In this document: piece after piece, positions 1 to 42,500 of the stretch
How positions within the stretch are numbered: the first letter of the stretch is position 1
How the letters are laid out: each line of letters begins with the position of its first letter
Origin: Nitrospirota bacterium
GTDB taxonomy: Bacteria; Nitrospirota; Nitrospiria; Nitrospirales; Nitrospiraceae
Direction of reading: 5' to 3'
DNA length: 42,500 bases
Assembly: GCA_030682135.1 (NCBI GenBank)
Contig: JAUXQT010000038.1
Location: 1 to 42,500 of the forward strand
Notes under the pieces: generated by a model
Told to the model about the DNA's origin: nothing
The model's database searches: none
What the model saw: only the letters and a program-made list of their open reading frames with translations
Position numbers and translations under genes: made by a program

Positions 1-146
1 GGGCGAGACCAACTCAACATATCAACAGACTCCTACCGCACAACCGTGCATCATTGGCCCCATGTTGCCAAACTTTCCCTGTGGTAGCAAGCGCTCCAGT
101 GGTTTATTCCCACAGGATCCTGCCCCTTGATGAGACGACATCGGGC

Positions 147-560
147 TCACGCGCCAATCACCTTTACCAGTACACGTTTTCGCCGCATGCCATCGAACTC
201 TCCGTAGAAGATCTGTTCCCAGGGACCGAAGTCCAACCGGCCCTCGGTGATCGCGACGACCACTTCTCGCCCCATCAGCTGGCGTTTGATGTGCGCGTCG
301 CCGTTATCTTCGCCGGTCTCGTTGTGCCGGTAGGTCGCGGCCTGAGGAGCCAGCGTGTCCAAGAATCGGTCATAGTCCTTGAGTAAGCCAGGTTCGTCGT
401 CGTTAATGTAGACGCTCGCCGTGATATGCATGGCGTTGACCAAGACGAGCCCCTCTTGGACCCCGCTCTTCTTGACCGCCGCCTCGACCTGTTGCGTGAT
501 ATTGAGATAGGCGCGCCGCGTCTTCGTTTCGAACCAGAGCTCTTCGCGATAGGATTTCAT
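147..560 (-). CDS. YjbQ/UPF0047 family protein
   Basis: A 137-residue single-domain protein of the YjbQ (UPF0047) family. Family-typical features are visible: the H-I-T-A-S stretch followed by D-D-E-P-G near residues 46-58, the G-D-A-H-I-K-R segment near 87-93, and a C-terminal E-F-D-G-x-R-R-K-R near 121-129. Members form small trimeric enzymes that can replace thiamine-phosphate synthase weakly; their natural substrate is not settled. Length matches the family. It is divergent from nrdJ, with about 110 bp between the two starts, so both promoters must lie in that gap. Family assignment is confident, biological role is not. Confidence 0.9.
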
Positions 561-670
561 GGTTGTCGGTCAGTGGACGTTCATTCTGCCGAACCGGACC
601 GTCAAGATGCAAGCAGGCCGAAACGGTATCCCTTATCGATCAATCGAATAGGGCGGTATATACTAGAACC

Positions 671-2443
671 ATGTCCGGCAAGAAGACGCGCACCCCCCCA
701 GGCCCGCCGCATGTCCCACGACTTCACCTTTCGGACCATGCCACGACCCTGTTACGCGGTCGCTATCTGGGCAGGAATACGACGGGAAGGATCGTCGAGA
801 CCCCGGCGCACATGTTCTGGCGCGTGGCCACCGACATCGCACAAGCTGAACGACTCTACCCCCGCGCCAGCCGGCTCCCCCACGCAGCCCAACGATGGTA
901 CGACTGCATGGCCCGTCTCGATTTCCTTCCCAATTCCCCCACGCTGATGAATGCCGGGCATCGACTCCAGCAGCTCTCCGCCTGTTTTGTGCTCCCGGTC
1001 GAAGATTCCCTCGACTCCATTTATGACAGCCTGAAACATCAAGCCCTCATCCACCAATCGGGCGGCGGCACCGGATTTTCGTTTAGCCACCTCCGTCCTC
1101 ACAACGACCTGGTTTCATCGTCGAGCGGCGTCGCCTCCGGCCCCGTTTCCTTCATGCGCCTCTTCAATCTCTCGACGGATATCATCAAGCAAGGCGGGAC
1201 CAGACGGGGCGCGAATATGGGCATCCTCCGTATCGACCACCCGGACATTCTTGATTTCATTGCGCTCAAACAAACCCCGACCGAAATGACGAATTTCAAT
1301 CTCTCCGTCGGCGTCACCGATTCGTTTATGCAGGCACTCACGCGCCGTCGCACGTACGCCCTGATCAATCCCCACACTCATAAACCGACGAGACGGCTTC
1401 CAGCCCAGCTCGTCTTCGACCGGCTCGTCGAAGCGGCCTGGGCTAGCGGGGAACCAGGCTTGGTGTTCCTGGACACGATCAATCGGGCGAATCCGACTCC
1501 CCGCCTCGGCACCATCGAGTCGACGAACCCCTGTGGCGAACAGCCGCTCCTGCCCTTTGAGTCCTGCACCCTCGGCTCCATCAATGTCGCCAACTTCGTC
1601 ATGCCATCGAACGGAGGGCCCACCATCGACTTCGCTCGATTAGCCGACATCATTCCTCTCGCCGTGCGCTTCCTCGACAATGTGATCGATCGCAACCGTT
1701 TCCCCCTTCCCCACATCGACCGCATGACGAAGCGCACAAGGAAGATTGGCCTGGGCATCATGGGTTTTGCCGACTTGCTGATCGCCCTCAACATCCCCTA
1801 CAGCTCCGAGGCTGCCATACACACAGCCGGCACCCTGATGGAGTTTGTTCAATCACATGCCCATCGCGCATCCGCTGACCTGGCCACCGAACGCGGAGTC
1901 TTTCCTGCCTATCGAGGCAGCCGGCTCCAGGCTCTCGGTCAACGGCATCGAAACGCCACCGTCACCACCATTGCACCGACTGGCAGCATCAGCCTCATCG
2001 CCAACTGCTCGCCAGGCATAGAACCGCTCTACGGGGTGCAGGAAGTCCGCCGCATCATGGACGGCGTCGTGCTCACCTCCTGTCATCCTGCCTTCGTCCG
2101 CTACGCAGAGGCCCTCGGCCTCGATCTCGACGCGCTCCAGGCCGACCTGTCGGCACATCCTTCCATCCAACAGATGACAGACATTCCAGAAGAGCTGCGG
2201 CGCCTCTTTGTCACAGCCCATGATGTCTCGGCCGAGCAGCATGTGCGTATGCAGGCGGTGTTTCAGCGCTATAGCGACAGCGGCGTCTCAAAAACCATCA
2301 ATTTACCGGGCACCGCAACCACAGCCGAAGTCGCCGCGGCATTTCTGCTCGCCTATCGACTGAAGTGCAAAGGACTCACCGTCTTTCGAACAGGCAGCCG
2401 GGAACAACAAGTCCTGTCCTGTCACCCCTCGAACCCCTGTTGA
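671..2443 (+). CDS. nrdJ: Adenosylcobalamin-dependent (class II) ribonucleotide reductase, compact form
   Basis: This 590-residue enzyme should reduce ribonucleotides to deoxyribonucleotides using a radical made from coenzyme B12. The glycyl/thiyl barrel motifs are clear: S-A-C-F with Cys105, the GGGTGFSFSHLRP segment, N-P-C-G-E with active-site Cys288 and Glu290, and PTGSISLIANCSPG. The very end carries C-H-P-S-N-P-C, presumably the C-terminal redox cysteines. The reading frame is open back to 563, but the start at 671 fits the family N-terminus better; the 36 extra residues look like leader sequence. It is shorter than many NrdJ proteins and has no obvious ATP-cone. A cobalamin-binding-protein homologue lies 1.7 kb downstream. 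Confidence 0.93.
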   Translation: MSGKKTRTPPGPPHVPRLHLSDHATTLLRGRYLGRNTTGRIVETPAHMFWRVATDIAQAERLYPRASRLPHAAQRWYDCMARLDFLPNSPTLMNAGHRLQQLSACFVLPVEDSLDSIYDSLKHQALIHQSGGGTGFSFSHLRPHNDLVSSSSGVASGPVSFMRLFNLSTDIIKQGGTRRGANMGILRIDHPDILDFIALKQTPTEMTNFNLSVGVTDSFMQALTRRRTYALINPHTHKPTRRLPAQLVFDRLVEAAWASGEPGLVFLDTINRANPTPRLGTIESTNPCGEQPLLPFESCTLGSINVANFVMPSNGGPTIDFARLADIIPLAVRFLDNVIDRNRFPLPHIDRMTKRTRKIGLGIMGFADLLIALNIPYSSEAAIHTAGTLMEFVQSHAHRASADLATERGVFPAYRGSRLQALGQRHRNATVTTIAPTGSISLIANCSPGIEPLYGVQEVRRIMDGVVLTSCHPAFVRYAEALGLDLDALQADLSAHPSIQQMTDIPEELRRLFVTAHDVSAEQHVRMQAVFQRYSDSGVSKTINLPGTATTAEVAAAFLLAYRLKCKGLTVFRTGSREQQVLSCHPSNPC

Positions 2444-2560
2444 GAATGGCCAGGCATCGGCCAAATTCCCCAACAAAATTGACAGTGCCCAACGATGGTG
2501 ATACGTATATTCACAGACTTCGTATATATCGAACCGAATCGTTCAGCAGGGAGGTACTCG

Positions 2561-3301
2561 ATGGCTGCGCTCGTTGGAACCCTGACCTCAGTCGGGAATT
2601 CTTTTGATGTGAATTGGTCGCTCCTCTTCGCCCGCCAACCGGAACCGGACTTGGAATTTACGGAAGAAGAACTCGATCAAACCACCACCACGAGAGCCAC
2701 CGGCCCGCTGAACCCCCGTAAAAAATCTGGCGGCGGCCGCCCGATCCTCTGGATATTGATTCTGGCGCTCATCGGCGGCGGCGCCTATGTCGCCACTATG
2801 GAACCTGAACTTGTGACCGAATGGCTAAGCCCGTACCTGGGAGAGAGCACACCACCCCCGGTAGCCATGAACCCAAAGCCGGCGCCCGCGGCTCCATCGG
2901 TCCCCGCATCACAAGCGGTTCCCAATCCAAGCGATGCGGCACCGGTGCCTGCGCCAGCCCCATCAGCCTCGGTCCCCACTGCGGGTGCCCCCCCGGCGGT
3001 CCCTGCCATGACGCCACCTCAAGCCGCCGTGAAACCAGCAGCGCCAGCCGCGACTACTTCCGCTCCGATGTTCAGCGAAGGCCAGAAAGTCACGACCACG
3101 ATGGATGAAACGGCTCCCGGGGGAAGCAGTCCGTTATTCGCCGACGCATCGGGCAGCAAGCCAGGACCGGTCGTTCGTTTTGGAGCGACCCTGACAGTCC
3201 TCGACGGCGATTTGCAGCCGAGCGGCTGGATGTACCTGGTGCGAACAGATGAAGGGGCGAAGGGTTGGGTATCGGAGAAACGCCTCCGCTTGAAGTTCTA
3301 A
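2561..3301 (+). CDS. Membrane-anchored SH3-like domain protein with Pro/Ala-rich linker
   Basis: A 246-residue protein with a charged cytoplasmic N-terminus (about residues 1-62), one membrane segment (PILWILILALIGGGAYVA, about 63-80), a long Pro/Ala-rich linker (about 100-175) and a C-terminal region that looks like a bacterial SH3 domain (V-R-F-G-A-T-L-T-V-L-D to G-W-V-S-E-K-R-L-R-L). Such architecture suggests the SH3 domain sits in the periplasm near peptidoglycan. An upstream in-frame start at 2495 exists, but the ATG at 2561 has an AGGGAGG ribosome binding site 6 bases away and is preferred. The gene is not clearly co-transcribed with its neighbours. Specific function is unknown. Confidence 0.75.
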   Translation: MAALVGTLTSVGNSFDVNWSLLFARQPEPDLEFTEEELDQTTTTRATGPLNPRKKSGGGRPILWILILALIGGGAYVATMEPELVTEWLSPYLGESTPPPVAMNPKPAPAAPSVPASQAVPNPSDAAPVPAPAPSASVPTAGAPPAVPAMTPPQAAVKPAAPAATTSAPMFSEGQKVTTTMDETAPGGSSPLFADASGSKPGPVVRFGATLTVLDGDLQPSGWMYLVRTDEGAKGWVSEKRLRLKF

Positions 3302-3375
3302 TCCTCCCATTTCTCCGTCACACATTGGCTGCCCGGCCTGGCACATTCTCGACTGTTCAGGCGAACTTCCTATGT

Positions 3376-3381
3376 TATAAT
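3376..3381 (+). promoter_or_regulatory. Extended -10 promoter for the HAD gene
   Basis: TGTTATAAT reads as an extended -10 element (TG-N-TATAAT) 50 bases before the HAD phosphatase start. A convincing -35 is not seen; TGTTCA at 3354-3359 is a weak candidate with 16-base spacing. An extended -10 can work without a good -35. Confidence 0.5.
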
Positions 3382-3431
3382 CCGCCCGTTTTCCAACTCG
3401 TGGCCAGACCAAGAATATCGACACGACTCCA

Positions 3432-4127
3432 ATGGACAGACTTACAGCGATCATCTTCGACTTCGACGGGGTCATTGCGGACACCGAACCCCTCCATTTC
3501 GCTGGTTTCCGCCAGACGCTCGCAGAGATCGGCATCGGCCTGACCGAGTCCGACTACTACGCCAACTACCTGGGCTACGACGATCGCGGCTGCTTTCTCG
3601 CGGCACTCGCCGCACACCAACGCCCCACCGATCTCGCGACCATCACGACATTGATGCAACGAAAAGCCCTGGCCTATCTGGAGTCGGTGAAGGGACATCT
3701 AGTCATTTTCCCAGGTGTGCGGGAATTTGTGCAGGAGGCCGCTGCGACGTACCCCTTAGCCATTGCATCCGGCGCCCTCCGCCATGAAATCGAATTCATC
3801 CTCGAAGAGGCCGGGCTTCGCAAAGAATTTCTCCACATCACTGGCGCCGAAGACGTCACCAAGGGGAAACCAGATCCGGAGCCGTTTCTCCATGCCCTCG
3901 ATGCCCTGAATCGACAACGCCCGAAACAGACCATCGCCCCGGCATCTTGTTTGGTCATCGAGGATTCCATCCCCGGCCTGCGCGGCGCAAAAACCGCCGG
4001 GATGAAGGTCCTCGCCGTGGCGAACACACACACGATCCAAGATCTGCATGAAGCCCATGCCATCACCCCGAGTCTCACACAGGTTCGGCTCAGCGAACTC
4101 CGAGAGCGGTTATGGCCCGCCCCATAA
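3432..4127 (+). CDS. HAD-superfamily phosphatase, beta-phosphoglucomutase/phosphoglycolate-phosphatase-like
   Basis: A 231-residue HAD subfamily IA hydrolase. Motif I is FDFDGVIADTEP with the nucleophile Asp10 and the acid/base Asp12; motif II is the I-A-S-G-A stretch; motif III lysine lies in K-G-K-P-D-P-E-P-F; motif IV is V-I-E-D-S-I-P-G. The helical cap between motifs I and II is of C1 type, as in PGM and phosphoglycolate phosphatases. The substrate cannot be read from sequence. The following cobalamin-binding gene starts only 12 bases downstream, so the two are probably co-transcribed from the extended -10 promoter before this gene. Confidence 0.88.
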   Translation: MDRLTAIIFDFDGVIADTEPLHFAGFRQTLAEIGIGLTESDYYANYLGYDDRGCFLAALAAHQRPTDLATITTLMQRKALAYLESVKGHLVIFPGVREFVQEAAATYPLAIASGALRHEIEFILEEAGLRKEFLHITGAEDVTKGKPDPEPFLHALDALNRQRPKQTIAPASCLVIEDSIPGLRGAKTAGMKVLAVANTHTIQDLHEAHAITPSLTQVRLSELRERLWPAP

Positions 4128-4139
4128 GAACCGAGTGAT

Positions 4140-5066
4140 ATGAGAATCTGTTCGCTGCTTCCCAGTGCTACCGAAGTGATTGCCGCGCTCGGTCTGAGCG
4201 AGGAGTTAGTTGGAATCAGTCATGAGTGCGACTACCCGCCATCGGTCGGGAGCGTACCCATCATGGTTGAACCGATGATCCCTCCTCATGGGCTCACCAG
4301 CGCTGAGATCGATCGACAGGTCGCGCAGCTCGTGGCCTCCGGCCAGCGGCTCTACCGGCTGAACCACGATCGCTTGTGCGACTCGCGCCCGGACCTGATC
4401 CTCTCCCAAGACCTCTGTCATGTCTGCGCCGTTACGCCGGATCAACTGCATGAAGCCATTCGAGCCATGCCTCATCAACCGACCGTCCTGACATTGAACC
4501 CCGGTACGGTTCATGACGTGATCGATGATGTCGTACGGATCGGCGACGCGGCAGGCCGTTCGGCAGAGGGCCATCGTCTTGCCTCACAGTTACGCGAGCG
4601 ACTCGAAGCCGTTCGCACTCGCGTCCGGAATCTCTCTCATCGACCTCGCGTGGTCTGTATCGAATGGCTCTCGCCCTTGTACGTCGCAGGTCATTGGGTC
4701 CCTGAGATGGTCCAGCTCGCAGGAGGACAGGATGTCCTGGCGCAGCCTGGCACCCCGTCGCGCGTGGTGACCTGGGACGACATCGTCGCCGCGTCCCCTG
4801 ACCTGCTCATCGTCATGCCCTGCGGCTTCTCGGTTGAACGGACACGCACTGAACTCGCTCAGCTCATGCAGCAACCTGGCCAATGGTCCATTCCCTCAGC
4901 ACTGAGGGAACAGACCTTCCTGGTCGATGCCTCCTCGTATTTTAGCCGGCCTGGCCCGCGCCTGATTGACGGGATTGAACTGTTGGCCGCCATCCTCCAT
5001 CCGTCAGACCATGACCCCATGCACGACTCCATGGCCAGTCGCCTGGAGCCACAACCTCAGCATTAA
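4140..5066 (+). CDS. Cobalamin-binding periplasmic-binding-protein homologue (BtuF-like), apparently cytoplasmic
   Basis: A 308-residue protein of the BtuF/TroA-like superfamily of helical-backbone metal or cobalamin binding proteins. It begins with the typical RICSLLPSATEVIAALG and has VGISHECDYP, a DLCHVC segment near residues 97-102, and a second lobe starting around RPRVVCIEWLSPLYVAGHW. There is no signal peptide or lipobox, unlike true ABC-transporter BtuF, so this belongs to the soluble cobalamin-binding group found in many bacteria. The link to B12 metabolism is attractive because nrdJ nearby needs adenosylcobalamin, but no transporter genes are adjacent. It starts 12 bases after the HAD gene and ends 4 bases before hpnD. 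Confidence 0.8.
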   Translation: MRICSLLPSATEVIAALGLSEELVGISHECDYPPSVGSVPIMVEPMIPPHGLTSAEIDRQVAQLVASGQRLYRLNHDRLCDSRPDLILSQDLCHVCAVTPDQLHEAIRAMPHQPTVLTLNPGTVHDVIDDVVRIGDAAGRSAEGHRLASQLRERLEAVRTRVRNLSHRPRVVCIEWLSPLYVAGHWVPEMVQLAGGQDVLAQPGTPSRVVTWDDIVAASPDLLIVMPCGFSVERTRTELAQLMQQPGQWSIPSALREQTFLVDASSYFSRPGPRLIDGIELLAAILHPSDHDPMHDSMASRLEPQPQH

Positions 5067-5070
5067 TGCC

Positions 5071-5940
5071 ATGACCATACTCTCTTCGACCGACGCGCAA
5101 ACCTACTGCACGACCCTCACCAAGAAGAGCGGGAGCAATTTCTATTATTCATTCCTCTTCCTGCCACGAGCCAGGCGCGCGGCGATGTACACGGTCTACG
5201 CCTTCTGCAAGGAAGTCGATAACGCAGTCGATGAGCCCCCGGCAGGCAGCAAACCCCAGGATGAGTTGCAACGGTGGTGGAACGAGCTGGAGGCGGCCTA
5301 TCAAGGCACACCGACCTTCCCGGTCACCATCAGCCTGGCCACCCATGTGAAACAGCTATCGATCCCACAGGCCTATTTCGAGGAGCTGATTAAGGGCGTG
5401 GGCATGGACCTCTCGGCTGCACGATATGCCACGTTTCAAGATCTCTCGCTCTACTGTTATCGCGTCGCCTCGGTCGTGGGGCTGATCTGCCTCCACATTT
5501 TCGGGCCGACATCGGCCAGGGCCCAAGACTATGCCGTCTCCCTCGGCATGGCATTCCAACTGACGAATATCCTACGGGACATCGAAACCGACGCAGCCCA
5601 GGGCCGCATCTACCTGCCACAAGAAGATCTGCAGAAATTCGGATGCACCGAGCAGATGATCCTCCAGCGTCAGGAGAGTGAAGAACTCCGAACGTTGCTT
5701 CGCTTCGAAGCCGCACGAGCCCATGAGTACTATGCCAAGGCACAAGCGGCGTTCGAGTCCCTGCCGGCGCAGGACCGGCGCGCGCTGACCGTCTCGGAAA
5801 TCATGCGTGCGGTCTATTCCCGCATCCTGAAAAAAATCGAGGAGCCGGGGCATCGGATTTTCGGTCCCCGAGTCCGACTCTCAACCAATCATCGGCTGGC
5901 CCTTGCCGCAGGAGTCTGGCTCCGCTCAAAGTTCTCGTGA
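5071..5940 (+). CDS. hpnD: Squalene/phytoene synthase family, likely presqualene diphosphate synthase HpnD
   Basis: A 290-residue trans-isoprenyl diphosphate synthase that condenses two farnesyl (or geranylgeranyl) diphosphates head to head. The two aspartate-rich Mg-diphosphate sites are visible: D50-N-A-V-D54-E and D170-I-E-T-D174 inside QLTNILRDIETDAAQGRIYL. The companion hpnE overlaps its stop codon by four bases, which favours the hopanoid-type squalene route (HpnC/D/E) over carotenoid synthesis. No hpnC is present in the window. The start at 5071 follows the previous gene by four bases; an upstream in-frame start at 4966 would overlap that gene by 100 bases and is less likely. Confidence 0.85.
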   Translation: MTILSSTDAQTYCTTLTKKSGSNFYYSFLFLPRARRAAMYTVYAFCKEVDNAVDEPPAGSKPQDELQRWWNELEAAYQGTPTFPVTISLATHVKQLSIPQAYFEELIKGVGMDLSAARYATFQDLSLYCYRVASVVGLICLHIFGPTSARAQDYAVSLGMAFQLTNILRDIETDAAQGRIYLPQEDLQKFGCTEQMILQRQESEELRTLLRFEAARAHEYYAKAQAAFESLPAQDRRALTVSEIMRAVYSRILKKIEEPGHRIFGPRVRLSTNHRLALAAGVWLRSKFS

Positions 5941-7262
5941 CGCCCACGCACGCTCAGTCCGTCGTGATTCTTGGTGGAGGCCCGGCTGGGCTTACCGCTG
6001 CCTATCGGCTCATCCACCATGGCTATCGAGTCACGGTCGTCGACCCTCAGCCACTCTTGGCAGCCGCCCCCACTAGTACACCTGGTCACGGCAACCCTGA
6101 ACCGTTCACAATTCTCGGCTGCCATCACGCAACGCAGGCCTTACTGCGTTCCCTCCATGCCGACCTCCAGCAGCCGACACAGCGAAATATCTCCCTAGAG
6201 TTTTGCCTCAACGAGAATGTGATCGCCCGTTATCCGCGTGCCTGGTTCCCCGCCCCCCTCCATACCTGGGTCAGCCTGCTGAGATTTACAGGCCTCCCCT
6301 GGAAGGAACGATGGCGATTGGTCTCCCGGTTGGAACGGCTGTGGGAAGGCGATGAGCGCCTGCCTGCCGACCTGGAACAGCGCACCGCCGACGAGTGGCT
6401 GGCGTCAATCGAACAAAGCGCGCAGACGCGCCGTATCGTCTGGAATCCTCTCGCGCGCTGGCTGACGGGCAATGAACTCTCTGTACTGTCCGCCGATGCC
6501 TTCATCACATCGTTGCGGCCCTTGTTCCTGAGCACTCGTCACGATAGCCGCATCTCGGTTGTCCAGGCCTCGCTGCACAGCTGCCTGATACGACCCATCA
6601 CAGAAAGACTGACGACGGGTGGGGCGACCATCTTACGCAATACCGACTCAGCACAGTTCCGCTATGAGCGAGATCACATCACGGGCGTCCTGTTGAGGAA
6701 TGGGTCGCTGTTGCAAGCCGATTGGTATATCGCCGCCCTGCCCCCGCAGCAACTCACGCCGTTGCTTCCGGAACGATGGCTGACCCGCTATGCCTACTTT
6801 CAGCAACTGTCGGAATTGGTTTCGCAAGACGGCACCCTCTTGCATCTGCAAGCAGAGCAACCCTGCGCCACCCCTCGCCTCATCCTCTTAGGCGATACCG
6901 CGTTTCACTCGGTACTCGTCACAGCGGCAACGCCTGACAGCACAGGCTTCTCCCTGATCGCAACCGGCCATCAACTTGCGCAGACTCGACCGGACTCCAA
7001 CGTTGAGGAAGTCATTCCTGACATGCTCAGATCGTTGGGACTTCTCCGCCTCGGATGCCAGCTCGGGCCGATCCACCGCCGCACGATGCCCAACGCCATC
7101 CTCTCACTCAGGCCCGGTACGAAACTGCATCGGCCCATCCAACGGAGTCCGATCGCCAACTTGCTCGTGGCTGGGGCCTGGACCGATACAGGATGGCCGC
7201 CCAACCTCGAAAGCGCGATTGTCAGTGGCAACCATTGTGCCGATGCCATCGCGCGCCACTAG
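5937..7262 (+). CDS. hpnE: FAD-dependent amine oxidase-like protein, likely hydroxysqualene dehydroxylase HpnE
   Basis: A 441-residue flavoprotein. The N-terminal dinucleotide-binding motif VVILGGGPAGLTAAYRL (about residues 9-25) is followed by a V-T-V-V-D-P strand, and the C-terminal FAD contact V-A-G-A-W-T-D-T-G-W-P-P-N-L-E-S-A is typical for the phytoene-desaturase/HpnE group. The GTG start overlaps the hpnD stop as GTGA, so translation is probably coupled. In the hopanoid pathway HpnE removes the hydroxyl of hydroxysqualene to give squalene. Carotenoid-type oxidases share the fold, so the assignment rests mainly on the hpnD neighbour. A palindromic repeat begins two bases after the stop. 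Confidence 0.8.
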   Translation: MTPTHAQSVVILGGGPAGLTAAYRLIHHGYRVTVVDPQPLLAAAPTSTPGHGNPEPFTILGCHHATQALLRSLHADLQQPTQRNISLEFCLNENVIARYPRAWFPAPLHTWVSLLRFTGLPWKERWRLVSRLERLWEGDERLPADLEQRTADEWLASIEQSAQTRRIVWNPLARWLTGNELSVLSADAFITSLRPLFLSTRHDSRISVVQASLHSCLIRPITERLTTGGATILRNTDSAQFRYERDHITGVLLRNGSLLQADWYIAALPPQQLTPLLPERWLTRYAYFQQLSELVSQDGTLLHLQAEQPCATPRLILLGDTAFHSVLVTAATPDSTGFSLIATGHQLAQTRPDSNVEEVIPDMLRSLGLLRLGCQLGPIHRRTMPNAILSLRPGTKLHRPIQRSPIANLLVAGAWTDTGWPPNLESAIVSGNHCADAIARH

Positions 7263-7264
7263 CA

Positions 7265-7382
7265 GGATGCTGAAAAAGTCCGCCAGCGGCGTTCTCGCTT
7301 CACGAAGAGGCTCAACGTACCAACTGGTACGCCTCGCCTCTTCGCTCACTACGGCCTTGCTGGACGGCCTTTTTGAGCATCC
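7265..7382. repeat. Palindromic intergenic repeat, copy 1 (MITE/REP-like)
   Basis: A 118-bp element with near-perfect inverted ends: GGATGCTGAAAAAGTCCGCC at the left, and GGCCTTTTTGAGCATCC at the right. Inside is a nested palindrome GAAGAGG...GTACC-aact-GGTAC...CCTCTTC. The A-run on one arm and T-run on the other would make it a bidirectional terminator if transcribed. It lies directly behind hpnE. A related copy is at 7823-7942. Confidence 0.8.
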
Positions 7383-7499
7383 TGTGGTTGTTCGGGCCGC
7401 GGTGCCACTCGGAGTATTGTGGCCGTTTTTTCGCATACACCGAGTTTTTCCGCAGCCTGCTAGGTCCGCTTGACGATGACACTATCCAATGGTAGGTCT

Positions 7500-7820
7500 A
7501 TGAGTATGAGACAGCTATTGATAAAATGCGCCTTGTTAGCAGTCCTCGTGCTGACGTTCGCTGGATGCGCACCCGGTTCCTCCACGCGTGGAGGCAATCC
7601 GCAGGGGCTGAGTCAGCGAGATGTGGAACGGGATTATATGGAGTGCGAGTACAAAGCGAGACTGGCGAACGAAAACCAGTTCTACAACCAGAGTACCCCC
7701 TTTCCCTTCGGCCCAGGCCCCCAAAGCCCCGCCGACCATGCCCGCGCCCTGCACGGGATCTCGACCATCAATGCGATGCGGGATACTTGTCTAGCCGCCA
7801 AAGGCTACCGAGTCGAATAG
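7500..7820 (+). CDS. Small predicted lipoprotein
   Basis: A 106-residue protein with a lipoprotein signal peptide: basic start (M-S-M-R-Q), hydrophobic core (LLIKCALLAVLVLTF) and lipobox F-A-G-C, so Cys would be lipidated at about residue 24. The mature part is polar, with Y-M-E-C-E-Y-K-A and a C-terminal C-L-A-A-K-G-Y-R-V-E that recalls small outer-membrane lipoproteins of unknown role in Gram-negative bacteria. Starts at 7470 and 7506 are possible; 7500 is chosen because it gives a normal-length signal peptide. The gene is bracketed by two copies of the same palindromic repeat, so it is probably a single transcription unit. Confidence 0.75.
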   Translation: MSMRQLLIKCALLAVLVLTFAGCAPGSSTRGGNPQGLSQRDVERDYMECEYKARLANENQFYNQSTPFPFGPGPQSPADHARALHGISTINAMRDTCLAAKGYRVE

Positions 7821-7822
7821 AC

Positions 7823-7942
7823 GGATGGTGAAACAGGCCTCCGGCTTCGTTCTCGCATCGTTCAGACCCTCAACGTACCGCAGCGGGTACGCCTCGGGCC
7901 TTCACTCGCTGCGGCCTCGCCGGAAGACCTGTTTGACCATCC
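7823..7942. repeat. Palindromic intergenic repeat, copy 2
   Basis: A 120-bp element with inverted ends GGATGGTGAAACAGGCCTCC and GAAGACCTGTTTGACCATCC. The centre keeps CTCAACGTACC...GGTACGCCTCG, also found in copy 1 (7265-7382). The arms differ from copy 1 but pair with each other, so changes on one arm have been matched on the other, which suggests that the folded form matters. It begins three bases after the lipoprotein stop. Confidence 0.75.
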
Positions 7943-8100
7943 TCACGACACCTTCCATCTTCATCAGTATTCACATTGTCTCCACACTGACCAGGTCACG
8001 CTCGACCGCGTTCATGCACTCTCTTGCGGCTGGCTTACATTGACATCATGGGCCCAGCTTCCTAAGATATTGCCCACCTTCTTGATGGTTCTACTCGACC

Positions 8101-8754
8101 ATGAGCACGACACCCCTTCAGGAACTTGCGAAGTCACTCCATAACTGCCAACGTTGCAAACTGGCTAAACTCGGCCGGAGCCAGGTCGTATTCGGTGTGG
8201 GAAATCCGCATGCCACTGTGATGTTCGTCGGGGAAGCGCCTGGCTTCTATGAGGACCAGCAGGGGGAACCGTTTGTCGGAGCGGCAGGAAAACTCTTAAA
8301 CGAACTTCTGCAATCAGCAGGATTGTCACGGAGTGACATCTACATCGCGAACGTGATCAAGTGCCGCCCCCCGAACAACCGCGACCCCGAACCGGATGAA
8401 GTCGAGACCTGCAAACCATTTCTGCTGCAACAGATTGCCATGATCCGTCCCACACTCGTATGCACGTTGGGAAATTGGGCGACGCAAACGTTGCTGGAAC
8501 GGAAGGTAGGAATTACCAAGGTTCGCGGACAGGCGTTCTACATGAAAGACTTTGTGCTCTTCCCCCTACTGCATCCAGCCGCGGCCCTGCACCAAGGCAG
8601 CATGCTCGAACCGCTTCGTGAGGACTTCAAAAAGCTCAGAGAGTTTCTGGACCGGAATACCAAACCAACCGAACCCACCACAGCGCCACCCATTGCTGCA
8701 CCCACGCTCGACATCGAACCGCCGCAGCCGACCCAGATGGATCTGTTCGGATAG
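8101..8754 (+). CDS. Family 4 uracil-DNA glycosylase (iron-sulfur) with C-terminal clamp-binding-like tail
   Basis: A 217-residue enzyme that removes uracil from DNA at the start of base excision repair. Four cysteines that should hold a 4Fe-4S cluster are present: C16, C19, C88 and C104. Active-site motifs are G-E-A-P-G-F-Y-E-D (about residues 44-52) and L-H-P-A-A-A (157-162). The catalytic domain ends near residue 186; the rest is a Pro/Thr-rich flexible tail finishing in QMDLFG, which resembles the bacterial sliding-clamp motif QL(S/D)LF. The gene is monocistronic and is the last core gene before the accessory island. Confidence 0.92.
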   Translation: MSTTPLQELAKSLHNCQRCKLAKLGRSQVVFGVGNPHATVMFVGEAPGFYEDQQGEPFVGAAGKLLNELLQSAGLSRSDIYIANVIKCRPPNNRDPEPDEVETCKPFLLQQIAMIRPTLVCTLGNWATQTLLERKVGITKVRGQAFYMKDFVLFPLLHPAAALHQGSMLEPLREDFKKLREFLDRNTKPTEPTTAPPIAAPTLDIEPPQPTQMDLFG

Positions 8755-9189
8755 TTGGGCCGCTTGCTTCTGCGAGGGGTTAGGTCGTGGGCAGCGGAGA
8801 CGGTCGTCCCGCCTGCTCCGGCACTTCGGCGCGACCGCACTAAGTTTCTCATCTGCTCGACGCCGAAACTCGTTCCATTCCTCGTTTCGCCTGAATGGAA
8901 CTTCGAACATCGGCATCGCCAGCTGGAAGCTGGTCGCATCTGATCAACAAGTGTGGTCCCCCCGCCTCAGCGCAAGTCGCAGGAGGACAACCGTCTCCAC
9001 GCCCACCTAGAAATTACGGGAAGAGAAGAACCATGCTTGGCCGCACCGACAGAGCATGTACCCGCTCGCAAGTCGCAAGTGGACCCGCTATGCTCGACAA
9101 AGTAGAATGTCCCTGCTTTGTTGTCCGAGTTTTCTTGGCAAGGCCCGTTAAACGTTAATTCCGCGTCGTTCGCACACTTGGTAGATGAC
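8755..9189. other. Gap between core genome and first accessory gene
   Basis: No convincing gene is seen. The stretch holds GTTAGGT at 8779-8785 and GTTAAAC at 9147-9153, both of which match the integron recombination box GTTRRRY, but no paired left box or stem was found for either. The second lies 43 bases before the STAND gene start and could be the 5' edge of a gene cassette. A short motif, CGCAAGTCGCA, occurs twice (about 8971 and 9067). Confidence 0.45.
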
Positions 9190-11466
9190 ATGTTCGAACT
9201 ACATAACCTTGGCTGGAACGATTTTCAGCGGCTATGTCTCACTATCACAAGGGAGATCCTGGGACAGACAGTGGAGTCGTTTCTCGATTCTGGCGATGGC
9301 GGGCGCGATGGCGCCTTCACTGGCACATGGAGTGCCAAGGGACAGGAGAGCCTTAGCGGCCCTTTCGTAATCCAGTGTAAGTTCACCAGCAGGATCAACT
9401 ACGTCCTGAGAACGGCCGATCTATCAGACGAAGTCGAAAAGGCCAAGAAGCTTGTCGGGCAAGGCCTTTGCGACTCCTACGTGCTCATGACAAACGCGGG
9501 TCTGTCCGGTACTGGAGCTGGAAAGATCAAGGCCCTCTTCGAAAGTGCCGGGGTGAAGCACGTCGCGACGTTCGGTTCCACCTGGATAAACCAGCAAATT
9601 CTCGAGAATAAGCACCTCCGCATGCTCGTCCCGCGAGTATACGGACTAGGAGACTTAAGCCAGATTCTCGACGAGCGCGCCTACGTCCAAGCTCGAACTA
9701 TCCTTGAATCAATGCGCGAAGACCTCGCCAAGGTCGTCGTCACTGACGCCTACAGGAAAGCCGTCGACGCGATCAACAAGCACAGTTTCGTGCTCCTCAT
9801 CGGCGAGCCTGCTGCTGGCAAGACTACCATCGCATCCCTTCTGGCAATGGCGGCACTCGACCAGTGGAACGCCTCGACGCTCAAGCTCGACGATCCCGGC
9901 AAGGTCACCGAGCACTGGAACCCGGACGAGCCGTCGCAGTTCTTCTGGCTGGACGACGCCTTCGGAGTGACCCAGTACGAAGATTTCCTGGTCCACCGCT
10001 GGAATCACATCTTGCCGCAAATCAGGCCGATGCTCCGCAAAGGGGCGAAGATCGTCATGACGTCGCGCGACTACATTTACAACCGCGCGCGCAAGGACCT
10101 GAAGGTTAGCGCATTTCCGCTGCTGAAGGAGAGCCAGGTCGTGATCGATGTTCAGAATCTGTCCGCCGAAGAAAAACGCCAGATCCTGTACAACCATCTC
10201 AAGCTTGGAAGACAGCCACGCTCCTTCCGAACCGAGATCAAACCTTACCTTGAGGATGTCGCGAGCCATCAGCGCTTCATCCCGGAAACGGCGCGACGTC
10301 TGGGTGACCCACTTTTCACGAAGGACCTGTTCATCGACAAGTATTACATCGCCCAGTTCGTCGAGAGGCGCGAGCAACTTCTCCAGGAAGTGCTTCAGGG
10401 CCTCGACGCCGACAGCAAGGCGGCACTCGCGCTAATCTACATGCGCGACGGCCGTCTGGAAAGTCCGATCCAACTCCGGCCCTCAGAGACACAGGCTCTT
10501 GAGCGTCTCGGTAGTAATCTGGGTGGATGCGTCGCCGCGCTCGAAGCTCTGAAGGGTAGTCTTGCGCTGCTCTCTCACTCAAGCGGCGAGTATGTCTGGC
10601 AGTTCAAGCATCCAACTATCGGCGACGCGTACGCGGAAATTCTGGTCCAGAGTCCAGAGCACCTTGGCATCTACATGGAGGGCAGCGCCCCTGAGCGGCT
10701 AGTCGATCAAGTGACTTGCGGCGACGTCGGCATCGAAAAAGCGGTCGTGGTGCCAAAGTCATTGTTTCCGCAGATGCTCGCGAAACTTGAGGAACTGACG
10801 CGAAGCAAGTCGTATAAGTCCCCCTGGCTATCGACGTTTGGCGCGAAGCGGGACCTGCAAGGATTTCTCGCCCGCCGTTGCTCCAAGGAGTTCCTATCGC
10901 TGTATCTACAGGGCAATCCTGGCTTGCTCGACCAAGTCGCTGAACCCGGACTGTTCCTCGACACTGTACCGGAGGTGCGCCTAGCAAAGCGCCTCCATGA
11001 AGTCGGGCTCCTGCCGGAGGAGAAGAGGAAGAAGTTCGTTGAGACGGTGAGCAATTACGCTCTCGAGGGGCAGGATGTGGACGCTCTGGATGACGATGGA
11101 ATTCGAAATATTTTCACCGACGGTGAATTCGAAGAGTTGGTGCGAAGGGTGCAGACAGAGCTTCTGCCGCGGCTTGGGGATGTCCGGCGCGAGCGGGAAT
11201 CCAACCATTCATCAGACGAGCCGCCCGAAGAGTACATGCAGAAACTTCTCGAGCTATTCGACTCTCTAAAGAATAAATTCGGCGATGACGTGGACGCGGC
11301 CAAACTCATCGATCACGAAATACGGCGCACGAGCGAATGGATTGACGATAAAACGCCAGAGGAACCCAAAAGAGCCCCTCGAAAATTAGGAAAAGTCGAA
11401 ACGCAGGAAAAGCCACAAAGCACGCGCAGTATCTTCGACGACGTCGACGCGAATGAGGACGTGTAG
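9190..11466 (+). CDS. Restriction-endonuclease-like domain fused to a STAND NTPase (nSTAND3-like), predicted defence protein
   Basis: A protein of about 758 residues. The N-terminus (about 1-130) has a PD-(D/E)xK nuclease pattern like Mrr: the helix G-W-N-D-F-Q-R-L, the acidic G-G-R-D-G with Asp40, and I-Q-C-K with Gln62 and Lys64. A P-loop NTPase follows, with Walker A GEPAAGKTT at 205-213, Walker B F-F-W-L-D-D around Asp255-256, and sensor I-V-M-T-S-R-D-Y. The remaining 350 residues are helical and unassigned, probably the sensing part, as in Avs/STAND immune proteins. The ATG at 9190 is preferred; a TTG at 9118 would start upstream of the possible cassette edge at 9147. Defence function is inferred from domain architecture. 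Confidence 0.8.
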   Translation: MFELHNLGWNDFQRLCLTITREILGQTVESFLDSGDGGRDGAFTGTWSAKGQESLSGPFVIQCKFTSRINYVLRTADLSDEVEKAKKLVGQGLCDSYVLMTNAGLSGTGAGKIKALFESAGVKHVATFGSTWINQQILENKHLRMLVPRVYGLGDLSQILDERAYVQARTILESMREDLAKVVVTDAYRKAVDAINKHSFVLLIGEPAAGKTTIASLLAMAALDQWNASTLKLDDPGKVTEHWNPDEPSQFFWLDDAFGVTQYEDFLVHRWNHILPQIRPMLRKGAKIVMTSRDYIYNRARKDLKVSAFPLLKESQVVIDVQNLSAEEKRQILYNHLKLGRQPRSFRTEIKPYLEDVASHQRFIPETARRLGDPLFTKDLFIDKYYIAQFVERREQLLQEVLQGLDADSKAALALIYMRDGRLESPIQLRPSETQALERLGSNLGGCVAALEALKGSLALLSHSSGEYVWQFKHPTIGDAYAEILVQSPEHLGIYMEGSAPERLVDQVTCGDVGIEKAVVVPKSLFPQMLAKLEELTRSKSYKSPWLSTFGAKRDLQGFLARRCSKEFLSLYLQGNPGLLDQVAEPGLFLDTVPEVRLAKRLHEVGLLPEEKRKKFVETVSNYALEGQDVDALDDDGIRNIFTDGEFEELVRRVQTELLPRLGDVRRERESNHSSDEPPEEYMQKLLELFDSLKNKFGDDVDAAKLIDHEIRRTSEWIDDKTPEEPKRAPRKLGKVETQEKPQSTRSIFDDVDANEDV

Positions 11467-11556
11467 ACTGCATGACAATCTACTCCATCCGATTTGCCAG
11501 GAGTACAGCGGCGTCCTGGGACCCCATATCCGAACGCTGCACGAAGCACGCCGAGG

Positions 11557-11588
11557 GAAGACATAAGGGTCAGACCCCTTATGTCTTC
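11557..11588. repeat. Short palindrome behind the STAND gene
   Basis: The arms GAAGACATAAGGG and CCCTTATGTCTTC pair over 13 bases around a small loop, about 90 bases after the STAND stop codon. It could act as a transcription terminator or be a REP-like unit; there is no clear T-run. Confidence 0.5.
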
Positions 11589-11664
11589 GGGTCACAACCC
11601 AGACATTTCTTCCCCATATGTTTCACCCTGCCCGTCAGTGAGCGTTTCTACTCCTTTCTTTCAG

Positions 11665-11754
11665 ACTCAACGGCGCGAAGGTAGGCTGGGCTGGCAGCTC
11701 CGGCTTCGTCATGCTCAGAAATGTAGAATCCCTGTCTATCGTCGAGGGTTGAGC
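11665..11754 (+). other. Possible attC site (weak)
   Basis: The outer boxes ACTCAAC (11665-11671) and GTTGAGC (11748-11754) match the integron consensus RYYYAAC and GTTRRRY exactly and pair with each other. Inner segments CGCGA...TAGGC.GGG and CCC.GTCTA..CG.CG also pair with bulges. The 40-base terminal loop has no regular stem, so this is much less certain than the three other sites. It would be the attC of the STAND cassette. Confidence 0.4.
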
Positions 11755-11899
11755 CCTTCGCAGTCATAACTGTATTATGTCGGTCTGTGTAGCACCGCAC
11801 CGCCGTGTTGGGATAGAGGTGACAGGTCTATGAACCACCAGAAAAATTGCGCGAGAGTTGGCACACAGCATCTTATCGACCGATACCGATCCCGATGAG

Positions 11900-11965
11900 C
11901 GCTAACAAAGGCACGGAGCCGACGGCGCAGAAAACGCGCCTCGGTTCATGCCCAAACCGTTAGGC
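11900..11965 (+). other. attC-like integron recombination site 1
   Basis: The right box is GTTAGGC (11959-11965), a perfect GTTRRRY; the left box is GCTAAC (11901-11906). Between them GGCACGGAGCCGA pairs with TCGGTTCATGCC leaving one extrahelical G, then GGCGC pairs with GCGCC leaving an extrahelical C, with the loop AGAAAAC. Unpaired bases on one arm only are the hallmark of attC sites, which are recognised as folded single strands. Known proteobacterial cassette sites of the aadA type look very similar. Confidence 0.75.
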
Positions 11966-11999
11966 GACTCAGACCAGGACACCTGAAGGAACGCGAGAA

Positions 12000-14240
12000 A
12001 TGATTGAATCCATGACCATTGCTAACACCGCCACTTTCGGCCCCGTCCCCGAAGTACTGAACAAGCTATCTCAATTCAATTTCTTATTCGGCGCGAACGG
12101 TACTGGCAAAACTACGGTCAGCCGGGTCATCGCAGATGAGAACAACTTCCCAACCTGCACTGTTACATGGAAAGCGGGAACAAAACTACAGCCGATGGTT
12201 TACAACCACGATTTCGTGGAGCGGAACTTCACTCAATCGACGGAGCTGAAAGGTGTTTTCACGCTCGGCGAAAAACAGGTCGATACGCTCACCAAGATCG
12301 CCGCCGCGAAGGTCGAACTCGACAGACTCACTACGAAAATCGAAGACCTTACTCAGGCACTGCACGGCGCGAATGGGACAGGCGGCAAGAAGGGCGAGCT
12401 GGCGATGCTTGAGACAGGCTTGAAAGACAAATGCTGGGCGCAGAAGCAAAAACACGATGCCAAGCTCCAAGGCGCATTTGAAAGCTATCGAGGAAGCTCG
12501 GAGAAATTCAAAACAAAGGTAGTCCAAGAGTTGGCAGAAAACACCGCCACACTCCTGACTCTTACGGAGCTAGAGAATAAGTCGGAATCAATCTTCGGCC
12601 CAACGCCAACCACGGAGCAGGCCGTCCCTGCGATTGAATCGTCAACGCTAATCAGCCACGAAACTAATCCAATTCTGAAAAAGCGAGTCATCGGCAAGGA
12701 TGGCGTCGATATCGCTGCGATGATCAAGAAGCTGGGGAACAGCGATTGGGTGCGTGAAGGCCGGACATTTCATGACGAGAACGGCAGCGTCTGTCCGTTT
12801 TGCCAGCGGCGCACGACCGAGGCCTTCGCTCAGAGCCTAAACGAGTATTTCGACGATACGTTTGTGACGGACAGCAAGGCCATCGCCGACCTCGCTACCA
12901 ACTATTCAACAGACGCCGCCCGGCTTCAGCAGCAAATCGCGTCGATCATTGCGTCACCTTCCCGGTTCCTAGATGTTGAGAAACTGAAGACAGAAAAGGC
13001 ACTGCTCGACTCCAAGGTGTCTATCAACGTCCAGCGGCTTGTTGGGAAAAAGAAGGAGGCGAGTCAGGTTGTTGAACTGGAATCCCTGAGCAACGTAGCC
13101 GCAGCAATCAAGGATTTAATTGATTCCGCAAATGTTCTCGTGGCGGCACATAACAAGATGGTCAAGAATCTCCCTCAAGAGCGCAGCACACTGACATCGC
13201 AGGTGTGGAAGTATGTGCTGGAGGAACTCAAAACCGACCTCACTGCATATAAGACCACGCGCGATGGTCTGGATAAAGCGATCACTGCCATGAACGGGCA
13301 GATTGCGGCGGCGACAACGGACAAAACAAAGAAAGTCGGCGAGATCCGCGAACTCGAGAAGCAGACGACGAGCGTTCAGCCAACGATTGACGCGATCAAT
13401 GCTCTGCTCGTGTCCTTCGGGTTTCATGGCTTCTCGCTCGCGAAAACTGCAAGTGCCACCTCCTACAAATTGATTCGCCCCAATGGTTCAGATGCGAAGG
13501 AAACACTGAGTGAAGGCGAAAAAACATTCGTCACGTTCCTTTATTTCTACCACCTGCTCAAAGGCAGCGTCTCGGATAGTGGCATGACAACGGACCGCGT
13601 CGTTGTGTTTGACGACCCCGTTTCGAGTCTCGACAGCGACATCTTGTTCATCGTTGGAAGTCTCATCAAAGGACTGTTCGACGAGGTGCGATTGCGGACA
13701 GGACACATCAAGCAAATCTTCGTGCTCACGCATAACGTGTACTTCCACAAGGAAGTCACCTATAACCGGAAGCGTCCACGCAATGGCGTACTGAACGAGG
13801 AGACATTCTGGATCGTCAAGAAATCTGGGCTGGTATCCAACCTAGCCGCCCAGACGACCAACCCGATCAAGACGTCATACGAGTTGCTTTGGTCTGAAGT
13901 CCGGAAGCCGGAGCGCTCAAATCTCGCCATTCAAAACACACTGCGGCGCATCCTGGAGAACTACTTCAAAATTTTTGGTGACATCGAGCTGGACGAGCTT
14001 TGCGCAATGTTTGACGGACGGGAGAAGATTATCTGCAAGTCCCTTTGCTCGTGGGTGCATGATGGTTCGCATTATGCCCACGACGACCTCTACGTCTCGA
14101 TCGACGATTCGACGGTCGAAAACTACCTCAAAGTCTTCAGAGAAATCTTCGTCAAGGCACACCACGAAGGGCACTACAAAATGATGATGGGAGATGCATT
14201 TGTCGAGGAGTCCGTGCAGGCTGCACCACGCGAGACCTGA
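12000..14240 (+). CDS. AAA_13 family ATPase with zinc-hook-like motif, candidate PrrC/RloC-like anticodon nuclease
   Basis: A 746-residue SMC-like ATPase. Walker A is FGANGTGKTT at 30-39, the signature L-S-E-G-E-K-T-F is at 503-510, and Walker B V-V-V-F-D-D-P lies around 538-539. A coiled-coil middle (about 95-480) contains C265-P-F-C268, like the zinc hook of RloC. The C-terminus has R649-x3-E653 and H687 (or H691), matching the Arg-Glu-His spacing of PrrC-type anticodon nucleases. These proteins cut tRNA when phage attack disables the host. Function is inferred; many AAA_13 proteins are uncharacterised. The stop is three bases before an attC-like site and another lies just upstream, so this is a complete gene cassette. 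By eye it is less GC-rich than its neighbours. Confidence 0.78.
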   Translation: MIESMTIANTATFGPVPEVLNKLSQFNFLFGANGTGKTTVSRVIADENNFPTCTVTWKAGTKLQPMVYNHDFVERNFTQSTELKGVFTLGEKQVDTLTKIAAAKVELDRLTTKIEDLTQALHGANGTGGKKGELAMLETGLKDKCWAQKQKHDAKLQGAFESYRGSSEKFKTKVVQELAENTATLLTLTELENKSESIFGPTPTTEQAVPAIESSTLISHETNPILKKRVIGKDGVDIAAMIKKLGNSDWVREGRTFHDENGSVCPFCQRRTTEAFAQSLNEYFDDTFVTDSKAIADLATNYSTDAARLQQQIASIIASPSRFLDVEKLKTEKALLDSKVSINVQRLVGKKKEASQVVELESLSNVAAAIKDLIDSANVLVAAHNKMVKNLPQERSTLTSQVWKYVLEELKTDLTAYKTTRDGLDKAITAMNGQIAAATTDKTKKVGEIRELEKQTTSVQPTIDAINALLVSFGFHGFSLAKTASATSYKLIRPNGSDAKETLSEGEKTFVTFLYFYHLLKGSVSDSGMTTDRVVVFDDPVSSLDSDILFIVGSLIKGLFDEVRLRTGHIKQIFVLTHNVYFHKEVTYNRKRPRNGVLNEETFWIVKKSGLVSNLAAQTTNPIKTSYELLWSEVRKPERSNLAIQNTLRRILENYFKIFGDIELDELCAMFDGREKIICKSLCSWVHDGSHYAHDDLYVSIDDSTVENYLKVFREIFVKAHHEGHYKMMMGDAFVEESVQAAPRET

Positions 14241-14243
14241 ATC

Positions 14244-14305
14244 GCCTAACAACGGCATGCAGCCGACGCCAAGAAGCCGCGCGCGGCTGATGCCGGACAT
14301 TATCC
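14244..14305 (+). other. attC-like integron recombination site 2
   Basis: The left box GCCTAAC is a perfect RYYYAAC. CGGCATGCAGCCG pairs with CGGCTGATGCCG leaving an extrahelical G, then a further extrahelical A precedes CGC/GCG. The right box reads ATTATCC where GTTATCC is seen in site 3, so the recombination G appears mutated to A and the site may be inactive on that side. It directly follows the AAA_13 stop codon, as expected for a cassette. Confidence 0.75.
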
Positions 14306-14442
14306 TTCCCGTGCCCAGTGGAAATGGTGGGCGATCTGAGACTTGTGAAGGATTAAGTCAGGAGAGGTTCCTCCCCGGCATCACATCTGTCTCAACAATT
14401 CCTTCTAAGCTTGCGGATCTCTTCTCCCCCAACGCCGCCCGC

Positions 14443-14483
14443 TGCTGCTGACGCGTGCATCAGCGCTCCTGCTGAGTCTCGCC
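14443..14483. repeat. REP-like module 1, copy A
   Basis: About 41 bases beginning TGCTGCTGACGCG and ending GAGTCTCGCC, repeated with few changes at 15721-15761. Its first half is a small hairpin with GCTGA pairing to TCAGC. Confidence 0.65.
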
Positions 14484-14646
14484 ATAGTGAAGTCACGCGG
14501 CCCGCTTCCAGCGGGTGGCACAGACTGTTCGACGCTCCGTTCGACCATCGGTCGGAACGGAGCTAGTTTCTGTGCCAAGCGTGGCTGAGCGTGATGGCGA
14601 GCCAGCAGGGCGCTGGCAAGAGCGGAAGCAGTAGCGGGCGTCCCAT

Positions 14647-14746
14647 CCTGTACTGTTCGAGACTCGGCGAGTTTACAGGCTTCGAGCGAGCAAGGCGTAG
14701 TTGGGTGATTCAGGAGGCCTTGCGGCGGCGCGCATCCTCTCGATCG
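14647..14746. repeat. REP-like module 2, copy A (half element)
   Basis: A 100-base segment from CCTGTACTGTTCGAG to CTCGATCG, nearly identical to 16046-16145. In copy B this is the right half of a 193-bp palindrome; here the left half is missing, so copy A is truncated. Confidence 0.75.
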
Positions 14747-14797
14747 ACACTTCCCGGCTGGCAAGAGCGGAAGCAGTGTGGGCGGCGGTCTGGGAGT

Positions 14798-14833
14798 GGG
14801 ACAGGCACAGCCGAAGACGGCTGAGCCAGTCCC
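14798..14833. repeat. REP-like hairpin module 3, copy A
   Basis: GGGACAGGCACAGCCG pairs with CGGCTGAGCCAGTCCC around an AAGA loop. The same hairpin plus the following CTTGGGCTCAAT occurs at 15891-15926. Its form recalls REP units moved by Y1-type REP-associated transposases; none is encoded in this window. Confidence 0.7.
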
Positions 14834-14970
14834 CTTGGGCTCAATTTATTCCCCTCCCCCGCATCGCGACGAACCGTCGCCAGCTTCACTTCGCAACCCT
14901 CGCTTCGCATACACATGCGGAACGTTATACGTCTTGAGCACATACGGCACACAGGTGTACAATCTCGGAC

Positions 14971-15249
14971 GTGAAGCCCATCAGATGGAACTCCGAGAAG
15001 AGTCTTTTGCTCAAAGCGGAGCGCGGCGTTTCATTCGAAGAAGTTCTTTCTGCGATCTCGCAGGATGGTCTCATCAGCGTGATGGACCATCCCAACCGGG
15101 CAAAGTATGCGCATCAAAAGATGCTTGTGGTTGCAATACGGGGCTACGCGTACCTCGTTCCTTATGTTGAAAACGAGCACGAGATTTTCCTGAAAAGCAT
15201 CATGCCCAGCCGCAAGGCGACGCGCGACTTCCTATCTGGAGGCAAGTGA
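14971..15249 (+). CDS. BrnT-like toxin of a type II toxin-antitoxin pair
   Basis: A 92-residue small protein starting with GTG. The N-terminal K-P-I-R-W-N-S-E-K-S, then R-G-V-S-F-E-E-V-L, and the C-terminal E-I-F-L-K-S-I-M-P-S-R-K-A-T resemble the BrnT/RelE-fold family of ribonuclease toxins. The CopG-like antitoxin starts two bases after its stop codon, the usual toxin-first order for brnT-brnA pairs. No good Shine-Dalgarno sequence is seen before the GTG, and the Met-poor start leaves the exact N-terminus uncertain. The pair lies between cassette-type recombination signals, a common location for toxin-antitoxin genes in chromosomal integrons. Confidence 0.75.
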   Translation: MKPIRWNSEKSLLLKAERGVSFEEVLSAISQDGLISVMDHPNRAKYAHQKMLVVAIRGYAYLVPYVENEHEIFLKSIMPSRKATRDFLSGGK

Positions 15250-15250
15250 G

Positions 15251-15574
15251 ATGAATGACGAAAAATTGTTGGAACAGGAGATTCTGGCCTCTTTCGATCG
15301 GGGTGAGTGGAAATCCGTTCGGAACCAGAAAGGCGAGATTGCGCGGATCAAGGCAGCGGCCACGGCTACCTTGCTTAAGAACAAACGGGTCAACATTCGC
15401 ATCTCGTCGCGTGACCTCGAGGGACTGCAGGCCCGGGCTGCCGAGGAGGGTGTTCCATACCAGACACTCATGGCGAGCGTCCTTCACAAATTTGTATCTG
15501 GTCGTCTAGTTGAGACGCACCAACGCATGCCTACTCGAACAAGCCGGACGGTGCGCAAGCGCACCGCCGCTTAG
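15251..15574 (+). CDS. CopG/ribbon-helix-helix antitoxin
   Basis: A 107-residue antitoxin of the CopG type (CopG_antitoxin family). The core is R-V-N-I-R-I-S-S-R-D-L-E-G-L-Q-A-R-A-A-E-E-G-V-P-Y-Q-T-L (about 41-68), which supplies a DNA-binding beta strand and two helices, followed by H-K-F-V-S-G-R-L-V-E. The N-terminal 35 residues, beginning N-D-E-K-L-L-E-Q-E, should contact the toxin. The last 18 or so residues (from about H90 on, rich in Arg and Thr) are encoded by the left half of an attC-like site, so they are probably a by-product of cassette formation. It likely represses its own operon together with the toxin. Confidence 0.82.
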   Translation: MNDEKLLEQEILASFDRGEWKSVRNQKGEIARIKAAATATLLKNKRVNIRISSRDLEGLQARAAEEGVPYQTLMASVLHKFVSGRLVETHQRMPTRTSRTVRKRTAA

Positions 15575-15588
15575 GGCAGACGTTATCC
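15518..15588 (+). other. attC-like integron recombination site 3, overlapping the antitoxin gene
   Basis: The left box is CACCAAC and the right box GTTATCC; the invariant AAC and GTT pair. AACG..TGCC pairs with GGCA..CGTT, and then AAGCCGGACGGTGCGC pairs with GCGCACCGCCGCTT over 14 base pairs, leaving an extrahelical C and an extrahelical A on the left arm only. The outer boxes are weaker matches than in sites 1 and 2, but the one-sided bulges are the expected attC feature. The antitoxin stop codon lies inside the right arm. Confidence 0.65.
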
Positions 15589-15720
15589 AGTGTACGACCG
15601 CCTCTTATAGGGGGAAGGGCAGAAAAAGTTCCGGAGTCTTAACTGCTCATGGTTCGTCAAAAAAACTCCAGCCCCATTCCCCTCCCCTGCAGACTACTTC
15701 TCTTTCTTAGCATCGCCGGT

Positions 15721-15761
15721 TGCTGCTGACGCGCGCATCAGCGCCTCTGCTGAGTCTCGCC
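15721..15761. repeat. REP-like module 1, copy B
   Basis: Second copy of the TGCTGCTGACGCG...GAGTCTCGCC module found at 14443-14483, differing at a few positions. Confidence 0.65.
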
Positions 15762-15890
15762 CGAGCCAGCAATATTCATGAGCGCTTCCGCTGCAATCGT
15801 GGATTCGCCGCTATGACAAGCCTGGACGCGGTAGCCCGGCGTCCAGGCAGGCGGGGTGCGCGTGAAGGCAAGCAGCAGGGACCCGAAAGC

Positions 15891-15926
15891 GGGACAGGCA
15901 CCGCCGAAGACGGCTGAGCCAGTCCC
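15891..15926. repeat. REP-like hairpin module 3, copy B
   Basis: GGGACAGGCACCGCCG and CGGCTGAGCCAGTCCC form the same hairpin as 14798-14833, and the following CTTGGGCTCAAT is shared too. Confidence 0.7.
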
Positions 15927-15952
15927 CTTGGGCTCAATCTATGCTTCAAAGT

Positions 15953-16145
15953 CGATTGGGAGGATCGTGGCCGCCGCTGACCGGATGAAGCGGGACCCAA
16001 CTTGCCGCAGCCTGCGACCGTTGCTCTCCAGTCGCAACGGCGAAGCCTGTACTGTTCGAGGCTCGGCGAGTTTACAGGCTTCGAGCACGCGCGGCGTAGT
16101 TGGGTGATTCAGGAGGTCTTGCGGCGGCACGCATCCTCCCGATCG
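15953..16145. repeat. 193-bp palindromic element with imperfect terminal inverted repeats
   Basis: The left end (15953-15977, CGATTGGGAGGATCGTGG then CCGCCGC) pairs with the right end (16121-16145). Further in, GACC...TGAA...ACCCAACT pairs with AGTTGGGTGATTCAGG...GTC, and AGCCTGTA pairs with TACAGGCT near the tip. It could be a MITE-like element, a structured RNA, or a terminator for convergent genes. Its right 100 bases are module 2 copy B. Confidence 0.65.
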
Positions 16146-16151
16146 GCGATC

Positions 16152-16607
16152 CTATGCTTTGGTTTTCATCTCGGCAGCGGACTCTGACTCGGCGGCTTCG
16201 CCACCTTCTTCTTCGACCGGCTTTTCTTCCTCCGGCACATCGAACCAGGACACGACCATCTCGTCCCACCAGGCTTCATCGATCTCTTTCCCTGGATCGG
16301 TGCCAAGAAACGAGACCTCATCCTTTGTAATATCGGGACCGACCACCTGGGGCTGGAACTTCGCCCGGTCGATAATCTCTTTCGTCGCATAGCCTCCGAC
16401 GATCCAGGAGTCAGGATCGGCGCGGCGCGATTTGTAGGCCTTGAGCCCGATCTTGAGATACATAAAGATCTGCTGTTGTGCAGGATCCCCGACGCCTGAC
16501 TGCGGCAAGCCCAGCGTCTTTTCGATCTTCTTGCGCCAATGCCGGTCGTCGTATCTCGACGTAATCAACTGGAGCATCGTCTTTCCAAGTTCGGCATCAA
16601 GCGGCAT
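16152..16607 (-). CDS. Hypothetical protein with acidic tail
   Basis: A 151-residue soluble protein that I do not recognise. The first 110 residues look like a compact fold (D-D-R-H-W-R-K-K-I-E-K-T-L-G-L-P, then Q-Q-Q-I-F-M-Y-L-K-I-G-L-K-A-Y); the last 30 residues are a Glu/Ala-rich, probably disordered tail. No signal peptide or membrane segment is seen. AAAGGA lies about 11 bases before the ATG. It is followed by the 193-bp palindrome and shares the strand of the YbhB, pmbA and tldD genes, from which it is separated by 50 bases, so it may be the last gene of that operon. Confidence 0.65.
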   Translation of the reverse strand: MPLDAELGKTMLQLITSRYDDRHWRKKIEKTLGLPQSGVGDPAQQQIFMYLKIGLKAYKSRRADPDSWIVGGYATKEIIDRAKFQPQVVGPDITKDEVSFLGTDPGKEIDEAWWDEMVVSWFDVPEEEKPVEEEGGEAAESESAAEMKTKA

Positions 16608-16657
16608 GGTTCGTGGTTCCTTTAGTCACTGTTTCAAGCAACCGGTTGTATGACAAT

Positions 16658-17209
16658 TCAGCGTCCATAGGTGGCGGTGAGGGAAGCTTTTCCTAACGCA
16701 TTCTGATTCAGATAGTACCCCACCATCGCGCCGGACGCCTCTTTCTTGAGCGGGAGCTGATCCACTTTCAACGCATAGACCGTCACAATATACCGATGGG
16801 GCTTATCGCCTTGCGGAGGACAGGGACCGCCGTACCCAGGCTGACCGAAGTCGGTGATACTCTGCACTGCGCCCTGCGGTGCGCTGCTGCCATCCGATTG
16901 GCCCGCACCGGCCGGGAGGGACATCACGCTCGGAGGAATGTTGAAGATCACCCAATGCCACCAGCCGCTTCCCGTCGGCGCGTCAGGATCATAGACCGTT
17001 ACGGCAAAACTTTTCACATCTTTGGGGGCCTGCTCCCACTTCAGATCCGGCGACAGATTGCTGCCGGTGCAGCCGAAACCGTTGAAGACCTGTTCATGGC
17101 CGATGCTGCCCTGCTCTTTGAGCGTGGCGCTCGTCACGCGAAAATCTCCGGCAACGGTTGACGCCGGAAGCATCAGCAGCACCATCAAGGCCCACATTGG
17201 TCTCATCAT
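16658..17209 (-). CDS. YbhB/YbcL family (PEBP, Raf-kinase-inhibitor-like) exported protein
   Basis: A 183-residue phosphatidylethanolamine-binding-protein family member. A signal peptide is clear (MMRPMWALMVLLMLPASTVAG). The ligand-pocket motifs are D-P-D-A-P-T-G-S-G-W-W-H-W-V and G-P-C-P-P-Q-G-D-K-P-H-R-Y. Bacterial members are periplasmic or cytosolic and of uncertain function. The start at 17209 has AAGGAGG six bases upstream; the longer frame from 17230 would place that sequence inside the gene. It begins 17 bases after pmbA ends and is likely co-transcribed with tldD-pmbA. Confidence 0.88.
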   Translation of the reverse strand: MMRPMWALMVLLMLPASTVAGDFRVTSATLKEQGSIGHEQVFNGFGCTGSNLSPDLKWEQAPKDVKSFAVTVYDPDAPTGSGWWHWVIFNIPPSVMSLPAGAGQSDGSSAPQGAVQSITDFGQPGYGGPCPPQGDKPHRYIVTVYALKVDQLPLKKEASGAMVGYYLNQNALGKASLTATYGR

Positions 17210-17226
17210 ATCTATCCTCCTTGCCC

Positions 17227-18594
17227 TCAACTGCCGGCGATCGTCATCTCACCGATCTTGATCGTCGGACTGGCAATGCGTCCACGGAACACGAGATCGT
17301 TACCGATCATCTCGATTCCTGCGAACATCTCTTTTAAGTTACCAGCAATCGTAATCTCTTCGACAGGGTACGCCAACTCGCCCCCCTCGATCCAGAACCC
17401 GGCCGCGCCCCGTGAGTAATCTCCGGTCACCATATTGATGCCAAAACCGATGAGGTCTGTGACATAGAGACCCTGCTTCACCGTCTTGATGATCTCTTGC
17501 GCCGTCTTCGTCCCTGGCGCGAGATAAAAATTCGTCGGACCGACCGACGGATTTTCACCGACGCTGCGGGAGGCGTTGCCGGTCGAGGCCATGCCAAGCT
17601 TCCGTCCGGAATAGGTATCGAGCAAGTAGCTCTTCAGCACTCCTCGCTCCACCACGGTCGTCCTTCTGGTCGGGAGGCCTTCGCCATCGAACGGCCGAGA
17701 GCCCAGTCCTCCAACCACTCGCCCGTCGTCATAGACCGTCACATACTCAGGAGCCAGAGGTTTGTCCAATTGCCCTGCCAGAAACGACGCCCCTTTATAG
17801 AGCGAGTAGCCGGACACCGCGCTGCAGAGATTTCCCATGAGGCTTCCGGCCATCTCAGCATCGAAAATGACAGGAGCCCGTTGGGTCGCCACCTTCCTCG
17901 CCCCGAGTTTTCTGACCGTCCGCCGCGCCGCTTCCAGTCCCACTGCTTCAGGGGAATCCAACTTGGCAAACTTCCGCTGCACGGCATACCAGGAATCGCG
18001 CTGCATGGCTCCAGTCTCCGGATCGGTCGCGACAGGCGATGCCGCCATGGAAAAACTGGAACTCTGATACTCCCCCAGGAACCCGTGACTGTTGCCCAAC
18101 ACCACGCGCCCAGAGGAGGAATCGAAGTCGCCCCCTTCAGAGTTCGTCACCCGCTCGTCCGAAGACATGGCGGCAGCCTCTACCCGCTTCGCCAAATCGA
18201 TCTGCTGCTCCGTATTGAGTCTGGTTGAATCGTAGAGATCTAAATCCGGCCTCTCTCCCGCCATCTGATCCGCAGCCGGCAACCCGGATACCGGATCTCC
18301 CACGACGGCCTTCGCCAAAATACAGGTTTCGGCCACGAGTTGATTCAAGGAATCCGCTGAAAAATCCGACGTCGAGGTACTGGCAGAGCGTTTCCCGACA
18401 AAGACACGTAGCCCGAGATGCTTCTCCCGCGCTTTCGTGAGACGATCGACGGCGCCCAGCCTGACTTGTACTGAAAACGTTTCACCGTCGGCAATAATGA
18501 TGTCCGCTTCCGTCGCCCCATCGCGCTTCGCCTTGGCCAAGAGATCCATGGCAAGCTGACTATACCCATCCCGCTGTTGTATCGCCTGGTTCAT
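17227..18594 (-). CDS. pmbA: PmbA/TldE family metalloprotease subunit
   Basis: A 455-residue partner of TldD. In well-studied bacteria the TldD/TldE heterodimer degrades unfolded peptides, matures microcin B17 and destabilises the CcdA antitoxin. The N-terminal domain (about 1-200) includes A-D-I-I-I-A-D-G-E and R-L-G-A-V-D-R-L-T-K-A-R-E-K-H-L-G-L-R-V-F-V-G, and the C-terminal barrel has N-F-Y-L-A-P-G and S-R-G-A-A-G-F-W-I-E-G-G. As expected for TldE it lacks the zinc-binding HExxxH found in its partner. The start overlaps the tldD stop as ATGA, so the two are translationally coupled. Confidence 0.92.
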   Translation of the reverse strand: MNQAIQQRDGYSQLAMDLLAKAKRDGATEADIIIADGETFSVQVRLGAVDRLTKAREKHLGLRVFVGKRSASTSTSDFSADSLNQLVAETCILAKAVVGDPVSGLPAADQMAGERPDLDLYDSTRLNTEQQIDLAKRVEAAAMSSDERVTNSEGGDFDSSSGRVVLGNSHGFLGEYQSSSFSMAASPVATDPETGAMQRDSWYAVQRKFAKLDSPEAVGLEAARRTVRKLGARKVATQRAPVIFDAEMAGSLMGNLCSAVSGYSLYKGASFLAGQLDKPLAPEYVTVYDDGRVVGGLGSRPFDGEGLPTRRTTVVERGVLKSYLLDTYSGRKLGMASTGNASRSVGENPSVGPTNFYLAPGTKTAQEIIKTVKQGLYVTDLIGFGINMVTGDYSRGAAGFWIEGGELAYPVEEITIAGNLKEMFAGIEMIGNDLVFRGRIASPTIKIGEMTIAGS

Positions 18595-20021
18595 CGCTGT
18601 GTCCCGCCTACAGTAATTTCATCGATTCGAATGGTCGGCAGACCGACACCCACGGGAACGGACTGCCCGTCTTTGCCACAAGTACCGATGCCCTCGTCGA
18701 GCTTGAGATCGTGCCCGACCATCGAGACCTTGGTCAGAATCTCCGGTCCGCTACCGATCAATGTCGCGCCCTTGACCGGCCTTGTGACCTTCCCACCCTC
18801 GATCAAGTAGGCTTCACTGGCGGAAAATACGAACTTCCCGTTGGTGATGTCCACCTGCCCGCCACCGAACGAGACGGCATAGAGGCCGCGATCGACCGAG
18901 CGAATAATCTCCTCGGGGTCTGACGTCCCGGCTAACATGAACGTATTGGTCATGCGCGGCAAGACGACACTTTGATAACTCTCGCGCCGTCCGTTGCCGG
19001 TGAGAGGAATGCCCATCAGCCGCGCATTGAGTTTGTCTGTGATGTAGCCGCGCAAGATCCCGTCCTCAATGAGTACAGTGCGACCGGTCGGGGTTCCTTC
19101 ATCGTCCATATTGAGCGAGCCTCGACGGCCCGGCAAGGTTCCATCATCGACGATCGTGCAGATATCTGAAGCCACTCGTTTGCCAAGGAGGTTCGAAAAG
19201 GCTGAGGTCTTCTTCCGATTGAAGTCCGCTTCCAGACCATGGCCGATGGCCTCGTGCAACAGAATCCCGGGCCAGCCTCCGCCTAGCACGACCGGCATGA
19301 CACCGGCTGGCGCGTCGACAGCAGAGAGATTGAGAATGGCTTCACGCGCTGCTTCACGAGCAAACCGCAGATGCCGATCGCCTTCGTGGTAGAACTCGAA
19401 TCCGACACGGCCCCCTCCGCCGAACGAGCCGGCTTGGCGTTGCCCGTTCTCCTCGGCGATACAGGTGACTTGCAACCGTGAAAGCGGCTGCACATCTCCA
19501 ATCAACGTGCCATCGGAGGTGGCGACTACGACTACCTTATATTCCGTGTTAAACGAGGCCATCACATTCTTGATGCGCGGGTCATAGCGGCGCGCCTCGG
19601 CATCGATAGCATTCAAGAGAGACACGCGATCCGCTGTCGCCACTTCGGCCTGTGCCCGTTCAACCGGGTAAAGGTCGCGTGTTGGGCGTTGACGGACAGG
19701 CACTGAAACCGCCTGGGCCCCGCTTGGCGAATTGGCAATGTAGCGCGCCGTATCGGCCGCCAGCTCAAGATCCTTCTTCGTCAGTTCATCGGAATAGGCA
19801 AAGCCGGTTTTTTCACCCGCCGTCGCTCGCACCCCCACGCCCTGCGACACATTCTTCGTCGCGCGTTTGACGAGGGACTCTTCCATCGAAACGGACTCGG
19901 AGACACAAGACTCAAAATACAGATCGGCATAGTCGACATCACGGACTTTGACCCGTCCGAGCGCCGAGAACACGTCACCTTCGGTCAGACCAAAGGAGGC
20001 TAACTGAATAAGTTCACCCAT
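18591..20021 (-). CDS. tldD: TldD family zinc metalloprotease subunit
   Basis: A 476-residue protease subunit close to the E. coli TldD length. The zinc motif H256-E-A-I-G-H261 followed by G-L-E-A-D-F-N-R is present, as are G-R-R-G-S-L-N-M-D-D-E-G-T-P and the C-terminal A-Y-L-I-E-G-G-K-V-T-R-P-V-K-G-A-T-L-I-G. It forms the active heterodimer with PmbA encoded immediately downstream. The frame extends 20 residues further upstream to 20081, but MGELIQLASFGLTEGD is the normal N-terminus. The Shine-Dalgarno sequence is weak. It is divergent from uppS. Confidence 0.93.
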   Translation of the reverse strand: MGELIQLASFGLTEGDVFSALGRVKVRDVDYADLYFESCVSESVSMEESLVKRATKNVSQGVGVRATAGEKTGFAYSDELTKKDLELAADTARYIANSPSGAQAVSVPVRQRPTRDLYPVERAQAEVATADRVSLLNAIDAEARRYDPRIKNVMASFNTEYKVVVVATSDGTLIGDVQPLSRLQVTCIAEENGQRQAGSFGGGGRVGFEFYHEGDRHLRFAREAAREAILNLSAVDAPAGVMPVVLGGGWPGILLHEAIGHGLEADFNRKKTSAFSNLLGKRVASDICTIVDDGTLPGRRGSLNMDDEGTPTGRTVLIEDGILRGYITDKLNARLMGIPLTGNGRRESYQSVVLPRMTNTFMLAGTSDPEEIIRSVDRGLYAVSFGGGQVDITNGKFVFSASEAYLIEGGKVTRPVKGATLIGSGPEILTKVSMVGHDLKLDEGIGTCGKDGQSVPVGVGLPTIRIDEITVGGTQR

Positions 20022-20145
20022 GGTTTGAGAATCCCCACGACGATTAGCATGCGAATGGACGCTGGAGTATAGCCGAATCATTTCTGCAGGCGCAATGCAA
20101 GATCGTCCAACTTGTCGCTTTTACAGGACTTTTACGAAAATTCGG

Positions 20146-20174
20146 TTGACTTTTCTCCCCCTCGCCAGTAGACT
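20146..20174 (+). promoter_or_regulatory. Sigma70-like promoter for the uppS operon
   Basis: TTGACT (20146-20151), a 17-base spacer and TAGACT (20169-20174) form a good housekeeping promoter. Transcription would start near 20181, about 50 bases before uppS, and probably reads through cdsA, dxr and rseP. Confidence 0.6.
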
Positions 20175-20231
20175 TTGCTCGCCTGCCATACGTTTTCACC
20201 CAAGATTAAGGATCGTGACGAGCTACATCGC

Positions 20232-21017
20232 ATGAGCACGAACGAATCATCGGCCATGGACCAGCTATCCATCGAAGAACTGGCCACAAAGCTCGATTCA
20301 GACCTCTTACCCAAACACGTGGCCATTATTATGGATGGCAACGGCCGCTGGGCAGAGCTCCGCACCCTTCCTCGCATCGCCGGTCATCGGGAAGGGATTC
20401 AGTCCGTTCGGGAAATGATCACCGTCTGCCTGGAGCTTGGCATCCACGCCCTGACCATCTACGCGTTTTCACAGGAAAACTGGAATCGTCCTGCGCAAGA
20501 AATCTCCTCGCTCATGGGTTTGCTCGAATATTACCTGTCGACGGAGCGAACGAAGCTCATTGAACAGGGTGTCCGGTTCCGGACGATCGGCCGACTCGAC
20601 GCCCTCCCGGCCTCCGCCCTCCAATGGGTCCGGGCCGCCGAACAAGAAACTGCCCATCTCGACAAACTGCATCTGACCGTCGCCCTCAGTTATGGCGGCC
20701 GGACCGAGATTGTCGACGCGGTGCGGGAGCTTCTTCGTGAGGCACAAGACGGAAAGCTGCAACCGAACGAGGTCGATGAGGCACGAATCCAACAGCACCT
20801 CTACACCCATGACCTGCCCGATCCAGACCTGTTAATTCGCACCAGCGGCGAAACGCGAATCAGTAATTTTCTCCTCTGGCAGCTGGCCTACACCGAGCTC
20901 TACTTCACGCCAACTCTCTGGCCCGACTTCCGTCGCCGCGAACTCTTGCTGGCCTTGCTGGAATACCAGCGCCGCGAGCGGCGATTCGGTCGCGTGCTCA
21001 GCACCATTTCTTCATAG
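20232..21017 (+). CDS. uppS: Undecaprenyl diphosphate synthase (isoprenyl transferase)
   Basis: A 261-residue cis-prenyltransferase that builds the C55 lipid carrier for peptidoglycan and O-antigen synthesis from farnesyl diphosphate and isopentenyl diphosphate. Signature motifs: HVAIIMDGNGRWA with the catalytic Asp, Y-A-F-S-Q-E-N-W-N-R-P, and the C-terminal D-L-L-I-R-T-S-G-E-T-R-I-S-N-F-L-L-W-Q-L-A-Y-T-E-L-Y-F. Starts at 20175, 20232 and 20256 are possible; 20232 lies between the promoter and the first conserved residues. Its stop codon overlaps the GTG of cdsA by one base, so the two are coupled. It shares the isoprenoid theme with dxr downstream. Confidence 0.96.
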   Translation: MSTNESSAMDQLSIEELATKLDSDLLPKHVAIIMDGNGRWAELRTLPRIAGHREGIQSVREMITVCLELGIHALTIYAFSQENWNRPAQEISSLMGLLEYYLSTERTKLIEQGVRFRTIGRLDALPASALQWVRAAEQETAHLDKLHLTVALSYGGRTEIVDAVRELLREAQDGKLQPNEVDEARIQQHLYTHDLPDPDLLIRTSGETRISNFLLWQLAYTELYFTPTLWPDFRRRELLLALLEYQRRERRFGRVLSTISS

Positions 21018-21913
21018 TGGCCGATCTACACGTCCACATGCAGCACGCCAACACCGCCGGCCAACAGCCGGCAAGCCCAACCCCGTCTGCAACGCCCCGA
21101 TTCGACCCCCGTCGGATCTATACCGTCCTGGTCCTCGCGCCACTGTTGTATGCCGTCATTCGTTACCTCCCCCCCCTCGCATTTTCAGGCGTCGTAGTAC
21201 TGGCCGGCGCGCTCGCGCTCTTCGAATTCTATCGATTATGTTTCAGCGACCACAGTCACTCCTGGCTGATCGGCATCGGCCTGACAGGATTCGCCGCGGT
21301 GATTCTCGGCGCACACCAGCCAGGCATCGTCGTACCGAGCCTCCTCGCGACATTGATCGGCATTATTTCCGTTCCGCTATTCAGCCACGCGCCCCTTGAG
21401 CAGAGCCTGAAGAACGGCGCCATGACCCTGTTCGGCGTACTCTACCTGGGCCTCACGCTTGGCCCGCTTTCGATGACGAGACTGCTGCCTCTCGGCGAAT
21501 GGCTGATCTTCTTTCTTCTGTTGGTGACCTGGGCATCCGATACCGGCGCCTACTACGTCGGCACCGTCTACGGACGACATCGGTTGGCGCCGACGATCAG
21601 TCCGAAAAAAACCTACGAAGGCTTGGTCGGCGGCTTGATTGGTGCGATACTCGCCGCGTATGCAGTTCGTTGGTGGTTTCTCCCTGAGTTGTCCGGCCTC
21701 GATTGTCTCGTCTTGGGCACCCTGCTGACCATCACAGGTCTCTGGGGCGACCTGACCGAATCGGCCATGAAACGAAGCGTCGGCATCAAAGACTCCGGAG
21801 GAATTCTGCCAGGACATGGCGGCATGCTCGACCGGCTGGATAGTCTCTTGTTCACCGCCCCTGCCTTCTACTACTATGTAACGATGGTCAGCCGCCTGCG
21901 AGTCATCGAGTGA
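21017..21913 (+). CDS. cdsA: Phosphatidate cytidylyltransferase
   Basis: A 298-residue integral membrane enzyme that makes CDP-diacylglycerol from phosphatidate and CTP, the branch point of phospholipid synthesis. About eight hydrophobic helices are visible from residue 38 on, and the family signature S-A-M-K-R-S-V-G-I-K-D-S-G-G-I-L-P-G-H-G-G-M-L-D-R-L-D-S sits near the C-terminus. The GTG start overlaps the uppS stop by one base; a first conserved segment only begins around residue 30, so a later start cannot be excluded. The order uppS-cdsA-dxr-rseP is conserved in many Gram-negative bacteria. Confidence 0.95.
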   Translation: MADLHVHMQHANTAGQQPASPTPSATPRFDPRRIYTVLVLAPLLYAVIRYLPPLAFSGVVVLAGALALFEFYRLCFSDHSHSWLIGIGLTGFAAVILGAHQPGIVVPSLLATLIGIISVPLFSHAPLEQSLKNGAMTLFGVLYLGLTLGPLSMTRLLPLGEWLIFFLLLVTWASDTGAYYVGTVYGRHRLAPTISPKKTYEGLVGGLIGAILAAYAVRWWFLPELSGLDCLVLGTLLTITGLWGDLTESAMKRSVGIKDSGGILPGHGGMLDRLDSLLFTAPAFYYYVTMVSRLRVIE

Positions 21914-21923
21914 GGAATCAGCT

Positions 21924-23084
21924 ATGAAAACAATCGTCATTCTCGGATCGACCGGGTCGATCGGCACCAGCACCTTAGATATCGTGGACCGGTTCCCGGA
22001 AGAGTTTCGTGTGGCAGGGCTGACTGCGGGAAGCAACGACGAAAAACTCGAAGAGCAGATCCGCCGCTACAAGCCCCGCATCGTGGCCCTCTCGAATGCC
22101 GCCGCGGCCGCCAGGCTCCGGCAGCGCTGCGCAGGACTGCCCGTTGAAATCCTGGACGGTCAAGAGGGTTTGATTCAGGTCGCCTCTGCGCCCGAAGCTG
22201 AGCTCGTCATCTCAGCCATCGTCGGTGGAGCCGGTCTTGTCCCCACCCTGGCCGCGATCCGGAGCGGAAAACAAATTGCCTTGGCCAATAAAGAGCCGAT
22301 GGTCATGGCGGGGAAACTGATGCAGGACGAGGCGCGGCGGCATGGCGTCAAGATTTTCCCGGTCGACAGCGAACATAGCGCCATCTTTCAGTCGTTAGAA
22401 GGCCATCGTAAAGAAGATGTCCGCCGCCTCATCTTAACGGCATCCGGCGGAGCCCTCTGGACGCTGACGAAGGACGAGCTGCGCGATGTGACCCCCGAAC
22501 GGGCGCTCCAGCATCCCAATTGGAAAATGGGCGCCAAAATCACCATCGATTCTGCCACCCTCATGAATAAGGGACTTGAAGTCGTGGAGGCCCGCTGGCT
22601 CTTCGACATCCCGGAGTCCCAAATCGAAGTGATGATCCATCGGGAAAGCATCATCCATTCTCTGGTAGAGTATGAAGATCGGTCGATGATTGCGCAGTTG
22701 GGATTACCGGATATGCGAACGCCTATTTCCTATGCGATGCGATACCCGGGGCGCCTGCCGCTGGACCTCCCGTCGCTGGACCTGACGGAGATTGGAAAGT
22801 TGACGTTCTGCAAACCGGATCACGACCGCTTTCCCTGTTTAGACCTTGGATTCGAATCGCTGCGGATCGGCGGCACGATGCCGGCCACGATGAATGCCGC
22901 CAACGAAGTGGCGGTTGAGGCGTTCCTGAATGGGGGCGTCCGGTTCACCGATATTGTGGACATTATTCGCAGCACGATGAACGCCCACAGCCCCAAAGAA
23001 GTGGATACGCTGGAAGAGGCGCTGGAGGCGGATCGCTGGGCCCGCGAGAAGGCAGAGTCGTTGGTCGTCGCATTGGCACGCTAG
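21924..23084 (+). CDS. dxr: 1-deoxy-D-xylulose 5-phosphate reductoisomerase
   Basis: A 386-residue NADPH-dependent enzyme that makes 2-C-methyl-D-erythritol 4-phosphate, the first committed step of the MEP isoprenoid pathway. The N-terminal NADPH site is ILGSTGSIGTSTLDIV; L-A-N-K-E-P-M-V-M-A-G and V-D-S-E-H-S-A-I-F-Q are the conserved metal/substrate segments, and I-D-S-A-T-L-M-N-K-G-L-E-V-V-E-A precedes the flexible loop containing H-R-E-S-I-I-H-S. Length is normal. The gene starts 10 bases after cdsA with a GAGGAATCAGCT leader and supplies precursors for uppS and the hopanoid genes. Confidence 0.97.
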   Translation: MKTIVILGSTGSIGTSTLDIVDRFPEEFRVAGLTAGSNDEKLEEQIRRYKPRIVALSNAAAAARLRQRCAGLPVEILDGQEGLIQVASAPEAELVISAIVGGAGLVPTLAAIRSGKQIALANKEPMVMAGKLMQDEARRHGVKIFPVDSEHSAIFQSLEGHRKEDVRRLILTASGGALWTLTKDELRDVTPERALQHPNWKMGAKITIDSATLMNKGLEVVEARWLFDIPESQIEVMIHRESIIHSLVEYEDRSMIAQLGLPDMRTPISYAMRYPGRLPLDLPSLDLTEIGKLTFCKPDHDRFPCLDLGFESLRIGGTMPATMNAANEVAVEAFLNGGVRFTDIVDIIRSTMNAHSPKEVDTLEEALEADRWAREKAESLVVALAR

Positions 23085-23107
23085 TTTTACACGAAGGAGC
23101 ATACACC

Positions 23108-24499
23108 GTGTTCATGGCATTCACCTGGTCCCCCGATACCCTCTGGTTGCTCTTGCAGAAGGCCTGGTGGTTCCTGGTCGTCCTCGGCGTGCTCGTCGCG
23201 TTCCATGAACTCGGGCATTTCCTGGCCGCTCGCTGGGTCGGCGTCAAGGTCCTCAAGTTTTCTCTGGGATTCGGACCGAAGATTTTCGGCCGCCAAATGG
23301 GCGAAACCGAATATCTCCTCTCCGCCATTCCACTGGGTGGCTACGTCAAGTTGTTCGGCGAAGATGAAACCGAGGCCACCACGCCGGAGGATCGGACCAG
23401 GTCCTTTGCGCACCAAGGGCTCTGGGGGAAAGTCCTGATCGTCGCAGCAGGGCCTGGATTTAACTTTATTCTGGCCTATTTTATTTTTGCGGGATGGCTC
23501 GCCACCGGAGCGCCACTATTCGTCCCCACCTTCCAGGACTTGAATCCCGATGTCGAAGCGATGGTCCCCGGCTCTCCAGCCGACACCGCCGGCATCCAGA
23601 TCGGCGACCATATCAGCCGAGTCAACGGACAGGAGATCTCGACCAGGACGGAACTATTCGACGCTGTCGCAAAAAGCAAAGGCCAGGCGCTGACGCTTGA
23701 GATCAAACGAAACAACCAGATCAAAACACTGACAGTGACGCCTGCCATTGCTCCAGGACCACAGGCCTCAACACAAGAGCCTGCCTATTACCTGGGCGTC
23801 GAGGAAACACCTCCCCTCGTCACCTCCGTCATGCAAGGCTCCCCAGCAGCCAAAGCCGGACTGCAGGCAGGCGACTATGTCGCCAACATCGAGGGCCACA
23901 CGATCCATACCTGGTCGCAGATGACCGGCATGGTGAAAGAAAACCCCAGCCACCCACTCAAGATCGAGGTCCTGCGGGAAGGACAAAGGATTCCACTGAC
24001 CGTGACGCCCTCTGCCGAGAAGACCATGGCCAATGGCCAATCGGTTGAGGTCGGCAAAATCGGCATTTCAGGACCAGGCCGTTCGATCATGCGCTCGAGC
24101 ACCCCGTTGTTGTCGCTCTATGACGGCTTGGGGGCCACGTGGGGCTGGACCGAGCTGACGGCCATCGGTCTCTACAAGATGATCGTGGGGGACATCTCCA
24201 GTAAAAATATCGGCGGACCGCTGACCATCGCGAATATTTCCGGAGAAGCCGCTGCGCAAGGGGCCTCGAGTGTGGTCTTTCTCATCGCCATTCTCAGCAT
24301 CAACCTGGGCGTCCTCAACTTGCTCCCGATTCCCATTCTCGACGGCGGCCATCTGTTGTTTTTCCTGATTGAAGCCATCCTCAGGAAGCCCCTCGGTGAA
24401 CGCCAAAGAGAAGTAGCACAACAGGCAGGCCTCGTGTTATTAGTGGGCGTCATGATTTTTGCGTTCTGGAATGACCTTGAACGGATCTTTTTACGATAA
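23108..24499 (+). CDS. rseP: Site-2 protease family zinc metalloprotease
   Basis: A 463-residue intramembrane protease. The active-site helix carries H33-E-L-G-H37, the third ligand is Asp412 in N-L-L-P-I-P-I-L-D-G-G-H, and two PDZ domains lie between (one around 120-190, the second around 205-285). RseP cuts membrane-bound anti-sigma factors and signal-peptide remnants in the inner membrane, controlling envelope stress. The GTG at 23108 is eight bases after AAGGAG; an ATG two codons later is also possible but too far from that site. It closes the uppS-cdsA-dxr-rseP block and is 23 bases after dxr. Confidence 0.95.
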   Translation: MFMAFTWSPDTLWLLLQKAWWFLVVLGVLVAFHELGHFLAARWVGVKVLKFSLGFGPKIFGRQMGETEYLLSAIPLGGYVKLFGEDETEATTPEDRTRSFAHQGLWGKVLIVAAGPGFNFILAYFIFAGWLATGAPLFVPTFQDLNPDVEAMVPGSPADTAGIQIGDHISRVNGQEISTRTELFDAVAKSKGQALTLEIKRNNQIKTLTVTPAIAPGPQASTQEPAYYLGVEETPPLVTSVMQGSPAAKAGLQAGDYVANIEGHTIHTWSQMTGMVKENPSHPLKIEVLREGQRIPLTVTPSAEKTMANGQSVEVGKIGISGPGRSIMRSSTPLLSLYDGLGATWGWTELTAIGLYKMIVGDISSKNIGGPLTIANISGEAAAQGASSVVFLIAILSINLGVLNLLPIPILDGGHLLFFLIEAILRKPLGERQREVAQQAGLVLLVGVMIFAFWNDLERIFLR

Positions 24500-24626
24500 G
24501 ACACGAGGCTAAGAATCTCCACGTTGAACGTCTTCACCTCGGTGAAACAACTCCTCGATCACTGGCACTTCGAACTGAACAACCTGCAGGCGTGATCCCT
24601 TATTTATTGACCCTTCTCACTGAACT

Positions 24627-26327
24627 ATGCGTACCTCTCAAGTCTTAATCCCGACATTGCGCGAAGAACCGGTCGAAGCGGAAACCGTCAGCCATAAGCT
24701 CATGCTCAGAGCAGGTCTGATCCGCAAAGTGGCAGCTGGCATCTATACCTATCTGCCGCTCGGCCTCAGAGTCATTCGAAAGGTCGAGCAGATCATTCGC
24801 GAGGAAATGAACCGCGCGGGGGCACAAGAACTTCTCATGCCCATTGCCTCTCCCGCAGAACTCTGGCAGGAAACAGGCCGCTGGAACTTCTACGGCAAGG
24901 AATTGATCCGCCTTAAAGATCGCCATGAACGAGAGTTCTGCTTGGGACCGACCCATGAGGAAGTCATCACCGATTTGTTCAGGCGCGAAGTCCGCTCCTA
25001 TCGGCAGATGCCGCTGAATTTCTATCAGATCCAAACGAAGTTTCGCGACGAAATCCGCCCCCGCTTCGGACTTATGCGGGGACGCGAGTTCATCATGAAG
25101 GACGCCTACAGCTTCGACCAGGACGAAGCGAGCGCCAGGGTCAGCTATCAGAAGATGTACGACGCCTATCAGCGTATCTTCACACGCTGCGGCCTCACCT
25201 TTCGTGCGGTAGAAGCCGACACCGGGCTGATTGGCGGCAGCTCATCTCACGAGTTCATGGTGCTCGCCGATACGGGCGAGAACACCATCGTCTATAGCGA
25301 TACCGGCACCTACGCCGCCAACGTCGAACAGGCCGAAGTGCTTCCGCCTATGGAGATGGACACCGACGCACCCCGTCCCCTGCGCGCCGTCCAGACGCCG
25401 CGTTGCCGGACCGTCGAAGAAGTCACCAAATTCTTGAACGTCTCCCCTGCTCACCTCGTCAAAACGCTCCTCTACTCGACGGGGAAAGAGACCGTGGCCG
25501 TATTGATCCGAGGCGACCATGAGGCCAATGAGATTAAGATTCAACGGCTGCTTCGAGTAACGGATCTTGAGCTCGCGACTCCCGCTGTTGTCGAGCAAGT
25601 CACGGGCGCGCCGGTCGGATTTGCCGGACCTGTCGGATTGAAAGATGTTCGAATTATCGCAGACCACGCAATCAAAGCCTTGCGCAACGTGGTCGTCGGC
25701 GGCAATCAACTTGATACGCACTATGTCGATGCAAATTCGGAGCGTGACTTTCACGTCGAGCAGTTTGCCGACCTCCGCAGTGCCTGTGCAGGAGACCCGT
25801 CACCGAGAAAAGACGGGACGCTGAAAGCGACGCGGGGCATTGAAGTCGGACACGTCTTTATGCTCGGCACCAAATACAGTGAACTCATGAAGGCCTCCTT
25901 CCTGGATGCGCAAGGCAAGGAATGCCTCGCCGTCATGGGCTGTTACGGCATCGGAGTCGGACGGACTGCCGCATCGGCGATCGAACAGAACCATGACGAC
26001 AAAGGCATTATTTGGCCCTTCCCCATTGCTCCATTCCATGTGCATCTCCTCCCGCTCACCAAATCGGACCAGACCGCTCAAGTCACCCTGCAGCTCTACA
26101 ACGACCTGCAGGCGGCGGGACTCGAAGTCCTATGGGATGACCGGGATGAACGAGCGGGTGTGAAGTTCAACGATGCAGACCTCATGGGAGCCCCGTTCCA
26201 AGTCGTCATTGGCGACAAGGGTCTCGCCGAAGGAGTCGTGGAGGTCAAGACTCGGAAGGACGGAGTGAAACTCAAGATGCCTCCCGCTCAAGTTGCCACA
26301 CATCTGACTCGCACGCACACTAGCTAA
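24627..26327 (+). CDS. proS: Prolyl-tRNA synthetase, bacterial type
   Basis: A 566-residue class II synthetase that charges tRNA-Pro. Motif 1 ([12 protein letters not shown]), motif 2 (the [17 protein letters not shown] segment) and motif 3 (G-I-G-V-G-R-T) are present, and the editing insertion domain typical of bacterial ProRS lies between about residues 225 and 405. The anticodon-binding domain is at the C-terminus. There are 127 bases after rseP without an obvious promoter, so it may still belong to the same transcript. A hairpin at 26358-26382 follows. Proline-rich proteins in the window give no special clue to regulation. Confidence 0.97.
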
Positions 26328-26357
26328 CACTCGACCGTCCCCCGTAGCGTCTCTCAG

Positions 26358-26399
26358 CTGGTGAGGTTCGGAACCTCGCCAGACTGAAACCGCCTTTTT
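26358..26399 (+). terminator. Possible terminator behind proS
   Basis: CTGGTGAGGTTC pairs with GAACCTCGCCAG in a strong stem; a run of five T follows 12 bases later. The gap between stem and T-run is longer than in a classic intrinsic terminator. Confidence 0.4.
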
Positions 26400-26534
26400 C
26401 TTGCCTTCCACTCGCGATCAGCTAGACTCACATTCGACCTCCACTTCAGAGCAATTGTGCTCGCGAACGCCAGGCCCGCATATGCACTTCAATCCGGCGA
26501 TGACCACCTTGTGTGACATGCAGGAATTTTCCTA

Positions 26535-28856
26535 ATGCAAGCCAATCCCGTCCCGCAAAATCTCCAGGAGCTTCAGCAGAAAGTTGCCTTTACCGAGAAC
26601 ATCAAACGTATCGCTGACCAAATCAATGCCGCCAGCGATCTCGACCATATTCTGCTCGACCTGCACAAAGACATTCTCAGTCTCTTCGACGCTGAAGATC
26701 TCACCATCTATGCGTTTGATTCCGACAAGAAAGAAATTTTCTCGAAAGTCCCGCACATCGATAGCGTCGAGGAAATCCGCATCCCCATCACGGAACAAAG
26801 TCTGCCCGGGTTCTGCGCGAAGTATCTCCGCCCGGTAAATATCGCCGACGCCTACAACATGGCAGAGCTGCAGGGCGTTCACCCTTCACTCCTCCACGAC
26901 AACTCCTACGACAAGCGAACCGGATTCAAAACCAAGCAGGTCTTGACCTATCCGATCGTGGCTGAGAACAAGTATTTAATGGGCGTGCTCCAACTGCTCA
27001 ACAAGAAAAGCGGCGCCCGCTTTACCAGGAAAGATGAAGAGTCTGTCGCCGAAATCGCCAAGGCCCTCGGCATTGCCTTCTTCAACCTTCGCAAGGTCTC
27101 GAAGAAGAACCCGACCAAGTTCGATCTTTTGGTGACGAATAGCCGTATCACCCAAAGCGATTTAGACAATGCCATCGCCGAATCCAAGAAAGGGATATCG
27201 GACTTCGAGAGCATCTTGATCGAAAAATACAAGGTGCCGAAGCTTGAGATTGGCAAATCGCTCGCGCAGTTTCACAAATGCCCCTACATCGAGTACAGCG
27301 ATCGAACGATCGTCGATATCGAGCTTCTGAAAAACCTCAACGTCGACTACCTCAGAAAAAACCATTGGATGCCCCTCAAGCGGGACAGGACCGCCATCGA
27401 GATTTTGACAGACGACCCTGGCGATCTCGACCGTGTAGCGGATATCAAGCGCACGTTCCCGGGCCTCAACATTCGTTTTGCCATCAGCCTCCGCCGCGAT
27501 ATTGCGCAGTTCCTCAGCTCCGCCACAGGACAGGGACAGGGAGATAGCGGCAGCACCAGAAAGCTGGATGAAAACGTCTCGGACATTCTCGGCGAACTCG
27601 TCAACGAAGCCCAAGAAGCCGCAGCGGAGGATGCCGGGGGTGGACTCGACGAAAACGACAATGCCATCGTACGGCTAGCCAACCAAATCATTGCCGATGC
27701 CTATCGCCAAGGCGCCTCGGATATTCACGTCGAGCCCTATGGTGAAAAGCGTGAGACCCTTGTCCGTTTCCGGGTTGACGGCGATTGTTTCGAATACATG
27801 AAGATCCCCCAGAGTTATCGCCGTGCCATCGTGTCTCGCCTGAAAATTATGGCCAGCCTCGACATTGCAGAACGGCGCAAACCCCAGGACGGCAAGATCA
27901 AATTTAAGCTATCGGAAAACAAAGAAATCGAGTTGCGCGTCGCAACGATTCCGACTGCTGGATATAATGAAGACGTCGTTATGCGTCTGCTCGCAGCCAG
28001 CGAGCCCTTGCCCCTCGATAAAATGGGATTTTCAGACCGGAACCTCGCGGCGATCAAAGAGATCGCGGCAAAACCCTATGGCATCATTCTCTGCGTCGGA
28101 CCAACCGGATCAGGTAAAACCACGACCCTCCATTCCGTTCTCGGATTTATCAATACACCGGACATCAAGATCTGGACGGCAGAGGATCCTGTCGAAATCA
28201 CGCAGTACGGGCTTCGGCAAGTGCAGGTCCAGCCCAAGATCGATTTCACCTTTGCCAAAGCCATGCGCGCATTTCTTCGAGCCGACCCGGACGTGATTAT
28301 GGTCGGAGAAATGCGAGACAAAGAAACCGCTGAAATCGGCATCGAAGCCTCACTGACCGGACACCTCGTCATGAGCACGCTCCACACCAACAGCGCGGTG
28401 GAGACGGTCACCAGACTTTTAGATATGGGCTGCGACTCCTTTAGCTTTGCCGATGCCATGTTAGGAGTTCTTGCCCAGCGCCTCACTCGTAGGATCTGCA
28501 AGGACTGCAAGGAGCAATACGTGGGGACAGCAGTTGAGTATGAGGAAATTCGCCAGGGATACGGACCTGAGAATTGGGACAAGCTGGGCATCCCGCAAGA
28601 CAACACCTTCCGCCTGGCACGCGGAAAGGGATGCGAGACTTGCAATCGCACTGGCTTTAAGGGACGCGTGGCCCTGCACGAATTACTCCTAGGATCGGAC
28701 CGCATCAAACGCATGATTCAGTCGAAAGCCAAAACTGAAGAGATGGTGAAAGCTGCCATCGAGGACGGGATGACGACCCTCATGCAGGACGGGGTTCAGA
28801 AGACCCTCCTGGGCCACACTACGTTCAAAGAAGTGAAAGCCGTGGCGATCAAGTAG
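26535..28856 (+). CDS. GspE/PilB-type secretion ATPase with N-terminal GAF domain
   Basis: A 773-residue motor ATPase of type IV pilus/type II secretion. Order of parts: a GAF domain at about 15-180 (D-L-D-H-I-L-L-D-L-H-K-D, R-P-V-N-I-A-D-A-Y), a GspE/MshE N-terminal domain at about 195-330, a linker with a Ser/Gly-rich stretch, and the ATPase core from about 375. Walker A is GPTGSGKTT with Lys528, Walker B is D-V-I-M-V-G-E-M-R-D-K-E-T, followed by H-L-V-M-S-T-L-H-T-N. Four cysteines (C-K-D-C and C-E-T-C) form the usual zinc site. The GAF domain is unusual for PilB and suggests small-ligand control. No other pilus genes are adjacent. Confidence 0.92.
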   Translation: MQANPVPQNLQELQQKVAFTENIKRIADQINAASDLDHILLDLHKDILSLFDAEDLTIYAFDSDKKEIFSKVPHIDSVEEIRIPITEQSLPGFCAKYLRPVNIADAYNMAELQGVHPSLLHDNSYDKRTGFKTKQVLTYPIVAENKYLMGVLQLLNKKSGARFTRKDEESVAEIAKALGIAFFNLRKVSKKNPTKFDLLVTNSRITQSDLDNAIAESKKGISDFESILIEKYKVPKLEIGKSLAQFHKCPYIEYSDRTIVDIELLKNLNVDYLRKNHWMPLKRDRTAIEILTDDPGDLDRVADIKRTFPGLNIRFAISLRRDIAQFLSSATGQGQGDSGSTRKLDENVSDILGELVNEAQEAAAEDAGGGLDENDNAIVRLANQIIADAYRQGASDIHVEPYGEKRETLVRFRVDGDCFEYMKIPQSYRRAIVSRLKIMASLDIAERRKPQDGKIKFKLSENKEIELRVATIPTAGYNEDVVMRLLAASEPLPLDKMGFSDRNLAAIKEIAAKPYGIILCVGPTGSGKTTTLHSVLGFINTPDIKIWTAEDPVEITQYGLRQVQVQPKIDFTFAKAMRAFLRADPDVIMVGEMRDKETAEIGIEASLTGHLVMSTLHTNSAVETVTRLLDMGCDSFSFADAMLGVLAQRLTRRICKDCKEQYVGTAVEYEEIRQGYGPENWDKLGIPQDNTFRLARGKGCETCNRTGFKGRVALHELLLGSDRIKRMIQSKAKTEEMVKAAIEDGMTTLMQDGVQKTLLGHTTFKEVKAVAIK

Positions 28857-29071
28857 TCACAGGTGACGCATCTCCGTCACAAATCCCCTCTCTCCCCCGA
28901 GCAACCTCAGCCCTCTCAGGCCCTTCTGCTACTGTATCGCGACTAGGCATGCCTCGCCGAATCAGCACGATCGAATGCCGATCATGCATCCGCAGCTATG
29001 CTGATAGCCAGCGGCAGCTGTCTCCCCTTGAGTAAAAGAAGCCCCGAAGAAGAGAGTCACTGCAAATGATC

Positions 29072-29434
29072 TTATATCTGAGGCGAGGGAACACGGGAGA
29101 GAAATTTCCGCAGGCGAGTTTCAGCACGTTGCGAGAGCGCAATAAACTCCAACCCAAAGGTATGACAATTACCCCATCGCACCGTCGCATCGACATTCAT
29201 CGTCGTCGTGTGATCCGGCAATCGAAGACTGACCGCGAGCTGATCTCCCTGGTTCAGGGAGGCCGGGCTCATCACCTTTGCACCGTTCAACGATACATCA
29301 AGCACGACGCCCAATCCTGCACGCTCGGCCGCCGCCCATCGCTGTAAGCCGATTCGGGCAAACGAACAGGCGAAGGGTGCCGGAATGCGAAGACGCGGGT
29401 AACGTCGTGACTCAGTCCCCATTCCACCTTTCAT
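29072..29434 (-). CDS. PilZ domain protein (first of a pair)
   Basis: A 120-residue single PilZ domain, predicted to bind cyclic di-GMP. The N-terminal arginine motif S-R-R-Y-P-R-L-R-I-P-A-P-F and the D-V-S-L-N-G motif (D/N-x-S-x-x-G) are both present, so binding ability looks intact. The ATG at 29434 has GGAAGG six bases upstream; a TTG one codon earlier is less likely. It lies 32 bases downstream of a second PilZ gene on the same strand and is a clear paralogue of it. It faces the PilB/GspE-type ATPase gene, whose 3' end is about 215 bases away. Confidence 0.88.
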   Translation of the reverse strand: MKGGMGTESRRYPRLRIPAPFACSFARIGLQRWAAAERAGLGVVLDVSLNGAKVMSPASLNQGDQLAVSLRLPDHTTTMNVDATVRWGNCHTFGLEFIALSQRAETRLRKFLSRVPSPQI

Positions 29435-29466
29435 CAAAACCTTCCAACCTCTGCGACAAGGGGAAA

Positions 29467-29847
29467 TTATGCGGCGCTCGTTGACATGACCGCCACATAC
29501 TTTTCGAGACGGCTCTGTGCCGCCGGAGACAACTCAGTGAACGCCAGGCCGAAGAATTGATCCTTTCTCCACTGCACCGTGGCCACAGCAATCTCGGCAG
29601 GCTTGATTTGCCTGGGAAGACGCAGGCTCAATGTGATTTCGTCTCCGGGCTTGATCTCAGCCTCGGTGCTGACTCGAGCACCACATATCGATAGATCGTA
29701 GACCACACCCAAGTCGACAGGAGGACGGCGCAACCAACGCCGGACCTGACGGCGAGACAGCGCACAGGCAAACGGAGCAGAGATACGGACTCGCGAATGC
29801 CGGCGGAACTTATTCGAACCAGAAGATCGATATGAGAGTTGTTCCAT
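29467..29847 (-). CDS. PilZ domain protein (second of a pair)
   Basis: A 126-residue single PilZ domain. The motif F-R-R-H-S-R-V-R-I-S-A-P-F and D-L-S-I-C-G-A-R-V match the cyclic di-GMP consensus, with Cys in the S-x-x-G segment. A strong GGAGGGAGG site precedes the ATG. It is the promoter-proximal gene of the pair; the two share length, domain limits and C-terminal R-L-E/R-K layout, so they arose by tandem duplication. A role in pilus or surface motility control is plausible through the neighbouring ATPase gene but is not shown. Confidence 0.88.
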   Translation of the reverse strand: MEQLSYRSSGSNKFRRHSRVRISAPFACALSRRQVRRWLRRPPVDLGVVYDLSICGARVSTEAEIKPGDEITLSLRLPRQIKPAEIAVATVQWRKDQFFGLAFTELSPAAQSRLEKYVAVMSTSAA

Positions 29848-30234
29848 GGAGCCTCCCTCCCTGTCGCTACTGTACTCCAGCGCGTTCTACTCAGAAAATC
29901 ATTTCATGAATTCCACTTATTGGCCCATTGGACGGATCGAGTTGCTTCACCACGACCAGACCTTCAGCAAATGCCGGGTTTGACTCTCGCCATACCCCAT
30001 GGTATTCTGCCTGTTCGTACGAGCCAGCTTTTTGTCTCGCGCGGCCCCATCTCACTCGATCGTCCTAGCGCGCGTGATTCAGTTCGGACGAGCTGCTCTT
30101 ACGTTCCATTGAATGTCTGCACGAATACCGAGCAGAACGATGGGCGAAGCGATTGAAGCATTTCTGTCCGATCCCCTCATCTCCATCGAGCATCGGTCTA
30201 AACCGGAGATGCCTGGTTCTATAAAGGAGCATCC
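29848..30234. other. Gap upstream of a small basic protein gene
   Basis: No gene is supported. The stretch carries the minus-strand PilZ promoter region and, on the plus strand, a promoter at 29980-30008 followed by an untranslated leader of about 220 bases. CATCTCC and GGAGATG in the last 70 bases form a stem shortly before the AAAGGAG ribosome site. Confidence 0.5.
29980..30008 (+). promoter_or_regulatory. Sigma70-like promoter
   Basis: TTGACT (29980-29985), 17 bases, then TATTCT (30003-30008). It would drive the small genes at 30235 and 30590 through a leader of about 220 bases. Confidence 0.5.
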
Positions 30235-30522
30235 ATGAAGCTATCCACCGGGTGGCGAGCCGACAAAACGAGAAAGAACCGCGCAAGGGCAACAAGGAAA
30301 CCGAAGATCAGATGGGAGGTACTAGGCCTTCCAACTCCTCTCGACCCCAGCTTGACGACCTCCATGGAGGATATTCGCCAGCAGGTGTCGAACATGGCTA
30401 GCCGTGGATTCGGCCAGGGCACGCGCTCGCGTACGGCCGAGCGCGAAGCAAAAACCACCAACCATGCTCCCGACTCAACCACCAAGAGACGCCGAGGAGC
30501 AACGGAACCGTCGCCATCGTAG
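30235..30522 (+). CDS. Small basic hypothetical protein
   Basis: A 95-residue, strongly basic protein that I do not recognise. The N-terminus (K-L-S-T-G-W-R-A-D-K-T-R-K-N-R-A-R-A-T-R-K-P-K) is rich in Lys and Arg, a short middle part has W-E-V-L-G-L-P-T-P-L-D-P-S-L, and the C-terminal 35 residues are polar and probably disordered. AAAGGAG stands seven bases before the ATG, which is the main reason to accept it. It is preceded by a sigma70-like promoter and a long leader and followed after 67 bases by another small charged protein. Nucleic-acid binding would fit its charge but is only a guess. Confidence 0.5.
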   Translation: MKLSTGWRADKTRKNRARATRKPKIRWEVLGLPTPLDPSLTTSMEDIRQQVSNMASRGFGQGTRSRTAEREAKTTNHAPDSTTKRRRGATEPSPS

Positions 30523-30589
30523 ACGGGACCAGACCATAACGGCAGGCGATTGACGAATCACAACGAGTCGTCACGCAAAGGAGGGCATC

Positions 30590-30781
30590 ATCGGACGAGC
30601 AGGAAAAACGACCATCGCAAAACGAGACCGCGAGAAAGCGAAACAGGTTCAGCGGCGCGATAAAGACGCGAAGCGGGAACAGCGTAAGACCGAGAAGCCA
30701 GATCGCCCCTCGAGCACTGAGGGAGGAGAAGATCCTGATTTGGCAGGGCTTCAGTGGGGCCCACAAGAGCCGCTGTATTAG
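30590..30781 (+). CDS. Small charged protein with apparent ATC start
   Basis: A 63-residue reading frame: a basic helix-forming first half (G-R-A-G-K-T-T-I-A-K-R-D-R-E-K-A-K, then R-R-D-K-D-A-K-R-E-Q-R-K) and a C-terminal E-D-P-D-L-A-G-L-Q-W-G-P-Q-E-P-L-Y that looks like a conserved short motif. AAGGAGG lies five to eight bases before an ATC codon (30590), and between the upstream in-frame stop (30551) and residue 50 there is no ATG, GTG or TTG. Either ATC is used as a rare start or the start codon was lost by one base change. A perfect hairpin begins at its stop codon. Function unknown. Confidence 0.55.
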   Translation: MGRAGKTTIAKRDREKAKQVQRRDKDAKREQRKTEKPDRPSSTEGGEDPDLAGLQWGPQEPLY

Positions 30782-30818
30782 GGAATGATGTGATGCACGA
30801 CGCGCATCACATCATTCC
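30782..30818 (+). terminator. Perfect 15-bp hairpin behind the small gene
   Basis: GGAATGATGTGATGC pairs fully with GCATCACATCATTCC around a seven-base loop, starting directly after the stop codon at 30781. There is no T-run, so it may stabilise the RNA or act as a factor-dependent stop rather than a classic terminator. Confidence 0.5.
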
Positions 30819-31113
30819 AGTCGCACATCGCTTTCATAAAACAGTCAGAGGAGAATGCCACCCTCGACTGTTGTGACTATCTAGCGATACTCGCCCTTCC
30901 GCCGTAACATTCGTATCACGACACTCTCATCTGCATGAATCAGCACATCGCCCCAATCCTACGATCCGACCAAAATCTCCTGCGCAGGTCAGGACCAGCC
31001 AGCAATTTCGTCATCCCGTCTACAGCACTCCTCCTGGCCACCCACACTCTATTGCCAATCGAGGAATACCGTCGCTGACAGCACCTCCCTTGCTCGACTC
31101 GGCCCTGCGAAAC
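30819..31113. other. Gap between convergent genes
   Basis: I see no gene or clear structure in this stretch between the small-protein hairpin and the 3' end of the helicase gene. Confidence 0.4.
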
Positions 31114-32367
31114 CTAGCTTCCCTCTGGCACGACAGGACTCGGCTGCTGCTGGAGTCGGTCCTCACCTGGCCGCCCCCAACGCTGTCGGTCACCTCGTGA
31201 ACGATCCGCCCCCACTCTCGAATGGGCACGATCGCTGGGGCCAGGACTTCCCTCTGCCAGAGGCACCGCATGTCCCAACAATGTTTCAATCGCGCGCAAT
31301 TGATCGCGATCCTCGCCGGTCACAAAACTGGTGGCTCTCCCGGTCATCTTCATCCGGGCTGTCCGCCCAATACGATGAATGTAGTCCTCCGGCGAGTTGG
31401 GCAAATCGTAATTCACCACGTGGCCGATGTTCGCTACATCAATCCCACGAGCTGCCACATCCGTCGCGACAAGGATTCTGACCTGTCCTCGCTTAAATCC
31501 ATCGAGAGCACGAAGACGCTGAGGAAGCGTTCGGTCTCCATGGATCACCGCAACGCGGTGGCCAGCCTGTTCAAGCGTTTGCCCAAGTCGATCGACCCGG
31601 CTCTTTGTCCTGGCAAATACGAGCACGGTACCTCGTTCCACCCCTAACAACGACACCAACAGATTGGTCTTCTCCTGGGACGATGTATAATGCACCGCCT
31701 GAGTCACACCTTCAGCCGTCGTCGAGTGCGGCGTCACCATCACACGAACGGCATCCTTCAGGCTCGCCTGAACCAGGCGGGTCACGTCAGTCGGAAGCGT
31801 GGCGGAAAAAAGCAACGTCTGCCGCTCCAACGGGAGCGCGTCAAGAATCTGGTTGATCTGCGGAGCAAAACCCATGTCGAGCATACGGTCGGCTTCGTCA
31901 AGCACCAAAATTTTAATGGGGGCCATATTGACCGTCCCGTTCCACATATGATCCAGCAAACGGCCCGGCGTGGCAACCAGGATATCGGGACGCTGACGCA
32001 ATCCTCGAATCTGCGCCTGCATATCGCTCCCACCGACGATAACCGTGGCAGAAATATTGTGACTGCGACCGAGCTTCTCGATTGAACCAAAAATCTGCAG
32101 CGCCAATTCCCTCGTTGGCGCGAGAATCAATGCCTGGGGATGACCTTTCGGCAAAACTGCGAGGCGCTCGATCATCGGCACCACAAATGCCGCCGTCTTC
32201 CCCGTACCGGTTTGTGCGCACCCGATCACGTCCCTGCCCTCAAGAGCTGGGGGAATGGCCTGGGCTTGAATAGGAGTAGGAACCAACAACCCCGCTGCCG
32301 TTAAATCACGCAAAAGCAGCTCAGACAAACCAAGGGTGTGAAAACTCGTGTGAACAGAGGTATCCAC
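31114..32367 (-). CDS. rhlE: DEAD-box RNA helicase, RhlE-like
   Basis: A 417-residue ATP-dependent RNA helicase. Motifs in order: Q motif P-T-P-I-Q-A-Q-A-I-P, motif I A-Q-T-G-T-G-K-T, P-T-R-E-L-A, motif II V-L-D-E-A-D-R-M-L-D-M-G-F, motif III S-A-T, then V-F-A-R-T-K, R-G-I-D-V and H-R-I-G-R-T-A-R. A short basic, Arg-rich tail follows residue 375. Members unwind RNA in ribosome assembly and mRNA turnover, often in the cold. The GTG start has AAGGA seven bases upstream. It is divergent from the desaturase and RNA-binding genes, with nearly 600 untranslated bases between. Confidence 0.93.
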   Translation of the reverse strand: MDTSVHTSFHTLGLSELLLRDLTAAGLLVPTPIQAQAIPPALEGRDVIGCAQTGTGKTAAFVVPMIERLAVLPKGHPQALILAPTRELALQIFGSIEKLGRSHNISATVIVGGSDMQAQIRGLRQRPDILVATPGRLLDHMWNGTVNMAPIKILVLDEADRMLDMGFAPQINQILDALPLERQTLLFSATLPTDVTRLVQASLKDAVRVMVTPHSTTAEGVTQAVHYTSSQEKTNLLVSLLGVERGTVLVFARTKSRVDRLGQTLEQAGHRVAVIHGDRTLPQRLRALDGFKRGQVRILVATDVAARGIDVANIGHVVNYDLPNSPEDYIHRIGRTARMKMTGRATSFVTGEDRDQLRAIETLLGHAVPLAEGSPGPSDRAHSRVGADRSRGDRQRWGRPGEDRLQQQPSPVVPEGS

Positions 32368-32965
32368 TGCACTATCCTTTCAGTGTGATCGCATTAAGAC
32401 GGGATCAGAGAGCCGAGGGGAGAGAAACCAGAAAGGGATCAACTCCGACAGGACCTGGTCGCGATGCGATCGCGAAGTCCGTTATGGTGTATACAATCGT
32501 ACCGCCGGACACTGCGATTACGCTGTACAATCATCGTACAGTACGCCCCTTCAGGCGTCAACTCTCTCGAAGAATCAAGAGGCTCGAAAATATCACGGGG
32601 GCAATAGCCAGCACTTCCAATACATAGAACTGCTGATCATGTTGTAATGACCGGCTCAATCGCTATATTCGATGAACTGTGCTATCCTGACAGAGGTTCA
32701 AGCTCGGTCACTACTCTATCCCTCGCGCCTTAACTCTCACCCTCGTGATCCTGCGCGATCGATGCTCTAGTTTCCGCCCTACTCTGCATACAGATCTCAT
32801 CAAAGAGATCGAACAACCGAACCAGTCCGTGCCGCACTCATCTCTGTTCGAGCCGTACGATCGGCAGACGACCACAGGACCGCAGGGTCCTTGAATGAAT
32901 AACAATGCCGCGTATAATGTCGGACTAAGGCCACAGTACGCATACCCCGGAACGAAGAGGCCCTA
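32368..32965. other. Long divergent intergenic region between helicase and desaturase genes
   Basis: About 600 bases with no supported gene. A dyad CTGTAC-N7-GTACAG lies at 32523-32541 and GTGTATACAAT at about 32487-32497 could be part of a -10 region. Both flanking genes belong to families often induced by cold and may have long leaders here, but no complete promoter could be fixed. Confidence 0.45.
32523..32541. promoter_or_regulatory. Dyad symmetry, possible operator
   Basis: CTGTAC and GTACAG are perfect inverted repeats seven bases apart, about 155 bases upstream of the helicase start. This could be a regulator site; no regulator can be named. Confidence 0.25.
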
Positions 32966-33895
32966 ATGAGCCAGACAGCTCCTCAACGCGCGACTCCACG
33001 ACCACCCACGATCGCCATGACATCGACAGGACTTCCGATTGCGATCAGCCGACGCTACAACAAAGTCTGGACGATCATATTGTTTTGCGCCATTGCCATA
33101 GGCGCCATAATCGGAGTTCCGCTCTATGGATACGTCTATCACTACAGCTGGCTGGACTGGTCGCTCTTTGGGCTCCTCTATGTCGCCAGTGGATTAGGCA
33201 TCACGGTCGGCTACCATCGACTAATGGCCCACCGAAGCTTCGACTGCCCGAACTGGGTCAAGGGCGCACTCTTAATCGCGGGGGCTTGGGCGTTGCAAAA
33301 CTCCGCCATCAAATGGGCATCCGATCATCTGCGACATCACGCGCATTGCGACGAGGTCAAAGATCCGTACAACGCGCAACTGGGATTCTGGCATAGCCAC
33401 TGCGGATGGCTCTTTACCCCAGATCAGTATGCCGATCCAAAATATGCGACGCGCGTCGCGAACGACCCCGTTGCGATCTGGCAACACCAGCGCTATCCGC
33501 TTCTAGTCCTTACGGGTTTGGCCGGCACATTTCTCATCGGTTTCCTCCACAACGGCATCATGGGCGGCATCGGCTGCTTTCTCCTCGCCGGTGTGGGACG
33601 AACGTTTGCGGTGCTGAACTCTACGTTTTGCATCAACTCCGTCTGTCATCTGTGGGGACGTCAGCCACACGGCACATCTGATTCCAGCCGAGACAGCTGG
33701 CTCGTGTCTCTCGTGACCTTTGGCGAGGGGTACCACAACTACCATCATATGTATCCGACTGACTACCGAAACGGCCATCGCTGGTACCACTTTGACCCCT
33801 CGAAATGGCTAATCCTCGGGCTCTACTCACTAGGACTTGCGACATCGCTGAGGACAGGCTCGTACGTCGAAGACTCGCTCACTCGACCGACTTAA
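32966..33895 (+). CDS. Membrane fatty-acid (acyl-CoA/acyl-lipid delta-9 type) desaturase
   Basis: A 309-residue membrane di-iron desaturase. The three histidine boxes are complete: H84-R-L-M-A-H89, H121-L-R-H124-H125 and H257-N-Y-H260-H261 after G-E-G-Y. Hydrophobic segments lie at about 35-58, 66-82, 100-112, 178-195 and 200-215. It should introduce a double bond into membrane fatty acids, using oxygen and an electron donor, thereby keeping membranes fluid. The start is preceded by a GAAGAGG-like site. It heads a plus-strand group with two RNA-binding protein genes, a pairing typical of cold-response loci in other bacteria such as cyanobacteria. Confidence 0.93.
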   Translation: MSQTAPQRATPRPPTIAMTSTGLPIAISRRYNKVWTIILFCAIAIGAIIGVPLYGYVYHYSWLDWSLFGLLYVASGLGITVGYHRLMAHRSFDCPNWVKGALLIAGAWALQNSAIKWASDHLRHHAHCDEVKDPYNAQLGFWHSHCGWLFTPDQYADPKYATRVANDPVAIWQHQRYPLLVLTGLAGTFLIGFLHNGIMGGIGCFLLAGVGRTFAVLNSTFCINSVCHLWGRQPHGTSDSSRDSWLVSLVTFGEGYHNYHHMYPTDYRNGHRWYHFDPSKWLILGLYSLGLATSLRTGSYVEDSLTRPT

Positions 33896-33916
33896 TACGT
33901 CACGAAGGGAATCTCG

Positions 33917-34180
33917 ATGGGAAAACGAGTCCTGTATGTGGGAGGACTCCCGGACAAGGTCTCGGACTGCGAGCTACGTGGTCTGTTCGCCTCCTATGGA
34001 CTGGTCGCCAGAGCCTATGTGGTCCGCTTCAAACATACAGGAAAGTCTGCCGGATACGGATTCGTCGAAATGGGGTCCGGGGAACAAGCCTTGAGCGCCG
34101 TGGTCGCCCTTGAAGGCACAGAATGGGAGGGACACCTCCTCAGGCTTTACGTGACTCCCTACGCAAACCAACCAGCCTAA
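33917..34180 (+). CDS. RRM-type RNA-binding protein
   Basis: An 87-residue protein made of one RNA recognition motif. RNP2 is V-L-Y-V-G-G-L-P near residues 5-12 and RNP1 is S-A-G-Y-G-F-V-E-M near 44-52, with the aromatic residues needed for RNA stacking. Length and layout match the bacterial Rbp family that in cyanobacteria is induced by cold. It begins 21 bases after the desaturase stop, behind GAAGGGAATC, so the two are probably co-transcribed. It differs from the second RRM protein at 34821 in lacking a glycine-rich tail. Confidence 0.9.
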   Translation: MGKRVLYVGGLPDKVSDCELRGLFASYGLVARAYVVRFKHTGKSAGYGFVEMGSGEQALSAVVALEGTEWEGHLLRLYVTPYANQPA

Positions 34181-34210
34181 CCTCGAACACGTCTTGGAGA
34201 AAGAATCACC

Positions 34211-34513
34211 ATGGGCCGTACCAACTTAGACCCGATCATGACCTTTCCCGATGGGTCGCACCTCTTGATCAGCACAGCCTGTTCAAAAGAGGGCAATTTC
34301 TCCTGCGCCCTCTACATGGCAACCATTGAAGCTGATGATCGAGGAGCCTTCCGCGTCGTCTCCAACCATCTCGCAGCAGCCACCTGCCTCGTGGCGCAAG
34401 AAGATGCCTATAACCATGCCCAGCGCCTCTACCCGCGTTCGGCTGAGACGATGAAAAAGCCTCCCTATCTCATTTGGCCTGGTCCCGGTCCAACCGGAAA
34501 CGCAGATGTATAG
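34211..34513 (+). CDS. Hypothetical protein between two RRM genes
   Basis: A 100-residue soluble protein that I do not recognise. It begins M-G-R-T-N-L-D-P-I-M-T-F-P-D-G-S-H-L-L-I-S-T-A-C and contains C-A-L-Y-M-A-T-I-E-A-D-D-R-G-A-F-R-V-V-S-N-H, which looks like an antiparallel sheet, then a helix with A-Q-E-D-A-Y-N-H-A-Q-R-L-Y. Two or three cysteines are present without a metal motif. GGAGAAAG stands before the ATG. It lies 30 bases after the first RRM gene on the same strand, so it probably belongs to the desaturase-RRM transcript. Confidence 0.75.
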   Translation: MGRTNLDPIMTFPDGSHLLISTACSKEGNFSCALYMATIEADDRGAFRVVSNHLAAATCLVAQEDAYNHAQRLYPRSAETMKKPPYLIWPGPGPTGNADV

Positions 34514-34820
34514 AACCGCCAACTGAATCGATCGCTCAAGCCCTCGCGTTCCATTCCTCCTTACACAGGGCCCCACCACGCTGAAGAAATAGGCGCTATA
34601 GCTTTTCCCTTGCGTCTCTGTTAAGGTGTTCCTGTTTCATGCGGCGGGCCTCGCATGAAACAGCAAATAGAACGGCCCATCACCGATATTGTTGTTGCCG
34701 AGAATCTGATCGGAAGTTCGACCCAAGCCGCTCCATTGTTCGCGTCTTCGGCCCGTTCCTTCCCCTCGTGTGTTCGTTCTCGAGTCGCAGACAATATCAA
34801 TTTCAGAAGGAGGAACCCCC
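34514..34820. other. Leader region of the glycine-rich RRM gene
   Basis: About 300 bases without a credible gene. It holds a perfect 12-bp hairpin, CTGTTTCATGCG / CGCATGAAACAG (34632-34663), then about 150 unstructured bases before AGAAGGAGG and the ATG. The layout recalls long structured leaders of cold-shock genes. Confidence 0.5.
34632..34663 (+). promoter_or_regulatory. Perfect hairpin in the RRM gene leader
   Basis: CTGTTTCATGCG (34632-34643) pairs with CGCATGAAACAG (34652-34663) around an eight-base loop. It has no T-run, so it is more likely a leader RNA structure or protein-binding site than a terminator. Confidence 0.5.
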
Positions 34821-35159
34821 ATGGGTTCAAAACTTTATGTCGGCGGGTTGCCGTATGCGGCAACTGAATCACAGCTCACCACCCTCTTTGCCGCGCATGG
34901 CACCGTCGAGTCTGCGCGCGTGATCACGGACAAGTTCACCGGGCAATCACGAGGCTTCGGCTTCGTCGAGATGGCCACACAGGAAGAAGCCAAGGCCGCG
35001 ATTGCGGCGTTGAACGGCTCACAGATGGACGGACGTCCCCTGACTGTCAATGAAGCCAAGCCACAAGAACCACGCACCGGCGGCGGTAGCGGTGGTGGCG
35101 GTGGTCGTTTTGGCGGCGGTGGCGGCGGTGGCGATCGCGGCGGTCGCAGCCGCTTCTAA
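34821..35159 (+). CDS. RRM-type RNA-binding protein with glycine-rich tail
   Basis: A 112-residue protein with one RNA recognition motif (RNP2 K-L-Y-V-G-G-L-P at about 4-11; RNP1 S-R-G-F-G-F-V-E-M at about 42-50) and a glycine/arginine-rich tail from about residue 86. This is the layout of cyanobacterial and plant cold-induced RNA-binding proteins that act as RNA chaperones. The ATG at 34821 has AAGGAGG at ideal distance; the frame could start at 34770 but would then include the ribosome site. A strong terminator follows, so this is the end of the plus-strand block. Confidence 0.93.
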   Translation: MGSKLYVGGLPYAATESQLTTLFAAHGTVESARVITDKFTGQSRGFGFVEMATQEEAKAAIAALNGSQMDGRPLTVNEAKPQEPRTGGGSGGGGGRFGGGGGGGDRGGRSRF

Positions 35160-35185
35160 CGAAGCGCTTACCAGCAGAAGCTGTA

Positions 35186-35219
35186 GAAGGGGCGCTTCGC
35201 GAGAAGCGCCCCTTCATGT
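35186..35219 (+). terminator. Intrinsic terminator behind the glycine-rich RRM gene
   Basis: GAAGGGGCGCTTC pairs perfectly with GAAGCGCCCCTTC around a GCGA loop, followed by ATGTTTT. It is one of the clearest terminators in the window. Confidence 0.8.
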
Positions 35220-35300
35220 TTTAGCCCTGTACCCTCTCTCAATTATTTACCCCTCGCTCCAATTCATCGTAACGCACGTCCATTCACTAGACGCTGCCTG

Positions 35301-36101
35301 CTAACGCTTCCACCCCGACAACACACACCGTTGCGCAATAAGTGGCGTGAAGCTTTCCACATCTTCAGACACCTTTGTCATGACTTCATTCGCCAATCTG
35401 TGATCGTCAAAACATTCGTAGGCATCATCAAGAAATCCACCCCGAAGCAGCGGGTGCTGAAGAAACGCCTGCCCCGCTCCAGTTGCCACCTCCAAAGGAT
35501 ACTCAGCCACCGAAATGCGAGTGAGATCAAGCCGTTCCAGCCAACCACGAACGTCTTCGGCCGACGGCCGTTCAGCAATGTAGACCTCAAGCCGACGGCG
35601 CTCAGCTAAGAGTCCACCAACAGCCATCTCTTGGTCGATCCGACGCCAAAGTGAATCAAACGTGCCCAGCGAAGGAAATGTCAGCACCAGCTGACCTCCG
35701 GACTTGAGATGCTCCAGTAATCCCTGGATGACCTCGAAACGGTTCGGGCGGAAAAACATGACAGACAGGTTGCCCGTAATGCGATCGAAACAGGGCAGCT
35801 GCGAAGGCAAGGCACGCATATCCTGGCACTCAAACCGTAGCCACGGAAGCTGTGCGCCTTGGATGAGTCGCGCATTTTCCACCTGGCGCCCACTAAGATC
35901 GACAGCCAAGACTTGCCCGGTGGGCCCCACCTGCTCTGCTAAATAGAACGCAGGGATCCCATGCCCGGAAGCAATGTCAAGAACGTGCAGGCCAGGACGA
36001 AGATCTACATGCTGCAACAACGACTCAGCAAAGGGAGTGGACCAATGGTCTTGGGACGGGAGAGACCACCGGGATCTCACATCAGTCGTGCGTTCGCTCA
36101 T
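35301..36101 (-). CDS. SAM-dependent class I methyltransferase
   Basis: A 266-residue methyltransferase. Motif I for S-adenosylmethionine is V-L-D-I-A-S-G-H-G-I-P-A-F-Y-L-A (about 39-54), followed by the acidic V-D-L-S-G-R-Q-V end of strand 2 and a later D-R-I-T-G-N-L-S-V-M-F-F-R-P. The C-terminal 90 residues contain E-R-R-R-L-E-V-Y-I and a helical cap that may bind substrate. Related proteins include UbiE-like and small-molecule methyltransferases; the substrate is not predictable. The ATG at 36101 follows GAGGGAGCGCTTT; an upstream start at 36149 is less likely. It is convergent with the RRM genes. Confidence 0.85.
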   Translation of the reverse strand: MSERTTDVRSRWSLPSQDHWSTPFAESLLQHVDLRPGLHVLDIASGHGIPAFYLAEQVGPTGQVLAVDLSGRQVENARLIQGAQLPWLRFECQDMRALPSQLPCFDRITGNLSVMFFRPNRFEVIQGLLEHLKSGGQLVLTFPSLGTFDSLWRRIDQEMAVGGLLAERRRLEVYIAERPSAEDVRGWLERLDLTRISVAEYPLEVATGAGQAFLQHPLLRGGFLDDAYECFDDHRLANEVMTKVSEDVESFTPLIAQRCVLSGWKR

Positions 36102-36282
36102 AAAGCGCTCCCTCTCTCGTAATGGTGGCCCACCATGCCAAGATGCCACAACCTGGACTACCAGTCCGTTTCACGAAGCGTCACCCATGACCGCCCAGTG
36201 CAGCCAAGACTCTTAGCAGAAACACTTCGCAGGATTATTCTGAGAGGGCCGTGAAAGAAAGGACGTCACCGCGGATTCGGCA

Positions 36283-36313
36283 GGGTCAGGCGAATAGGCG
36301 CCACACCTGACCC
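36283..36313 (-). terminator. Hairpin behind a small minus-strand gene
   Basis: GGGTCAGG and CCTGACCC pair over eight bases around a 15-base loop just downstream of the small gene at 36323-36520. No T-run is present, so termination is uncertain. Confidence 0.35.
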
Positions 36314-36322
36314 CCCTGAGAC

Positions 36323-36520
36323 CTACGAGGGTTTCGGCTGGCGTTTCACATGTAGGCCCTTGTCGCTCTTGCTCAGCGGTTTACTGGACTCGCCTTCAGA
36401 GAGAATGTCCTCAATCTGGGACTCGCTGCAGGTAAGATCGCCATCGACAACTTTCCGTATGTGAGTGCCGGCCGGCTTGGCTGCGGCATGAACCTTCTTA
36501 TCTTTGGCATCGTCCGACAT
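36323..36520 (-). CDS. Small polar hypothetical protein
   Basis: A 65-residue hydrophilic protein that I do not recognise. It begins M-S-D-D-A-K-D-K-K-V-H-A-A-A-K-P-A-G, has a central I-R-K-V-V-D-G-D-L-T-C-S-E-S-Q-I-E-D-I-L with a single cysteine, and ends in a basic, Ser-rich stretch. It is probably largely disordered. The ribosome site (AAGAAAGAG) is weak and distant. The gene stands alone between the methyltransferase and another small protein gene; a hairpin lies just behind it. Confidence 0.55.
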   Translation of the reverse strand: MSDDAKDKKVHAAAKPAGTHIRKVVDGDLTCSESQIEDILSEGESSKPLSKSDKGLHVKRQPKPS

Positions 36521-36699
36521 GATGACTATACTCTTTCTTGGTGAATAGGTGCTGCAGTAAAGCAGGACATCTACGGCGATAACATATTATCCAGCGAGAC
36601 TATGAGAGGAGGATCCTCCCATGACCAGCAGGCTGATTGCTCGGCGACGCATCCAGAGGAGGCACTTCGATGATGCCGCACAATCTGAAGATGCGCGCA

Positions 36700-36894
36700 C
36701 TACACTCCGGCGGACACGGCAGCCGCACTCTGAAGCGGCGGAACGACTGCAGCTGGCGCTGTCTGCATAGACGCCTTCAGCTCATCAATCGCCTTCGCAA
36801 CATCTTCTTCAGTCGATCCAAAACGATCGCCCATCACCTTCACGGCCTGGGTGATCGCCTTCTTCATTTTCACAATCTGTTCTTCCGGTGTCAT
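36700..36894 (-). CDS. Small helical hypothetical protein
   Basis: A 64-residue protein that I do not recognise. The first 43 residues form an obvious amphipathic helical region (E-E-Q-I-V-K-M-K-K-A-I-T-Q-A-V-K-V-M, then E-E-D-V-A-K-A-I-D-E-L-K-A-S-M), followed by an Ala/Pro/Val tail. AAAGGAG is seven bases before the ATG, so translation is likely. No signal peptide or membrane helix is visible. It belongs to a series of isolated small genes on this side of the window. Confidence 0.65.
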   Translation of the reverse strand: MTPEEQIVKMKKAITQAVKVMGDRFGSTEEDVAKAIDELKASMQTAPAAVVPPLQSAAAVSAGV

Positions 36895-37246
36895 GACGTC
36901 TCTCCTTTAAATATTATTCGGGACCTATAACAAGAGGCCTGCTGCTCGTCCATGGCATTTTGTGTCCCGCAACAAACCGGTCTACTTCGGTCATGGTGCA
37001 CACACGATCGCCCCAGCACATCCCGCATGCGTCGAACTAGGAGCGGCGGAGACTGGGAGATCAGACGCGCGGGAAGGACACAACTGGCGCGAGGGATAGA
37101 ACAGTCAGCGAGGCTCAATACAAAACAGCCCTATGCTAGACGCCATAAAGAACCTGGTCAAGAGCTATTAACAGGATGTCAGGCGTTCCACCAGCGCCAC
37201 AGATCACGGCCCTTGACGTGAGAGAAGCGAGACGGTTTCAACTATG
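36895..37246. other. Gap holding a dispersed repeat
   Basis: No gene is supported. A stretch of about 80 bases (37041-37121) is repeated in diverged form at 41654-41740. Confidence 0.5.
37041..37121. repeat. Dispersed 80-bp repeat, copy 1
   Basis: Begins GAGCGGCGGAGAC and ends GCTCAATAC; shares GGCGGAGAC, ATCAGACGC, ACAGTC.GCG and GGCTCAATAC with 41654-41740, with a small length difference in the middle. The nature of the repeat is unknown. Confidence 0.6.
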
Positions 37247-37609
37247 CTAATGATCTAATTCGTATCGCACGGCGCCGAGCAGCTGAGGCATGCTAAACGG
37301 CTTCCGAAACGTCTGTCGTGCTCCGAGAAGTTTTGCGACATCTAACACGTTCTTTTCCCCTCCCGCGCCTGAGATAGCGACTACCTTGGCGTTGAGGAAT
37401 TCACGCGTCAGCTCCAGAAGCATATCCAGCCCGTTCAACTCTGGCATGAGGATGTCTGTGATGACCAAGTCCGCCGGTTTCCGGCGATACAACTCAAGCC
37501 CCTGGCGGCCGTTGGCAGCCTCCGTGACCTCATACCCTGCCGCTTCCAGAGCGGAACGGAGAAGAATACGGATGGACTCTTCATCATCGATGATCAGAAT
37601 CGTCGCCAT
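37247..37609 (-). CDS. Single-domain response regulator (CheY-like)
   Basis: A 120-residue receiver domain with no output domain. The acidic pocket is D8-D9-E10 and the phosphoacceptor is Asp52 in V-I-T-D-I-L-M-P-E-L-N-G; the switch residues are S-G-A-G and the Lys in F-R-K-P-F near the C-terminus. It would relay phosphate from a histidine kinase to another protein or act in a phosphorelay; no kinase is near. The start at 37609 (M-A-T-I-L-I-I-D-D) is the usual one, although the frame is open to 37657. Confidence 0.92.
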   Translation of the reverse strand: MATILIIDDEESIRILLRSALEAAGYEVTEAANGRQGLELYRRKPADLVITDILMPELNGLDMLLELTREFLNAKVVAISGAGGEKNVLDVAKLLGARQTFRKPFSMPQLLGAVRYELDH

Positions 37610-37691
37610 GATACGAAACACTCCCGTGGCTTTCGATAAGAAGGACAATCCTTGCACCGTACATATGAATCACGTGCGCAACGCCGTCCCC

Positions 37692-37841
37692 TTACGACTC
37701 CTCTTCTTCGATGCCATCGATGGAGGCTTTAATCCCCTCAACGAAGGCCTCAGGCTGGGCCAGTGCGCGCTCCGTGAGTTGAAACTCAGAGACCAACACA
37801 CCGTCTTTATCGACAATAATCAAGCGATATCCCAGCTTCAC
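37692..37841 (-). CDS. Small acidic hypothetical protein
   Basis: A 49-residue protein, read from a GTG start (37841) preceded by AGGGGA about eight bases upstream. The sequence K-L-G-Y-R-L-I-I-V-D-K-D-G-V-L-V-S-E-F-Q-L-T-E suggests a beta strand pair, followed by a helix and an acidic end (D-G-I-E-E-E-E-S). I do not recognise a family. The frame is open to 37976, so a longer protein of up to 94 residues is possible, but the extra part has little protein-like character. It is on the strand of the response regulator and 82 bases upstream of it. Confidence 0.45.
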   Translation of the reverse strand: MKLGYRLIIVDKDGVLVSEFQLTERALAQPEAFVEGIKASIDGIEEEES

Positions 37842-38045
37842 AACGACATCCCCTAGTGAGGCAACCCCATCTGCCACGAGACTACCACAGGAAGAAGTCT
37901 GACTTCGACGATGGGTCCTATAAGAAAGCATTTCTAATGGATGGCTGATGCGGCCAGCAGGTGCAGAGACAAACACACCGACTTCCGTCGCCGATCACAC
38001 AGGCACCCGCGAGACGAGGGCCCCACCCCTCGAAGGAGACCATCG

Positions 38046-38840
38046 CTAGCCTTCGTTACGATTGATCTCGATCGAAGCTCTAGACGCCAGCCGATCGCCC
38101 GCTCCCAATTTTCTGGTGAACAGCTCCAAGGCCATGTTGTAACAGATTCTGGCCGCAGCCGGGTCGTAACGAGGACCTTCGTCACGCAGAAAGGCATGTG
38201 CAGCATTGAACTCATGCCACTGGAAGTGCATACCGGCATCACTCAACGCGTTGTAAATCAGCGCACGCCCCTCCCGGGAAATATGAGGGTCCTGCCTGCC
38301 CCAAATCATCAGCAACTCACCCCTGATCTCGCCGATCCGGTCCAGGCTGTTGTCGTGCATGCCCTTGCCCAAACTGCGCTTATGAATATCCGTTGCATAG
38401 CAACAAGCGGCGGCTAACACGTCGGGCTGCATGGCTGCGCGAAACGCTAAATGCCCTCCAATGCACAATCCCATAACCCCCAGCTTGCCCGTGCATAATG
38501 GTGATGACTTGAGAAAGTCCAGCACGGCACGCGCATCGCCATCGTAACTCGACAATATCTTGGTCGTCTTGTGCCGATTGCCGCGCTCGGCGCCCGCCTC
38601 GTCGTAAGCTAGCACTGTGCCTGCCGGCTCCAGTTCATGGTAGATCTCGGGAACCGCTACCATAAATCCATGGCTCGCCAGCATCGCAGCTGCGCGCCGA
38701 ATGGGCCCCGTCACTTGGAAGATCTCCGAGTACAGCACCAGGCCAGGATATCGCCCCTCAGCCGCTGGCCGAAAGAGATACGTACGCATAGGCCCCGTGG
38801 GTGTGGGGATATCAGCCGAGTCGGTATCGTTGACGATCAT
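38046..38840 (-). CDS. Dienelactone hydrolase family protein
   Basis: A 264-residue alpha/beta hydrolase. The catalytic triad is visible as Cys126 in G-L-C-I-G-G-H, Asp184 in G-R-Q-D-P-H and His215 in N-A-A-H-A-F, and Glu39 in Y-S-E-I-F corresponds to the residue that controls the nucleophile in dienelactone hydrolases. Members open lactone or ester bonds in aromatic breakdown and in detoxification; the real substrate here is unknown. Length is slightly above the 235-residue type enzyme because of a C-terminal extension. It stands alone between small orphan genes. Confidence 0.9.
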   Translation of the reverse strand: MIVNDTDSADIPTPTGPMRTYLFRPAAEGRYPGLVLYSEIFQVTGPIRRAAAMLASHGFMVAVPEIYHELEPAGTVLAYDEAGAERGNRHKTTKILSSYDGDARAVLDFLKSSPLCTGKLGVMGLCIGGHLAFRAAMQPDVLAAACCYATDIHKRSLGKGMHDNSLDRIGEIRGELLMIWGRQDPHISREGRALIYNALSDAGMHFQWHEFNAAHAFLRDEGPRYDPAAARICYNMALELFTRKLGAGDRLASRASIEINRNEG

Positions 38841-39007
38841 GCCATGTTCCGATGCAGCAACAGAACACTCAGTCCTTATCGGTCAAAGATAGAACTGGCG
38901 AACGTCGACCGTGAGAGGTCACGGATGCATAACTTGTATCATGTTTCTCAAATAGGAAGTGGATGCCCGTGCGGCAAGAACCTTCTACCTCCCCCTACTG
39001 CCTATCG

Positions 39008-39412
39008 CTAGTACCCACGCCCACTGCCGCCGCGGCCCATCCGATCCAGCGGGAGCGCGTCATACCGAGCCTTTAAGTCTGGATGCCCGTTGAGATAGGC
39101 CTTGACGGACGCCTCATCTGCAAAAACATCCGGGCTCCGCTTCCGATATTCTTCAATCGACAGGTGATGCTTCGCCAAGACTGTGTTGAGCTTTGCATTG
39201 ATGTCCGCGCCCATCTCCTTCATCTGCTCTGGCGACGGACGCTGCCCTTCCTTGAACCGCTCCCCGCCTTGAAAATAGCTCGTCATCATCTCGCCGATCT
39301 CAATCCTGGCTTTCACAAACGATTCCACCTCGGCCGGATCCGCCGCATACCCGAACCCGGCGGACAACACGATACCCCATGCAATTCCTATCATGTACCG
39401 AGTCAACATCAT
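39008..39412 (-). CDS. Exported hypothetical protein with glycine-rich end
   Basis: A 134-residue protein with a signal peptide (M-M-L-T-R-Y-M-I-G-I-A-W-G-I-V-L-S-A-G-F-G-Y-A-A, cleavage probably near A24) and an all-helical mature domain of about 95 residues (E-V-E-S-F-V-K-A-R-I-E, then S-P-E-Q-M-K-E-M-G-A-D-I-N-A-K-L). It ends in G-R-G-G-S-G-R-G-Y. It is probably periplasmic. The start at 39412 follows GAAGGGATA; the frame is open to 39460 but the earlier residues would break the signal peptide. I cannot assign a family. Confidence 0.7.
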   Translation of the reverse strand: MMLTRYMIGIAWGIVLSAGFGYAADPAEVESFVKARIEIGEMMTSYFQGGERFKEGQRPSPEQMKEMGADINAKLNTVLAKHHLSIEEYRKRSPDVFADEASVKAYLNGHPDLKARYDALPLDRMGRGGSGRGY

Positions 39413-39883
39413 CGCCAATATCCCTTCGTAAGAAGATGGATGAACTACGCCTTCAATCAACGAACGCCATCATATCATCCAGGCCGATCAAAAACGGATA
39501 GGCAGAATACCTGTGCAGATGGGCCGGCCCATTCCTCAGTGAACAAGAATGAACACAACATTCCGGCACACCTGGCGAACATGTCCCTGTGAGACCGGGT
39601 ATATTCCCTCCATTATTCGCTATGACAGAGCTGCCTATGGTAGAGTACAAGTGTCTATGTTGAGCAAAGAATGTTGTGATTCCTTCCCTGTTGACGACGC
39701 CCAAGAACGGTCGCGCGAACTGTCTCGCCGTCTCTCCGTCAACGCCGTGCTGACTCATTTCGTGCTTAATTCGAGACCGCTCGCCGGGATAAGGCGCATC
39801 GTTGACATTTCCACCACCGTGGGATGCACGATGAAAAGACCGGCAGTTATTCTTCACTCCATATCGAATTACAGGGAGAGACC
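39413..39883. other. Gap between divergent small genes
   Basis: About 470 bases with no convincing gene. Open frames exist on both strands but have no protein-like composition or good ribosome sites. GAGAGACC just before 39884 belongs to the next gene. Confidence 0.4.
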
Positions 39884-40228
39884 ATGACTATGAATACCGT
39901 AAAACCTGCGCAGCCACGAACAGCCAAGGCCTGGGTTCGCATTCCCGATGGCACGAAGGTCAAACACCGTCATGAAGGACACATTGGATTTATCGATGGG
40001 CTTACCGAGATTGTCACCGGCCCCAACCGGAACCCGGATGGAAAAACGCAATATCGCATGAATATCGGTGCACCGGATCGCCAGCTCGTAACAGAAGACG
40101 ATTTGTCTATCCTGATCGACGATGAAGATCTCGTCATTATGTTGCGGCAGAAGGCACCCTATCGCCGCGCCGTCACACAATCGCTTCACAGTGTACTGGC
40201 AGCGGATCGCTTCATTAAACCGGCCTAG
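39884..40228 (+). CDS. Hypothetical protein
   Basis: A 114-residue soluble protein that I do not recognise. It has V-R-I-P-D-G-T-K-V-K-H-R-H-E-G-H-I-G-F-I-D-G-L-T-E-I-V near its N-terminus, which reads like a small beta-barrel with an SH3/KOW-like turn, and D-D-L-S-I-L-I-D-D-E-D-L-V-I-M-L near residue 80. AGGGAG is six bases before the ATG at 39884; the frame is open further upstream. The next small gene follows on the same strand after 83 bases. Confidence 0.7.
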   Translation: MTMNTVKPAQPRTAKAWVRIPDGTKVKHRHEGHIGFIDGLTEIVTGPNRNPDGKTQYRMNIGAPDRQLVTEDDLSILIDDEDLVIMLRQKAPYRRAVTQSLHSVLAADRFIKPA

Positions 40229-40311
40229 CAGCAGACCGCAGCGCGCGCGACATGCGAGACTGGCTGGCTGTTTCGGCATCCTGCTGGAGTCGGCTCAACT
40301 CGGAGGCAACC

Positions 40312-40560
40312 ATGACAGAGACCTGCTACGCCAAAGGCCAGAAAGTGATCTTGGTCACCAATCAGATCAAGAACGGCAAATGGCTATGCAAGTTTTCGAT
40401 TCCAGGATCCAGCCATCTCGACGGCGGCGTGGCAGGCCAGGATTCTTCGAAGGGCTACAACACCGAATGGGAAGCGCGAACCAACGCATTTCAGCGAGCC
40501 AAGCTCATGCTGGAAGGGCCTCAGGACGTCACGCGGGAGCGCCTTCCTAAACAATTCTGA
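40312..40560 (+). CDS. Hypothetical protein
   Basis: An 82-residue protein that I do not recognise. It contains Y-A-K-G-Q-K-V-I-L-V-T-N-Q-I-K-N-G-K-W-L-C-K-F-S-I, which looks like a beta sheet, and a C-terminal helix with W-E-A-R-T-N-A-F-Q-R-A-K-L-M-L-E-G-P. GGAGG lies just before the ATG at 40312, which sets the start 20 codons after the first possible one. It follows the previous small gene on the same strand; the two could form a short operon. A strong hairpin lies beyond it at 40754-40785. Confidence 0.72.
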   Translation: MTETCYAKGQKVILVTNQIKNGKWLCKFSIPGSSHLDGGVAGQDSSKGYNTEWEARTNAFQRAKLMLEGPQDVTRERLPKQF

Positions 40561-40753
40561 TGGCTAATATTTGTAGTTGGACCGTGAGAAAAACGCAGAC
40601 GAGTGCTGGCTGGGAAAACTTCCTTGTGGGCTCACGGATTTAAACGGCTCGAACAGCGGTCTCCCTCTCCCCAACGACCGCACTTATCCTACGCCCATCA
40701 AATCACAGAACAACGACTACTTCAGCAGACAGATACATTTGGCACGAAGCAGC

Positions 40754-40785
40754 CCTCCCGCATGATTCATGAACCGTGCGGGAGG
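40754..40785. terminator. Hairpin between convergent small genes
   Basis: CCTCCCGCA and TGCGGGAGG pair perfectly around a 14-base loop, between a plus-strand gene ending at 40560 and a minus-strand gene ending at 40803. It may terminate transcription in both directions, although no T-run is seen. Confidence 0.45.
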
Positions 40786-40802
40786 CGCTCAATGTCCGGC
40801 TA

Positions 40803-41147
40803 TTAGGCCCAGGTCCTGTGCAATTCGCTGACATGCTCGATTCCGCCCACTGCGCTAATCTCCCAACGGACATCGTCAGGAATCGTGACAACCCGCAACT
40901 CAGCACCATGGCCATTGGCGGCGATACCGAGCTCCTCCACAACTTGTGCCAACTTCAGGTCATCACGCGGAATCAGTATTCCGCACTGATTGAGGCTCGG
41001 CTCTCTCGGCGTCGCAGCCTCGGGCCAGTAGGCCCCGAGGTCCGTTTCCTTAAGCGCATCCAGCTGGCCCAGCTCACGTAATCGCAGAAATGCTTGGTGA
41101 CTCAGCGAAAACTTGTCGTAGCTCTTATTGATCACAATTTTCTTCAT
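40803..41147 (-). CDS. Hypothetical protein
   Basis: A 114-residue protein that I do not recognise by name. It begins M-K-K-I-V-I-N-K-S-Y-D-K-F-S-L-S-H-Q-A-F-L-R-L-R-E-L-G-Q and later has V-V-E-E-L-G-I-A-A-N-G-H-G-A-E-L-R-V-V-T-I-P-D-D-V-R-W-E-I-S, a mix of strands and helices typical of a small globular domain. AGGAAAGGA precedes the ATG. The ending H-V-S-E-L-H-R-T-W-A is conserved-looking (E-x-H-R-x-W). The neighbours are other small stress-type proteins. Confidence 0.78.
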   Translation of the reverse strand: MKKIVINKSYDKFSLSHQAFLRLRELGQLDALKETDLGAYWPEAATPREPSLNQCGILIPRDDLKLAQVVEELGIAANGHGAELRVVTIPDDVRWEISAVGGIEHVSELHRTWA

Positions 41148-41248
41148 ACACCGATCCTTTCCTCTCCCTTGTCAGGGCTCAGGTTGTCGCAATATTTGAT
41201 GGGCATGGGACCGGCTCTTCTATCCGCGCAATCAGGTTGCGTGATTCG

Positions 41249-41494
41249 TCAGGCTACCTTTACGGGATCGGCATACTTGCTCGTATAGTTCCCGGACCAA
41301 TGAGAATAACGACGGTTGGCCCATGTATTCACATCTCCGTTCTCAGTCGCGCCATATCGCTTCAACAAGACGGCTGTGAAGGTAACAAGGTTCCCCGCAA
41401 TTTCCAAAAGATCTGCGTCCGTAATCTTCACCCACTTCGCTTTGAGTGGCGCCTTGAGTTGTATCCAAAATGCTGAAAATTGTTCTTGATTCAT
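41249..41494 (-). CDS. CsbD-like small stress protein
   Basis: An 81-residue protein whose first part (Q-F-S-A-F-W-I-Q-L-K-A-P-L-K-A-K-W-V-K-I-T-D-A-D-L-L-E-I-A-G-N) matches the CsbD pattern of a general-stress protein that is helical and of unknown molecular role. The later part, with Y-G-A-T-E-N-G-D-V-N-T-W-A-N-R-R-Y, is less typical. The ATG at 41494 has AGAGGAA upstream; the frame is open to 41623. Expression under stress is expected by family but no regulatory site is identified here. Confidence 0.7.
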   Translation of the reverse strand: MNQEQFSAFWIQLKAPLKAKWVKITDADLLEIAGNLVTFTAVLLKRYGATENGDVNTWANRRYSHWSGNYTSKYADPVKVA

Positions 41495-41653
41495 CTGACG
41501 TTCCTCTCTTGCGTGGTGTAATGACAACTGTACACATTGATTCACCCGATGTGTCACAAAGGTTTGGCCCGTCATAGTCAGACCGCTGTTTCTGCCAGAG
41601 ACAGCGGTCGTGCGCCACAACAAGATGCGTCAACCAATAGGCACTCTGGCGTA

Positions 41654-41740
41654 GAAGCGGCGGAGACCGGAGAATCAGACGCACAGAAACGTGGGAGGGA
41701 GTGCAGTGCGAGAGATGGGACAGTCGGCGTGGCTCAATAC
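41654..41740. repeat. Dispersed 80-bp repeat, copy 2
   Basis: Diverged copy of 37041-37121, about 6 bases longer in the middle, ending in GGCTCAATAC. Confidence 0.6.
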
Positions 41741-41995
41741 GTCGTCCCTCACCTTACAGGCCTGAGGAGGGAGAGTCAATGCGCTCACGACAGGAAGAGA
41801 CTGTAACAAGTTGATATTATGGAGCAATAATTATTACGTCTATGGCCGACCAGGACAGATGATTTAGAGAAAAACAGAGAGGAGGTAACTCTTGCCGGCT
41901 GCACAAAAAATTCGTCCACCAAGGCCATCGCGAGTGAGCACCTGTGAACTTTGAACGATGAACGCGGAACTCTAAGTGACGATCGTTTTCTGTTT

Positions 41996-42034
41996 CATCG
42001 TTCAGCACTCATCGTTCAGCACTCATCGTTCAGC
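41996..42034. repeat. 14-bp tandem repeat
   Basis: CATCGTTCAGCACT occurs twice in a row and then partially a third time. A related inverted piece, TGAACGATGAAC, is about 50 bases upstream. Confidence 0.7.
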
Positions 42035-42071
42035 GTTTCCAGGCTGGCTGGTTTTTTTCAGCAGCCGACCG

Positions 42072-42500
42072 CTAGACATCTGGAATCTGCCAATCAATGG
42101 GATCTACCCCGGCATCGACAAGATTACGGTTGATCTGCGAGAAACAGCGGCATCCGTAGAATTTCCTGACGGATAATGGCGAAGGATGTGCGCAAGCAAC
42201 CACGGCATGGTGTGATTGTGTAATCAATGGCAACTTATTCTGAGCCTTGCGTCCCCAGAGCACGAAAACCACTCGAGTCAGCTTTGCGGCAACCAGTTCG
42301 ATCATACGGTCGGTAAATTGCTCCCACCCACGTCCCTGATGCGAGTTGGCCTCATGTGCCCGCACTGTAAGGACTGTATTGAGCATAAGGACGCCCTGCC
42401 TGGCCCATGGCTCCAGATGCCCGTTATTGGGAATACGGCATCCCAGATCGTCATGGAGCTCTCGATAGACATTGCGCAATGAAAACGGCAAGGGGCGAAC
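42072..42500 (-). CDS. ung: Family 1 uracil-DNA glycosylase, partial (5' end beyond the window)
   Basis: The C-terminal 142 residues of Ung are encoded here and the frame stays open through the right edge of the window, so the N-terminus, with the GQDPYH-type catalytic motif, lies outside. Visible motifs are S-L-R-N-V-Y-R-E-L, the W-A-R-Q-G-V-L-M-L-N-T-V-L-T-V uracil-pocket strand, V-V-F-V-L-W-G-R-K-A-Q and the H-P-S-P-L-S minor-groove loop. It removes uracil from DNA. Together with the iron-sulfur enzyme at 8101 the window thus has two unrelated uracil-DNA glycosylases. Confidence 0.9.
   Translation of the reverse strand, partial: VRPLPFSLRNVYRELHDDLGCRIPNNGHLEPWARQGVLMLNTVLTVRAHEANSHQGRGWEQFTDRMIELVAAKLTRVVFVLWGRKAQNKLPLITQSHHAVVACAHPSPLSVRKFYGCRCFSQINRNLVDAGVDPIDWQIPDV

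Follow-up and report, generated by a model that had tools for sequence, protein, structure and literature searches.

The RloC-like gene and its surroundings

The gene considered here lies in a window of 42,500 nucleotides (the whole stretch of DNA that was analysed), and in a Pfam search its product matches the AAA_13 family (PF13166) over essentially its full length (residues 12-717; E 3.5e-187). The same protein is matched end to end by the PADLOC model PDC-S06 (954 bits), and weakly, across residues 500-694, by the PADLOC model for PrrC. A scan of named genomes returned 80 RloC-like homologues, 41-84% identical and drawn from many phyla, the nearest of them at 84% identity; the conservation counts given throughout come from an alignment of 75 homologue sequences. 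Features of the gene and of the surrounding DNA are collected in Table 1.

Table 1. Coordinates of the RloC-like gene, its motifs and the elements around it (window positions unless a locus is named).
Feature	Position	Strand	Remarks
Left conserved neighbour, putative uracil-DNA glycosylase	8101-8754		
Gene with nSTAND3 and weak Mrr-like domains, upstream of cassette	9118-11466	+	PADLOC PDC-S73
attI-like element	11696-11895	+	Degenerate core; runs into left attC
Left attC	11900-11965	+	Score 16.05; R' box GTTAGGC intact; 34 nt before ATG
Gene cassette, predicted crossover to crossover	11960-14299	+	2,340 bp; G/TT rule (slash at crossover)
RloC-like AAA_13 open reading frame	12000-14240	+	746 aa; PADLOC PDC-S06
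Walker A, GANGTGKT, residues 31-38	12090-12113	+	G31, G36 and K37 invariant where the row has a letter
CPFC, zinc-hook-like, residues 265-268	12792-12803	+	C265 74/75, C268 75/75
ABC signature, LSEG, residues 503-506	13506-13517	+	L503 74/75, S504 75/75, E505 74/75, G506 74/75
Walker B/D-loop, DDPVSSLD, residues 538-545	13611-13634	+	D538, P540, S542 and D545 invariant
R649-x3-E653	13944-13958	+	R649 75/75, E653 74/75; aligns with PrrC R-x3-E
H687, histidine of the first-pass annotation	14058-14060	+	Not conserved
S690-H691, likely catalytic histidine	14067-14072	+	S690 75/75, H691 74/75; aligns with PrrC Ser-His
Right attC	14244-14305	+	Score 16.85; R' box ATTATCC; 4 nt after stop
Right-hand host sequence common to genus genomes	14300-14640		Joined at the same point in G140, G152 and G163
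Repeats	14436-14850 and 15714-16145		90-95% identical; flank BrnT/BrnA-like pair
BrnT/BrnA-like toxin-antitoxin pair	14971-15574		Adjoins cassette; below Pfam cut-offs
Right conserved neighbour gene	16152-16607		
attI-like core TACTATGCCGGTCAGTATACTCAATAGTTAG, copies	L176:2146-2176, L177:2446-2476, L178:2022-2052	-	

A Pfam search of the neighbouring genes in the window found none of the restriction-modification (R-M) type, which bears out the first-pass annotation in seeing no type I restriction system near the gene. The same annotation had described RloC as often linked to R-M systems; in the published survey this is rare, with 8 of 72 RloC genes lying in R-M loci (PMC2610378), and the missing R-M genes are thus quite ordinary. 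The idea that cassette-borne members avoid R-M genes was dropped, given R-M-type neighbours in 5 of 19 rows of the cassette clade described below and in 22 of 64 other homologue flanks. In 13 homologue loci (e.g. L037, L040-L042, L045 and L049) the RloC-like gene has a DUF2130 gene nearby, a possible partner.

ATPase head and CxxC insert

Walker A, the ABC signature, Walker B/D-loop and the switch histidine are all near-invariant across the 75 homologues. The N- and C-terminal ABC halves are predicted to come together as a Rad50/SMC-like head; in a fold search the modelled head resembles Rad50 and SMC proteins, as illustrated by 5da9_B (Z 17.3, rmsd 3.0, 236 residues). Between the two halves, within a helical region, sits the CxxC motif, in an insert that is missing from both of the PrrC proteins aligned here.

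The full-length protein was modelled with AlphaFold2 from a 72-row alignment, giving a mean pLDDT of 84.8 and a pTM of 0.56. In this model (pTM 0.56) the first arm of the helical CxxC insert is broken into short helices, and the CxxC itself is not seen at the tip of a simple long antiparallel coiled coil; because the arm breaks up in this way, a simple zinc-hook coiled coil is unsupported by the model. The zinc-hook-like CxxC of the earlier description is itself conserved.

The nuclease motif

Checked against the sequence, C265-P-F-C268, R649, E653 and H687 all lie where the first-pass annotation had placed them. That annotation took H687, 34 residues after E653, as the third member of an Arg-Glu-His triad, and regarded the spacing as close to that of PrrC. 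Among the homologues, however, position 687 is Asn in 52 sequences, His in 21 and Gln in 2, whereas H691 is kept in 74 of the 75; the expected conservation is thus found for R649, E653 and H691, but not for H687. Alignment with two PrrC proteins, found with the PADLOC PrrC model, divides the proposal in the same way: in both, the R-x3-E pairs with R649/E653, and the Ser-His pairs with S690-H691 rather than with H687. Since S690-H691 is both conserved and PrrC-aligned, and position 687 is variable, the histidine originally chosen was the wrong one, and H687 is ruled out as the catalytic residue by its conservation (Asn in 52 of 75) together with the PrrC alignment.

The corrected motif reads R649-x3-E653-x37-(S690)H691. 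With H691, the distance from Glu to His is 38 residues and not 34, and the spacing is therefore that of RloC, contrary to the closeness to PrrC (triad R320-E324-H356; PMC2610378) that had been proposed; x37 falls inside the range of the published RloC rule, R-x3-E-x36-52-H, in which a Ser often precedes the His (PMC2610378). Likeness to RloC was judged here by this motif rule, and direct alignment was made with the PrrC proteins, whose genes both adjoin hsdS and a RhuM-type gene by our reading of the flanking open reading frames. Conservation and the PrrC alignment together uphold the RloC-like identity suggested at the outset and, going by its sequence, the gene very probably belongs to the RloC-type family.

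When modelled alone, the nuclease domain is all helical (pLDDT 82.6), with R649 and E653 sharing a helix and S690-H691 lying where a second helix ends; in the full model, residues 686-700, which hold both histidines, have pLDDT values below 50. Solved structures searched by sequence gave no relative of this domain. As a fold search with the domain also gave no clear solved relative, we take its assignment to HEPN from the literature, where both RloC and PrrC are so classified (PMC3710099). HEPN toxins did appear in the fold search, at Z 3.6-3.7, below other rows of up to 6.7; viral M2-1/VP30 rows, which ranked above HEPN, were set aside, as helical domains can be expected to give Z values in their range (<7).

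HEPN RNases act on a variety of targets, RNase LS and LsoA for instance cutting mRNA (PMC3710099), and the homologues are only ~26-28% identical to the nearest RloC-annotated record and to plasmid relatives; one might then picture an ABC-ATPase whose HEPN-like RNase cuts mRNA, rRNA or some other site in tRNA. We consider this unlikely, as the R-x3-E-x37-(S)H spacing and the CxxC both fit RloC, a tRNA cutter by experiment. An RloC-family anticodon nuclease, by contrast, is the reading that we regard as probable on the combined analysis: a tRNA-cutting enzyme, carried as one cassette in an integrase-less chromosomal integron.

attC sites and cassette limits

Strict regular expressions for attC missed the left site, and a scored search with shuffled controls was used instead; the score, computed with our own scripts rather than with IntegronFinder, looks for paired R boxes and then for the spacer and imperfect stem. 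It was tuned (first strict, later looser) with these sites in view, and favours them. Three lines of support are independent of the score: homologue flanks with attC at a constant distance, an array around one homologue and the junctions within the genus, all described below.

The left site contributes the GTT crossover point through its GTTAGGC (11959-11965), and its hairpin folds better as DNA than shuffled sequence does, with z of about -3 on either strand. At the right site the crossover base is A instead of G, the TTATCC being host sequence. Tight attC-like bounds and a cassette of about 2.3 kb had both been noted in the first-pass annotation, and the scores (at least 16 on both sides), the few nucleotides between each site and the gene, and the length by the G/TT rule agree with this.

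Taken by itself, the score of the left attC is unexceptional in 42.5 kb of shuffled sequence, and the assembly has no integrase, such that both sites might be chance hairpins beside an ordinary chromosomal island gene. This we hold to be exceedingly improbable in light of what was seen elsewhere: six homologue flanks scoring at this level where 0.1 would be expected; an array in L039; four genomes with differing attC-like ends on one host sequence; and an attI-like element that is linked to intI in other genomes. The left attC is convincing because it stands beside the gene, with the same arrangement in homologues and at a genus-wide locus. The gene at 12000-14240 is, we conclude, almost certainly packaged as a single-gene integron cassette, as originally proposed, a claim now supported by the attC-flanked homologues and by the genus-wide attI/cassette locus.

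attC-flanked homologues in other phyla

Of 162 homologue flanks, six carry an attC scoring at least 16, as compared with 0.1 expected from Markov-shuffled flanks: both sides of the window gene, both sides of L039, the right side of L053 and the left side of L019. A search for homologues that are also attC-flanked had been suggested, and it has thus turned up three with strong sites. Outside the window, the sites lie 33 nt ahead of the start codon or 12-13 nt beyond the stop. The L039 gene sits in an array, since a further attC is found at 1093-1148; in its contig this RloC-like copy is broken into two frames. Weaker or partial attC sites accompany L018, L029 and L035.

The four clear cases (window, L039, L053 and L019), which share the arrangement across different phyla, fall in one 19-row clade (SH-aLRT 96) whose rows are labelled Nitrospirota, Pseudomonadota, Actinomycetota, Planctomycetota, Chlorobiota, Krumholzibacteriota and others; individual labels may be wrong, as several rows are contigs of metagenome-assembled genomes (MAGs). 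We tentatively suggest, with the balance tipping slightly the other way, that this cross-phylum RloC clade might spread as cassettes, and that the Nitrospira-like host lineage might keep integrase-less attI platforms at set places in the chromosome, where single cassettes are captured using an integrase from elsewhere. RloC lends itself to a one-gene cassette, because it needs neither an antitoxin nor a restriction partner, and the many phyla that have it offer a natural set for asking whether RloC alone protects.

At L018, a Planctomycetota MAG contig, a Phd/YefM-ParE toxin-antitoxin pair (L018:47-648) comes immediately before the partial attC and the RloC-like gene, and is perhaps the preceding cassette.

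A capture site shared across the genus

The two conserved genes that bound the locus on the left and right (Table 1) neighbour each other across the genus. Of 15 genomes compared, 6 have a gap of 67-110 bp between the two and the other 9 one of 1.3-4.2 kb; in the window it is 7.4 kb (8755-16151). Across these loci (L141-L155), the six short gaps leave the spot nearly empty, and the nine longer ones hold different small modules, some with attC, including strong sites in G141 (17.55) and G152 (18.0).

On the left, the cassette genes of G141, G152 and G163 are preceded by a common sequence ending CTCAATAG/TTAG. On the right, the window, G140, G152 and G163 have differing ends, attC-like by our reading, joined to one right-hand sequence at the expected crossover; this sequence starts TTATCC, or TTGTCC in G140. 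The cassette boundaries match the predicted crossover in all four of these genomes. The junction that a site with zero cassettes would have, CTCAATAG/TTATCC, gave no match in the genus within 2 mismatches. Cassette capture is recurrent at this genus locus, whose empty and filled sites allow a direct test of capture where no integrase is resident.

The sequence upstream of the window's cassette belongs to the same element: positions 11696-11873 share 85% identity with the DNA that precedes the G141 cassette gene, and 11781-11862 share 81% with the G152 element. The element is recognisable to about 11873, beyond which its core is altered, and it abuts the left attC directly. Matches to the core, TACTATGCCGGTCAGTATACTCAATAGTTAG, occur in 35 of 175 family genomes, and a second copy in the window's own genome stands before another gene on contig C72. 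BLAST of the window flanks against a first set of intI loci gave no match; a later search with the element found copies linked to intI, with the core downstream of intI and on the same strand in two genomes. In G105 the intI is frame-broken and the element follows it by ~135 bp; in G132 the element follows intI by ~1.5 kb, with attC further on. From its sequence and position we read the left element as a putative attI.

Relatives of the upstream nSTAND3 gene adjoin RloC-like genes at two further loci, L098 (3689-5062) and L092 (5291-7570). A functional pairing of the RloC-like gene with this nSTAND3 and Mrr-like nuclease gene, which such adjacency could suggest, seems very unlikely to us: the attI-like element and attC separate the two genes in the window, their order and strand vary among the window, L098 and L092, and no attC-flanked relative belongs to the cluster with nSTAND3 neighbours.

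On the other side of the cassette, the stretch with the BrnT/BrnA-like pair has a counterpart of ~90% identity at this locus in G140 (L142:1935-2538). Additional copies of the repeats flanking the pair occur here in other genomes of the genus as well.

Integrase and present mobility

The assembly (99.96% complete, 113 contigs) yielded no integron integrase over the curated cut-off; amongst the 175 family genomes 18 have one, two of them in the same genus. A complete integron has intI and attI beside its cassettes, and what is found here is no intI and an attI-like core that is degenerate. Clusters of attC sites lacking integrases (CALIN elements) have been reported earlier in Nitrospira (PMC9024848), and the present host resembles a relative of Nitrospira: its PmbA shares 71-74% identity with the PmbA of two Nitrospira-named genomes, as compared with 39-45% for two proteobacteria. 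The locus is best read as an integrase-less chromosomal integron, holding an RloC cassette without a tie to restriction genes.

The A at the right crossover base and the degenerate attI core suggest that present mobility is poor, and the cassette may no longer move. Together with the lack of an integrase above the cut-off, these signs might be extended to an inactive or decaying copy, in which the gene is still readable and protection or mobility has been lost. We give such decay little credence, as the signs bear on mobility and not on the gene, whose 746-aa frame is intact, has all of the ATPase and nuclease motifs and retains 84% identity to its nearest homologue.

Proposed mechanism

Following the preferred reading of an RloC-family anticodon nuclease, and extrapolating from RloC itself, we speculate that the head would respond to DNA ends, or to damage, that phage or restriction attack produces and would hydrolyse nucleotide, and that the CxxC would serve to restrain the nuclease. 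Upon release, R649, E653 and H691 might then cut the anticodon loop of tRNA; translation would stop and the spread of phage might thereby be limited. RloC is characterised by anticodon cleavage in which the wobble nucleotide is excised, by activation through DNA breaks and by a Zn-dependent restraint. Agents that induce double-strand breaks switch on the RloC of Acinetobacter baylyi, where tRNA-Glu and tRNA-Gln undergo partial disruption (PMC3874168). The cassette itself would have been brought by an integron integrase that is either absent from the genome or unassembled.

Relation to known systems

The predicted protein shares with RloC of Geobacillus kaustophilus and A. baylyi (PMC2610378, PMC3874168) the ABC ATPase, the CxxC insert and the C-terminal R-x3-E-x36-52-H, and it lacks R-M linkage, as RloC usually does; it differs in being carried as an integron cassette, and its nuclease function is a prediction from sequence. 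With PrrC it has in common the ABC motifs as well as the aligned R-x3-E and Ser-His. PrrC, however, is without the CxxC insert, is about half the length (~370-400 aa as against 746 aa), and is kept silent by PrrI, the type I R-M enzyme to which it is linked; the window gene has no such enzyme beside it. PDC-S06, the full-length match in PADLOC, is a computational candidate with no attached mechanism.

Defence genes in the cassettes of chromosomal and mobile integrons are already known, from 2025 papers as cited in PMC12444791, and the arrangement here is similar, with attC sites of a chromosomal array on either side of a defence-type gene. Set against those cassettes, as far as they are described there, the present one is of RloC type, stands in an integrase-less locus of a Nitrospira-like host and is a single large cassette. 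A search of titles, abstracts and term counts, with the cassette lists of the 2025 papers lying outside it, found no description of RloC combined with integrons; within that literature, RloC and cassette-borne defence genes each being known, their combination appears to be unreported. The carrier is unusual and the capture site unusually clear, and the gene brings together two topics of active study: suicide enzymes that cut tRNA, and the storing of defence genes in integrons.

A protein of Streptococcus phage Javan105 (L112:2959-5220) is named RloC in its record. Its nuclease may be altered, as Asp replaces the catalytic Glu and the Ser-His is missing at the aligned place.
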